A stretch of DNA of 42,336 nucleotides. It comes from Gemmatimonadales bacterium (GTDB lineage: Bacteria; Gemmatimonadota; Gemmatimonadetes; Gemmatimonadales; GWC2-71-9). Both the position numbers and the translations under genes were made by a program. The stretch lies in NCBI GenBank assembly GCA_025928645.1, contig JAICJD010000009.1, forward strand, positions 1 to 42,336. The letters are read 5' to 3'. Position 1 is the stretch's first letter. Each line of letters opens with the position of its first letter. The notes below the pieces were generated by a model. It had not been told where the DNA came from. It saw only the letters and a list, made by a program, of their open reading frames with translations, and did not search any database. Shown here one piece after another: positions 1-42,336 of this stretch.

Positions 1-1
1 C

Positions 2-436
2 GGCGCCAACGAGGCTGCGCAGTACGTGGACTGGAAGAAGATCCACCTGATCGGGCTCATCTTCTCGGTGTGCGGCGCGTTCTTCGGGTATGTGGCGGGC
101 GGCTGGGCGGCGGCGCGGATCGCCGGGCGGGTCCGGTCGGAGCCGGCGATGCTGCACGGGGCGATCGTCTGGCTGCTCACCATCCCCTTCCTCATGGTGC
201 TCGGTGCGATGGGCGGGGTGGGCCACATCGGCGGCTGGTACGGCGGGCTCGCGGCCATCGCGCCGGGCGCCTCCCCGCTGGGCGACACGGACCTGGCCGC
301 GGCCGTCCGCAATAACGCGCTGGCGACGGCCGTCGCCCTGCTCATCGGCCTCATCGGCGCCGTGCTCGGCGGCTGGCTGGCCTCGGGCGAGCCCATGACG
401 TTCACCCACTACCGCACCCGCGACCGCGCGGCCTGA
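2..436 (+). CDS. Membrane protein, C-terminal part (5' end outside window)
   Basis: The reading frame is open to the left edge, so the protein begins before the window; the GTG at 26 is only the first start-like codon inside it. The visible 144 residues hold three hydrophobic segments, roughly nt 41-125, 155-275 and 310-385, rich in Gly and Ala, with short Arg-rich loops. The tail is hydrophilic (ends RTRDRAA). The pattern is that of a small integral inner-membrane protein. I do not recognise the family and assign no function. A 26-aa membrane peptide follows 27 nt downstream and may be co-transcribed. Confidence 0.7.
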   Translation, partial: GANEAAQYVDWKKIHLIGLIFSVCGAFFGYVAGGWAAARIAGRVRSEPAMLHGAIVWLLTIPFLMVLGAMGGVGHIGGWYGGLAAIAPGASPLGDTDLAAAVRNNALATAVALLIGLIGAVLGGWLASGEPMTFTHYRTRDRAA

Positions 437-463
437 CCGCCGCGGAGCGAAAGGAGACTTTCG

Positions 464-544
464 ATGGCGCTCATCCTGCTCTGGCTGCTCGGCGTGCCTG
501 GGGTGATCATCCTGATCCTGTTCCTGCTCGGGGTCGGACACTAG
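464..544 (+). CDS. Small single-span membrane peptide (26 aa)
   Basis: This short frame runs ATG to TAG and encodes 26 residues, almost all hydrophobic (MALILLWLLG, then a VIILILFLL stretch, ending GVGH). A clear Shine-Dalgarno AAAGGAGA lies at about 448-455, nine nt before the ATG. One transmembrane helix would fill nearly the whole peptide, as in the very short DUF3309-like membrane peptides of soil bacteria, although I cannot assign it to a family. It lies directly after the upstream membrane-protein gene and is probably in the same transcript. The good ribosome binding site and purely hydrophobic composition argue for a real gene. Function unknown. Confidence 0.55.
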   Translation: MALILLWLLGVPGVIILILFLLGVGH

Positions 545-695
545 CCGACGGCGAAGGGTCTGGTCCGACGGCCGAGCGTCGCTGGGCGGCGCTCCGCCGT
601 TGTGTCTGGGTCGCGGGCGTGTTCTCCCTATCTCTGTGGTGAGTCCAGGTGCCGTCGCCTGTCCCGACCTCCGCCGGGGGAGATTCGGTACCGAC

Positions 696-989
696 GTTCA
701 CCACGGAACCACGGAAGACACGGACAACGGCCACGGACGGCTTTTTGGGTGAAGGGCACACCGGATCGGGTTCCGTCGCTAGTTCAAAAGCAACCACGGA
801 GGGCACGGAGAACTGCCACGGAGGCAACTTGGTGGTGGTGCCCCGCGCCCCGATGCGCTTCGTTTCCCCAGTGCCCTCCGTGCCTCCGTGGTTGCTTTTT
901 ACTAGGAATCGAACCTCGCGGGTGTGCCGTTGACCCAAAGCTGTTTTCCGTGGCGGTTGTCCGTGCCCCTCCGTGGTTCCGTGGTGAAC
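696..989. repeat. Nested inverted-repeat island of CACGGAGG type
   Basis: The 545-1228 stretch has no convincing gene and is dominated by this element. The outer arms, about 696-763 and 920-989, are near-complementary: the left starts GTTCACCACGGAACCACGG and the right ends with its complement. An inner pair sits between them, 786-813 (AAAAGCAACCACGGAGGGCA) against 871-900 (ending CCGTGGTTGCTTTTT). A partial further copy of the GTGTGCCGTTGACCC segment follows near 1011-1026. Similar CACGGAGG-type repeats occur in non-coding DNA of many environmental bacteria. No transposase frame is present, so this looks like a non-autonomous repeat. Confidence 0.75.
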
Positions 990-1228
990 TACCGCAGCAG
1001 AAGCCCGCCGGTGTGCCGTTGACCCGCGGCTTCCCTCCATGGCTCTCTCTCGCATGCCTCCGCGGTGTACCATCATGCGCCAGGCATCGCGATGGGCGTC
1101 GTGCCAGCGGATGGCGGATCTCGGGATTAGGTTGGCTCCGGTGCCGGACGCGGCCGGTGAGAAGCCTGCCGGGGTGAGCGCGTCTGACCGGTGTGCGAGC
1201 GGGAGCCCCACCCTCAGAGGAGACCTCG

Positions 1229-1618
1229 ATGAGCAGCAGCAGCAACTGGCAGCAGGACGTCCTGGCACGCGAGGAGGAGAACTGCGCCGCCTTTCTCGCT
1301 GCCGACGTCCCCACGCTCGACCGGCTGTGGACCGACGACTTTGCCGTCAACTCTCCGATCAACGTGGTGAACGACAAGCGTCGCACCATGGCGCTGCTCC
1401 AGGCCGGCCGTATCCGCCACACGTCGATGTCGCAGCAGATCGAGCACATGTCCTGCCACGGCGACGTGGTGGTCGTGATGGGGAGTGACCAGGTCATCGA
1501 CCCGCCGGCCGACACCATCACCCACCGCCGGTTCACCAACCTGTGGCGGCTGGAGCACGGCGAGTGGCGGTGCTTCGCGCGGCACGCGAACGTAGCGAGG
1601 ACCGAGAACCGAGCCTAG
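1229..1618 (+). CDS. NTF2-like (SnoaL/DUF4440-type) protein
   Basis: This is a 129-aa cytoplasmic-looking protein without signal peptide. The ATG at 1229 is chosen because AGAGGAGA lies just upstream (1216-1223) and because the protein begins MSSSSNWQQ, before the first helix typical of the fold. The sequence follows the DUF4440/SnoaL layout: an N-terminal helix with EEENCAAFLAAD, the LDRLWTDDFAVNSP turn, a central beta segment (VVVVMGSDQV), and a C-terminal strand pair with TNLWRLEHGEWRCFARHAN. Members of this fold include small-molecule isomerases, hydrolases and ligand binders, so the substrate cannot be read from sequence. The DinB gene follows 31 nt later. Confidence 0.8.
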   Translation: MSSSSNWQQDVLAREEENCAAFLAADVPTLDRLWTDDFAVNSPINVVNDKRRTMALLQAGRIRHTSMSQQIEHMSCHGDVVVVMGSDQVIDPPADTITHRRFTNLWRLEHGEWRCFARHANVARTENRA

Positions 1619-1649
1619 AATACGCGTGACCGTTTGCCAGGAGGATTCG

Positions 1650-2168
1650 ATGCCGACGACTGAGCTCGACCGGTTCCGCACCGTGTGGGACACGGAATCC
1701 GGCCTCACCGTGAAATTGCTCGAGGCGCTTCCCGCTGATCAGTACGACTTCCGCCCCGACCCCGGCAACCGCTCCATCGGCGAGATGGCGTGGCATCTCG
1801 GCGAGATCGAGGGTTACATCACCCTGGGGATCGCCAACGGCGCGGTGACATTCCAGGAAGCGCCGCCCAACATGCAGCGCCCCCGCGAGGTGCGGCAGCT
1901 CGCGCCCGGCTACCAGCGGGTGCACCAGGAGGCGATGGCGCGGCTCGCCAACCTCACCGACGCCGACCTCGACCGCGAGATCCCGTTCATCGACCGGCCC
2001 ATGCCCATCAGGGACCTCCTGTGGGGCGCGATCCTGATGCACTCGATCCACCACCGTGGGCAGCTCTCGCTCATGTGCCGGCTGGCGGGGGGCGTCGCGC
2101 CGGGGATTTACGGGCCGAACCGCGAAGAAATGGCGGCCATGCGGGAGCGGATGAAGGCGGGCGTGTAG
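1650..2168 (+). CDS. DinB family putative metal-dependent protein
   Basis: This 172-aa protein is a full-length DinB/YfiT-type four-helix bundle. The expected metal-binding triad is visible: His49 in MAWHLGE near the end of the first long helix, and His131 and His135 in the HSIHHRGQL motif. The ATG at 1650 is preceded by CAGGAGGA (1637-1644). The family includes thiol-dependent transferases and many members of unknown role that are abundant in soil bacteria and Bacillus. It is cytoplasmic with no signal peptide. A second, badly truncated DinB copy lies at 15287-15529. The substrate is unknown. Confidence 0.85.
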   Translation: MPTTELDRFRTVWDTESGLTVKLLEALPADQYDFRPDPGNRSIGEMAWHLGEIEGYITLGIANGAVTFQEAPPNMQRPREVRQLAPGYQRVHQEAMARLANLTDADLDREIPFIDRPMPIRDLLWGAILMHSIHHRGQLSLMCRLAGGVAPGIYGPNREEMAAMRERMKAGV

Positions 2169-2186
2169 CGGGTTCCGGTGCCAGGA

Positions 2187-2234
2187 GTTCACCACGGAAC
2201 CCCGAAAGGCACGGACAACAGCCACGGAAAGGCG
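2187..2234 (+). repeat. Solo copy of the CACGGAGG-type repeat arm
   Basis: Immediately after the DinB stop codon, this segment begins GTTCACCACGGAACCCC and continues with GGCACGGACAACAGCCACGG. It matches the left outer arm at 696-763 closely and in the same orientation. Its partner arm is missing, so it is a half-element. It occupies most of the space between the convergent DinB and SDR genes. Confidence 0.7.
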
Positions 2235-2266
2235 CGCATTCAGCTCGCACCTCCGCGCTCTCCTCC

Positions 2267-3892
2267 TTACCAGTCAGTCGGCCGGTAGTCCTTGAGGAAC
2301 TTCCCCCACACATGCACACCGGTGTTGAACCCGTCGACGATCGGGTCCACGATGCGCGCGCCGCCGTCCACGACGTCGAGTGGCGGGTGGAACCGATGCT
2401 CGGCGGCCTTCCGGGCCGCGATCGCCGCCGGGTCCTCATCCGTCACCCACCCGGTGTCCACCGCGTTCATGTGGATGCCGTCCTGCTGGTAGTCGGCGGC
2501 GGCGGTGCGGGTCATCATGTTGAGCGCCGCCTTCGCCATGTTGGTGTGCGGGTGGCGCGTGGTCTTGAAGTTCCGGTAGAACTGCCCCTCCATCGCCGAC
2601 ACGTTCACGATGTGCTTCGCGCCGCCGGGCGTCCGGCGCATGACCGGCTTGAGCCGGGCGTTCAGGATGAACGGCGCCACGGCGTTCACCAGGTGCACCT
2701 CGAGCAGCTCGACCGAGGGCACATCCGCCATCAGCATGCGCCACGAGTTCCCCTCCCTCAGGTCTACCTGCTGCCCGTCCTGGTCCAACCGCCCGTCCGG
2801 AAACAGCTCCGCGCCCACGTCGTGCTCGCCGGGCAGGAGTGGCACCTGCGACAGCTCCGCGGCGCCCGCGATGCCGGCGAGGCTCGGGATGCGGCGGTCG
2901 AACGCGGCTGGGCCCGCGTGCGCCACATCGGCCGCGGGGTGCTCGCCGACCCAGGCCTCGTAGCGGCCGAGCAGGCGGCGCGCCGGCGGCGGCAGCGAGG
3001 CGCCGGCCGCGCGCTCCGCCGCCATCATGTGGGCGTAGAAGGCGGGCGGACGGCGGACGGTCTGGCAGGCGTTGTTCACGATGAAGTCGAGTCTGTCCCT
3101 CGTCGGCACGAGCTCGTGGCAGAACGCCTCGACGCTCGGCGTGTGGCGCAGATCGAGCCCGAAGATCTCGAGCCGGTCGCGCCAGTCGGCAAAGTCGGGC
3201 TCGCGGGCGTACCGGGCGGCGGAGTCGCGGGGGAACCGCGTGGTGACGATGAGGTGCGCGCCCGAGCGGAGCAGCTTGAGCCCCGCCTGGTAACCGATCT
3301 TCACCCGGCCGCCGGTGAGCAGCGCCACCGTGCCGCGCAGGTCCGCCAGCTCGGCGCGCTTGCGGAAGTTGAACTCGGCGCACGGCGGGCAGAGCTGGTC
3401 GTAGAAGTCGTGCAGCGCGGTGAAGTGCGCCTTGCAGACGTAGCAGTGCTGCTCGTCGCGCGGCTCGCGGGGCGCCTCGGCGTCGTGCACGTCATCCGGC
3501 GCGAAGGCGTCCGGCGGCACCGGAGGGAAGACGTTGGGCGTGGTGAACACCGGCTGCCGGCGCAGCGTCCGGATGCCGGTGCGCTCGCGCGCCGACTCCT
3601 CGCGGGCCACCCGCTCCGCCTTCCGCTTCCGCGCGGAGGCGCGCACCAGCCGCCGGCGGCTGACCGCGTCGGGCGAGTACACGTGACCCGCGGCCTGGAG
3701 CAGGCGGCGACGGTCGGGCCCGGGAATGTGCGCGAGCACCGTGCGGTCGGCGACGATGCGCTCGAGTACGAGCACGGCGGCGCGCACGTCGTCGAGGAAT
3801 CCCCCTTCCACAGCGGCCAACGGGGGGTCAATGGGGCTCACGATCGGGTCAGGGGCGGGGGCGGGGGTGGGGGTCGGCGCCGGGGAATTCAC
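2267..3892 (-). CDS. Atypical short-chain dehydrogenase with N-terminal extension and Cys4 knuckle
   Basis: This 541-aa protein has two parts. Residues 1-180 hold a Pro-rich start, an Arg-rich helical region and a probable zinc knuckle with Cys150, Cys153, Cys168 and Cys171 (CYVC and CPPC). Residues 187-541 form an SDR Rossmann domain with the NAD(P) loop TGGRVKIG (193-200), an NNA strand (273-275) and Ser432 in VNVSAME. The YxxxK position reads TNMAK: Lys454 is kept but the catalytic Tyr is Thr450. A roughly 100-residue insertion sits between the NNA and serine motifs. I chose the GTG start because TTGGAG lies 8 nt before it and the first residues are the low-complexity PAPTPTP run. Redox chemistry is not assured. 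Transcribed divergently from the methyltransferase. Confidence 0.8.
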
Positions 3893-4023
3893 GACGTGCG
3901 CTCCAAAGATATGAGGGGGATGGCAGAATATACACGGCGGGCCGGGTCGCTTCGCGGGCGGCGCGCTGGACACGACGAGCGCCCCGGCCCCACTATGGGG
4001 CAACCTCCGACAAGGGACCTCCC

Positions 4024-4827
4024 ATGACGGAACCCACGCTCCGCCGGAGCCTCGACGCGGCGAGCGGCTACCAGGAGCTGCTGGTGCCAGCGCTGATGGA
4101 GGAGTGGGCGCCGCGCGTCGCCGGGGCCGCCGCGGTCGGCGCGGGCGATCGCGTGCTCGACGTCGCCTGCGGCACCGGCGTGCTCACCCGCGAGGCGGCC
4201 CGCCGTGCCGGCCCCACGGGCGCGGTGGCCGGCCTCGATCTGAGCGCCGAGATGCTGGCGGTGGCGAGGCGGCTGAGCCCGTCGCTCGCATGGCACCAGG
4301 CGAGCGCCCAGGCGCTGCCGTTCCCCGACCGGTCGTTCGACGCCGTGGTGAGCCAGTTCGGGCTCATGTTCTTTCCCGATCGGCCGGCGGCGCTTCGCGA
4401 GATAGTCCGGGTGCTGAGGCCGGGCGGCCGGCTCGCCGTGGCGGTGTGGGGCTCGCTGGACGACACGCCGGCCTACGCCGCCGAGGTGGCGCTGGTGCAG
4501 CGGCTGGCGGGACCGGCGGCCGCGGAAGCGCTCCGCGAGCCGTTCGTGCTCGGGCGTCGGTCGCTCGTGGCGAAGCTGTTCGCCGCGGCCGGCATTCCCG
4601 ACCCGCGGATCGCGCTCGAGCCAGGCCGCGGGCGGTTTCCCAGCATCCGAAGGATGGTCGAGGTGGACGTGCGGGACTGGCTCAGGATCGTCGGGATTGT
4701 CCTGGAGGACGCCCTGATCGAGCGGATCCTGCGCGAAGCGGAGACGGCCCTCGCGCCGTTCGTCAGGGCCGCCGGGCGCGGGGTGGAGTTCGAATCACCC
4801 GCCGTGGTGGCCGCCGCGGTACGATAG
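4024..4827 (+). CDS. Class I SAM-dependent methyltransferase
   Basis: This 267-aa cytoplasmic enzyme has the Methyltransf_11/25 Rossmann layout. SAM motif I is VLDVACGTG at residues 44-52, the acidic end of strand 2 is LDLS (71-74), and motif post-I includes [14 protein letters not shown] (97-110), followed by the strand-5 [15 protein letters not shown] segment (129-143). This arrangement resembles UbiE/MenG-type and small-molecule C- or O-methyltransferases. The C-terminal third carries the substrate cap and is not diagnostic. The ATG at 4024 follows AAGGGACC, a weak ribosome site. Divergent from the SDR gene, with 131 nt between them. Substrate unknown. Confidence 0.85.
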
Positions 4828-4836
4828 TGCGGCCGC

Positions 4837-5830
4837 CTACCGACCCTTGAGCGCGAATGCCAGCACATAGTCCCCCTGCGGGCTCCCGAGCTTCCCGTGC
4901 CCACCCGCGCAGATCACCACGTACTGCGTGCCGCCCACGGTGTACCTCATCGGCGTCGCCTGCGCGCCGGCGGGGAGCCGGTAGCTCCAGAGCAGCTTCC
5001 CGGTCTCCGCGTCGAAGGCGCGGAACACCGGGTCGATCGTCGCCGAGGTGAAGACCAGCCCGCCGGCTGTCGCCATCGGGCCGCCCAGGTTCACCGAACC
5101 GGTCTCCTTCCCCTCTACCATCGTGCCGAGCGGCACCCCCCACACCTTGCGGCCGCTCGCGAGGTCCACCGCGATGGTGGTTCCCCAGGGCGGCGCGTTG
5201 CAGCGCGCCTTGCCCGGCGAGAAGACGAAGCTCCGGTAGATGCTGTAGGGCGCGGGCTCCTGCCGCCCGGACTCGCCGAAGATCCGGTTGTCCTGCTCCG
5301 CCTCCGTCTCCCGCGCGTACTCGGCGCGCGGGATCATCCGCACCCACGCGACCAGCCGATTGGCGTTCGCGAACATGAGCCGCCGCACCGGGTCGTAGGC
5401 GGCGCCGCCCCAGTTGACGCCGCCGGCGTTGCTCGCACCTCGACGGTGCCCTTCAGGCTCGGCGGCGTGAAGACGCCCTCCGAGCGCATGGCCCGCACCT
5501 TGTCGGCGCACCAGGCGGAGTCCGCCGGCGGGGGGCCCCACGCGTCCGCAGGACCGAACTTCTCGGGCACCAGCGAGATCGGCGAGAATGGCCGAAGGCC
5601 GCCTTCCGGACCATCTCGGTCTTCGCGTCGAGCGCGTGGGTCCGGTAGGTCCAGGCCACCTCGAGCCGGGCCACGTTGCCGCGGTCGATCTGCCGCGCCG
5701 GAGAGTAGCGGGTCCCCGCGGGGTCGGCGCCGTAGCTGGTCCAAGCGGCGGCGGCGGAGTCAGGAGATCCGGCGGACTGAGCCGCGGCGGCCGAGGCGGA
5801 GCCGAACGTCAGGCGGTGCTCGTGGGCAGC
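4837..5830 (-). pseudogene. Decayed PQQ-dependent dehydrogenase (internal deletion plus frameshift)
   Basis: Three pieces of a membrane-type PQQ glucose/alcohol dehydrogenase lie in order on the minus strand. Around 5600-5765 the N-terminal blade reads AWTSYGADPAGTRYSP, RGNVARLEVAWTYRTHALD and EMVRKAAF. At about 5590 it jumps to a different frame reading FSPISLVPEKFGPADAWG and FTPPSLKGT, which normally lies several hundred residues further on. Near 5438 a single missing C (GTGCGAGC where GTGCCGAGC is expected) shifts to the third frame, which continues SNAGGVNWGGAAYDP to a proper C-terminus. The family is about 600-700 aa; roughly half is gone. The 5' boundary is approximate. It cannot make a functional propeller. 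Confidence 0.8.
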
Positions 5831-6000
5831 GGGTTCAGCGGCCTGCGGCCGAGATCGCGGAGCTGGCGGCTGTGCTGTAGCAGTCGGTCGCCGGCGGCGC
5901 GGAGATCATGGCCCATGCGGGGATCGGCGGGCAAGTCGGGCGGCACCGCGCATGCGGCCCGCGATGCCGACGCTCGAGGCCGGCCACGAGAGTCGCCGCG

Positions 6001-6351
6001 TCATGTTCCTCCAGCCAGCCCGCGTCGGTCGAGACACTCCGGGCAATAGGTGTGGCTGAGGCGTTGCCGTTGCTCGAGGTAGGCCTGCAGAGTGGGCGGG
6101 GCCTCGCGCCAGGCGCCGCCCGGGGTGCGCACCCGCCGGCAGTAGGCGCAGGCCGCGACCAGATAGTCCCGATCGCTCCCCAGACGGGCGATCATCTCGA
6201 GCCACGCGATCCACTCGAGACGGCGGCGCTCCCGTTCAACGAAGCGCTCGCCCGGCGCCCCCGCGCGATGCGGCCGCAGGTGCTCGAGCAGCTCCGACAG
6301 GCTCACCCTGAGGCGCAGACGCACGGATTGTGGGGTGGAGGATCCATCCAA
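6001..6351 (-). CDS. Small protein with CxxC...CxxC signalling-associated tail
   Basis: This protein is up to 116 aa if the TTG at 6351 is used; in-frame GTG codons downstream (before VRLRLRV or VSLSELLEH) are alternatives, so the start is unsure. The N-terminal half is helical and Glu/Arg-rich (ERRRLEWIAWLEMIARL). The C-terminal half holds paired cysteines, CAYCRRVR and then SHTYCPECLDR, with GGAW between them. This CxYC..W..SH..CPEC arrangement is a recurring putative zinc ribbon or redox tail in proteins near histidine kinases and response regulators. Its position beside two receiver-domain genes fits that. Its molecular role is unknown. Confidence 0.55.
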   Translation of the reverse strand: MDGSSTPQSVRLRLRVSLSELLEHLRPHRAGAPGERFVERERRRLEWIAWLEMIARLGSDRDYLVAACAYCRRVRTPGGAWREAPPTLQAYLEQRQRLSHTYCPECLDRRGLAGGT

Positions 6352-6471
6352 TCTACCGGCGGTTTCCGGGCGCGGAAGAGGAGCGCGGCGCCTGTTTCGC
6401 CCGGAGCCGTCCGGACGCTATCTTGAGCGTGAACCCCCTGTCGGTTTCTCGCAGCCAGCACAAGGGTTTCG

Positions 6472-6870
6472 ATGGCCACCCCCGCCTCGCGGCCGCCGTC
6501 CCGCACCCTCCTCCTCGTCGATGACGACGCCGCCGTTCGCGCGGTCGCCGGCCGCATGCTGCGCGAGGCCGGTTATGCGGTGCTCGAAGCGTCCGACGGA
6601 CTGCAGGCGTGGACCCACTTCCAGCGGGACCCTTCCCGATACGACGCACTGCTGACGGACGTAGTGATGCCGCGGATGCCGGGCACCGAGCTCGCGGCGC
6701 GCGTCCATTCGGCGCGCCCGTCGCTGCCCGTGCTCATGATGTCGGCGTTCACCCCGGCCGATCTCATGGCCCGGGGGCTCGAGGCGTCCCACGGCGAGGT
6801 CGTGTCGAAACCCTTCAACGCCGACCAACTGCTGGCCGCGGTGGCTCGGATCCTCGATAGAGATGCCTGA
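6472..6870 (+). CDS. Single-domain response regulator (CheY-like receiver)
   Basis: This 132-aa protein is a lone receiver domain. The acidic pocket is Asp17-Asp18-Asp19 (LVDDDA), the phospho-acceptor is Asp63 in LLTDVVMPRMPG, the switch residue is Ser91 in VLMMSAF, and the conserved lysine is Lys113 in VSKPF. There is no output domain, so it should act by phosphotransfer or protein contact, like the CheY/Spo0F group and the receivers attached to hybrid kinases. The ATG at 6472 lies after CAAGGG. The next frame overlaps its 3' end by a few bases if the upstream start is used, suggesting translational coupling. Confidence 0.9.
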   Translation: MATPASRPPSRTLLLVDDDAAVRAVAGRMLREAGYAVLEASDGLQAWTHFQRDPSRYDALLTDVVMPRMPGTELAARVHSARPSLPVLMMSAFTPADLMARGLEASHGEVVSKPFNADQLLAAVARILDRDA

Positions 6871-7093
6871 TATGCGCGCTCGCTCACGGTCGCTGACCTG
6901 GCATGGCCAGACGTTTCGCTTCGAGTACACCCCCGCCCCGCGGGACGCCCGAACATCGCTCTGGGCGGTCTCGCGCCGGGGAGAGTTCATCGGCATGATG
7001 GCCTGCTCGACTGAGGTCACCACCAAGGACTTCGACGTCCGGGGCCTGGGCTGGCTGGACGACTTGCTGGGGGGCGGCAAGCCCGCCCGCTGA
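6863..7093 (+). CDS. Uncharacterised 76-aa protein next to receiver gene
   Basis: Either the ATG at 6863, overlapping the receiver gene, or the ATG at 6872 could be used. The protein has a basic N-terminus, a beta-rich middle (LTWHGQTFRFEYTP, then LWAVSRRGEFIGMM) and a C-terminal stretch FDVRGLGWLDDLLGG. The pattern is a small globular alpha/beta protein without signal peptide or membrane span. I do not recognise the family. The overlap with the upstream receiver domain suggests co-translation and possibly a joint role in the phosphorelay. Codon composition matches its neighbours. Confidence 0.55.
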   Translation: MPDMRARSRSLTWHGQTFRFEYTPAPRDARTSLWAVSRRGEFIGMMACSTEVTTKDFDVRGLGWLDDLLGGGKPAR

Positions 7094-7106
7094 CGCGCGG
7101 AGCCGC

Positions 7107-7592
7107 TCAGCTCCCCTGGTGCTGCCCGGAGCCACGGCGCCGCTGGAGGCGCGTCATGGAGGGTGGATCGCCCGGTGCCGCCGCCCGGGCGCCGAGCTGG
7201 TCGTACAGCACCCCGGCCAGCTCGGCGAAGTGGACGGGCTTGGGAACAAACGGCAGGTAGCTGTAGCCCGCGAGCAGATCGTCCACGTGAGCGTCGTCGG
7301 GCGCGGCCATGAGGACAATTCTGAGCCCTGGATCGAGGTCGCGCGCGCGCTCGGCCAGCTCCCCACCGTCCATGCGGCGGAGCGCCAGGTCGGCCAGCAG
7401 GAGCTTGACCTCGCGCGGATGCTCCCGGAGGAATGCCAGCGCTGCGGGACCGCCGGCGCAGCTCCGGACCGGAAAGCCCATGGCCCGGACCATCCGGCTC
7501 ACGATGGAACGGTGGGTGAGCTCGTCGGCCACGACGAGCACCAGGGGTCCGGGCGTGAACGGAAGGAGGGTTGCCTCCTCGTGGTCCGGCAT
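7107..7592 (-). CDS. Receiver-domain protein with altered switch residues
   Basis: This 161-aa protein starts at the ATG at 7592, which has CAGGAGG directly upstream. The receiver fold is recognisable: VVADELTH forms the acidic end of strand 1 with Asp23/Glu24, Asp68 in LLLADLALRRMDG is the phospho-acceptor, and Lys118 in FVPKPV is kept. The usual DD pair is AD, and the usual Thr/Ser switch reads MAAP, so normal phosphorylation-driven switching is doubtful. A 25-residue basic tail (TRLQRRRGSG) replaces any output domain. It is transcribed divergently from the Ser/Thr kinase, sharing a 236-nt intergenic region. Confidence 0.8.
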   Translation of the reverse strand: MPDHEEATLLPFTPGPLVLVVADELTHRSIVSRMVRAMGFPVRSCAGGPAALAFLREHPREVKLLLADLALRRMDGGELAERARDLDPGLRIVLMAAPDDAHVDDLLAGYSYLPFVPKPVHFAELAGVLYDQLGARAAAPGDPPSMTRLQRRRGSGQHQGS

Positions 7593-7828
7593 GGGGCCTC
7601 CTGGCGGCCGGGTAGCCGTCGGTGGGCCCTCTCCACGAAGAGGGCGGGATGGACCTGTCGAACACCGTCTGGTCGGAGTGTACCGGTCCGGGGTCGAACC
7701 GAGTGTGACGCGCGCCACACGGGACGCCCCGGCGCCGGTCGAGCCCCCGACTGGCCGCCCCAGTGCCGAGCCCGCATACTTGGGGCGTCCACCACCGCCA
7801 TACGCGCGTCCCGCACCCAGGAGCAGGC

Positions 7829-10498
7829 GTGCCCGAGCAGCTCGGACACCTGACCAGCGCGCTCGCCGATCGCTACCGGCTCGAGCGCGAGCTCGGCGCG
7901 GGCGGCATGGCCACGGTGTACCTGGCGCACGATCTCCGGCACGACCGCAAGGTCGCGCTCAAGGTGCTCCGCCCCGAGCTGTCGGCCATCCTCGGCGCGG
8001 CGCGGTTCCTGGGCGAGATCAAGACCACCGCCAACCTGCAGCACCCCCACATCCTCGGCCTGTTCGACTCGGGCGAGGCCGACGGCCTCGTGTTCTACGT
8101 CATGCCCTACGTCGAGGGCGAGAGCCTTCGCGCCCGCCTGCTGCGCGAGAAGCAGCTTCCCGTGGACGATGCGGTGCGGATCGCCCGGGAGGTGGCCGAC
8201 GCGCTCGACTACGCCCACCGCCACGGGGTGATTCACCGCGACATCAAGCCCGAGAACATTCTCCTCCACGACGGCCGCGCGCTGGTGGCCGACTTCGGGA
8301 TCGCGCTCGCCGCCGCGCGGTCGGACGGCGGCAGCCGGATCACCGAGACCGGCATGAGCCTCGGCACGCCGGCTTATATGAGCCCCGAGCAGGCGATGGG
8401 CGAGCGCGAGATTACGGCACGGAGCGACGTGTACGCCCTCGGCTGCGTGCTGTACGAGATGCTCACCGGCGAGCCGCCGTTCACCGGGCCGACGGCGCAG
8501 GCAATCATCGCGCGGGTGATGACCGAGGAGCCGCGCTCGCTCACGCTGCAGCGGCGGACGGTGCCGCCGCACGTCGAGGCGGCGGTAACGGTCGCCCTGT
8601 CGAAGCTGCCAGCCGACCGGTTCGCGACCGCGGCGCAGTTCGCCGAGGCGCTTGGCCGGCCCGGTCTGGCGACCGTGCCGGTGACGGTCGCGCGGCCGGC
8701 CGTGCGCGCCGCCGGGCGAGGCGCCCGCGTCCGCGCGTGGGCGCCGTGGCTCGTCGCGGTGCTTGCGCTCGCCGGTGCGGCGTGGGGCTGGCGCGGCCGC
8801 GCGGGGGCATCCGGCACCAGCTGGCGGTACGTCGAGGTCGGCGACGGGGTGGTTCCCTTCACCGGACTGCCCTCGTTCGCGCTCTCGCCCGACGGCTCGA
8901 GCTTCGTGGTGCGGGACGCGCCCCAGAACGGGCGGCTCTGGCTCAAGCGGCGGAGCGACCTGCACGCGGCTCCTCTTCCCGGCACCGAGGGGGCCGCCTA
9001 TCCTGCCTTCTCGCCTGACGGCGCGTCCCTCGGGTACACCAGCGGCAACAGCCTCAAGAAGATCGGACTCGGGGAGAGCGCGCCCACTGTGCTCGCCGAC
9101 TCGGTGGCCGGCGCCTTCGGGGGCGTGGCCTGGCTGGACGACGCGACCCTGGCGTACGTGGGGCCCGAAATCCACGAGCTGTCGCGGGTGAGCGCGACCG
9201 GCGGCCCGAGGACCCGGATCCTGCGCGACCCGACGATGAAGGGGTTCGGGATCGGCAACCTTGCCGTCGTGCCCCACCGCCGGGGACTCCTGTTCACCCT
9301 GTGCAGCTCCGGCTGCGTGACCATGCGGCTCTACGCGCTGGACTTCCGGAATGGCCGGGCGCACCAGGTCATGAGCGACGTGGTCCCGGCCGGCTTCCTG
9401 CCGACCGGCGAGCTGGTCTACGTCCGCCGAGACGGCACGGCGATGGCGGCGCGGTTCGATCCGGACCGGCTCCGGACCGAGGGGCCCGGCGTGCCGGTCC
9501 TGAATGACGTGCGGCTCTCCCCGGGGGCGGCGTACCTCGCGTGGTCGAGGAGCGGCCGGTTGCTCTACCTCCAGGGGAACGGCGGGGGGGAGACCGAGCC
9601 GGTGCGGGTCACGCGCGCCGGGGTGCAGTCGGCGATCGACTCGGCGTGGCACGGCGGGTTCAACTCGTTCGCGCAGTCGCCCGACGGGCGCCGGCTGGCG
9701 GTGGGGGTGGGCCTCGCGAACGGCGCGCTCGGCATCTGGATCAAGCAGCTCGACCGGGGGCCGTTCAGCCGGCTCACGTACAGCGGGCAGGACCGGCGGC
9801 CGGCCTGGTCGCCGGACGGGCGGACCGTCGCCTTTATCCGGGACTCGCTCAACGGGAGCAGCGTGTACCAGCGGGTGGCGGATGGCAGCGCGCCCGACCG
9901 GCCGTTGGCGCGGCTCGACCGGCAGGTGCAGGAGGTGACCTGGTCGCCGGACGGGCGCTGGCTGGTGCTCCGCACCGACAACGGCGCGCGCGGGCTGGGC
10001 GACATCGTGGGCGTCCGGACCAGCGGCGACACGACCCCGGTGCCGCTGGTGGCGACGGAGTTCACCGAGCTGCATCCGGCGGTCTCGCCGGACGGGCGGT
10101 GGCTGGCCTACACCTCGAACGAGTCGGGCGCGAACGAGGTGTACGTGCGGCCCTTCCCCTCGACCACGGGCGGCCGCTGGCAGGTCTCGAACGGCGGGGG
10201 CATGGAGCCGCGCTGGTCGCCCGACGGGCGGGAGCTGTACTTCGTGAGCGGGGCGGGGCGGCTGGTGGCGGCCAGGATCCGAGCCTCGGCCTTGGGCATC
10301 GAGGTGCCGGAGCTCACGCCGCTGTTCGACACCTCGCCCTACGCGATCGACATCTTCCACACCTCGTACGAGGTGCTGCCGGACGGCACGGGGTTCCTGT
10401 TCACCCGGCAGCGCGACGTGCGGACGTTGGGGTCGCAGACCGGGCTGGTCGAGGCGGAGAACTGGTTCGCGGAGGTGCGGGCGAGGACCAAGCGCTAG
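7829..10498 (+). CDS. Transmembrane Ser/Thr protein kinase with PD40-type beta-propeller
   Basis: This 889-aa membrane receptor kinase starts at GTG 7829, preceded by CAGGAG. The cytosolic Hanks-type kinase domain (about 17-275) is complete: G-loop GAGGMA (23-28), Lys45, HRDIKPEN (136-143), DFG (155-157), and the activation segment GTPAYMSPEQ. One transmembrane helix at about 304-322 follows a basic linker. The periplasmic part carries at least seven SPDG-type blades (LSPDGSSF, FSPDGASL, SPDGRRLA, SPDGRTVAF, SPDGRWLVL, SPDGRWLAY, SPDGRELYF), as in TolB-like WD40/PD40 propellers. This architecture is common in Gemmatimonadota and Acidobacteriota. It probably senses a periplasmic ligand and signals inward; the target is unknown. 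Confidence 0.92.
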   Translation: MPEQLGHLTSALADRYRLERELGAGGMATVYLAHDLRHDRKVALKVLRPELSAILGAARFLGEIKTTANLQHPHILGLFDSGEADGLVFYVMPYVEGESLRARLLREKQLPVDDAVRIAREVADALDYAHRHGVIHRDIKPENILLHDGRALVADFGIALAAARSDGGSRITETGMSLGTPAYMSPEQAMGEREITARSDVYALGCVLYEMLTGEPPFTGPTAQAIIARVMTEEPRSLTLQRRTVPPHVEAAVTVALSKLPADRFATAAQFAEALGRPGLATVPVTVARPAVRAAGRGARVRAWAPWLVAVLALAGAAWGWRGRAGASGTSWRYVEVGDGVVPFTGLPSFALSPDGSSFVVRDAPQNGRLWLKRRSDLHAAPLPGTEGAAYPAFSPDGASLGYTSGNSLKKIGLGESAPTVLADSVAGAFGGVAWLDDATLAYVGPEIHELSRVSATGGPRTRILRDPTMKGFGIGNLAVVPHRRGLLFTLCSSGCVTMRLYALDFRNGRAHQVMSDVVPAGFLPTGELVYVRRDGTAMAARFDPDRLRTEGPGVPVLNDVRLSPGAAYLAWSRSGRLLYLQGNGGGETEPVRVTRAGVQSAIDSAWHGGFNSFAQSPDGRRLAVGVGLANGALGIWIKQLDRGPFSRLTYSGQDRRPAWSPDGRTVAFIRDSLNGSSVYQRVADGSAPDRPLARLDRQVQEVTWSPDGRWLVLRTDNGARGLGDIVGVRTSGDTTPVPLVATEFTELHPAVSPDGRWLAYTSNESGANEVYVRPFPSTTGGRWQVSNGGGMEPRWSPDGRELYFVSGAGRLVAARIRASALGIEVPELTPLFDTSPYAIDIFHTSYEVLPDGTGFLFTRQRDVRTLGSQTGLVEAENWFAEVRARTKR

Positions 10499-10576
10499 GG
10501 GCGGGCCTCCGTCCCGGAACTTGAGAACCGGCGGCGCTCCGGCGACGTTCTCTAGGTCCCAAGCCCAGAGCGACGC

Positions 10577-11269
10577 ATGTCTGCCCATCACCCGTCTTAC
10601 CCCTCGCGCCTCGCCTCAGGTGTACTCCTCGCCTCGGCGGCGGGCCTGTTCGCCTGCCGCGCCGCGCCCGCCCGGGCGTCACAGACGGCTGCGCTCCCCG
10701 CCGAGCCAGCCCCCGCGGGCGTCGCGGCGTCGGTGGACACCGCGGTGTTCGCCGGCGGATGCTTCTGGGGCGTCGAGGCCGTGTTCGAGCACCTGAACGG
10801 CGTGTCGAATGCCGTGTCGGGGTACGCCGGCGGCAAGGCCCGCGCGCCGTCCTACGAGGAGGTGAGTACCGGCACGACGGGCCACGCCGAATCCGTTCTC
10901 GTGGTCTACGATCCCTCCCGGATCAGCTACGACCAGCTCCTGCAGGTGTTCTTCACCGTAGCGCACGATCCCACCCAGCTCGACCGGCAGGGACCGGACG
11001 TCGGCAGCCAGTACCGCTCGGTGGTCTTCTACCGGAACGATGCGCAGCGCGACGCGGCGCAGCGCTACATCGCGAAGCTCGAGGCGGCCAAGGCCTACCA
11101 CGCCCCGATCGTGACCCAGGTGGTGCCGCTCGCGGCGTTCAACGAGGCCGAGGCGTACCACCAGGACTACCTCGCGCACCATCCTCACCAGCCCTACATC
11201 GTGATCAACGACGCGCCGAAGCTGAAGGCGCTCGAGCGGGAGTTTCCCGCGCTGTACCGCAAGGGCTGA
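10577..11269 (+). CDS. msrA: Peptide methionine-(S)-S-oxide reductase, lipoprotein form
   Basis: This 230-aa protein reduces methionine-S-sulfoxide in proteins. The catalytic cysteine is Cys62 in the GGCFWGVEAVF motif. Other MsrA hallmarks follow: SGYAGG, SYEEVSTGTTGHAE, DPTQLDRQGPDVGSQYRS, and AEAYHQDYL. The N-terminus has a hydrophobic segment ending LFAC (Cys27), a plausible lipobox, so the enzyme is probably anchored in the periplasmic or outer membrane and repairs envelope proteins. No MsrB domain is fused and none lies nearby. The cysteines beyond Cys62 that recycle the sulfenic acid are not evident in the C-terminal tail, so the reductant is uncertain. Confidence 0.95.
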   Translation: MSAHHPSYPSRLASGVLLASAAGLFACRAAPARASQTAALPAEPAPAGVAASVDTAVFAGGCFWGVEAVFEHLNGVSNAVSGYAGGKARAPSYEEVSTGTTGHAESVLVVYDPSRISYDQLLQVFFTVAHDPTQLDRQGPDVGSQYRSVVFYRNDAQRDAAQRYIAKLEAAKAYHAPIVTQVVPLAAFNEAEAYHQDYLAHHPHQPYIVINDAPKLKALEREFPALYRKG

Positions 11270-11281
11270 CGAGCGGGCCTC

Positions 11282-11917
11282 GTGCCCGGCAAGAAGCTTC
11301 TCGTCCTCGGCGCGTCCGGCGGCACGGGCCGCGAAGTCGTGCGGCAGGCCCTCGAGCAGGGGCACGAGGTGACCGCGCTGGTTCGCCACCCCGAGCGCCT
11401 GCCCGCGGCGGAGGGCGTCCGGGTGATCGTGGGCGACGTCCTGCGCGACCGCGACGCGCTCGAGAGCGCGGTCCGCGCGCAGGACGCCGTCATCAGCGCG
11501 CTCGGCGTGGGAAAATCGCTGCGATCAGGCGGGCTGATCGCGCGGAGCACGCCGGCAATCGTACAGGTCATGCAGCGCCTGGGCGTTCGTCGCCTGATCG
11601 TCACATCGGCCTACGGGGTGGGAGACACCTGGCGCGACGTGCCCGCCGTGCCCCGGTTCTTCATCCGCACGCTCCTGCGCGACCTTTACGTCGACAAGGC
11701 GATCGGCGAGCGACCTCTCCGCGCCAGCGGCCTCGACTGGACGCTGGTGTATCCGGTCACGCTGACCAACGGCCCGCGCACCGGCCGATATCGTGCCGGC
11801 GAGCAGCTGACCCTCCGCGGCTTCCCGACCATCTCCCGCGCCGACGTCGCCGACTTTCTCCTCACGCAGGTCGAGGATCGCCGGTACATTCGGAAAGGCG
11901 TCCTGGTCTCGTACTGA
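11282..11917 (+). CDS. NAD(P)-binding atypical SDR (NmrA/BVR-B-like)
   Basis: This 211-aa protein starts at GTG 11282, thirteen nt after msrA. The N-terminal dinucleotide loop is GASGGTG, followed by VTALVRHPERLP and GDVLRD, the usual strand-2 and strand-3 elements of NAD(P)H-binding extended or atypical SDRs related to YwnB, YtfG and biliverdin reductase B. The central YGVGDTW and the LDWTLVYPVTLTNG segment match this group. Such proteins act as flavin, quinone or NADPH-linked reductases or as redox sensors. Its closeness to msrA hints at an oxidative-stress role, which is inference only. Confidence 0.85.
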   Translation: MPGKKLLVLGASGGTGREVVRQALEQGHEVTALVRHPERLPAAEGVRVIVGDVLRDRDALESAVRAQDAVISALGVGKSLRSGGLIARSTPAIVQVMQRLGVRRLIVTSAYGVGDTWRDVPAVPRFFIRTLLRDLYVDKAIGERPLRASGLDWTLVYPVTLTNGPRTGRYRAGEQLTLRGFPTISRADVADFLLTQVEDRRYIRKGVLVSY

Positions 11918-11987
11918 TTCACGCGCCCGCCATTTCCCTTCCGGCCACCGCGGCGGGGCGCGACTCTCGGACGGCCCTTCGGCATGC

Positions 11988-11993
11988 TATAGT
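11988..11993 (+). promoter_or_regulatory. Possible -10 element upstream of the 12019 gene
   Basis: TATAGT stands out in otherwise GC-rich DNA 26 nt before the start codon at 12019, within GCTATAGTGATAG. No clear -35 hexamer is visible at the proper spacing. It may begin a transcript for the NTF2-like/SnoaL/RidA genes that follow. Confidence 0.25.
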
Positions 11994-12018
11994 GATAGAA
12001 GGCCACCCTGGAGGCTCC

Positions 12019-12510
12019 ATGTCCCGTTCGCGACTCGGCCTGGCCGTCGCCGCGCTTCTCACGCTCCTGGTCCAGCCCGCCGCAGGCCAGCAAGCCGCCA
12101 CGCACCGGGACTCGGCCGGGTCGCAGATCCGCGCGGTGCTCCGGGCCTACTACCTGAACTACCAGAGCCAGAACTGGGACGCGCTGTCGGCCTACGTGCT
12201 GTCGCCCAAGCTGCTCGAGCGCCGGGGGCTCCCGGGCGAGCGGCAAATGGCCGATCGGGATCGCAGCCGCGGCCGGGCCGCCTCGCGCTCGGCGGCTCCG
12301 CCGCGGCGGTGCCCGTCGAGCGCCTCGCCGATGATCGAGGACGCCGCCATCACTGTGAAAGGCGACTGGGCGGAGGTCTCGGTTCCGCGCTGCAGCGGCG
12401 CATTCGCCGGCGTGGACGAGTTCCGGATGCTCGACTTCGAGCATCGCTGGCGTTTCATCTATACCGACATGTTCGAGCCGCCCGCGTCGCCGGCAACCGC
12501 CGCGCGCTGA
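12019..12510 (+). CDS. Exported NTF2-like protein
   Basis: This 163-aa protein starts at ATG 12019 with CTGGAGG upstream. The first 24 residues form a signal peptide (basic MSRSRLG, a hydrophobic LAVAALLTLLV core, and cleavage near AAGQQA). The mature part follows the DUF4440/NTF2-like plan: IRAVLRAYYLNYQSQNWDALSAYVLS in front, then VKGDWAEVSVPRC and a final FEHRWRFIYTDMF strand. The middle is Arg/Ser-rich (DRDRSRGRAASRSAAPPRR), unusual for the fold and possibly a loop insertion. It is likely periplasmic. Its function is unknown. Confidence 0.75.
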   Translation: MSRSRLGLAVAALLTLLVQPAAGQQAATHRDSAGSQIRAVLRAYYLNYQSQNWDALSAYVLSPKLLERRGLPGERQMADRDRSRGRAASRSAAPPRRCPSSASPMIEDAAITVKGDWAEVSVPRCSGAFAGVDEFRMLDFEHRWRFIYTDMFEPPASPATAAR

Positions 12511-12550
12511 CGGCCCAGCACACCGGCCGACCAGCCCTAGGGAGCGTCCC

Positions 12551-13000
12551 ATGACGAGCGCACACGATCAGCTCCTCCGCCGGTGGTTCCAGGAAGTGTG
12601 GAACGAAGGCCGCGGCGCGACGATCGACGAACTGTTCGCGCCCGACGCGATCGCGCACGGGCTGGGCGAGCACGGCCGGGATGCGCGGGGGCCAGCCGAG
12701 TTCCGGCCGTTCTTCGAGGTGCTGCGGTCGGCCTTTCCCGATTTCCATATCACGGTGGACGACACCGTGGTCGAAGGCGATCACGCCGCGTGCCGCTGGA
12801 CCGCCGAGGGCACTCACGCGGGCGCCTTCGGCGAGCTTCCGCCGAGCGGCCGGCGCTTCAAGGTGTCCGGCATGTCGTTCGTGCGCATTCGCGGCGGGCA
12901 GATCGTCGAAGGCTGGAACAGCTGGGACCTGCACGGCCTGCTCCAGCAGATCGCACCGGACGCCGGTCGGGCGCCGGTGACGCTCGTGAAGGAACGCTAG
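12551..13000 (+). CDS. SnoaL-like polyketide-cyclase-fold protein
   Basis: This 149-aa cytoplasmic protein follows the SnoaL ester-cyclase pattern: LLRRWFQEVWNEGRGATIDELFAPD at the N-terminus, GPAEFRPFFEVLRSAFPDFHITVDD in the middle, then GDHAACRWTAEGTHAGAF, PPSGRRFKVSGMSFVRIRGGQI and VEGWNSWD. These are family signatures that include the pocket residues His and Asp. Despite the family name, most homologues outside polyketide clusters have no known substrate, and no polyketide genes lie nearby. The ATG at 12551 lies after CTAGGGAGCG. Confidence 0.88.
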   Translation: MTSAHDQLLRRWFQEVWNEGRGATIDELFAPDAIAHGLGEHGRDARGPAEFRPFFEVLRSAFPDFHITVDDTVVEGDHAACRWTAEGTHAGAFGELPPSGRRFKVSGMSFVRIRGGQIVEGWNSWDLHGLLQQIAPDAGRAPVTLVKER

Positions 13001-13020
13001 CGCATCGTGAGCTCACCCAT

Positions 13021-13500
13021 ATGACGATCTCCGGACGCTTGGCGGCTCTCGCGCTCGCGACCGCCTGCCTGATCGGCGCGCCGGGCGCCGGCCACGCCCA
13101 GGCCAAGCCGCGGTTCCTGAATCCACCGGCGCTCCCGCCGTCGCGCGGCTACACGCACGTGGTCGAGGTTCCCGCCGGGAGCCGCATGCTGTACATCTCG
13201 GGCCAGGTGCCGCTCGATCGGGAGGGGAAACTGGTGGGGGCCGGGGATTTCCGTCGCCAGGCGGAGCAGGTCTTCACCAACATCGGCAGCGCGCTCGCGG
13301 CGGCCGGCGCGAGCTTCGACGACGTCGTCAAGCTCAACTTCTACGTCAGCGACATGTCGCACCTGGCGGACCTGCGCACGGAGCGCGACCGTCACGTCAA
13401 CGCGAGGGCCCCGCCGGCCAGCACGCTGGTCGAGGTGCAGCATCTGTTCCGGGACGACGTGCTGCTCGAGGTCGACGCGGTGGCGGCGGTGAGTCGCTGA
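13021..13500 (+). CDS. Exported RidA/YjgF-like protein lacking the catalytic arginine
   Basis: This 159-aa protein has a signal peptide (about 1-27, cleaving near GHAQA) and a complete RidA/YjgF fold: YISGQVPLD (58-66), QAEQVFTNIGSALAAAGASFDDVVKLNFYV, and the C-terminal LVEVQHLF..VLLEVDAVA. RidA proteins remove reactive enamine/imine intermediates with an arginine in the PARxxVEV motif. Here that motif reads PASTLVEV, so the arginine is Ser134, while Glu150 (the RidA Glu120 equivalent) is kept. Classical deaminase activity is therefore unlikely, and periplasmic location is itself unusual. It may be a trimeric ligand binder of the Rid4-7 type. Confidence 0.88.
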   Translation: MTISGRLAALALATACLIGAPGAGHAQAKPRFLNPPALPPSRGYTHVVEVPAGSRMLYISGQVPLDREGKLVGAGDFRRQAEQVFTNIGSALAAAGASFDDVVKLNFYVSDMSHLADLRTERDRHVNARAPPASTLVEVQHLFRDDVLLEVDAVAAVSR

Positions 13501-13502
13501 GC

Positions 13503-13580
13503 ATGCCCATCGAGCTTTCCAACGACGCGACGAAACAGGCGATCGCGTTCGCGCACCGGCACAAGGAACGGAAGCGGTAG
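13503..13580 (+). pseudogene. 25-codon frame, possible N-terminal remnant of a DUF2164 gene
   Basis: ATG to TAG encodes 25 residues beginning MPIELSNDATKQAIAFAHR and ending HKERKR. The IELS..A...AI start resembles the first helix of DUF2164 proteins, which are normally around 80-90 aa, but nothing of the remainder follows in any frame. It sits between the RidA-like stop codon and the GTG of the next gene. It could equally be a tiny independent peptide. Weak evidence either way. Confidence 0.35.
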
Positions 13581-13582
13581 GC

Positions 13583-14014
13583 GTGCGCGCTGCATGGCTC
13601 GTCCTGATCGTCGCCGGGGCCGCCCGGCCCGCGGCGGCGCAGCGTGCCGCGGTGCCCGACGATTTTCCCGGGATCACGCGCTGCGAGCGCGGCCGGGCGG
13701 TGAGCCGCATCCGGGAGGACGTGCGGGACTCGCTGGACCGCGCGCAGCTCGAGGCCCACGAGGCCGTGCACCGCGCCCAGGCCGCCGCGTTCCCCACCTG
13801 CGAGGCGTTCATGGCGGAGCTCAGGACGGCGCGTCGGATCATCGACGTGGAGCTTCCCGCGTACTGCGCGCAATGGCGCGTCGCGGTGGCGCAGGGCGCC
13901 GATCCGGCGGAGACGCGGCGCGAGTTCGCGTGGCGCATCGCGGCCGAGTCCGGCGCGATGGAGAACCGGCTGGACGTGCTCCAGCGGTTCGAGCGCGAGT
14001 GCGCTCCGGCGTGA
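13583..14014 (+). CDS. Exported helical protein of unknown function (143 aa)
   Basis: The protein starts at GTG 13583. A signal peptide covers about residues 1-20 (LVLIVAGAARPAAAQ, cleaving after AAAQ). The mature part is almost entirely alpha-helical and charged: VSRIREDVRDSLDRAQLEAHEAVHRA and then RREFAWRIAAESGAMENRLDVLQRFERE. Cysteines occur in pairs along the chain (TRCERG, FPTCEAF, AYCAQW, ERECAPA), which might form periplasmic disulfides. I recognise no family. It is followed four nt later by the DUF488 gene, so the two are probably co-transcribed. Confidence 0.65.
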   Translation: MRAAWLVLIVAGAARPAAAQRAAVPDDFPGITRCERGRAVSRIREDVRDSLDRAQLEAHEAVHRAQAAAFPTCEAFMAELRTARRIIDVELPAYCAQWRVAVAQGADPAETRREFAWRIAAESGAMENRLDVLQRFERECAPA

Positions 14015-14018
14015 CCGG

Positions 14019-14609
14019 ATGGCGACCGAGATCTGGACCATCGGGCACTCGACGCGGTCGCTCGACGAGCTCCTGGGTCTTCTCGCCGAGCACGGGATCG
14101 AGGCGGTGGCCGACGTCCGGCGGTACCCGGGGTCGCGCCGCTGGCCGCAGTTCGCGCAGGATGCGCTCCGCGGCTCGCTCGAAGCGCGGGAACTCGCCTA
14201 TGTGTGGTTCCCCGAGCTCGGCGGTCGGCGCACGGCGCGCCCGGACTCGCCGAACACCGCCTGGCGAAGCGCCGCCTTCCGCGGCTACGCGGACTACATG
14301 GCGACCGAGGCGTTCGCGGAGGGGCTCGACCGGCTGGTGAGCCTGGCGCTCGGGCTTCGCACGTGTGTCCTGTGCGCCGAGGCGGTCTGGTGGCGCTGCC
14401 ACCGCGGGCTGATCGCCGACGCGCTGCGCTGGATCGGGTTCGAGGTGATCCACATCCTGGGCCCGGGGTCGGCGGTCCGGCACCCGTGGACGCCGGCGGC
14501 GAGGATCGTCTGCGGGCGGCTCACGTACGCGGGCGCCGCCGGCACGAAGCGCGGGCCGGAAGACGCCGCGGGCCGCCCTCGCCGGGGCGCCAGGGCAGCG
14601 CTCCGATAA
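14019..14609 (+). CDS. DUF488 family protein
   Basis: This 196-aa cytoplasmic protein shows the DUF488 signature from end to end: IWTIGHSTRSLDELLGLL at the start, VADVRRYPGSRRWPQF, the LGGRR loop, and the conserved CAEAVWWRCHRGLIADAL segment with paired Cys. DUF488 proteins occur widely in soil bacteria and archaea, sometimes near DNA-repair or restriction genes, but no reaction is established. The C-terminal 40 residues after GRLTYAG are low-complexity and basic (KRGPEDAAGRPRRGAR) and look like a disordered, possibly nucleic-acid-binding tail. Confidence 0.88.
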   Translation: MATEIWTIGHSTRSLDELLGLLAEHGIEAVADVRRYPGSRRWPQFAQDALRGSLEARELAYVWFPELGGRRTARPDSPNTAWRSAAFRGYADYMATEAFAEGLDRLVSLALGLRTCVLCAEAVWWRCHRGLIADALRWIGFEVIHILGPGSAVRHPWTPAARIVCGRLTYAGAAGTKRGPEDAAGRPRRGARAALR

Positions 14610-14623
14610 CCCCGAGAGCATCC

Positions 14624-14899
14624 ATGGCCGCACGTTTTCAGGTGGGCGAATGCGTGAAGGTCCCGGACGGCCGGATCGGCCGGGTTCGCGGGCGCGTGGG
14701 CCGCAAGCTGCGCATCCGGGTGCGGCGGCGCACGAGCGAGACCCACCAGTTCCTGCTGCTGGCCCCGGGCGAGCTTCGCAAGGTGGCGTGTCCGCGTGGG
14801 TGGATGAGCCCCGACGGGTATCGCCGCTACCTTCGCCCGACGCTGGCCAAGATGCGGGCGCGGCAGCGGGCGCGAAAGCGGACCCGGACGAGCGACTGA
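14624..14899 (+). CDS. Small basic protein with KOW/SH3-like start (91 aa)
   Basis: The ATG at 14624 lies 14 nt after the DUF488 gene. The first half reads FQVGECVKVPDGRIGRVRGRVGRKLRIRVRR, which has the spacing of a KOW- or SH3-like small barrel (V.VPDGR.G.V). The second half is strongly basic, ending MRARQRARKRTRTSD. Net charge is high, so binding to nucleic acid is plausible but unproven. No signal peptide is present. I do not recognise a named family. Position suggests co-expression with the DUF488 gene. Confidence 0.6.
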   Translation: MAARFQVGECVKVPDGRIGRVRGRVGRKLRIRVRRRTSETHQFLLLAPGELRKVACPRGWMSPDGYRRYLRPTLAKMRARQRARKRTRTSD

Positions 14900-14936
14900 C
14901 GGGAGGACGTGAACTTTTCGTGCAGCGGGAGGGAAC

Positions 14937-15254
14937 ATGTCGGTCGAGCTTCAGCCCGAGGGCGGCAACGCGGTCGATGAGGTGCGAGCCCACCGCACGA
15001 GCCTCGTGCGCGCCGCGGTCGTGTGTGCCGTGTGGGTCGCCACGCTGTCGCTGAGGCCGACGGGGCCGGGCGTGCGGCTCGGCCTCGATCTGGTGCTGGC
15101 GGCGGGCGGGTTGTGGGCCATGGCGCCGGGGCGCCGGGCGGGCGGGCCGGCGTTCGGCGAGCACGGGCACTGGACCAGCCTGGTGATCGCGCTTCCGATC
15201 GGGTTCGGCATTGCGGCGGCCGCCGAGCTGTGGCATCTCATCCGCGGGGGCTGA
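14937..15254 (+). CDS. Small membrane protein (105 aa)
   Basis: The ATG at 14937 has CGGGAGGG just upstream. The protein has a hydrophilic N-terminus of about 22 residues (MSVELQPEGGNAVDEVRAHR) and then three hydrophobic stretches: SLVRAAVVCAVWVATLSL, VRLGLDLVLAAGGLWAMAP and TSLVIALPIGFGIAAAAELW. It is thus a small inner-membrane protein with two or three spans. I do not recognise the family and assign no function. Confidence 0.55.
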   Translation: MSVELQPEGGNAVDEVRAHRTSLVRAAVVCAVWVATLSLRPTGPGVRLGLDLVLAAGGLWAMAPGRRAGGPAFGEHGHWTSLVIALPIGFGIAAAAELWHLIRGG

Positions 15255-15286
15255 GCGCGGAGCGGCCCGGCTCCGGAGACGCCCAC

Positions 15287-15529
15287 ATGGCCGTGATTCC
15301 CGACCTTCGCGAATGCGTCTGCGACGCCTGGCGGACCAACAACCGGGTGACGGTGTACCTGGTGGAGCACCTGTCGCCGCGCCGGACGATCCGCATGGTC
15401 GCGGCGCACGTGCACAAGGCCCGCTGCCGCTGGATCAGGACGCTCGGCGCGGAGCTGGGGATCGCGGAGCCGGCGCGCATGGACCGGCTGCGGGCCGGGG
15501 CCGGGGCCGGGCGGAACACAGGCAGGTGA
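15287..15529 (+). pseudogene. Truncated DinB-like gene with internal deletion
   Basis: The 80-residue frame begins with the typical opening of a DinB subfamily (VCDAWRTNNRVTVYLVEHL) and resumes with RRTIRMVAAHVHKARCRWIRTLG, whose HxHxARCxWI segment includes the first metal histidine. The linker normally found between these two blocks (about ten residues ending PGAP in relatives) is missing. The last two helices with the second histidine pair are absent, replaced by the low-complexity tail LRAGAGAGRNTGR. A full-length DinB protein is about 160-170 aa. It could be expressed but cannot form the metal site. Confidence 0.6.
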
Positions 15530-15531
15530 AG

Positions 15532-15720
15532 ATGTCTCCAAGAGACCGGGCAAGTGCCGACGCGGAGCAGATCCGCGACGCCCTCATTCAGGCGGCGCTC
15601 GACGGCTACGAGCAGGCCGCCATCAGCGGGCTATGCGAAGAAGGGCGGTGGGAAGCCGCCATCTCCGCCATGCGGCGGCTCGATCTCCCGTCGCCGCCGG
15701 CGGACCCGGCCAATCGCTGA
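15532..15720 (+). CDS. Small conserved-looking helical protein (62 aa)
   Basis: The ATG at 15532 directly follows the truncated DinB frame. The protein consists of two helices: AEQIRDALIQAALDGYEQAAI and SGLCEEGRWEAAISAMRRLDL. The GLCxEGRWExAxxAxRxLDL pattern is one I have seen in short proteins of about 60-80 aa in proteobacteria and soil phyla, without known function. Codon usage matches its neighbours. There is no signal peptide. The stretch from here to 15845 has no further convincing gene. Confidence 0.55.
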   Translation: MSPRDRASADAEQIRDALIQAALDGYEQAAISGLCEEGRWEAAISAMRRLDLPSPPADPANR

Positions 15721-15845
15721 CCAGGCTGGCGGCCCCGGGGGATTCTTCTGCGCGCTCCACACTGAACAAGGGACGTAACATGCAGGTCGTCAGTCCGGCG
15801 CCCGCGACAACGGGCCCGGCCGCGCGGGGCTGACTTCTGCCGCGC

Positions 15846-15856
15846 AAGGAGGTGAC
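15846..15856 (+). promoter_or_regulatory. Strong Shine-Dalgarno pointing to an ATA start codon
   Basis: AAGGAGGTGAC is the strongest ribosome binding site in the neighbourhood. Its GGAGG core (15848-15852) lies six nt before the ATA codon at 15859-15861, the usual spacing. The next conventional start-like codon, GTG at 15874, would be 21 nt from the core, too far. An in-frame TGA at 15853-15855 excludes an upstream start. Confidence 0.65.
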
Positions 15857-15858
15857 AG

Positions 15859-16776
15859 ATAAAGGCGATACTGGTGACGGACCAGGCAGCGGGAACGGCC
15901 GGGATGAAGCTGGTGGAGCGGCCCGAGCCGCAGCCATCGACCAACGACGCTGTCGTTCAGGTCTATGCCTCGGGATTCGTGAAGACTGAGCTGGCCTGGT
16001 CTTCGACCTGGACCGATCGCCTCGACCGTGACCGCACGCCCTCGATCCCCGGGCACGAGCTGGCCGGCGTGGTCACCGCCTTCGGTTATGGCGCCACGGG
16101 GCTCTCGGTCGGACAGCGGGTCTTCGGCCTCACGGACTGGTATCGCGACGGCACCCTGGCCGAGTACGCGGCCGTCGAAGCGCGCAACCTCGCGCCGCTG
16201 CCGGGCGACGTCGACTTCACAGTGGGCGCGAGCCTGCCGATCTCGGGCCTGACTGCGTGGCAGGGACTGTTCGAGCACGGCCGCCTTCGGGCAGGGCAGA
16301 GCGTCATCGCGCACGGCGCGGCCGGCGCGGTCGGGGCGATGGTGACGCAACTCGCACGATTGGCGGGCGCCCACGTCATCGGTACCGGACGCGCCGCCGA
16401 CCGTCAGACGGCGCTCGACTTCGGCGCGAACGAGTTCGTCGACCTCGACAACGAGGCCCTCGAAGACGTCGGCCGAGTCGATCTCATTTTCGATCTCATC
16501 GGCGGCGACATCGGGCAGCGGTCCGCGCGCCTGGTTCGAGCCGGAGGAACGGTCGTGTCCATCGTCGGGCCGGTCGAGGCGCGGCCCGCCGACGGCGTGG
16601 CGGTCGACTTCGTCGTCGAATCCGATCGTGCCCAACTGAGCGAGATCGTTCAACGAGTGCGGGATGGACGGCTGCGCACGAACATCGGCACCGTCGCCGG
16701 CCTCGACGATGCCTTCGCCGCATTCAACTCGACCGAACGGCGCCCAGGGAAGACGATTATCCGCGTTCATCCCTGA
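15859..16776 (+). CDS. Zinc-independent MDR (quinone oxidoreductase-like) with apparent ATA start
   Basis: This protein has 305 residues if read from the ATA codon. The first residues, (M)KAILVTDQAAG, match the normal start of this MDR subfamily, whereas starting at GTG 15874 would cut off the first beta-strand. The GroES-like domain contains IPGHELAGVV and VGQRVFGLTD. The Rossmann domain has the glycine loop AHGAAGAVGAM, typical of NADPH-dependent quinone reductases, followed by GTGRAADRQTALDFGANEFVD. The structural-zinc cysteines of alcohol dehydrogenases are absent. It probably reduces quinones or enones with NADPH in the cytoplasm. The ATA may be a true non-canonical start or a recent ATG mutation or sequence error. 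Confidence 0.85.
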   Translation: MKAILVTDQAAGTAGMKLVERPEPQPSTNDAVVQVYASGFVKTELAWSSTWTDRLDRDRTPSIPGHELAGVVTAFGYGATGLSVGQRVFGLTDWYRDGTLAEYAAVEARNLAPLPGDVDFTVGASLPISGLTAWQGLFEHGRLRAGQSVIAHGAAGAVGAMVTQLARLAGAHVIGTGRAADRQTALDFGANEFVDLDNEALEDVGRVDLIFDLIGGDIGQRSARLVRAGGTVVSIVGPVEARPADGVAVDFVVESDRAQLSEIVQRVRDGRLRTNIGTVAGLDDAFAAFNSTERRPGKTIIRVHP

Positions 16777-16911
16777 GGATACAGGGAAGGCGAGCGGCGC
16801 TCCTCGTAGGATTTTTCGTGCGCGAGCGAGTCGCTCGCCGCTGATGCGCGGTGCGCTAGGCCGCATCGATGAGATTCAACCCGCAGCCCGGCAACTCGGA
16901 GACCACCCACG

Positions 16912-17832
16912 GTGAACAGACTGGCCGCTGCGCTAAGCCTCTCGGCCTTCATCCTCTGCCAGGGTGCCGTCGTGGGCGCGGCTCAGGGCGCCCCGACTGG
17001 AGCCGGGCACACTGCGGTGGTGGTGATGCTCGGGACGGGCACCCCCCGGCCACTCCCCGACGTCTGGGGCCCGGCGACCGCGGTCGTCGTGGGAGACCGG
17101 GTCTTTCTGGTCGATGCGGGTGTCGGCGTCGAGCGGCGACTCGCCGCGGCGCGGTTGCCGACCGACGGCGTCACCGCGGTCTTCATCACACACCTCCATA
17201 GCGATCACGTGCTTGGCTTGGCGGACCTCATCTTCACGTCGTGGGTGATGGGGCGCACACGGCCGTTCCCGGTCTACGGGCCGCACGGCCTGGCCGCCAT
17301 GACGCAGCACCTCTACGCGGCGTTCCGCGAGGACATTCAGAATCGCACGGACGGTCTCGAACACGAATCACGAGACGGTTACCGGGTCGAGGTGCGGGAG
17401 ATCGGCCCGAGCGTCGTCTACGACAGTGGCGCCGTGCGCGTCACCGCGTTCCCGGTCAAGCATGGCGAATGGCGGGAAGCGTACGGCTATCGATTTGACA
17501 GTCCGGGCCGAAGCATCGTCATATCGGGCGACACGCGGCCAACTGAGGAGCTCGTGCGGATGGCGACGGGAGTCGACGTGCTCATCCATGAGGTACAACC
17601 CTCAGATTCGACGAAGCACCCTGGCAACCGCTCTTCCGCCGAGTGGGCGACCTATGTCCGTGCCTACCACACGACCGCACTGCAACTCGGCGAACTGGCA
17701 GCGCAAGCACGGCCCAAACTCCTCGTTGTCTATCACAATGGCCGCCGGGTGCCCGACGATCGGATCCTCGCCGACATCCGGCGATCATTCTCGGGACCCG
17801 TGACCATCGCTACCGATCTGCAGCGCTTCTGA
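16912..17832 (+). CDS. Exported metallo-beta-lactamase-fold hydrolase (RNase Z/AtsA-like)
   Basis: This 306-aa protein starts at GTG 16912 and has a signal peptide to about residue 25 (ending GAAQG), so it acts in the periplasm. The zinc motif is THLHSDHVLG with His94, His96, Asp98 and His99. Further ligands are visible in VKHGEW, in VISGDTRP (the bridging Asp) and in VVYHNGR near the end. The opening VVMLGTGTPRPLPDVWGPATAVVV and the SGDTRPTEELVRMATGVDVLIHE block are typical of the RNase Z/arylsulfatase AtsA-like branch, not of antibiotic-cleaving enzymes. Its substrate cannot be deduced; export makes tRNA processing unlikely. Confidence 0.88.
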   Translation: MNRLAAALSLSAFILCQGAVVGAAQGAPTGAGHTAVVVMLGTGTPRPLPDVWGPATAVVVGDRVFLVDAGVGVERRLAAARLPTDGVTAVFITHLHSDHVLGLADLIFTSWVMGRTRPFPVYGPHGLAAMTQHLYAAFREDIQNRTDGLEHESRDGYRVEVREIGPSVVYDSGAVRVTAFPVKHGEWREAYGYRFDSPGRSIVISGDTRPTEELVRMATGVDVLIHEVQPSDSTKHPGNRSSAEWATYVRAYHTTALQLGELAAQARPKLLVVYHNGRRVPDDRILADIRRSFSGPVTIATDLQRF

Positions 17833-17946
17833 AGCCGGGGTGCATGGCGTGTTGGGCCGGCGTATTCCTCGCGCCGGGTCTGGCTCACGTTGACCCACTG
17901 CTCGTGCCGGTGCCTCCCGCCCATTACGACTCCGCGGCGGGAGCGC

Positions 17947-18288
17947 GTGCAAAAACCGCGGATCACGTCCCTCGAGCGCCGACAACGCTTGCTGCCCGCA
18001 CTGACCGCATTGGCACTGGTCTCGGTGGTCGCGGCCCTTGCAGGCTTCGCCCGCCACGGGCCAGGTGTGGTCCAGGCAGACCGAGTTGAGCTGGTCGACG
18101 GGCAGGGAGCAATTCGGGCAGCCTTGGGCACCGATACAGCAGGGGCAAGCTTTACGCTGTACGACAAGCGCGGCCGGGTCGCCGGGTCGCTACAGCTGAA
18201 TGGAGACCCGCGCCTGACGGTTCGGGACCCCAGCGGACGTGAGGTCGCCGCGCTTGGAGCGCCCCGGGTCCAGCATCTGACGCAATAG
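17947..18288 (+). CDS. Membrane-anchored beta-repeat protein (113 aa)
   Basis: The GTG at 17947 is chosen because GGGAG precedes it and the product then starts VQKPRITSLERRQRLL, a basic cytosolic end ahead of one transmembrane helix (ALTALALVSVVAALAGFA). The remainder is a string of short beta repeats of the type VELVDGQGAIRAALGT, FTLYDKRGRVAGSLQLN and LTVRDPSGREVAALGAP, each about 18-20 residues, like a single-sheet or beta-solenoid ectodomain. Similar signal-anchored proteins occur in Gemmatimonadota and cyanobacteria without known function. The 214 nt after its stop contain no gene that I can support. Confidence 0.6.
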   Translation: MQKPRITSLERRQRLLPALTALALVSVVAALAGFARHGPGVVQADRVELVDGQGAIRAALGTDTAGASFTLYDKRGRVAGSLQLNGDPRLTVRDPSGREVAALGAPRVQHLTQ

Positions 18289-18502
18289 CACTATCGGGAC
18301 CGTGAGGGAGACTGGCACTGACGATCGGGCCGGATTTGCCCAGCTCGGCCGCCCGCCCGGGGCCCCAGCCTCGCTCGACGTGTCAGTGAAGCGGCGAAGG
18401 ACGTGGCGTTTCAATGCCAAGGCGACGAAGGAATCAATCAGAGGATTTCGGCGATCCGTTTACACCGAACCCGGAGATCGCGAAAGTGACGATCAAGTAG
18501 CC

Positions 18503-18804
18503 ATGCGAAGATCAGGATGGCGGAACACGTCTCGCTGGACGGCATGATCCAGCCCGGCGGACCGAACGAAGACAGCGACTACGCGCTGCTGGTCTGCGGA
18601 AGCGCCACGCTGACGTCGGCGCTGCTCGAGCAGGGACTGGTCGACGAGGCCGTGCTGGCGGTCTATCCGCTCCTGCTGGGGCGGGGCAAACCCTGCTTCC
18701 CGGACGGCGCTGACCCGCGCGACCTAGCCCTCGTCGGCTCGACGGCCACGCCCTCGGGCGTGCTCCTCAACACCTATCGGCGCGTTGAATCCGCGCGAAC
18801 CTGA
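18503..18804 (+). pseudogene. Broken dihydrofolate reductase-family (RibD C-terminal) gene
   Basis: The natural start ATG CGA A..G ATC at 18503 has lost one A: homologues begin MRKIRxAEHVSLDG, but here the ATG frame reads MRRSGW and the correct frame is reached only at an internal ATG, 18517 (MAEHVSLDGMIQPGGPNED). About 80 residues are then missing after EDSDYA, where the sequence jumps to LLVCGSATLTSALLEQGLVDE and continues normally through VYPLLLGRGKPCF to the end. The family is about 170-190 aa; 95 remain. Loss of the central strand means no functional reductase. It lies immediately before the SnoaL-like gene. Confidence 0.75.
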
Positions 18805-19191
18805 ATGAGCGATCGACTGGAGCGCAACAAGCGCACCGTCACGGCGTTCTACGACCTGATGTTCAATCAGGCGCGCCCGGCCGAGGCGGTCGAGCACTTC
18901 GTCGGCGCCAGCTACACCCAGCACAATCCCATGGTGGCAGACGGGAAGGCCGCCTTCATCGCATACTTCGAGCGGATGGCGCGCGAGTATCCAGGGAAGC
19001 ACGTGGAGTTCAAGCGTGTGATCGCGGAGGGTGACTACGTGGTCCTGCACTGCTACCAGCAGTGGCCGGGCGACCGTGACTGGGCAGGGATCGACATCTT
19101 CCGGTTGGACGCGGACGGCAAGGTGGTCGAGCACTGGGACGTTCTGCAGCCGGTTCCGGACACGTCGGCGAACGACAACAGCATGTTCTGA
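18805..19191 (+). CDS. SnoaL-like protein
   Basis: This 128-aa cytoplasmic protein begins at the ATG directly after the TGA of the broken reductase frame, so it was probably its operon partner. Family features are strong: [27 protein letters not shown] at the start, [27 protein letters not shown], then [47 protein letters not shown]. The YxQHNP and EHWD motifs are diagnostic of this predicted SnoaL-like group, which is widespread and lacks a defined substrate. No signal peptide. Confidence 0.9.
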
Positions 19192-19194
19192 CGT

Positions 19195-19344
19195 ATGCGA
19201 CCCCTTCGGTACTCCATCAACGTCACCTTGGACGGGTGCTGCGATCGTCGCGCAATGATCCCGGACGAAGACCTGCGCCCTTGTTCGCAGGGCTCTCGAA
19301 GCAATCGGGGCGTGGTGGCGATGCGGTATGAGCCGAGAAGGTGA
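19195..19344 (+). pseudogene. N-terminal remnant of a second dihydrofolate reductase-family gene
   Basis: The first 27 residues (MRPLRYSINVTLDGC, then MIPDEDL) match the opening of another RibD-C/DHFR-like subfamily that normally continues with a helix and GRVTYEMM. Here the frame instead runs into unrelated sequence (RPCSQGSRSNRGVV) and stops at 49 residues, overlapping the GTG of the transporter as GTGA. The remainder of the expected 180-200 aa gene is absent. It lies only 390 nt from the other broken DHFR-family gene. Confidence 0.6.
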
Positions 19345-20240
19345 TCCACAGATCCGAACGGCTCGCGGTGCCGCCGGTCCCGATGATCATCGTCGGGATC
19401 GTGAGCGTGCAGGGCGGCGCGGCACTGGCCAAGGGGCTCTTCCCCGCGCTGGGCCCCGTGGGAACAGTAGGCCTCCGCATCGGGCTGTCCGCCGCCATCC
19501 TGCTTGCGGCCTTCCGTCCCCGGCTCGGCCGATTGACCGCGGCACAGTGGCGCGCCGTGGTCCCGTACGGGCTGGTGTTGGGAATCATGAACCTGGTGTT
19601 CTACTGCTCGCTCGCGCGCATCCCGCTGGGGCTGGCCGTCACGCTGGAGTTCATCGGGCCGCTCGGCGTGGCGGTGTTCGGCTCACGCCGGGCCATCGAC
19701 GTGGTGTGGGGGCTCCTCGCGGCCGCGGGCGTGCTGCTGATCACGCCGTGGACCGGCGGCAGCGTGGACCCCTTGGGCGTGGCGTTCGCGCTGGGCGCGG
19801 GGGCGTGCTGGGCCGCGTACATCCTGCTCGGCGGCCATGTGTCGCGCACGGTTCCGGGCACCGCCGCCGTGTCGGCGGGCATGCTGGTGGCCGCGGCCGC
19901 GATTGTTCCCATCTCCGCGGGGCTGCACGGGTTCGCGCACCTCACGCCGAAGCTGTTCGCGGCCGGGCTTGGCGTGGCGCTGCTCTCGAGCGTCATCCCG
20001 TACACGCTGGAGATGTTCGCACTCGGGGCACTTCCCGCCCGCACCTTCGGCATCCTCATGAGTCTCGAGCCGGCCGTCGGCGCGCTGGTGGGCCTGGTGG
20101 CGCTGAAGGAGATCCTCGCGCCGGCGCAGTGGCTGGCCGTGGCGCTGGTGTGCGCCGCCAGCGCCGGCTCCGCCCTCGCCAGCCGTACGCCTGCTCCAGC
20201 GCGCGAGATGGAGTCGACCGGGGGCTGGACGGCCGGTTAA
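19341..20240 (+). CDS. rhtA: RhtA-like EamA/DMT-family exporter
   Basis: This 299-aa inner-membrane protein contains about ten hydrophobic helices in two EamA-type halves, as in the threonine/homoserine exporter RhtA. Subfamily-specific stretches are visible: VQGGAALAKGLFPALGP, LRIGLSAAILLA, FYCSLARIPLGLAVTLEFIGPL, and the C-terminal half with SSVIPYTLEMFALGALPARTFGILMSLEPAVGALVGL. It probably exports amino acids or related metabolites by proton antiport. The start is set at GTG 19341, overlapping the preceding remnant; the ATG at 19383 is an alternative. The C-terminal 20 residues are cytosolic. Confidence 0.88.
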   Translation: MIHRSERLAVPPVPMIIVGIVSVQGGAALAKGLFPALGPVGTVGLRIGLSAAILLAAFRPRLGRLTAAQWRAVVPYGLVLGIMNLVFYCSLARIPLGLAVTLEFIGPLGVAVFGSRRAIDVVWGLLAAAGVLLITPWTGGSVDPLGVAFALGAGACWAAYILLGGHVSRTVPGTAAVSAGMLVAAAAIVPISAGLHGFAHLTPKLFAAGLGVALLSSVIPYTLEMFALGALPARTFGILMSLEPAVGALVGLVALKEILAPAQWLAVALVCAASAGSALASRTPAPAREMESTGGWTAG

Positions 20241-20324
20241 TCGGCTTCCACCCAAGGGCCCAGCTCACATGGGGCCACGCCACTCCCGCGATGCTGCCGC
20301 CATCATGATCGGGCGGCGCCGGGG

Positions 20325-21470
20325 CTAGCGCGCCACCCCGAACGCGAAGACCGTTCGGGACCGGAGCTCGCGCCCCGGCTCGAGGATCGTGGACGGGAAG
20401 TTCGGATGGTTGGGCGAGTCCGGGAAATGCTGGGTCTCGAGCACGATGGCCGACCGGTGGCCGTAGACGTGGCCGCTCTTTCCCCTGATGGTTCCGTCGA
20501 GAAAATTCCCCGAGTAGAACTGTACGCCCGGCTCGGTGGTGGAGATGTCCAGCGTTCGCCCGGACGCGGGGTCCAGCACGTGCGCCGCGTGCACCAGCCC
20601 GGTCCCGTTCCGGTTCAGCACGAAGTTGTGGTCGTACCCTTTGCCGTAGCGAAGCTGCGTGTCGGGCTGCCCGATCCGGGCCCCGACGGCCGTCGGCTTC
20701 CGGAAGTCGAACGGCGTGCCCGCCACGCTCGCCAGCTCGCCGGTAGGGATCAGCGTGGAGTCCACCGGCGTGTAGCGGTCGGCGTTGATGGTCAGCATGT
20801 GCTTCAGGATGTCACCGCTGCCCTCGCCCGCCAGGTTGAAGTAGCTGTGCTGCGAGAGGTTGACCGGCGTCGGCTGGTCGGTCGTGGCCGTGTAGTCCAC
20901 CACCAGATCGTTCGCCGGGGTGAGCGTGTAGGTCACACTGACCCGGAGCGCGCCGGGGTAGCCCTCGTCGCCGTCGGGACTCGTGTGCTCGAACGTGACT
21001 CCGACGCTGTCCCCCCGCTGGAATGATCGCGCCCGCCAGAGTACCTTATCGAACCCCTTCACACCTCCATGCAGGGAATTCGGGCCGTTGTTCGTCGCGA
21101 GACGATAGGTCCGGCCCTCGAGCGTGAACCGACCGCGGGCGATCCGGTTCGCGTAGCGCCCGACGACCGCGCCGAAGTAGGGCGAGTCGCCGAGGTAGCC
21201 CGGCAGCGAGTCATATCCCAGCGTCACATCGGCGAGCCGCCCGGAACGATCGGGCACCCGGATGGCCTGGATGATCGCGCCGTAGGTGATCGCCCGGACC
21301 TGCATCCCCCTGGCATTGGTGAGCGTGTACACCTCGACGGCCTTTCCGTCCGGCATCAGGCCGAACGGCGCGACCGTCACCGTTTCTGCGTGCTGTGTCG
21401 GTGGAGTCATGGCGGGACGACCGGTCTGCTGAGCGGTGAACGCGAGCGCGAGGACCATGGCGAACGGCAT
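20325..21470 (-). CDS. galM: Exported galactose mutarotase (aldose 1-epimerase)
   Basis: This 381-aa enzyme interconverts alpha and beta anomers of galactose/glucose. The ATG at 21470 gives a signal peptide (MPFAMVLALAFTAQQ), so it acts in the periplasm or outside. Active-site features are present: NGPNSLHGG and NLSQHSYFNLAG carry the two histidines, YDHNFVLN binds sugar, and the catalytic base is Glu345 in VLETQHFPDSPN. The length matches the family plus a leader. It is divergent from the GH5-like gene with only 28 nt between starts, so both likely share a compact regulatory region, consistent with a joint role in sugar use. Confidence 0.93.
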   Translation of the reverse strand: MPFAMVLALAFTAQQTGRPAMTPPTQHAETVTVAPFGLMPDGKAVEVYTLTNARGMQVRAITYGAIIQAIRVPDRSGRLADVTLGYDSLPGYLGDSPYFGAVVGRYANRIARGRFTLEGRTYRLATNNGPNSLHGGVKGFDKVLWRARSFQRGDSVGVTFEHTSPDGDEGYPGALRVSVTYTLTPANDLVVDYTATTDQPTPVNLSQHSYFNLAGEGSGDILKHMLTINADRYTPVDSTLIPTGELASVAGTPFDFRKPTAVGARIGQPDTQLRYGKGYDHNFVLNRNGTGLVHAAHVLDPASGRTLDISTTEPGVQFYSGNFLDGTIRGKSGHVYGHRSAIVLETQHFPDSPNHPNFPSTILEPGRELRSRTVFAFGVAR

Positions 21471-21498
21471 GGCCGCAATCTCGAAGGGGGGTCCACCG

Positions 21499-22686
21499 GT
21501 GACAAGACTCCGGCTCATCCTCGCCACCGCGCTGCTCGCCGGGTGCGCCTCGGGTACCGTGTCCGCACCGCGGGCCCCGGCGGCGCCGCAGTCCGCGGCC
21601 GCGCCGGTGTCGGCCCGCGGGCCGGCCGAGCGGGCCCGGGCGTGGTACGCCGCCCAGCCGTGGCTCGTGGGCAGCAACTACATCCCGGGGTCGGCGATCA
21701 ACCAGCTCGAGATGTGGCAGGCGGAGACGTTCGACTCGGCGCGAATCGACCAGGAGCTCGGATGGGCCGAGGCGCTGGGCATGAACACGATGCGGGTCTT
21801 CCTCCACGATCTGCCATGGCAGCAGGACTCGGCCGGCTTTCGGGGCCGGATCGACCGGTTCCTCTCCATCGCCGCGCGGCACCACATCCGTCCGATCCTG
21901 GTGCTGTTCGACTCGTGCTGGGACCCGTGGCCTCACCTGGGGGCGCAGCACCCGCCGGTGCCGGGCGTGCACAACTCGGGCTGGGTGCAGAGCCCGGGCG
22001 CGGGCGCGCTCTCGGACGCGAGCCAGGATGCCCGACTGGAGCGCTACGTGAAGGGCGTCGTCGCGGCGTTCGGGAAGGACCCGCGGGTGCTCGCGTGGGA
22101 CGTGTGGAACGAGCCGGGCAACGAGAACACCGACTCGTATGGGCGGCAGGAGCCGCGGGGAAAGGTGGGGCGGGTGACCGCGCTCCTGCCGCGGGTCTTC
22201 GACTGGGCCCGCTCGGTGCATCCCGTGCAGCCGCTCACGAGCGGCGTCTGGTCCATCGAGGACAACCGCGACGGGCGGCACCTGAGCGAGCTGCGGCAGA
22301 TCCAGCTCCGCGAGTCGGACATCGTCACCTTCCACAATTACGGCGACTCGGTGTCGTTCTTCCGCCAGGTCGGCTGGCTGAGGAAGTACGGCCGGCCGGT
22401 CATCTGCACCGAATACATGGCCCGGCCGACCGGGAGCACCTTCGCCCTGCTGCCGAGGGCCAAGCAGGAAGGCGTGGGCATGATCAACTGGGGGTTCGTG
22501 GCGGGGAAGACGCAGACCTATCTGCCGTGGGATTCGTGGCTCCATCCCTACGTCGCGCGCGAGCCGGCGGTGTGGTTCCACGAGGTCCTGCGGGCGGACG
22601 GGACGCCGTACCGCGCGGAGGAGACCGAACTCATCCGGCGACTCACGGGCGCCGAGAAGATGGTGCGCGCGGCGGCCACGAACTGA
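21499..22686 (+). CDS. GH5-like glycoside hydrolase lipoprotein
   Basis: This 395-aa protein starts at GTG 21499, with AAGGGGGG upstream. The signal peptide ends in a lipobox, LLAGC (Cys16). The mature part looks like a clan A (beta/alpha)8 glycosidase: MNTMRVFLHDLPWQQD, HHIRPILVLFDSCWDPWP, then VLAWDVWNEPGNEN with the acid/base Glu205 at the end of strand 4, and VICTEYMARP with the likely nucleophile Glu305 at the end of strand 7. This resembles cellulase/mannanase-type families (GH5 and relatives). The substrate is probably a plant or microbial beta-glycan, processed at the outer membrane together with its neighbours. Confidence 0.85.
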   Translation: MTRLRLILATALLAGCASGTVSAPRAPAAPQSAAAPVSARGPAERARAWYAAQPWLVGSNYIPGSAINQLEMWQAETFDSARIDQELGWAEALGMNTMRVFLHDLPWQQDSAGFRGRIDRFLSIAARHHIRPILVLFDSCWDPWPHLGAQHPPVPGVHNSGWVQSPGAGALSDASQDARLERYVKGVVAAFGKDPRVLAWDVWNEPGNENTDSYGRQEPRGKVGRVTALLPRVFDWARSVHPVQPLTSGVWSIEDNRDGRHLSELRQIQLRESDIVTFHNYGDSVSFFRQVGWLRKYGRPVICTEYMARPTGSTFALLPRAKQEGVGMINWGFVAGKTQTYLPWDSWLHPYVAREPAVWFHEVLRADGTPYRAEETELIRRLTGAEKMVRAAATN

Positions 22687-22712
22687 GCGGGCGCGACTAT
22701 CTTGGCAGGTGA

Positions 22713-22760
22713 AGGGGGCAGACTTCGGGGCATGCCCCCTTCGCTTCGCTCGGGGTGACG
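22713..22760. repeat. Hairpin followed by a REP-like half-element
   Basis: An 8-bp perfect stem, AGGGGGCA (22713-22720) with TGCCCCCT (22733-22740), is followed by TCGCTTCGCTCGGGGTGAC. That second part matches the arms of the inverted repeat at 28836-28930 (CTTCGCTCGGGATGA). It lies between two glycosidase genes, just after the stop codon, and could end transcription, though no T-run is present. Confidence 0.5.
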
Positions 22761-22788
22761 CCCAGGTCCCGGTTTGGTGACGTCTCGG

Positions 22789-25167
22789 ATGACAGCCGTC
22801 TTTCGCTTTCTGCTTCTCTCGCTTGCGCTCGCCCCGACCAACCCGCGCGCGCTCGCCTCGCAATCCGCGCCTGCAGCACCCACCCTTCCCGGCATCAGCA
22901 ATCAAGGCCGCACCCCGGACAAACCGTACGTCGCTGCAGGCAGCCGGACCTACCTCATCGGAACCCAGGACGGCGGCTTCCCTGACATGGGCGGCCACCT
23001 GCGGGGCGAGATGGGCGGAGCCTGGCTGCACCCGATCAAGCTGATCGACGGGTTCTGGGCGACGGTCACGGATTCAGCGTCGGGTCGGACCGCCGCGCTC
23101 TCCGCCGGCAAGGAGTTCGTGAACTATCCGTACGGGAATCGGTTCCGGTACGGCGAGGTGCTGAACGGACTCGAGGTCGAGCGGTTCCAGTTCAGCCCGG
23201 ACGGCCGCGAGGGCTTGATCGTCCAGTACGCCTTCAGGAACACCACCGGCCGGAAGCGACGGCTCCGCCTTCAGCTCACGGTCCGAACGGACCTGCTCCC
23301 GGTCTGGTTCTCAGACAGCCTCGGCATCACCGACGCCAGGGACACGGTCGCGTGGGACGGCACCGCGCGGCTGTTCGTCGCGAGGGACGTGAGCCATCCG
23401 TGGTTCTGCGTCTGGGGCGCGGCGGGTGACGCGAGCGCCCAGCCCGTCGCGGATCCGCCCGCGGTCAACACCCAGGGGAAGGGCGTTACCGCCGCCTCCA
23501 GCTACGTCGTTTCGCTCGCGCCTCACGACACGTCCTCCCTGACCTTCGTCATCGCGGGTTCGGCGTCCGGCCGGCAGGCGGCGCTCGACAGCTACCGCTA
23601 TCTGGCCGCGCACCATGCGAGCCTGCTGACCGAGAAGAAGGCGCGCTACGCGGCGCTCCTCGCGCGGGCGCGCGTCACGATCCCCGACCGGCGGTTGCAG
23701 CAGGTCTATGACTGGGTCAGAGTGAACACGGACTGGCTGGTCAGGGAGGTGCCCGGGATGGGGCGCGGCCTCGGCGGCGGCCTCATGGAGTATCCCTGGT
23801 GGTTCGGAACGGACGCGAGCTACTCGCTGCAGGCGGTGCTCGCGATGGGCAACCCGGAGCTGGCGAAGCAGACGCTCAGGCTCCTGCGGGACCAGTCGCG
23901 CAAGGCCAACGGCAACGGTCGGATCATCCACGAGGTGACGACCAACGGCGGCGTGGTCAACCACGGCAACACCCAGGAGACCGCCCAGTTCATCGCGATG
24001 GTGGGCAAGGTGGTGGACTGGACGGGAGACCTCGGCTTCGCCCGCGAGATGTACCCCTCGATGAGGCAGGGTCTCCACTGGCTGCTCGGGGACATGGACC
24101 GGAACCACGACCAGTTTCCCGAGGGCTACGGCATCATGGAGGTGTACGGGCTCAACGCGGAGCTGATCGACGTGGCGGTGTACACCCAGCAGGCGCTGGA
24201 GGCCACGGCACGCGTCGCCCGGGCGCTCGGCGACCCGGAGGCCGCGTCGCACTACGAGCGGCAGGCGGCGGCGCTCAAGGCGAAGATCAACGACCGCTTC
24301 TGGTCCGGGGGCGACAGCTCGTACGTCGACTTCTACGGCTCGCGCGCCCAGGCCATGAGCGCCGCGGAGGGCTCGGTCACCCAGATACGGTTGAAGGGCG
24401 ACAGCGCGCTCACCCCACGCGACCGGGAGCGCATCGCCTACTACGAGGGGCTCCGCCGGCGCTTCTCGACGATGCCGGACAGCAGCAGGGGGTGGATCAC
24501 CAACGAGAACTGGGTCATCGCGACGCCCATGGAGACCGGCATCGCGCCGCGGGGCCGGGCCGTCCGGCTGCTCGACCGGATCCGCCGCGAGAACGTCGGC
24601 GAGTACGGGCCCTATCTTTCGGCCGCGGACCGCGGGGCGATGATGACCATCTCGACCGGCGTGCAGGCCGTCGCCGAAGCGCAGTACGGCCGCATGGATC
24701 AGTCTCTGTGGTACGTGAACCGCATCGCGGAGACGTTCGGGCGGGTGTTGCCGGGCTCCATCTCGGAGATGATGCCCGACTACGGCTGCTTCGCCATCGC
24801 CTGGACCAGCTACGGGATCGTGGTGCCGCTGATCCGGTACGTGTTCGGCATTCAGCCGGACGCCGTGCACCGGACCGTGGTGCTCGACCCGCGCCTACCC
24901 AGCGGCTGGGAGAACATCAGCGTCGAGGGTCTTCCAATCGGGACGAATACGATCGCGTTCTCGCGCAGGAAGACGGGGCGCGGAATCGAGTATCGGATCG
25001 ACGCCACGGAGGACGGCTGGACCTTCGTCCTGCGAGGCGAAGCTGTGCCGGGAGCGAGTTACTATGTGAACGGGAAGCCGGCGTCGTTCACTTCCGACGG
25101 GATCCGGATAAGCGGACGCAGCAATCGGGTGCTGATGGTTACGGGCCCCAGCCGTCGCTGGCCATGA
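22789..25167 (+). CDS. Large exported six-hairpin glycosidase
   Basis: This 792-aa protein starts at ATG 22789; an in-frame TTG at 22774 overlaps the upstream repeat and is less likely. A signal peptide covers about 1-25. Residues 40-280 form a beta-sandwich N-domain (GGFPDMGGHLRGEMGG, EVLNGLEVERFQFSPDGREG). From about 300 onward the sequence is an (alpha/alpha)6 toroid: WVRVNTDWLVREVPG, LMEYPWWFGTDASYSLQAVL, HEVTTNGGVVNHGNTQETAQF, FPEGYGIMEVYGLNAELIDVA, and NENWVIATPMETGIAP. A C-terminal beta-domain ends the chain. This resembles GH15/GH63/GH78-like and amylo-glucosidase relatives. Acid residues in the PEGYG and NENW motifs are catalytic candidates. Exact family uncertain. Confidence 0.85.
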   Translation: MTAVFRFLLLSLALAPTNPRALASQSAPAAPTLPGISNQGRTPDKPYVAAGSRTYLIGTQDGGFPDMGGHLRGEMGGAWLHPIKLIDGFWATVTDSASGRTAALSAGKEFVNYPYGNRFRYGEVLNGLEVERFQFSPDGREGLIVQYAFRNTTGRKRRLRLQLTVRTDLLPVWFSDSLGITDARDTVAWDGTARLFVARDVSHPWFCVWGAAGDASAQPVADPPAVNTQGKGVTAASSYVVSLAPHDTSSLTFVIAGSASGRQAALDSYRYLAAHHASLLTEKKARYAALLARARVTIPDRRLQQVYDWVRVNTDWLVREVPGMGRGLGGGLMEYPWWFGTDASYSLQAVLAMGNPELAKQTLRLLRDQSRKANGNGRIIHEVTTNGGVVNHGNTQETAQFIAMVGKVVDWTGDLGFAREMYPSMRQGLHWLLGDMDRNHDQFPEGYGIMEVYGLNAELIDVAVYTQQALEATARVARALGDPEAASHYERQAAALKAKINDRFWSGGDSSYVDFYGSRAQAMSAAEGSVTQIRLKGDSALTPRDRERIAYYEGLRRRFSTMPDSSRGWITNENWVIATPMETGIAPRGRAVRLLDRIRRENVGEYGPYLSAADRGAMMTISTGVQAVAEAQYGRMDQSLWYVNRIAETFGRVLPGSISEMMPDYGCFAIAWTSYGIVVPLIRYVFGIQPDAVHRTVVLDPRLPSGWENISVEGLPIGTNTIAFSRRKTGRGIEYRIDATEDGWTFVLRGEAVPGASYYVNGKPASFTSDGIRISGRSNRVLMVTGPSRRWP

Positions 25168-25171
25168 GGCG

Positions 25172-25370
25172 ATGGTCAGCCAGCAGCGTCCGCCCGCGCC
25201 GGCGATCGTTCATGCGCACGTCATCCTGGGCGGACGGGTGATGGATCCTGGATCCCGGCTGGATGCGGTGCGTAATGTCGGCATTGATGGCAGCCGCATC
25301 ACGGCCCTGACGGCCGGCGCGCTGCGCGGGCGGGACACGATCGACGCTCGCGGCCTCGTGGCCACTCCGC
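25172..25370 (+). pseudogene. N-terminal remnant of an amidohydrolase/D-aminoacylase
   Basis: After an ATG at 25172 the frame reads IVHAHVILGGRVMDPGSRLD, VRNVGIDGSRITAL and IDARGLVATPR. This is the N-terminal beta-sandwich of amidohydrolases (dihydroorotase/D-aminoacylase type), which should continue with PGFIDLHxHG and its metal-binding histidines. Instead it runs into unrelated sequence (ADSRTMAVNPPGG) and ends before the M24 gene. A complete enzyme would have about 500 residues; the whole catalytic barrel is missing. The 3' limit given is where similarity fades. Confidence 0.65.
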
Positions 25371-25440
25371 GCGCCGACAGCCGCACCATGGCGGTGAATC
25401 CGCCTGGCGGCTGCGTATCGCATCTCTTCCCGGAGCTCTC

Positions 25441-26727
25441 ATGCACCTGACCCGCCGCAGGTTCGCCACCACCGCGCTCACCGGCCTGGCCGGCGCCGCC
25501 GTCCTCGGCGCCGGGGGCGTCCCGTCCGCCGAGGGCGACGATCCGTGCGACTTCCCGGCGCCGGTGCGCAACCTGACGCCGATGACCGACGGGGTCGCGC
25601 CGATCGCGGACGACGAGCGGCGCGCGCGCCTCGCCAAGGCGCAGCGGCTCATCCAGGAGCAGAAGCTCGGCGCGATCGTGATCGAGCCGGGGACGAGCCT
25701 GGTCTACTACACTGGCGTGCGCTGGCATCCCTCGGAGCGCACCTTCGCGCTGGCCATTCCGGCCCGGGGCGAGGTCGGCTGGGTGTGCCCCGCGTTCGAG
25801 GAAGCCCGCGCCCGCGAGCTGATCCACTTCGGCACCGACGTCCGCGTGTGGCAGGAGGACGAGAGCCCGTTCCGCGTGCTCGCGGGCCTGCTGCGCGACC
25901 GCGGCGCGGCCGGCGGCCCGATCGGCGTGGAGGAGGAGGTCCGGTTCTTCATCGTGGACGGGCTCCGCCACGAGCTGCCCGCGGCCGAGCTCGCGAGCGC
26001 GACGCCGGTCACGGCAGGGTGCCGGATGTACAAGTCGCCGGCCGAGCTGGCCCTGATGCAGCGGGTGAGCGACATGACGATCGCGGCGTTCAAGGCGACG
26101 TTCGCCACCCTGCACGAGGGCATGACGCAGTACGACCTCATGGACACCATGCTGGCCGCGCTCGGGCGCGTGGGCGGCGACGACCCGTGGGCGCTGGTGG
26201 GCCTGGGCAAGTCGTCGGCCTTTCCCCACGGCAGCGTGCAGCCGCAGAAGCTGACGCGGGGCGACATCGTGCTGCTCGATGCCGGATGCGCGCTCCACGG
26301 CTACCAGTCCGACATCACCCGCACCACGGTGTTCGGCACGCCCACCAAGCGGCAGGCGGACGTCTGGGCACTCGAGCGGCGGGCGCAGGACGCGGCGTTC
26401 GCGGCGGCCCGGATCGGGGCGCGGTGCGAGGACGTGGACGCGGCGGCGCGAAAGGTGATCACCGACGCGGGCTTCGGTCCCGGCTACCGGGTGCCCGGGC
26501 TGCCGCACCGCACCGGGCACGGCATCGGGATGGACGGGCACGAGCGGCCGTACATCGTACGGGGGAACGAGCGGCGGATCGCGCCGGGCATGTGCTTCAG
26601 CGACGAGCCGACGATCGCGATCTACGGGGAGTTCGGGATCCGGCTCGAGGACTGCATCTACGTGAGCGACGACGGGCCGCGGTTCTTCAGCCGGCAGAGC
26701 GCGGCGATCGACCAGCCGTTCGCGTAG
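25441..26727 (+). CDS. Tat-exported M24 family (Xaa-Pro type) metallopeptidase
   Basis: This 428-aa protein has a Tat-like leader (TRRRFATTALTGLAGAAVLGAG), so it is folded in the cytoplasm and exported. Residues 60-190 form the creatinase-like N-domain, and 200-428 the pita-bread catalytic domain. All five dinuclear metal ligands are visible: Asp280 (LLDAGCA), Asp291 (YQSDITR), His360 (RTGHGIG), Glu389 (FSDEPTI) and Glu403 (RLEDCIY). His near FPHGS fits the conserved PHG motif. It should hydrolyse Xaa-Pro dipeptides or prolyl peptides in the periplasm. It follows an amidohydrolase remnant, which may once have been its operon partner. Confidence 0.93.
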   Translation: MHLTRRRFATTALTGLAGAAVLGAGGVPSAEGDDPCDFPAPVRNLTPMTDGVAPIADDERRARLAKAQRLIQEQKLGAIVIEPGTSLVYYTGVRWHPSERTFALAIPARGEVGWVCPAFEEARARELIHFGTDVRVWQEDESPFRVLAGLLRDRGAAGGPIGVEEEVRFFIVDGLRHELPAAELASATPVTAGCRMYKSPAELALMQRVSDMTIAAFKATFATLHEGMTQYDLMDTMLAALGRVGGDDPWALVGLGKSSAFPHGSVQPQKLTRGDIVLLDAGCALHGYQSDITRTTVFGTPTKRQADVWALERRAQDAAFAAARIGARCEDVDAAARKVITDAGFGPGYRVPGLPHRTGHGIGMDGHERPYIVRGNERRIAPGMCFSDEPTIAIYGEFGIRLEDCIYVSDDGPRFFSRQSAAIDQPFA

Positions 26728-26926
26728 CGCGGTCACGGCGCTCCGTGCCGCGTCGGCCACTCTGCGACATTCGTGGCGCTGCGAGCGTCGTCGGTCGGCC
26801 TGCACCGGTACGCTGTGGTTTCCACGCTACCCTGCTCACCCGATTGTGCCACCGCCTGCGGCAGGAGCGTCCCTAACGCAGCCGGACCGATCATCTTCCG
26901 CTTTTCCACGTGCCAACTGGAAGCCC

Positions 26927-27880
26927 ATGTCTACGAACTTCCACCGCTATTGTCGCGCTCGCTTCGGCGGCATTCTGGTCGCACTCCTGTCGGGCGCCGT
27001 CGCGTGCGGCGGTCACGCGCCGAGCTCGGGCGCGCCTCGGGGAGCTTCCGCACCCGCTGACGCCGCCGCCGAGCTGCTCGCGGCCGACCGCTCGTTCGCC
27101 GCGGCTGCGGAGCGCGCGGATCCGGTTGACGGGCTCGCGCCCATGTTTTCAGATCGAGCGGTGATGCCAGTGCGCGGCGGGTTCGCGGTGGGACGCGACA
27201 GTGTGGTGGCCGCGCTCCGCGCCGACACGGCGCTCAGGGGCGGGCGCCTAACGTGGACGCCGGTGCGGGTCGGGATAAGCGGCGACGGGAGGCAGGGGTT
27301 CACCCTGGGGTACGCCACGGTCCGGCGCCCCGGCGGCGACGTCGTGCCGCAGAAGTACCTGACGTACTGGCTGCGGGAATCGGACGGTTGGCACGCCGCG
27401 GTCTACCGGCGGGGACGCGCGTCGGGCGCGGCGCCGCTCGAGCTGCTTCGGCCTCTTCTTCCTGGCGCCGCGGTCGCCCCGTCCGACGACTCCGCTCGCA
27501 TCGCCGCGTACCCCCAGAGCCTCGACTCCGCCGAGCGAGCGTTCTCGGCCGACGCGCAGCAGATCGGGCTTCGGGCGGCGTTCGTGCGCTACGGCAGCCC
27601 GGACGCGATGAACATGGGCGGAGGCGGGCACGCGTCGTTCGTGTCGGGGCCCGACTCGATCGGCGCGGTGGTCGCCGAAGGCGAGCCGCCGACCGGCAGC
27701 TCGGTCTCGTGGGCGCCGGACCGCGGCGTCATCGTCGCCTCGAGCGGCGACCTCGGCGTCACCATCGGCACCATCGTCGTGAACGAGCCCGACTCCGCGG
27801 GCAACCGCGCGTCGTTTCCCTTCTTTACCGTCTGGCGCCGCTCGGGTCCGGGTCAGCCCTGGCGCTACGTCGCCGAATAG
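26927..27880 (+). CDS. Lipoprotein with two DUF4440-like domains
   Basis: This 317-aa protein starts at ATG 26927. The leader ends with a lipobox, SGAVACGG (Cys27), followed by a Ser/Pro/Ala linker. Two NTF2-like halves follow: residues 45-140 (AELLAADRSFAAAAERADPVDGLAPMFSDRAVMPVRG and the closing YLTYWLRESDGWHAAVYRRG) and 170-317 (LDSAERAFSADAQQIGLRAAFVRYGSPDAMN and the closing FFTVWRRSGPGQPWRYVAE). Each ends with the W...W strand typical of DUF4440. It is likely periplasmic and facing the membrane. The 199 nt before it hold no feature I can identify. Its stop lies only 9 nt from that of the convergent beta-lactamase gene. Confidence 0.8.
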   Translation: MSTNFHRYCRARFGGILVALLSGAVACGGHAPSSGAPRGASAPADAAAELLAADRSFAAAAERADPVDGLAPMFSDRAVMPVRGGFAVGRDSVVAALRADTALRGGRLTWTPVRVGISGDGRQGFTLGYATVRRPGGDVVPQKYLTYWLRESDGWHAAVYRRGRASGAAPLELLRPLLPGAAVAPSDDSARIAAYPQSLDSAERAFSADAQQIGLRAAFVRYGSPDAMNMGGGGHASFVSGPDSIGAVVAEGEPPTGSSVSWAPDRGVIVASSGDLGVTIGTIVVNEPDSAGNRASFPFFTVWRRSGPGQPWRYVAE

Positions 27881-27889
27881 AGCGCCGTA

Positions 27890-28936
27890 TCAGGGCTTGA
27901 ACTTCTCCGCCCCCGGAGCCGGCCTCCATGGATGGCCGGGCTCGAAGTAGCGCCAGAGCAGCGCCGACACCCGGCGCAGCAGTAGGTAGCCCTCGTTGCC
28001 CGGCGCGCCCGTCGTGTCTTCCTGTTCCTTGGTGATGAGGCAGAAGACGTAGTCGCCGGACGGCGCGTTGGCCAGCACCACCTCGGAGCGCGACTGGTCC
28101 ACCGCGCCCTGCTTCGACGCCGCCTGGACCGTGGGCGGGATCTGCGAGAGCGCCTCGCCGGTCCAGAAGCTCCGGGTCATCGTGCGGTACATCTCCTGGC
28201 TCGCCGCCGCGCTCACCACCCTGCCCTTCCGGATCTCCGTCACCAGCCGCGCCATCTCGCGCGGCGTCGTCTGTCCCCAGCCCCAGCGGTCGTAGGCGGC
28301 CTCGCGGCCGGGCGTGCGGGCGTTGACGCGGGTGACGGCGAACCCGTGGCGCTCGAGCCACGCGTTGACGGCGGTACCGGTGCCGGCGAGTCGCTGGAGA
28401 TAGAGCGACGCCGAGTTGTCGCTGAAGCTGAGGCTCAGCGTGAGCAGCCGGCTCACGGTGAGGCGCGCGGTGTCGCTCAGCCCCGCCGAAATGTCGTCCT
28501 CGGGGTACTTCGCCAGCTCGCGCGGCAGCGGCGCGGTATCGGTGAACGCGAACTCGCCGCGTGACATCGCGTCGAACACGCCGACCATGATCGGCACCTT
28601 GATCATGCTGGCGGTGGGGAAGGTATCGTCGGCGGCGACGGCCGCGGAGGCGCCGGTGCGGAGGTGCTCGACGTAGATGCCGACGCCGCCGTGGAAGCCG
28701 TGGACCGCGGCCTCGATCTCGCGCTGCAGACGCGGGTCGGGATGGGGACGGGTCTCGGGAGCAGTGGGAGACGCGGCGCCGTGAGCGCAGCCGGCCAGGA
28801 GCAGGAGGGCGAGGGCGGTGGCGCTGGTACGAATTTCATCCCGAGCGAAGCGAGGGACCTTGGCCGCCGTTCCGGAACCTTGCCGCGGTCCGGGATGTCC
28901 CACCAAGATCCCACGCTTCGCTCGGGATGACATCAT
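27890..28936 (-). CDS. Class A serine beta-lactamase, lipoprotein, with disturbed start
   Basis: Read from ATG 28936 it has 348 residues. Catalytic motifs are complete: SMIK (Ser110, Lys113), SDN (172-174), Glu212 at class A Glu166 spacing, KQG (275-277) in place of KTG, and TTPREMARL after the omega loop. The export signal RTSATALALLLLAGC begins only at about residue 36 of this reading, right after an inverted repeat (28836-28930). The codon at the natural N-terminus, 28834-28832, is ATT where ATG would be expected, so translation must start there, or upstream inside the repeat by ATGA coupling (28933-28936) to the Vgb-like gene. It could hydrolyse beta-lactams or act as a DD-peptidase-like enzyme. 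Confidence 0.85.
   Translation of the reverse strand: MMSSRAKRGILVGHPGPRQGSGTAAKVPRFARDEIRTSATALALLLLAGCAHGAASPTAPETRPHPDPRLQREIEAAVHGFHGGVGIYVEHLRTGASAAVAADDTFPTASMIKVPIMVGVFDAMSRGEFAFTDTAPLPRELAKYPEDDISAGLSDTARLTVSRLLTLSLSFSDNSASLYLQRLAGTGTAVNAWLERHGFAVTRVNARTPGREAAYDRWGWGQTTPREMARLVTEIRKGRVVSAAASQEMYRTMTRSFWTGEALSQIPPTVQAASKQGAVDQSRSEVVLANAPSGDYVFCLITKEQEDTTGAPGNEGYLLLRRVSALLWRYFEPGHPWRPAPGAEKFKP
28836..28930. repeat. REP-like inverted repeat at the 5' end of the beta-lactamase gene
   Basis: The arms 28836-28863 (TCATCCCGAGCGAAGCGAGG...) and 28903-28930 are complementary over 28 bp with two mismatches. The loop holds a short palindrome, GTTCCGGAAC (28869-28878). The GCGAGGGACCTTG segment recurs in the palindrome at 42136-42191, and the CTTCGCTCGGGRTGA end recurs at 22742-22758. 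It has no gene of its own and resembles bacterial REP/MITE-type elements. Its right edge is almost at the end of the Vgb-like gene, its left edge two nt from the beta-lactamase leader. Confidence 0.8.
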
Positions 28937-29916
28937 TGGCCGCCGAGCTCGATCTTTCCGAGCCGCCCGGTGCCGCTCAGCGCGAGCCACAGCCGATGGC
29001 GCGTGCTGTCCGTCTCCATGTGACGCACGACGGCGCCAGCGGTCGGGATCTTGACCGTCTCCATTTTCTCCGTGCGCGGGTCGAAGGCGACCATGGTGCC
29101 CGTCCGCGACTCGCAATACCAGATCCTTCCATCGGTGCCGATAGCGATGCCGTACGGGCCCGCGTTCGACGAGGGCGACACCCACTCGCGCACCTTGCCG
29201 GTGGCCGGGTCGAGCGCGCCGAGATAGCCGCGGCCGTAGTCGGTGTACCAGACGGTGCCGTTGTTGCCGACCTGCAGCCGGCGCGGCCGCGCCTCCTCGG
29301 CGGGGAGCACGAACTCCTTCATCTTCCCCGTCGCCGGATCCACCCGGCCAAGCTTGTTGGTGCCGAGCATCGCGATCCAGATGGCGCCGTCTTTCGCCGG
29401 GACGATGCCGTAGGGCACCGCGTTCGGCGTCGGCGTGGCATAGACGGTCGCCTTGCCGGTGGCCGGGTCGAGGCTTCCGTACGTGCTGTTGTTGGCGTCG
29501 GTGAACCAGACACGGCCGGCGTGATAGATGGGCGTGTGCGGGTTCCGCGCATTGCCGGGCAGCGGGAACTCGTCGATGTGCCCGGTCGCGGGATCGACTC
29601 TGCCGAGCCGCCCGGCCGCCTGCCCGGTGTACCAGACGTGGCCGTCGGGCGCGACGGTGAGCCCGTGCGGCCCCGAGCGCGGCGTCGGCGTCGGATAGTC
29701 GACCACCTTCCCGCTGGCCGGATCGAGGTGGCCGATGTAGCTGTTGCTCTGGTCGGTGAACCAGACGCTCCCGTCCTTTGCGACGGCCGGATCGTGGGGG
29801 AAGTTGTCCGGGCGCGGCAACGGGTACTCGACGATCTTCGGGGGCGCGGGGCGGGCGGGCGGAGCGGCCGCGCCGGCGATCGCCGCGAGGGCGAGCACGA
29901 TCAGTGAACGGCGCAT
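28933..29916 (-). CDS. Exported Vgb-like (streptogramin lyase-type) beta-propeller
   Basis: This 327-aa protein has a signal peptide to about residue 20 and then seven blades with the Vgb spacing: DGSVWFTD, DGHVWYTG, GRVWFTD, DGAIWIAM, NGTVWYTD and DGRIWYCE, alternating with GxLDPATGK turns. Virginiamycin B lyase has this same propeller, with active-site His and Glu contributed from the centre, and opens streptogramin rings. Export and the absence of clear Vgb-type catalytic residues in equivalent blades make antibiotic cleavage doubtful; most exported homologues are uncharacterised. It overlaps the following beta-lactamase frame by ATGA. Confidence 0.82.
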   Translation of the reverse strand: MRRSLIVLALAAIAGAAAPPARPAPPKIVEYPLPRPDNFPHDPAVAKDGSVWFTDQSNSYIGHLDPASGKVVDYPTPTPRSGPHGLTVAPDGHVWYTGQAAGRLGRVDPATGHIDEFPLPGNARNPHTPIYHAGRVWFTDANNSTYGSLDPATGKATVYATPTPNAVPYGIVPAKDGAIWIAMLGTNKLGRVDPATGKMKEFVLPAEEARPRRLQVGNNGTVWYTDYGRGYLGALDPATGKVREWVSPSSNAGPYGIAIGTDGRIWYCESRTGTMVAFDPRTEKMETVKIPTAGAVVRHMETDSTRHRLWLALSGTGRLGKIELGGQ

Positions 29917-30017
29917 GGGTCGGATCCTCGGCGAGTGGGGGTCGCTATCTGGCCGGCGCGCGGCGCAGGCCGGCGCTCACACCAACGACGGACGCGCTCG
30001 GCCTCGGGTTTCCCCGC

Positions 30018-31112
30018 TCACCAACCCTCGGCGATCGCCCCGACGAGCTGGGCCAGCGCCGCGACGTCGCGAAGATCCACCAGCTCCGCGGGCGAGTGCG
30101 AGTAGCGGAGCGGCCAGCCGATCGCCACGTCGGGCACGCCCCAGTCGCCGAAGGCGGAGCCGTCGTTGCCGCCATTGGTGGCGCCGAGCTGAAGCGGGAT
30201 GCGGCGGGCGCGGGCGAACCGCACCAGGGAGTCCACGTAGGCCGGTGGCGTCACGGCGCTGTTGTCCACCGCCCGGCTCACCGGCCCGCGACCGACCGGC
30301 GCCACGGCGAAGTTCCGGCGCTCGAGCGGTGAATCGGCGGAGACGAAGGTGTCGATCGCGTGCACCCGCGCCGGGCGGGTGCCGAGCGCCATGGCCGCGG
30401 CTTCGGCGCCCTCGAGGCCGATCTCCTCGCGCACGCTCCAGATGAAGATCACCGTGTGTCGGAGTCTGGCGGGATCGAGCCGCCGGGCCGCGAGGACGAG
30501 CGCGGTTGACCCGACGCGGTCGTCGAACGAGCGCGCCGTGGCACGGCTGCCGAGCAGCCGCACGTAGCGCTTGGGGCTCGTCACCGTGGCGCCGGCCCGG
30601 ACGCCGAGCGCCTCGGTTGCGGCGCGGTCGGCAGCGCCCACGTCCACCCGGACCACCGCCGGCGTGCCCGGGGCCGGCGGCGCCGCCGCCGTAACGCGAG
30701 GCAAGAAGACGCCGGGCACGGTGCGCGCCCCGGTGTGCACCAGGGCCGGCTGACCTTGCCAGAGGGAGGGGAAGAATCCGCCCTGCGCGACGGCGTCGAG
30801 CGTGCCGTCGTCGCGCACCGCGGTCACTCGAAATCCGATCTCGTCCATGTGCGCGACGAAGACCACGGTGGGCTCGCCGCGGCCCATCGTGAGCCAGAGG
30901 TTGCCGGCCGTATCGGTCTCGGTGCGCGCCCAATCCGGCAGGAGCCGCTGGACCGTCTCGCGCACCGGCCCCTCCATGCCGCTCACGCCGTAGCGCTCGA
31001 CCAGCGGGCCGAGCACGGAGTCCACCGCGGCGAGCGATGGCGGGCCCTGCGCCGCCACCGAGGCCGGCGCCCAGCAGAGGATCAGCAGGAGCAGGGCGCG
31101 CGCCGGCTTCAT
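30018..31112 (-). CDS. Exported M42-type metalloaminopeptidase
   Basis: This 364-aa protein (leader cleaving near VAAQG) carries the full co-catalytic metal site of clan MH aminopeptidases: His88 and Asp90 in VAHMDEIGF, bridging Asp196 in SFDDRVGS, Glu228 and Glu229 in SVREEIGLEG, Asp253 in AIDTFVSAD, and His338 in RYSHSPAELVD. The MDEIG motif and the order are those of M42 (glutamyl/deblocking aminopeptidase, endoglucanase M-like). An inserted beta domain lies at 105-185. It should trim peptides in the periplasm. The start ATG overlaps the stop of the upstream paralogue (31109-31112), which implies coupled translation and perhaps a complex. Confidence 0.9.
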   Translation of the reverse strand: MKPARALLLLILCWAPASVAAQGPPSLAAVDSVLGPLVERYGVSGMEGPVRETVQRLLPDWARTETDTAGNLWLTMGRGEPTVVFVAHMDEIGFRVTAVRDDGTLDAVAQGGFFPSLWQGQPALVHTGARTVPGVFLPRVTAAAPPAPGTPAVVRVDVGAADRAATEALGVRAGATVTSPKRYVRLLGSRATARSFDDRVGSTALVLAARRLDPARLRHTVIFIWSVREEIGLEGAEAAAMALGTRPARVHAIDTFVSADSPLERRNFAVAPVGRGPVSRAVDNSAVTPPAYVDSLVRFARARRIPLQLGATNGGNDGSAFGDWGVPDVAIGWPLRYSHSPAELVDLRDVAALAQLVGAIAEGW

Positions 31113-32077
31113 CGGGCGCCTCGGATCCAGCGCACGAGCGCCTCGCGCAGCGAGTCCGCGCCGGTGAACGACGTGGTTTCGACCGGCGTGCCCGCGTAGC
31201 GAGCCCCGAGCGTCCATCGCGTGACCGAGCCGAGCGCGGGAATCCGCATCCCGAGGCTGTCCGGGGTTCGCGCGACCGCGCCCGGTGCGCCTTCGCCGCC
31301 GTCGACCAGCACCGTCCCGGCGAAGGGCCCACGGGTGTTCGCGAGCGTCGTGAGCCCGCGGGCTTCCAGCTCCTGCTCGACCACGAATGCGACCACGACA
31401 CTCTCGCCGCGCGGGACCATGCCCTGCTCCGCCACGGCGCGCCGCGCGGCCAGCACGAGCGAGGCGCACGCCGTGCGCCGGCCCGCGACCGGCGCGGCCA
31501 CGAGATCCGCGCCGTAGCGCTGCGGCCGCTTGGCGATGGCGAGCGGATCGGTGACCGCCACACCGGCGGCAGCCACCTCGGCGGCCGACGCGGCGCCGAT
31601 GTCCACGTACCCGCTGTCCACCGTGAAGGCATCCTGTCCCGCGAGCCCGCGGCCGCGGGTGAGATGGACCGAACGCACCGCTACGACGCCGGGGATCGTC
31701 CGTGAGCGAGCAAACACCGTCACCCGCTGCCCTTGCACCTGGGCATCGCTGCCGGGCGGCACGCGGCCGGGCGCCCGGCGAAGCGTGAGCCAGCCGTCGT
31801 CACGCACGCTCCCGACCACGAACCCGGGCTCGCTCACCGGGCACGCCACCAGCCGGCGGCGCGCTCCGGCTCCCAGGACGAGCACCGTATTGCCGGCGCG
31901 GTCGCGCGCGGCGCCGGGGATCAGGGCTCGGAGCGAGTCCAGCATCGGCTGCTCGAAGCCCGTCACCGCGGTCATTCCCGCGAGCCGGACCGCCAGCTCG
32001 GACAGGCCCTGCTCGGCCTGCTGGGACGATGCGGCGCGACTACCGAGGACCGTGAACAGCAAGGCGAGCGCGGCCAC
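31109..32077 (-). CDS. Exported M42-like pseudo-peptidase lacking metal ligands
   Basis: This 322-aa protein aligns with its neighbour over the whole length but its active site is rewritten. VAHMDEIGF becomes VACPVSEPGF (77-86), SFDDRVGS becomes GRRTACAS (199-206), SVREEIGLEG becomes VVEQELEARG (232-241), the AIDTFVSAD strand becomes VLVDGGEGAP, and RYSHSP becomes RYAGTP (293-298). At most one glutamate survives. The Rossmann-like core, the barrel insertion and the signal peptide (GTG start at 32077) are kept, so this is not random decay. It could be a regulatory or scaffolding partner of the active enzyme. The overlap of the two genes supports joint assembly. Confidence 0.8.
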   Translation of the reverse strand: MAALALLFTVLGSRAASSQQAEQGLSELAVRLAGMTAVTGFEQPMLDSLRALIPGAARDRAGNTVLVLGAGARRRLVACPVSEPGFVVGSVRDDGWLTLRRAPGRVPPGSDAQVQGQRVTVFARSRTIPGVVAVRSVHLTRGRGLAGQDAFTVDSGYVDIGAASAAEVAAAGVAVTDPLAIAKRPQRYGADLVAAPVAGRRTACASLVLAARRAVAEQGMVPRGESVVVAFVVEQELEARGLTTLANTRGPFAGTVLVDGGEGAPGAVARTPDSLGMRIPALGSVTRWTLGARYAGTPVETTSFTGADSLREALVRWIRGAR

Positions 32078-32121
32078 GACAGGGACGCGCTCGCCCGTGA
32101 GCGTTCGCGGAACGGGAAGGG

Positions 32122-32448
32122 TCAGTTGAGCTCCCGTGTGTCCGCGGTGACGCCGGTGTCCAGGTCGTGCACGTAGATGGCGGAACCGTTGCCCTCGGCG
32201 GACTCGCGCACGACCTCTCGGAGGAGACCAAGCGCGCCGGTCAACGTGCCGGCGAAGGCGTACTCGATGCTCTGGGGCGCCGGCTCACCGTCCCGGGTCT
32301 CGGGAAGGTAGACGGCGAGGAAGCGATCCATGATGACCGGGTGAAGCTGGCGTTGATTCGGGTGCGGCAGGCCATGGCGGCGTTCGATCTCGGAGAGGAG
32401 GCGTTCGGCGATGAGGAGGCGCTCCTGTTCAAGGGCGATCGAGAGCAT
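32122..32448 (-). CDS. Uncharacterised 108-aa protein
   Basis: ATG at 32448, or the GTG just before it at 32451, starts the frame; GAGGAC lies at suitable distance. The N-terminal half is one long amphipathic helix (LSIALEQERLLIAERLLSEIERRHG), followed by IMDRFLAVYLPETRDG and a second helix TGALGLLREVVRESA. The end reads GSAIYVHDLDTGVTADTREL, a strand pair. No signal peptide or membrane segment is seen. I do not recognise the family. It lies 44 nt upstream of the M42-like pair and may be the first gene of their operon. The 170 nt on its other side contain nothing I can identify. Confidence 0.55.
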   Translation of the reverse strand: MLSIALEQERLLIAERLLSEIERRHGLPHPNQRQLHPVIMDRFLAVYLPETRDGEPAPQSIEYAFAGTLTGALGLLREVVRESAEGNGSAIYVHDLDTGVTADTRELN

Positions 32449-32623
32449 CACATAGGTCCTCAGAGCGACGGGCCGGCCCGGCTGGCGAGGGCCGGCGAGC
32501 GAGGGAGGGGCGGCGCCAGACGCCCGTGGGAATCCGCGCGGATAGCGGTTGGTTACGAATGCGACGCGCCGGGCTCACGCGAAAGAGAAGAAAAGCCGAA
32601 CGAGGATCGAATCACCGTTTCCC

Positions 32624-34906
32624 TCATTGGACGCTCACCCGCACGCTGGCCGAGTCACCCCGGCCGTCCACGGCGCGGATCCGATGGGCGCCAGGCTCGA
32701 GCGCCCAGCGCGAGCCCGCATGCGGCTGGCCATCCACGAACCAGCGAAGGCCCCGCGCCGATGTGCCGCCCGCGGCCCGGAGCGCGACGGTGGCGTACCG
32801 CGCATCCACGCCTGCAGGAACCCGATAGACGTCGCCGTCCAGCGGTGAGAGGATGCGAAAGCGGGCGTCGGTCGCGGTGGTTGCGGCCGTTGCGATGGCC
32901 CGCGGATCGGGATCGGGCGCGACGACGCCCGCGGTCGCTTCCTGCTCCGCCCATTCGGCGTACTCGGCGGGCAGCGCGACGCCGCCGGGCTGGTGCCAGT
33001 CGCAGTCGCGCCCGGGCACGACACCGGGCGCGAACCATTCCACGGCCGAGGGACAGCGTGCTGTGGCGCGAAGGCCGGAGAGCCGGCAGATCCTCACCGG
33101 CACCGCGCCGGCGGCGCCGGGCGTCGGCAGCGCGCCGGGCGAGTGGCGCCGCGCGACCGCGAGCACGGCACGATGCAGGAGCGGCCCCGCACCGCTCACG
33201 CCGCTCACCCCGTCCATCGGCCGGCCGTTGAAGTTCCCGACCCACACCGCGACCGTGAAGCTGCCGGTGGCGCCGACCGCCCAGTTGTCGGTGAAGTGCC
33301 GGCTGGTGCCGGTCTTCACGGCGACAGGGAAAGGAAAGTCGAACGGCGTCTCGATCCCGAACCCCGGGATCCGCGCCACCGGATCCTCCAGCACGTCGAG
33401 CACGAGCGCGGCCGAGCGGGCGCTGACGATGCGTCGGCCGGGCTCGACCGGCTCGTCCGGCGCGGCCGCGCGCCAGCGCCACGGCCGCCAGACGCCACCG
33501 GCCGCGAGGGCGCGGTACCCGTTCGCCAGCTCGAGCAGCGTCACGTCCCCGTTGCCGAGCGACAGGCCGAGACCGTAGTACTCCGCGCTTCGCCGAAGCG
33601 AGGTGAAGCCCGCCTCGTGCAGGACGTGGAGCAAGCTTTCCACGCCGAGCGCGTCGGCCAGGCCCACGGCGGGCAGATTGTAGCTGCTCGCGAGCGCCTC
33701 GCGCGCGCGAACGGGCCCGTGGAAGCGGCGGTCGTAGTTGCGCGGCCGATAGGGACCGGTCGAGGTCTCGTAGACCCGCGCGATGTCGGGCAGGATCGAG
33801 GCGGCCGTATACCCGCGGTCGAAGGCGAGGGCGTAGAGAAACGGTTTGAGCGCGGAGCCCGGCTGCCGGGGCGAGATCACCATGTCCACCTGGCCCGCGG
33901 TGTCCGCCCAGAAATCGGGCGAGCCGACCCATGCGAGCACTTCGCCGGTCGCGTTGTCGAGCACGACGGCCGCGGCCTGGCCGGCGCCCTGCCGCGCCAG
34001 GGTCTCGACCGTGTGGCGGACCTCCGCCTCGAGCGCGAGCTGGAGCGGCAGATCGAGCGAGGTGCGGATGGTGCCGCGTGGGGAGTCCTCCTGCCACTCG
34101 GCGGCGAGCGTCGTGAAGTGCGGAGCGCGGAAGCCGCGCGCCTCTCCGGAAGCGAGCACCGGTTCCGCGCGGGCCCGCCCGGCCTCCCGCGGCGATGCGT
34201 ACCCGTCCGCCACGAGGCGCGCGAGCGCCTCGTAGCGCCTGGTCGCGGCGCGGCCGGGGGACACGAACGCGTTGTCCGCCGAGGGAGCGCGGGCGAGGCC
34301 GGCGAGGAGCGCGGCCTGTCCGAGACTCACGTCGGTCGCGTGGGCGCCGAAGTAGAGCGCGGCGGCGGCCTCGACGCCGACCGCGCCCTGACCCAGCGGC
34401 ACGCGGTTGAGGTACTGCTCGAGAATCGCCTGCTTGGAGAGTCGGCGCTCGAGCCGCATCGCCCACCAGACCTGCTCGGCCTTGCCGAGCCAGGTGCGGC
34501 CGGACGGATGCACGAGGCGGGCGAGCTGCATGGTGACCGTCGAGCCGCCGGCCACGACCCGGCGGGCGCGCAGGTCGGACAGGGCGGCGCGAGCAAGGGC
34601 GCGCAGGTCCACGCCAGGGTGGCGGTAGAAGCGCCGGTCCTCGACCGCGAGGAACGCGGCGAGGAGGTCGGGGTCGATTTCGGCCAGCGGGATCCACCGC
34701 CGCAGCGTGCCGTCGGCGGCGCGGGTGCTTCGGAGCGGAAGGCCGGCACGGTCGAGCAGGACCAGGCCGGGGGCCGGCATGCGCAGGAGGCCCGGCGGAA
34801 GTGGCGCGGAGAGCGCGGTGAACGCGAGGGCGGCGGCCAGGAGGATTAGCGAGGCGGCTGCGCCAACTGCCGCTGCGCTCCCGCCCCCATCGCTTCCCCG
34901 CGGCAT
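32624..34906 (-). CDS. pbpC: Penicillin-binding protein 1C
   Basis: This 760-aa inner-membrane protein starts at ATG 34906, overlapping the stop of the macroglobulin gene. One transmembrane helix (18-33) is followed by the GT51 transglycosylase domain with catalytic Glu89 in VEDRRFYRHPGVD, and by GGSTVTMQLARL and the KAEQVWWAMRLE block. The transpeptidase domain has Ser351-Lys354 (GSALKPF), SYN in SSYNLPAVG, and KTGTS (531-535). The last 90 residues form the Ig-like BiPBP_C domain typical of PBP1C (RFRILSPLDGDVY). It polymerises glycan and may crosslink it. Pairing with an alpha-2-macroglobulin gene is the conserved arrangement known from E. coli pbpC-yfhM. Confidence 0.96.
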   Translation of the reverse strand: MPRGSDGGGSAAAVGAAASLILLAAALAFTALSAPLPPGLLRMPAPGLVLLDRAGLPLRSTRAADGTLRRWIPLAEIDPDLLAAFLAVEDRRFYRHPGVDLRALARAALSDLRARRVVAGGSTVTMQLARLVHPSGRTWLGKAEQVWWAMRLERRLSKQAILEQYLNRVPLGQGAVGVEAAAALYFGAHATDVSLGQAALLAGLARAPSADNAFVSPGRAATRRYEALARLVADGYASPREAGRARAEPVLASGEARGFRAPHFTTLAAEWQEDSPRGTIRTSLDLPLQLALEAEVRHTVETLARQGAGQAAAVVLDNATGEVLAWVGSPDFWADTAGQVDMVISPRQPGSALKPFLYALAFDRGYTAASILPDIARVYETSTGPYRPRNYDRRFHGPVRAREALASSYNLPAVGLADALGVESLLHVLHEAGFTSLRRSAEYYGLGLSLGNGDVTLLELANGYRALAAGGVWRPWRWRAAAPDEPVEPGRRIVSARSAALVLDVLEDPVARIPGFGIETPFDFPFPVAVKTGTSRHFTDNWAVGATGSFTVAVWVGNFNGRPMDGVSGVSGAGPLLHRAVLAVARRHSPGALPTPGAAGAVPVRICRLSGLRATARCPSAVEWFAPGVVPGRDCDWHQPGGVALPAEYAEWAEQEATAGVVAPDPDPRAIATAATTATDARFRILSPLDGDVYRVPAGVDARYATVALRAAGGTSARGLRWFVDGQPHAGSRWALEPGAHRIRAVDGRGDSASVRVSVQ

Positions 34907-37900
34907 CACTTCCCCTTCGCCTTCACGGTAAACACCCCGCCGTCGCTTTCGCCGAAGACGGCCGGGTTGTACATCTCCTCGGCATGCACGGGCGGCCGCA
35001 CGAAGGTGCCCGGTGTCGTGGCGCGCGCGACATAAGATGCGGTGTACGCGCCGGGCCAGAGCAGCGTCGCGACGTAGACGACCTTGTCGTCCCGCATCTC
35101 GCGGTGGTCGAACGGCGACCACCACCCGCCGTCCCAGCTCCCGTAGGCCCAGCGGCCGTCGCCGTTCTCGTCGTCGGGCTCGCGCGCGCTGGTGTCGGCC
35201 GCACCCGGGCCGGGCAATCCACCCGACGTGAGCAGGCTCAGATCCACCGCCTCGAGGCCGGCCGGCAACGCATCGTCCAGCACCACGAAGTGCCGCTCGC
35301 TCGGCACCGTGACCCGGAGCCGCACGCGGACGAGATCGCCCTCGGCGACCTCGGTGACGGGCCGGCCGTCCTCGTATCGCTCGTACCAGCGCTCGACGGT
35401 GACGCCGCGGATGTCGGGGCGGACCGGCGCGCCGCGCGGCACGGCGTTGACCGTGAGGTAGTAGAACACCGGCGCACCCGGCCCCGCCGCCTCGAGGTGG
35501 ACCCGCAGGCGCAGGCTGTCCTTGCCCCGCTCGACCAGGCCGTGGAGCGATACGCTCGAGTCCCGCGCGCCGCCGACTCGATCGGACGAGAGCAGCCGGC
35601 GTCCGCCTATCGTCACCCGAACATCGCGGGCGGCAGCCGCCTGCTGCTGACCCGCGAACTGGGCGAGCGCCTGCACCGCCGTGCCGTAGTCCTGCGTGTT
35701 CCACACATAGGCGAGCCCGCGCCCCTGCGCGACCAGCGTCTCGACCAGCGGTCCGACCAGCGGGTGGGCCGGCGCGATGGCGAGGGTGGCGCTCAGCAGA
35801 TAGGCCGCGGGCCGGAGCGGGGAATCGAAGTAGAAGCTCCGGCGCGACTCCCTGGGCAGCGTGGCCGAGCGCCCCTCGACCGCGACCGAGCGCCAGAGCG
35901 GCTCGAGCAGCCCGCGCGCCGCGGCCTGATCCCCGTCACGCGCGAGCACCAGCGCGAGCCGGGCACGGTCTTCCCACGCGAGCTGCGCGGACAGCCGAAG
36001 CAGCTCGTTCTCGGCGGCGCGGTCGCGCAGCCCCGCGCGGCTCAGGTAATCCACCGCCATCACCCGGTCGCTCAGCCGCACGGCATTGTCGGCGTACCAC
36101 CGCGCCGCCGGCGACACGATCGGCCGCCCCTCCGCGAGCGACTTGCGGAGGTAGGCGCCGAGCCGGGCGAGCACCGAGTCGTTCACCGCGAGTCCGGCGG
36201 TGTGGGCGTCGAGCAGCACGGCGCCGGCGTACGCGGTGAGCCACGGCGTGGTCCAGTCGTCCGCGCCCCAGAGGCCGATGCCGCCGTCGGACCGCTGGCG
36301 CCGGCTCAGCGTCGCGACCGCCCGCTCGAGCTCGCCGCGGGCCCTTCGCGCAAGCGCCGTGTCGCCGAGCGCGGGCGCCGACTGCGTCAGCGCGATCAGC
36401 GGCTGGGCGGCGCTTGCGAGCTGCTCGGAGCACCAGTACGGATAGATGCGCAGCCAGAGGTGAGCGCCCTGGATCATCGCCACCGGCGAGGTCCCGAGGC
36501 TGAGCGACAACGTGGATCGCTCCGGGTCGACGTCCGCCGGGAGCACCAGCTCGGCGGACGCGGTGTCGTGCAGGACGCCGGCCACGGTATAACCCCGCGG
36601 GTGGGAAACCGGCTCCAGCGGCAGTGACAAGGCGATTGCGTCGGCGTCCGGGCCGCTGGTGGCGTCGAACCGGAACGTGGCGCTGTCGGCCGCGCGCGCC
36701 TGGAAGTCGAAGCGCACCTCGCGCCCGCGCCCCGGCTCGAGCTCGGCGGTGCGGGTGCGCTTGCCTTTGAGCTCGGTGCCCCCGCCCTTTACTCGCGCCG
36801 TCACCTTCGCTTGCCGGGCCGCGCCGTCCCGGCTGTTGACGACCACGCCGGCCGCGAACCGATCGCCGGCACGGAGGAAGCGCGGGAGCGCGGGCCGGGC
36901 GACGAGCGGGCGGGTCACCAGGAGCGACGACTGGCCGCTTCCGTACCGGTCGCCGGCCGTCACGGCGACGGCCATCAGGCGGAACGTGGTGAGATTGTCG
37001 GGAAGGCGGGCGCGGGCCTCGCCCTTGCCGGCCGCGTCGGTGGTGACCGAGCCGAGAAAGAACGCGGTGCTCTGGAAGCGGCTGCGCAGGATGTCGGCGC
37101 CCTCGCGCCCGCCGCCGCCGCCGGGCGCGCGCTTTCCCTTCTCGCCCTCGGCGATCTGGGGCGCGACCGTCGTGAGCGTGCTCGCGAGCCGCATGCCGAG
37201 CCCGCGCGGCTGGTAGATGAGGTCGATGGGATCGGGCGTGCGGTAGCCGGTGAGCGCGAGCACACCCTCGTCCACGGCCCAAAGCGTCACCTCGCTCCGC
37301 TGGCCCGCGCCGGCGGCGTTGCGCACCTGGAGCGCGACGCGGGCGGTGTCGCCCGGGCGATATTCCCTTGCCAGCGGGGTAACCTCGACTGCAAGCCGCT
37401 TGCGCTCAGGCGTCACGCGGAGCTCGGCGTAGCCCACGCGTATGGTGGGGCGGCCCGGGTCGTCGAGCGGGCCGGGAGGGGCGCTCCGTCCGCGCGCGAC
37501 CACGATCGAGACGTAGGCATTCGGGGCGAGCGCCTCGGTGATCGGCAGCTTGAGCGTGGTGGTGCCGCTCCGGATCGTGAGCCGCCGCTGCTGGAGCAGG
37601 CCCTCACGCTCGACGGTGATCCAGGCCTCCGCGTCGGTGAACGGCGAGGCGAACAGCACGGTGGCCGTGTCGCCCACGGCGTACTTCGCGCGGTCGGCGA
37701 TGACGTCCATCTTGAACTGGCTTTCGTCGTTCCAGGGCACCCAGTCCTTGCCCGTGGCCCAGCGGACGAAGGTCGTGCGGACCGCGCGGCCGTTCGCATC
37801 GCGCGCGTCGAGGCTCACGAAGTAGGTGCCGCCGGCCGGCGGCGTGAACCCGCACCGCGCCGCCTGGGCCGCGGTCGTGAGTGCGCAGCGCGCGACGGTA

Positions 37901-40653
37901 TCCGAGACCCACTCGCCCACGAGCTCGCCGTAGCCGTCCCGGTCGCGCTGAACCGAGTGCCACTCGCGCCGCACGACGGTCCCCCGCACCTGGACGGCGG
38001 GAATGCGGGTGCCGTCCGGACCCACGGCCAGGACCGACACGGTGACCGGGGTGCCGGCGGTCCAGAAGTACCCGTCGCCCCCGGGTTTCGCCGCGATGTA
38101 GAAGTCGGCGGGGTGTACCACCGCGGAGGCCGAAGACGAGACCGTCTGGCGGTTGACGTCCACCACGGTCGCCTCGAGCGTGGCCCGCGACGGCCGGCCA
38201 CGCCGCGTGTCGGCGAGACGCACGCGAAGCGGCAGCCGGCCCGCCGCGTCGAGCGTGTCCACGCCGCTGGCCGCGACCTGGACCGCCGGCTCGGTCTCTC
38301 CGGTCTCGTCGTCCCACCAGCCCGTGTCGCCTACATAGAAGTCGTCGGTTCCGGGGATCTCGATCTCGCCGGGCCACGTGCTCTGCTGGCGCAGCGTCCA
38401 GCGCACGGCCGCGCGCCCCATCGGCGCGCCGAACAGGTAACGCGCCTCGACCGCCGCGGCGAGCGAGTCGCCCGGGTAGTACCGCCCGCTGTCGGCGGTC
38501 ACGTCCACCAGAAATTCGGGTGGCCGATATTCGGCGACCCGGTAGCCCGTGGACGCCACCTCGGTCCAGCGTCCGGCGCGGCGGAGCCGAAGGGTTACGC
38601 GGTACGCGCCGAGCGGCGCCGTGGCCGGCACCAGGAAGCGCTGGTCGGCCGTGCCGAAGGAAGACAGGGCGACGACCGTATCGCGCAGCGCCGCGGGAGG
38701 ACCGTTGTCGTCCGCCCGCGCCTCGAAGATCCAGCGGAGCGAATCGCCCGCCGCAGGCGCGGCGAGCGCGCCGAGCGGGCCGGTACGGACGATCGCCTTG
38801 GCGAAGAGCGGCTCGCCGGGGCGGTAGATGCCGCGCTCGGTGAACACCGCGGCGGCTACCGGCAGCCGGGTCGCGCCCCAGGCCTCGGAGACGTTGAAGC
38901 GCCACGGGCCGAGATCGGGGTCGTAGTCGTTGATGCCGACCAGGGCGCGGTCGGCGCCGAGCACGACGCTCACGTAGCCCTGAAAGCCCGACGGCGTCGA
39001 CTCGTCGGCTTCGCCGTTTTCCGCGTTCGGCGGCGGGGAGCGGTAGCCGGTGAGCCGGGCCAGGCCGCTCGTGTCGGTCGTCGTCCGCGCAAGGACTCTG
39101 CCCTCGGCATCGTGCAATTCGACCGAGGCGCCCGCGCGGGGGCTGCCGTCGCTCGCTCCGGTCACCCAGACGACGCCGTCCTCGCTCCCGATGCGCGCGT
39201 GCACGCCGAGGTCGGTCACCTGCAGGAGGGCGATCGGACGGTTGCGCCGGCTCAGGCTGTCGAGCCGCGGGCTCGTGACCTGCAGCGCGACGAGCGTCGG
39301 CGTGCGCGCACTTCTGTAGGCCGGAGCGGGAAGGCCCACACCGTAGATTCGCACCCGGTCGCGCGGGCCGGTCACCGGGATGCGCCGGAGGCGCGCGCCG
39401 GGCAGCAGCGCCGGCCAGAGATCGTTCCAGCTCCACTCGCTGCGGGAAAGGAATGCTGCCTCGAGCGTGTCCGGCACCGGCGCGGTCACGACCTCGAGCG
39501 TATCCACGTTCACGAACGAGAGCGCGAAGGTGCCCGGGCCCTTCCGCTCCACGACCGCTCGCCCCGATGCGTAGTTCACGGCCGGCGCGTAGCCGGTACT
39601 CACGGCCGTAGCGACGGGGTTCCCGGTGAGCGGCTGGCCGAAGCGGTCGGTGAGGCGGCGGTCGGCCACCACGGCGTAGGCGGTGCGCGGGGCGAGCCGC
39701 GCGTCCAGCGTCCACTCGGCGCGCACCTCGCTGGTGTCGCCGATGTCGAACGGGACCGCGGGGCGGATGGATAGAAAGCGGCGGAGCTCGGCGCCGCGGA
39801 CCGGCGTACTGAAGCGCACCACCAGCGGGCCGGTCGGGCAGGCGGCGCGGCTCCAGCCGCAGGTGGCGGCGGTGAGACGGAAGTCGCCGTAGGTCGCGAA
39901 GGTCCACCGTCGAGGGGCGCCATCCCGCTCGTCGAACGCGGCGGGCACGACCAGCTCGCCCGCGCAGCCGCGCGGAAGGGGCGCGCGGGGGGCAAGGCGC
40001 ACGACCCGGCGCAGCGGATCGGCCGCGCGGTCGCGGTCCCAGCCGCCCGCCTCGCGAAAGTCCCACCGGTCGTCGGCCGTGACCGCCTGCTGCGTTTCCA
40101 GGCGGAGCCGGACGACGCCCGGCGCGGAGCAGCTCTGCCCAAAATCGAGGTACGCCGAGCGCGCGACCGCCGCCGAATCCACCGGCGCGTCGACCACCAG
40201 ATCGAACCGCGCGTTCGGCGGGAGGTAGCGGGAGCCTCCATTCGGGCCCACCGGCCAGCCGGCGAGGACGCGCGGCCCGCGCACCCGGAACGAGAACCGG
40301 TACGGCCGCGAGAGGCGGCTTCCATCCATCGCGGCGAAGTCCTTCGCCACCGTGACGGTGTAGACGGTGTTCGACGCCAGCGGCGCGGCGGGCCGGAAGC
40401 GGATCGTCACGGGATCGCGCCAGTCGAGCGTGCCCGCGACGGCGGGCGCGATCGTGAGCACCTTGCGCGGGTCCACCGTCCGGTCGAGCGACCCCGCCAC
40501 CGGACGGTCGAACGTCACCGTCACCGACGCCGTGGGAGACGCCTCGCCGGACGGCGTGGCGCGAAGCACGCGGAGGTCCGTGGCCTGATCGGCCGCGACT
40601 CCGGCCGCGGCGGCGACCAGCAGGCGAAGCGCGAGCGATTGTGGGGGAAACAT
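34906..40653 (-). CDS. Bacterial alpha-2-macroglobulin (large, thioester type)
   Basis: This 1915-aa envelope protein traps attacking proteases by cleavage-triggered collapse and covalent attachment. The thioester motif is CSEQ at residues 1408-1411 in IYPYWCSEQLASAAQPL. Features include an N-terminal Ig-like domain (ATPSGEASPTASVTVTFDRP), MG domains with FTERGIYRPGEPLFAKAIVR, the alpha-2-M segment NLTTFRLMAVAVTAGDRYG, and an (alpha/alpha) toroid around the thioester. The leader lacks a lipobox Cys (LLVAAAAGVAADQ), unlike E. coli YfhM, so it may be free in the periplasm. At 1915 aa it exceeds E. coli YfhM (about 1650 aa). The Gly/Arg-rich KGKRAPGGGGGREG stretch near residue 1175 is a candidate bait or hinge. 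Confidence 0.95.
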   Translation of the reverse strand: MFPPQSLALRLLVAAAAGVAADQATDLRVLRATPSGEASPTASVTVTFDRPVAGSLDRTVDPRKVLTIAPAVAGTLDWRDPVTIRFRPAAPLASNTVYTVTVAKDFAAMDGSRLSRPYRFSFRVRGPRVLAGWPVGPNGGSRYLPPNARFDLVVDAPVDSAAVARSAYLDFGQSCSAPGVVRLRLETQQAVTADDRWDFREAGGWDRDRAADPLRRVVRLAPRAPLPRGCAGELVVPAAFDERDGAPRRWTFATYGDFRLTAATCGWSRAACPTGPLVVRFSTPVRGAELRRFLSIRPAVPFDIGDTSEVRAEWTLDARLAPRTAYAVVADRRLTDRFGQPLTGNPVATAVSTGYAPAVNYASGRAVVERKGPGTFALSFVNVDTLEVVTAPVPDTLEAAFLSRSEWSWNDLWPALLPGARLRRIPVTGPRDRVRIYGVGLPAPAYRSARTPTLVALQVTSPRLDSLSRRNRPIALLQVTDLGVHARIGSEDGVVWVTGASDGSPRAGASVELHDAEGRVLARTTTDTSGLARLTGYRSPPPNAENGEADESTPSGFQGYVSVVLGADRALVGINDYDPDLGPWRFNVSEAWGATRLPVAAAVFTERGIYRPGEPLFAKAIVRTGPLGALAAPAAGDSLRWIFEARADDNGPPAALRDTVVALSSFGTADQRFLVPATAPLGAYRVTLRLRRAGRWTEVASTGYRVAEYRPPEFLVDVTADSGRYYPGDSLAAAVEARYLFGAPMGRAAVRWTLRQQSTWPGEIEIPGTDDFYVGDTGWWDDETGETEPAVQVAASGVDTLDAAGRLPLRVRLADTRRGRPSRATLEATVVDVNRQTVSSSASAVVHPADFYIAAKPGGDGYFWTAGTPVTVSVLAVGPDGTRIPAVQVRGTVVRREWHSVQRDRDGYGELVGEWVSDTVARCALTTAAQAARCGFTPPAGGTYFVSLDARDANGRAVRTTFVRWATGKDWVPWNDESQFKMDVIADRAKYAVGDTATVLFASPFTDAEAWITVEREGLLQQRRLTIRSGTTTLKLPITEALAPNAYVSIVVARGRSAPPGPLDDPGRPTIRVGYAELRVTPERKRLAVEVTPLAREYRPGDTARVALQVRNAAGAGQRSEVTLWAVDEGVLALTGYRTPDPIDLIYQPRGLGMRLASTLTTVAPQIAEGEKGKRAPGGGGGREGADILRSRFQSTAFFLGSVTTDAAGKGEARARLPDNLTTFRLMAVAVTAGDRYGSGQSSLLVTRPLVARPALPRFLRAGDRFAAGVVVNSRDGAARQAKVTARVKGGGTELKGKRTRTAELEPGRGREVRFDFQARAADSATFRFDATSGPDADAIALSLPLEPVSHPRGYTVAGVLHDTASAELVLPADVDPERSTLSLSLGTSPVAMIQGAHLWLRIYPYWCSEQLASAAQPLIALTQSAPALGDTALARRARGELERAVATLSRRQRSDGGIGLWGADDWTTPWLTAYAGAVLLDAHTAGLAVNDSVLARLGAYLRKSLAEGRPIVSPAARWYADNAVRLSDRVMAVDYLSRAGLRDRAAENELLRLSAQLAWEDRARLALVLARDGDQAAARGLLEPLWRSVAVEGRSATLPRESRRSFYFDSPLRPAAYLLSATLAIAPAHPLVGPLVETLVAQGRGLAYVWNTQDYGTAVQALAQFAGQQQAAAARDVRVTIGGRRLLSSDRVGGARDSSVSLHGLVERGKDSLRLRVHLEAAGPGAPVFYYLTVNAVPRGAPVRPDIRGVTVERWYERYEDGRPVTEVAEGDLVRVRLRVTVPSERHFVVLDDALPAGLEAVDLSLLTSGGLPGPGAADTSAREPDDENGDGRWAYGSWDGGWWSPFDHREMRDDKVVYVATLLWPGAYTASYVARATTPGTFVRPPVHAEEMYNPAVFGESDGGVFTVKAKGK

Positions 40654-40678
40654 GCTCCAAGATAGGGGACAGTCTTCC

Positions 40679-40684
40679 TATATT
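40679..40684 (+). promoter_or_regulatory. Possible -10 element in the A2M/OmpA divergent region
   Basis: TATATT in CTTCCTATATTCGAAG is the only AT-rich run in the 94-nt gap between the divergent macroglobulin and OmpA-like genes. It is suitably placed about 64 nt before the OmpA start. No convincing -35 hexamer is seen. Confidence 0.3.
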
Positions 40685-40747
40685 CGAAGCGCCATCGTTC
40701 CAACGTGCACAGGCAGTTCCCCGCAGGTCTACCGCCGGAGAACCTAC

Positions 40748-42115
40748 ATGCGCAGCTCTCTCCTCTCGCTGCTCGCGGCCGTTGTGGCGCTGTCTCGGGC
40801 CGCCGCCCAGCAGGCGGGCACCCTGGAAGTCGGTCTCTTTCCCAACGTCAGCTACTTCGATGCCTCGCTCGGGATGACGCAGGGCCGCACCGGCCCGGGC
40901 GCTCGGCTCGGATATTTCCTGACCGATCATCTCGCGGTCGAAGGCGAAGGCGCGTGGGTGCCGGCGGAGGGCCGGTTCGGCGCCGGCGTGCGCTACATCC
41001 CCCTCCGCGCGCGCCTGGCCTACAACTTCCCCATCACCGAGCACACCGCGCTGCTGCTCGGCGCCGGGTTCGTGGAGTCGCTCTACCGCAAGGATTACCA
41101 CCTGTCCGACGCCGGCGCGACGGCGGGCGCGGGCATCCGGCTCGGCCTGGGCGGCGTGACGTCCATCCGGATCGACACCTACGTCGACTACATGCCGTCG
41201 CCGGACAACGGGGTGGGCGACAACTGGAACTGGGGCATTCAGCCGGGCCTGAGCTTCCTGTTCGGCGGGCGCGCGGCGGGCGTGCGCGACAAGGACGGCG
41301 ACGGCGTGCCGGACGCGGTGGACGAGTGCAAGGACACGGCCCCGGGCGAGAAGGTGGACGCGAAGGGCTGCACCGTGAAGGACGCCGATCAGGACGGCGT
41401 CGCCGACGACGTGGACCAGTGCAAGGACACCCCGGCCGGCGACCAGGTCGACGCCAAGGGCTGCTCGCTGCCCAAGGACGCCGACAATGACGGCGTGCTC
41501 GACAACGTCGACCAGTGCAAGGATACGCCCGCGGGCGACAAGGTGGACGCGAAGGGCTGCTCGCTGCCGAAGGACGCGGATGGCGACGGCGTGAACGACG
41601 ACGTGGACCAGTGCAAGGACACGCCGGCGGGCGATCAGGTGGATGCCAAGGGCTGCTCCCTGCCCAAGGATGCGGACGGGGACGGCGTCAACGACGACAA
41701 GGATCGCTGCCCGCACACGCCGGCCGGCGTCAAGGTGGACGAGGAGGGCTGCCAGATCCTGTTCGAGCAGGCGAAGAAGAGCCTGGTGCTCGAGGGCGTG
41801 AACTTCGCGACCGGCAAGTCGGAGCTCACGCCGGAGTCGCAGACGATCCTCGATGGGGTGGCCGAGTCGCTCGTCGCCAACGACAGCATCAAGGTCCAGG
41901 TCGGCGGCCACACCGACAACACCGGCTCCGCCGCGGTCAACCGGCGGCTGTCGGCGGCGCGCGCCGAGGCGGTGCGCCAGTATCTGATCACGAAGGGCGT
42001 CGCGGCGGACCGGCTCACCGCGAAGGGCTATGGCCCGAGCAAGCCGATCGCGTCGAACAAGACCGCCGAAGGCCGGGCGCAGAACCGGCGGGTGGAGCTG
42101 ACGAGAGTGCGGTAG
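40748..42115 (+). CDS. OmpA-family protein with five TSP3 repeats
   Basis: This 455-aa outer-membrane protein starts at ATG 40748 with CCGGAGA upstream; the leader cleaves near RAAAQ. Residues 22-175 look like an eight-strand OmpA-type barrel (LGYFLTDHLAVEGEGAW, RARLAYNFPITEHTALLLGAGF, and ending LSFLFGG). Residues 180-335 are five thrombospondin type 3 repeats (DxDxDGVxDxxDxCxxTPxG), expected to bind calcium. The C-terminal OmpA domain (340-455) contains NFATGKSELTPESQ, VGGHTDNTGS and NRRLSAARAEAVRQYL, with the Asp and Arg that bind diaminopimelate of peptidoglycan. It should link the outer membrane to the cell wall. Confidence 0.95.
   Translation: MRSSLLSLLAAVVALSRAAAQQAGTLEVGLFPNVSYFDASLGMTQGRTGPGARLGYFLTDHLAVEGEGAWVPAEGRFGAGVRYIPLRARLAYNFPITEHTALLLGAGFVESLYRKDYHLSDAGATAGAGIRLGLGGVTSIRIDTYVDYMPSPDNGVGDNWNWGIQPGLSFLFGGRAAGVRDKDGDGVPDAVDECKDTAPGEKVDAKGCTVKDADQDGVADDVDQCKDTPAGDQVDAKGCSLPKDADNDGVLDNVDQCKDTPAGDKVDAKGCSLPKDADGDGVNDDVDQCKDTPAGDQVDAKGCSLPKDADGDGVNDDKDRCPHTPAGVKVDEEGCQILFEQAKKSLVLEGVNFATGKSELTPESQTILDGVAESLVANDSIKVQVGGHTDNTGSAAVNRRLSAARAEAVRQYLITKGVAADRLTAKGYGPSKPIASNKTAEGRAQNRRVELTRVR
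41285..41760 (+). repeat. In-gene tandem repeat, 96-nt unit (TSP3 region)
   Basis: Five tandem copies of a 32-codon unit encode the calcium-binding linker of the OmpA-like protein. The three middle copies are almost identical at protein level (VDQCKDTPAGDxVDAKGCSLP) and very similar in DNA, whereas the first and last diverge. Such arrays change copy number by recombination. Confidence 0.85.
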
Positions 42116-42135
42116 GAGGAAAGCAGGAAGAGGTA

Positions 42136-42191
42136 AAGCGAGGGACCTTGCCCGGAAAGGTTCGAACCTTTCCGGGCAAGGTCCCTCGCTT
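42136..42191. repeat. Perfect 56-bp palindrome (terminator-like/REP-like)
   Basis: Two 28-nt arms meet with no spacer at TTC|GAA (42163/42164): AAGCGAGGGACCTTGCCCGG plus eight more bases, then the exact complement. It lies 20 nt after the OmpA-like stop and 39 nt before the next start. As RNA it would form a very stable hairpin and could block read-through. The AGCGAGGGACCTTG arm shares sequence with the repeat at 28836-28930. Confidence 0.85.
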
Positions 42192-42230
42192 CCTTCCCCG
42201 ATGCCGCCCGGGCATCTTCCACCGTATCCA

Positions 42231-42336
42231 ATGACCGATCCTGCTCCCGTCGATCCGGCCGCGCTCGCGCGGCTCGACCAGCTCGGCGGCCCCGGCTTCG
42301 CCCGCCGGATCATCGGCATCTTCCTGGCCGAGGGGC
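42231..42336 (+). CDS. Hpt-domain protein, N-terminus only
   Basis: The ATG at 42231 opens a frame that runs off the right edge after 35 codons. The residues ALARLDQLGGPGFARRIIGI, followed by FLAEG, match the first helices of histidine phosphotransfer (Hpt) domains, where the LxxLGG.....I...FL pattern precedes the phospho-accepting histidine, which lies beyond the window. No clear ribosome site is visible. It may relay phosphate to a receiver such as those at 6472 or 7107, but this is inference from family only. Confidence 0.65.
   Translation, partial: MTDPAPVDPAALARLDQLGGPGFARRIIGIFLAEG

Follow-up and report, generated by a model that had tools for sequence, protein, structure and literature searches.

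A perfect 56-bp palindrome in a Gemmatimonadales genome is a cut-down member of a CGTC-tagged-type REP-dimer family, and REPs of this type bracket GIY-YIG nuclease genes in many phyla

The window, i.e., the whole stretch of 42,336 nucleotides analysed here (contig JAICJD010000009.1 of a Gemmatimonadales bacterium, assembly GCA_025928645.1), contains an OmpA-family gene near its right end and a perfect palindrome that starts 20 nt past the stop codon of this gene. The features needed to describe the palindrome are the following.

28836..28930, no strand assigned: full-length, long-spacer member of the palindrome's family (sequence match, family alignment)
40652..42115, + strand: gene of the OmpA family, with TSP3 repeats, that precedes the palindrome (Pfam PF00691, 88.6 bits; PF02412)
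42136..42191, no strand assigned: perfect palindrome with zero loop; it represents the core of a short-spacer REP dimer in which each REP hairpin is without its outer 5' half (comparison with the family)
42136..42150, + strand: left REP remnant AAGCGAGGGACCTTG, i.e., the 3' part of the hairpin and the tail, with TCATCCCGAGCG missing (65 other pairs compared)
42151..42176, no strand assigned: spacer CCCGGAAAGGTTCGAACCTTTCCGGG, perfectly symmetric, in contrast to the asymmetric spacer usual in the family (CCGGGAATGGCTCGAACTCGGCCCGG) (comparison with the family)
42177..42191, - strand: right REP remnant, inverted (comparison with family pairs)
42196..42336, no strand assigned: 141 nt identical to the start of contig C35 (G000:C35:1-141, exact match), an assembly overlap inside which the downstream gene (MTDPAPVDPAALARLDQLGG...) starts

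The palindrome consists of two 28-nt arms with zero loop, 0 mismatches and 100% complementarity, exactly where an earlier sequence-only reading of this DNA had placed a perfect zero-loop 56-bp palindrome behind an OmpA-like gene. Arms longer than 8 nt occur in no other zero-loop palindrome of the window, and the expectation from base composition for one with 28-nt arms is 7e-11. Its arms are dispersed through the 3.89-Mb, 294-contig genome. The 13-mer GCGAGGGACCTTG occurs 71 times against 1 occurrence of its reversed control, and the half-unit TCYYGAGCGNAGCGARRGA 149 times against 0. The family consensus of the half-unit is TCATCCCGAGCGNAGCGAGGGAYCT, and within the fetched stretches 66 inverted pairs (TCATCCCGAGCGNAGCGAGGGAYCT, spacer, reverse complement) were found against 14 solo halves. 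The halves stand head to head, separated by 29–33 or 45–49 nt and in a single case by 58 nt; the window palindrome falls in the short-spacer class. The sequence-only reading had also claimed that the arms share sequence with a repeat at a beta-lactamase gene and probably belong to the same repeat family, and had proposed a genome-wide search for the arm sequence. Both claims are borne out: the shared 13-mer GCGAGGGACCTTG lies at 28850-28862, within the full-length copy at the start of a beta-lactamase-family ORF (27890-29185, - strand), and with 71 genomic copies the motif is far from unique. A virginiamycin B lyase-family gene (28933-29916, - strand) adjoins this ORF, with the full-length REP dimer between them.

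An intact unit of the family has the form NNTC-ATCCCGA-GCGNAGC-GAGGGAT from which a small hairpin can form, and pairs of units stand head to head with their tags outward. When a lone half-unit folds, ATCCC and GGGAT form base pairs and enclose GA/GA mismatches and the core GCGNAGC, a heptamer known as an unusually stable DNA mini-hairpin. The stem thus consists of 5 bp, the GA/GA mismatches and 2 bp, and begins with AT in most variants (ATCCC, ATCCT, ATTCC); in many copies of this genome the first stem A faces C. Among 282 REP units, for whose choice two letters of the tag and the core alone counted and pairing did not, the Watson-Crick share at stem pairs 3, 4 and 5 was 93, 95 and 90% against 51, 79 and 47% expected, with many compensatory types. 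The tags of these 282 units were TGTC (151), CGTC (48), CTTC (23) and CCTC (17). The ends in this genome most often carry CTTC (74 ends), and TGTC, CCTC and CGTC together account for 34 ends. With our own simple gene caller, 53 of the gaps that hold elements could be classified: 30 are tandem, 19 convergent and 4 divergent. Matches to Rfam were chance microRNA-hairpin matches below the gathering scores and were rejected, and a literature search with the repeat sequence string returned no match.

Di Nocera et al. (2013) have described a CGTC-tagged REP super-family that apparently lacks a dedicated transposase (PMC3733652). The present family resembles it in its short hairpins, which bear an unpaired 5' tag at one end (CGTC, with TGTC and CCTC as variants), and in the predominance of head-to-head dimers (66 pairs vs. 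14 solo halves) that are intergenic in tandem or convergent gaps (PMC3733652) and have no tyrosine transposase. The stem of the super-family measures 8–9 bp and has AT at its first two positions; the present stems, AT-first in most variants and interrupted by mismatches, are partly comparable. It differs in that the loop is GNA within GCGNAGC, that the stem carries GA/GA mismatches and that the commonest tag in this genome is CTTC rather than CGTC. The window copy itself has neither a tag nor a complete hairpin. Both ends are without the outer tag and the 5' strand of the hairpin (TCATCCCGAGCG), so neither half can fold a hairpin of its own, only the large palindrome remains, and the copy is a remnant rather than a complete member. 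The palindrome is a degenerate, cut-down, self-matched member of a CGTC-tagged-type REP-dimer family. Both outer halves were lost at the hairpin loop (between GCG and AAGC), which might be the trace of cleavage there, in this single case.

The perfect symmetry of the window copy is unusual for the family. Spacer halves have a mean identity of 49% in the family, and over 26-nt arms the short-spacer elements have a median of 7 mismatches vs. 0 in the window copy. The two arms of an element co-vary. Both had the same free loop base N in 40 of 50 pairs, where 18.3 would be expected, and 0 of 100,000 shuffles reached this value; rare variants, a one-base insertion included, are common to both arms in C40, C118, C158, C230 and C278. 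Template switching within quasi-palindromes is known to create and maintain hairpins (PMC8794818, PMC8604942). The likeness to such quasi-palindrome correction is that the arms of an inverted repeat turn identical, down to common rare variants and insertions; the difference is that these papers treat RNA hairpins and yeast coding sequences and not REPs (PMC8794818, PMC8604942). Homogenisation by template switching explains the co-variation of the arms most simply; were selection on pairing the sole cause, it would need to reproduce insertions and loop bases in the other arm. The suggestion of the sequence-only reading that the palindrome is a recently formed or corrected member of the family fits this perfect spacer symmetry and the co-varying arms.

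It is improbable that the perfection of the palindrome is an assembly or library artefact, produced by a fold-back or a template switch during sequencing. The assembly is fragmented, with contigs overlapping by 141 nt, and the window contig ends at an assembly-graph node, where an exact 141-nt contig-end overlap begins 4 nt past the palindrome. The only other perfect short-spacer copy lies at the start of contig C13 (G000:C13:1-142, L004) and belongs to a 142-nt perfect palindrome that extends into the non-repeat flanks; this fold-back is probably an assembly artefact. The flanks of the window palindrome, GAGGTA and CCTTCC, differ from each other and are each unique, which is incompatible with a simple fold-back. 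The window palindrome is thus not a simple fold-back chimera, and the explanation for C13 does not carry over to it. The overlap with C35 may point to a variant within the population, located at the palindrome or close to it.

As RNA the palindrome would form a very strong hairpin (fold z -7.85). It may be entertained, as a tentative reading, that the palindrome simply terminates transcription of the OmpA-like gene or forms its 3' hairpin, and that selection on base pairing holds it perfect. In favour are this hairpin 20 nt past the stop codon and the other, unrelated hairpins found in the same position after the orthologous gene in the relatives G003, G006 and G007. Against it, the GC-rich stem is not followed by a T-run, a terminator scan gave no match at the palindrome, and about 65 sister copies carry the same sequence, which places its origin in the repeat family; a function could still have been adopted. 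In the closest relative, G008, neither the palindrome nor a comparable hairpin was found after the orthologous gene. The downstream synteny of G008 differs as well, so that there is no clean junction and this site was rejected as an empty orthologous counterpart of the window copy's site. As a member of the REP-dimer family, the palindrome is probably either an adopted 3' mRNA hairpin of the OmpA-like transcript or a neutral relic. The palindrome itself is ordinary, and the interest of the locus is in the association behind it.

RAYT transposases are thought to drive the spread of GTAG REPs in trans, and the sequence-only reading had pointed to a RAYT/TnpA-REP-like transposase as partner of the present repeats. 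The layout is alike, with two inverted REPs and a short spacer, but the search contradicted this part of the reading. The number of RAYT/TnpA-REP genes (PF01797) was 0 in this genome and 0 in any of 10 tested genomes with at least 50 REP copies, no cognate REP-flanked PF01797 gene was found, no such repeat lies closer than about 1.5 kb to the RAYTs of relatives, and RAYTs and REPs were not associated among genomes (odds ratio 0.6, p 0.5). RAYT was rejected as the partner, and a RAYT-driven REPIN is very improbable indeed.

Another gene does occur between the REPs. Two of the inverted REP pairs found in this genome enclose a long interior. The pair on C213 encloses other repeats. A copy of a second repeat family (GTTCACCACGGAACCACGGAAGACACGGA...) is nested in this REP-bounded unit (G000:C213:3223-3640, L075), and the same family is present in the window at 696-822, 911-1043 and 2187-2228. 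The second pair is the following.

G000:C68:1581-1948 (L018, L285): 368-bp unit with inverted REPs at both ends of a 111-codon GIY-YIG gene (PF01541, 48.7 bits)

The C-terminus of the C68 protein, PSLRSG, is encoded by the right-hand REP, and in several of the GIY-YIG genes the final codons lie within a REP (PSLRSG ends). The same compact REP-GIY-YIG-REP layout was found on a contig from Verrucomicrobia. The C68 gene has the catalytic Tyr, Arg, His/Tyr, Glu and Asn of the GIY-YIG superfamily, and among 70 proteins the residues R23, H27, E60 and N79 are conserved in 100, 100, 99 and 100%. The nearest solved relatives in the PDB, UPF0213 BH0048 (1zg2) and EF2693 (1ywl), are distant; matches to RBBP4 chains cover only the C-terminal 33 residues and were rejected as probably due to chance. 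The gene resembles the single-domain proteins annotated as 'GIY-YIG nuclease family protein' in sequence family and in its length of about 100 aa, and differs from the control GIY-YIG genes of this genome (L280, L283, L284), which are not REP-flanked.

A total of 76 homologous loci was collected in three samples, i.e., from the window's phylum, from REP-selected genomes of many phyla, and from plasmid records chosen by protein similarity only. Flanks were scored for REPs within 300 nt by a generic tagged-hairpin detector, with control windows 800 nt away. Tagged REPs were present on both sides in 38 of 72 loci vs. 0 of 51 control windows (p 9e-9, for the 51 loci scorable for both), and on both sides of 0 of 18 control genes. 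The two-sided flanking holds in each of the three samples separately. Among 298 genomes of the phylum (gene cut-off at least 55 bits), at least 10 REPs were found in 15 of 36 genomes with the gene vs. 4 of 262 without it (odds ratio 46), with a p value of 2e-12 that is uncorrected for relatedness and, since these genomes are related, optimistic. In G330 the REP type that flanks the gene is the dominant REP type of the genome. The searched REP type is absent from some genomes that carry the GIY-YIG gene, and a very loose REP pattern, applied to GIY-positive, REP-poor genomes, gave no useful information and was set aside. Bracketing by such REPs is seen across many phyla for single-domain GIY-YIG genes whose catalytic set is intact, and REP-rich genomes usually carry such a gene. 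The matches in plasmid records include described hosts of the CGTC super-family (A. lipoferum, Sinorhizobium meliloti and Neisseria), and a GIY-YIG partner was not reported in the 2013 survey (PMC3733652). In the open-access journal literature searched, no paper tied GIY-YIG to REP, REPIN or dRS3 repeats.

GIY-YIG nucleases are classic homing enzymes (PMC1564403), and the gene could be a homing-type parasite that lands in REP dimers while the REPs spread by another route. The insertion is polymorphic in Sphingobium, where TomTYG46 has the gene and the same, gene-free site of TomTYG74 holds a lone REP-like palindrome, which is in keeping with such a parasite. Three REP-bearing genomes, moreover, have no clear member of the GIY-YIG subfamily by profile search (G142 with 76 REPs, G253 with 29 and G006 with 12). 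In Azospirillum lipoferum 4B, by comparison, the sufB-sufC gap contains a REP pair, a GIY-YIG gene and a further REP pair, and this whole block is absent in four other Azospirillum, so that it arrived or left as a unit. The gene ends inside the REP (PSLRSG) also suggest a co-evolved unit, and on this evidence the homing parasite is rather unlikely.

The favoured explanation, which is reasonably likely as a whole, combines a degenerate CGTC-type REP dimer, nuclease-driven spread of REPs, symmetry through template switching, and persistence as a hairpin or relic. The REP-linked GIY-YIG nuclease would recognise the REP hairpin and would drive the spread of REP dimers in trans, as RAYT for GTAG REPs. 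The window copy would have lost both outer hairpin halves and, for this reason, would probably no longer be a substrate of the nuclease. Template switching inside the quasi-palindrome would have given its inner 28 nt their perfect symmetry, and the copy would survive either as a neutral relic or as a strong hairpin at the 3' end of the OmpA-like transcript. Against this explanation count the three genomes with REPs and no clear member of the subfamily (G142, G253, G006), the genomes that have the gene and none of the REP type searched for, the prevalence of CTTC over CGTC among the tags of this genome, the missing T-run, and the missing hairpin after the orthologous gene in G008. The association of GIY-YIG genes with REPs is observed, and it is from this association that we infer mobilisation. 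There is perhaps an even chance that these loci represent a class of minimal mobile elements across bacteria, with a nuclease gene of about 100 aa between inverted CGTC-type REPs and with REP dimers, those of Neisseria, rhizobia and azospirilla included, as miniature non-autonomous copies moved in trans. Such elements would resemble the REPIN/RAYT system (GTAG REPs, TnpA-REP, IS200/IS605-related) in their non-autonomous inverted REP pairs and REP-bracketed gene, and would differ in the tag and in that the bracketed gene encodes a GIY-YIG nuclease and not an HUH tyrosine transposase. The bracketed, co-occurring nuclease is a concrete, testable candidate enzyme for the CGTC super-family, and if it is the right one, REP-type repeats have formed links with two enzymes that are unrelated to one another. 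This genome (G000:C250:28396-28665, L282) and G002 (G002:C37, L313) also contain a second type of GIY-YIG, associated with a REP variant of its own (GTCACCCTGAGCGCAGCGAAGGGGCC), which suggests enzyme-REP pairs.
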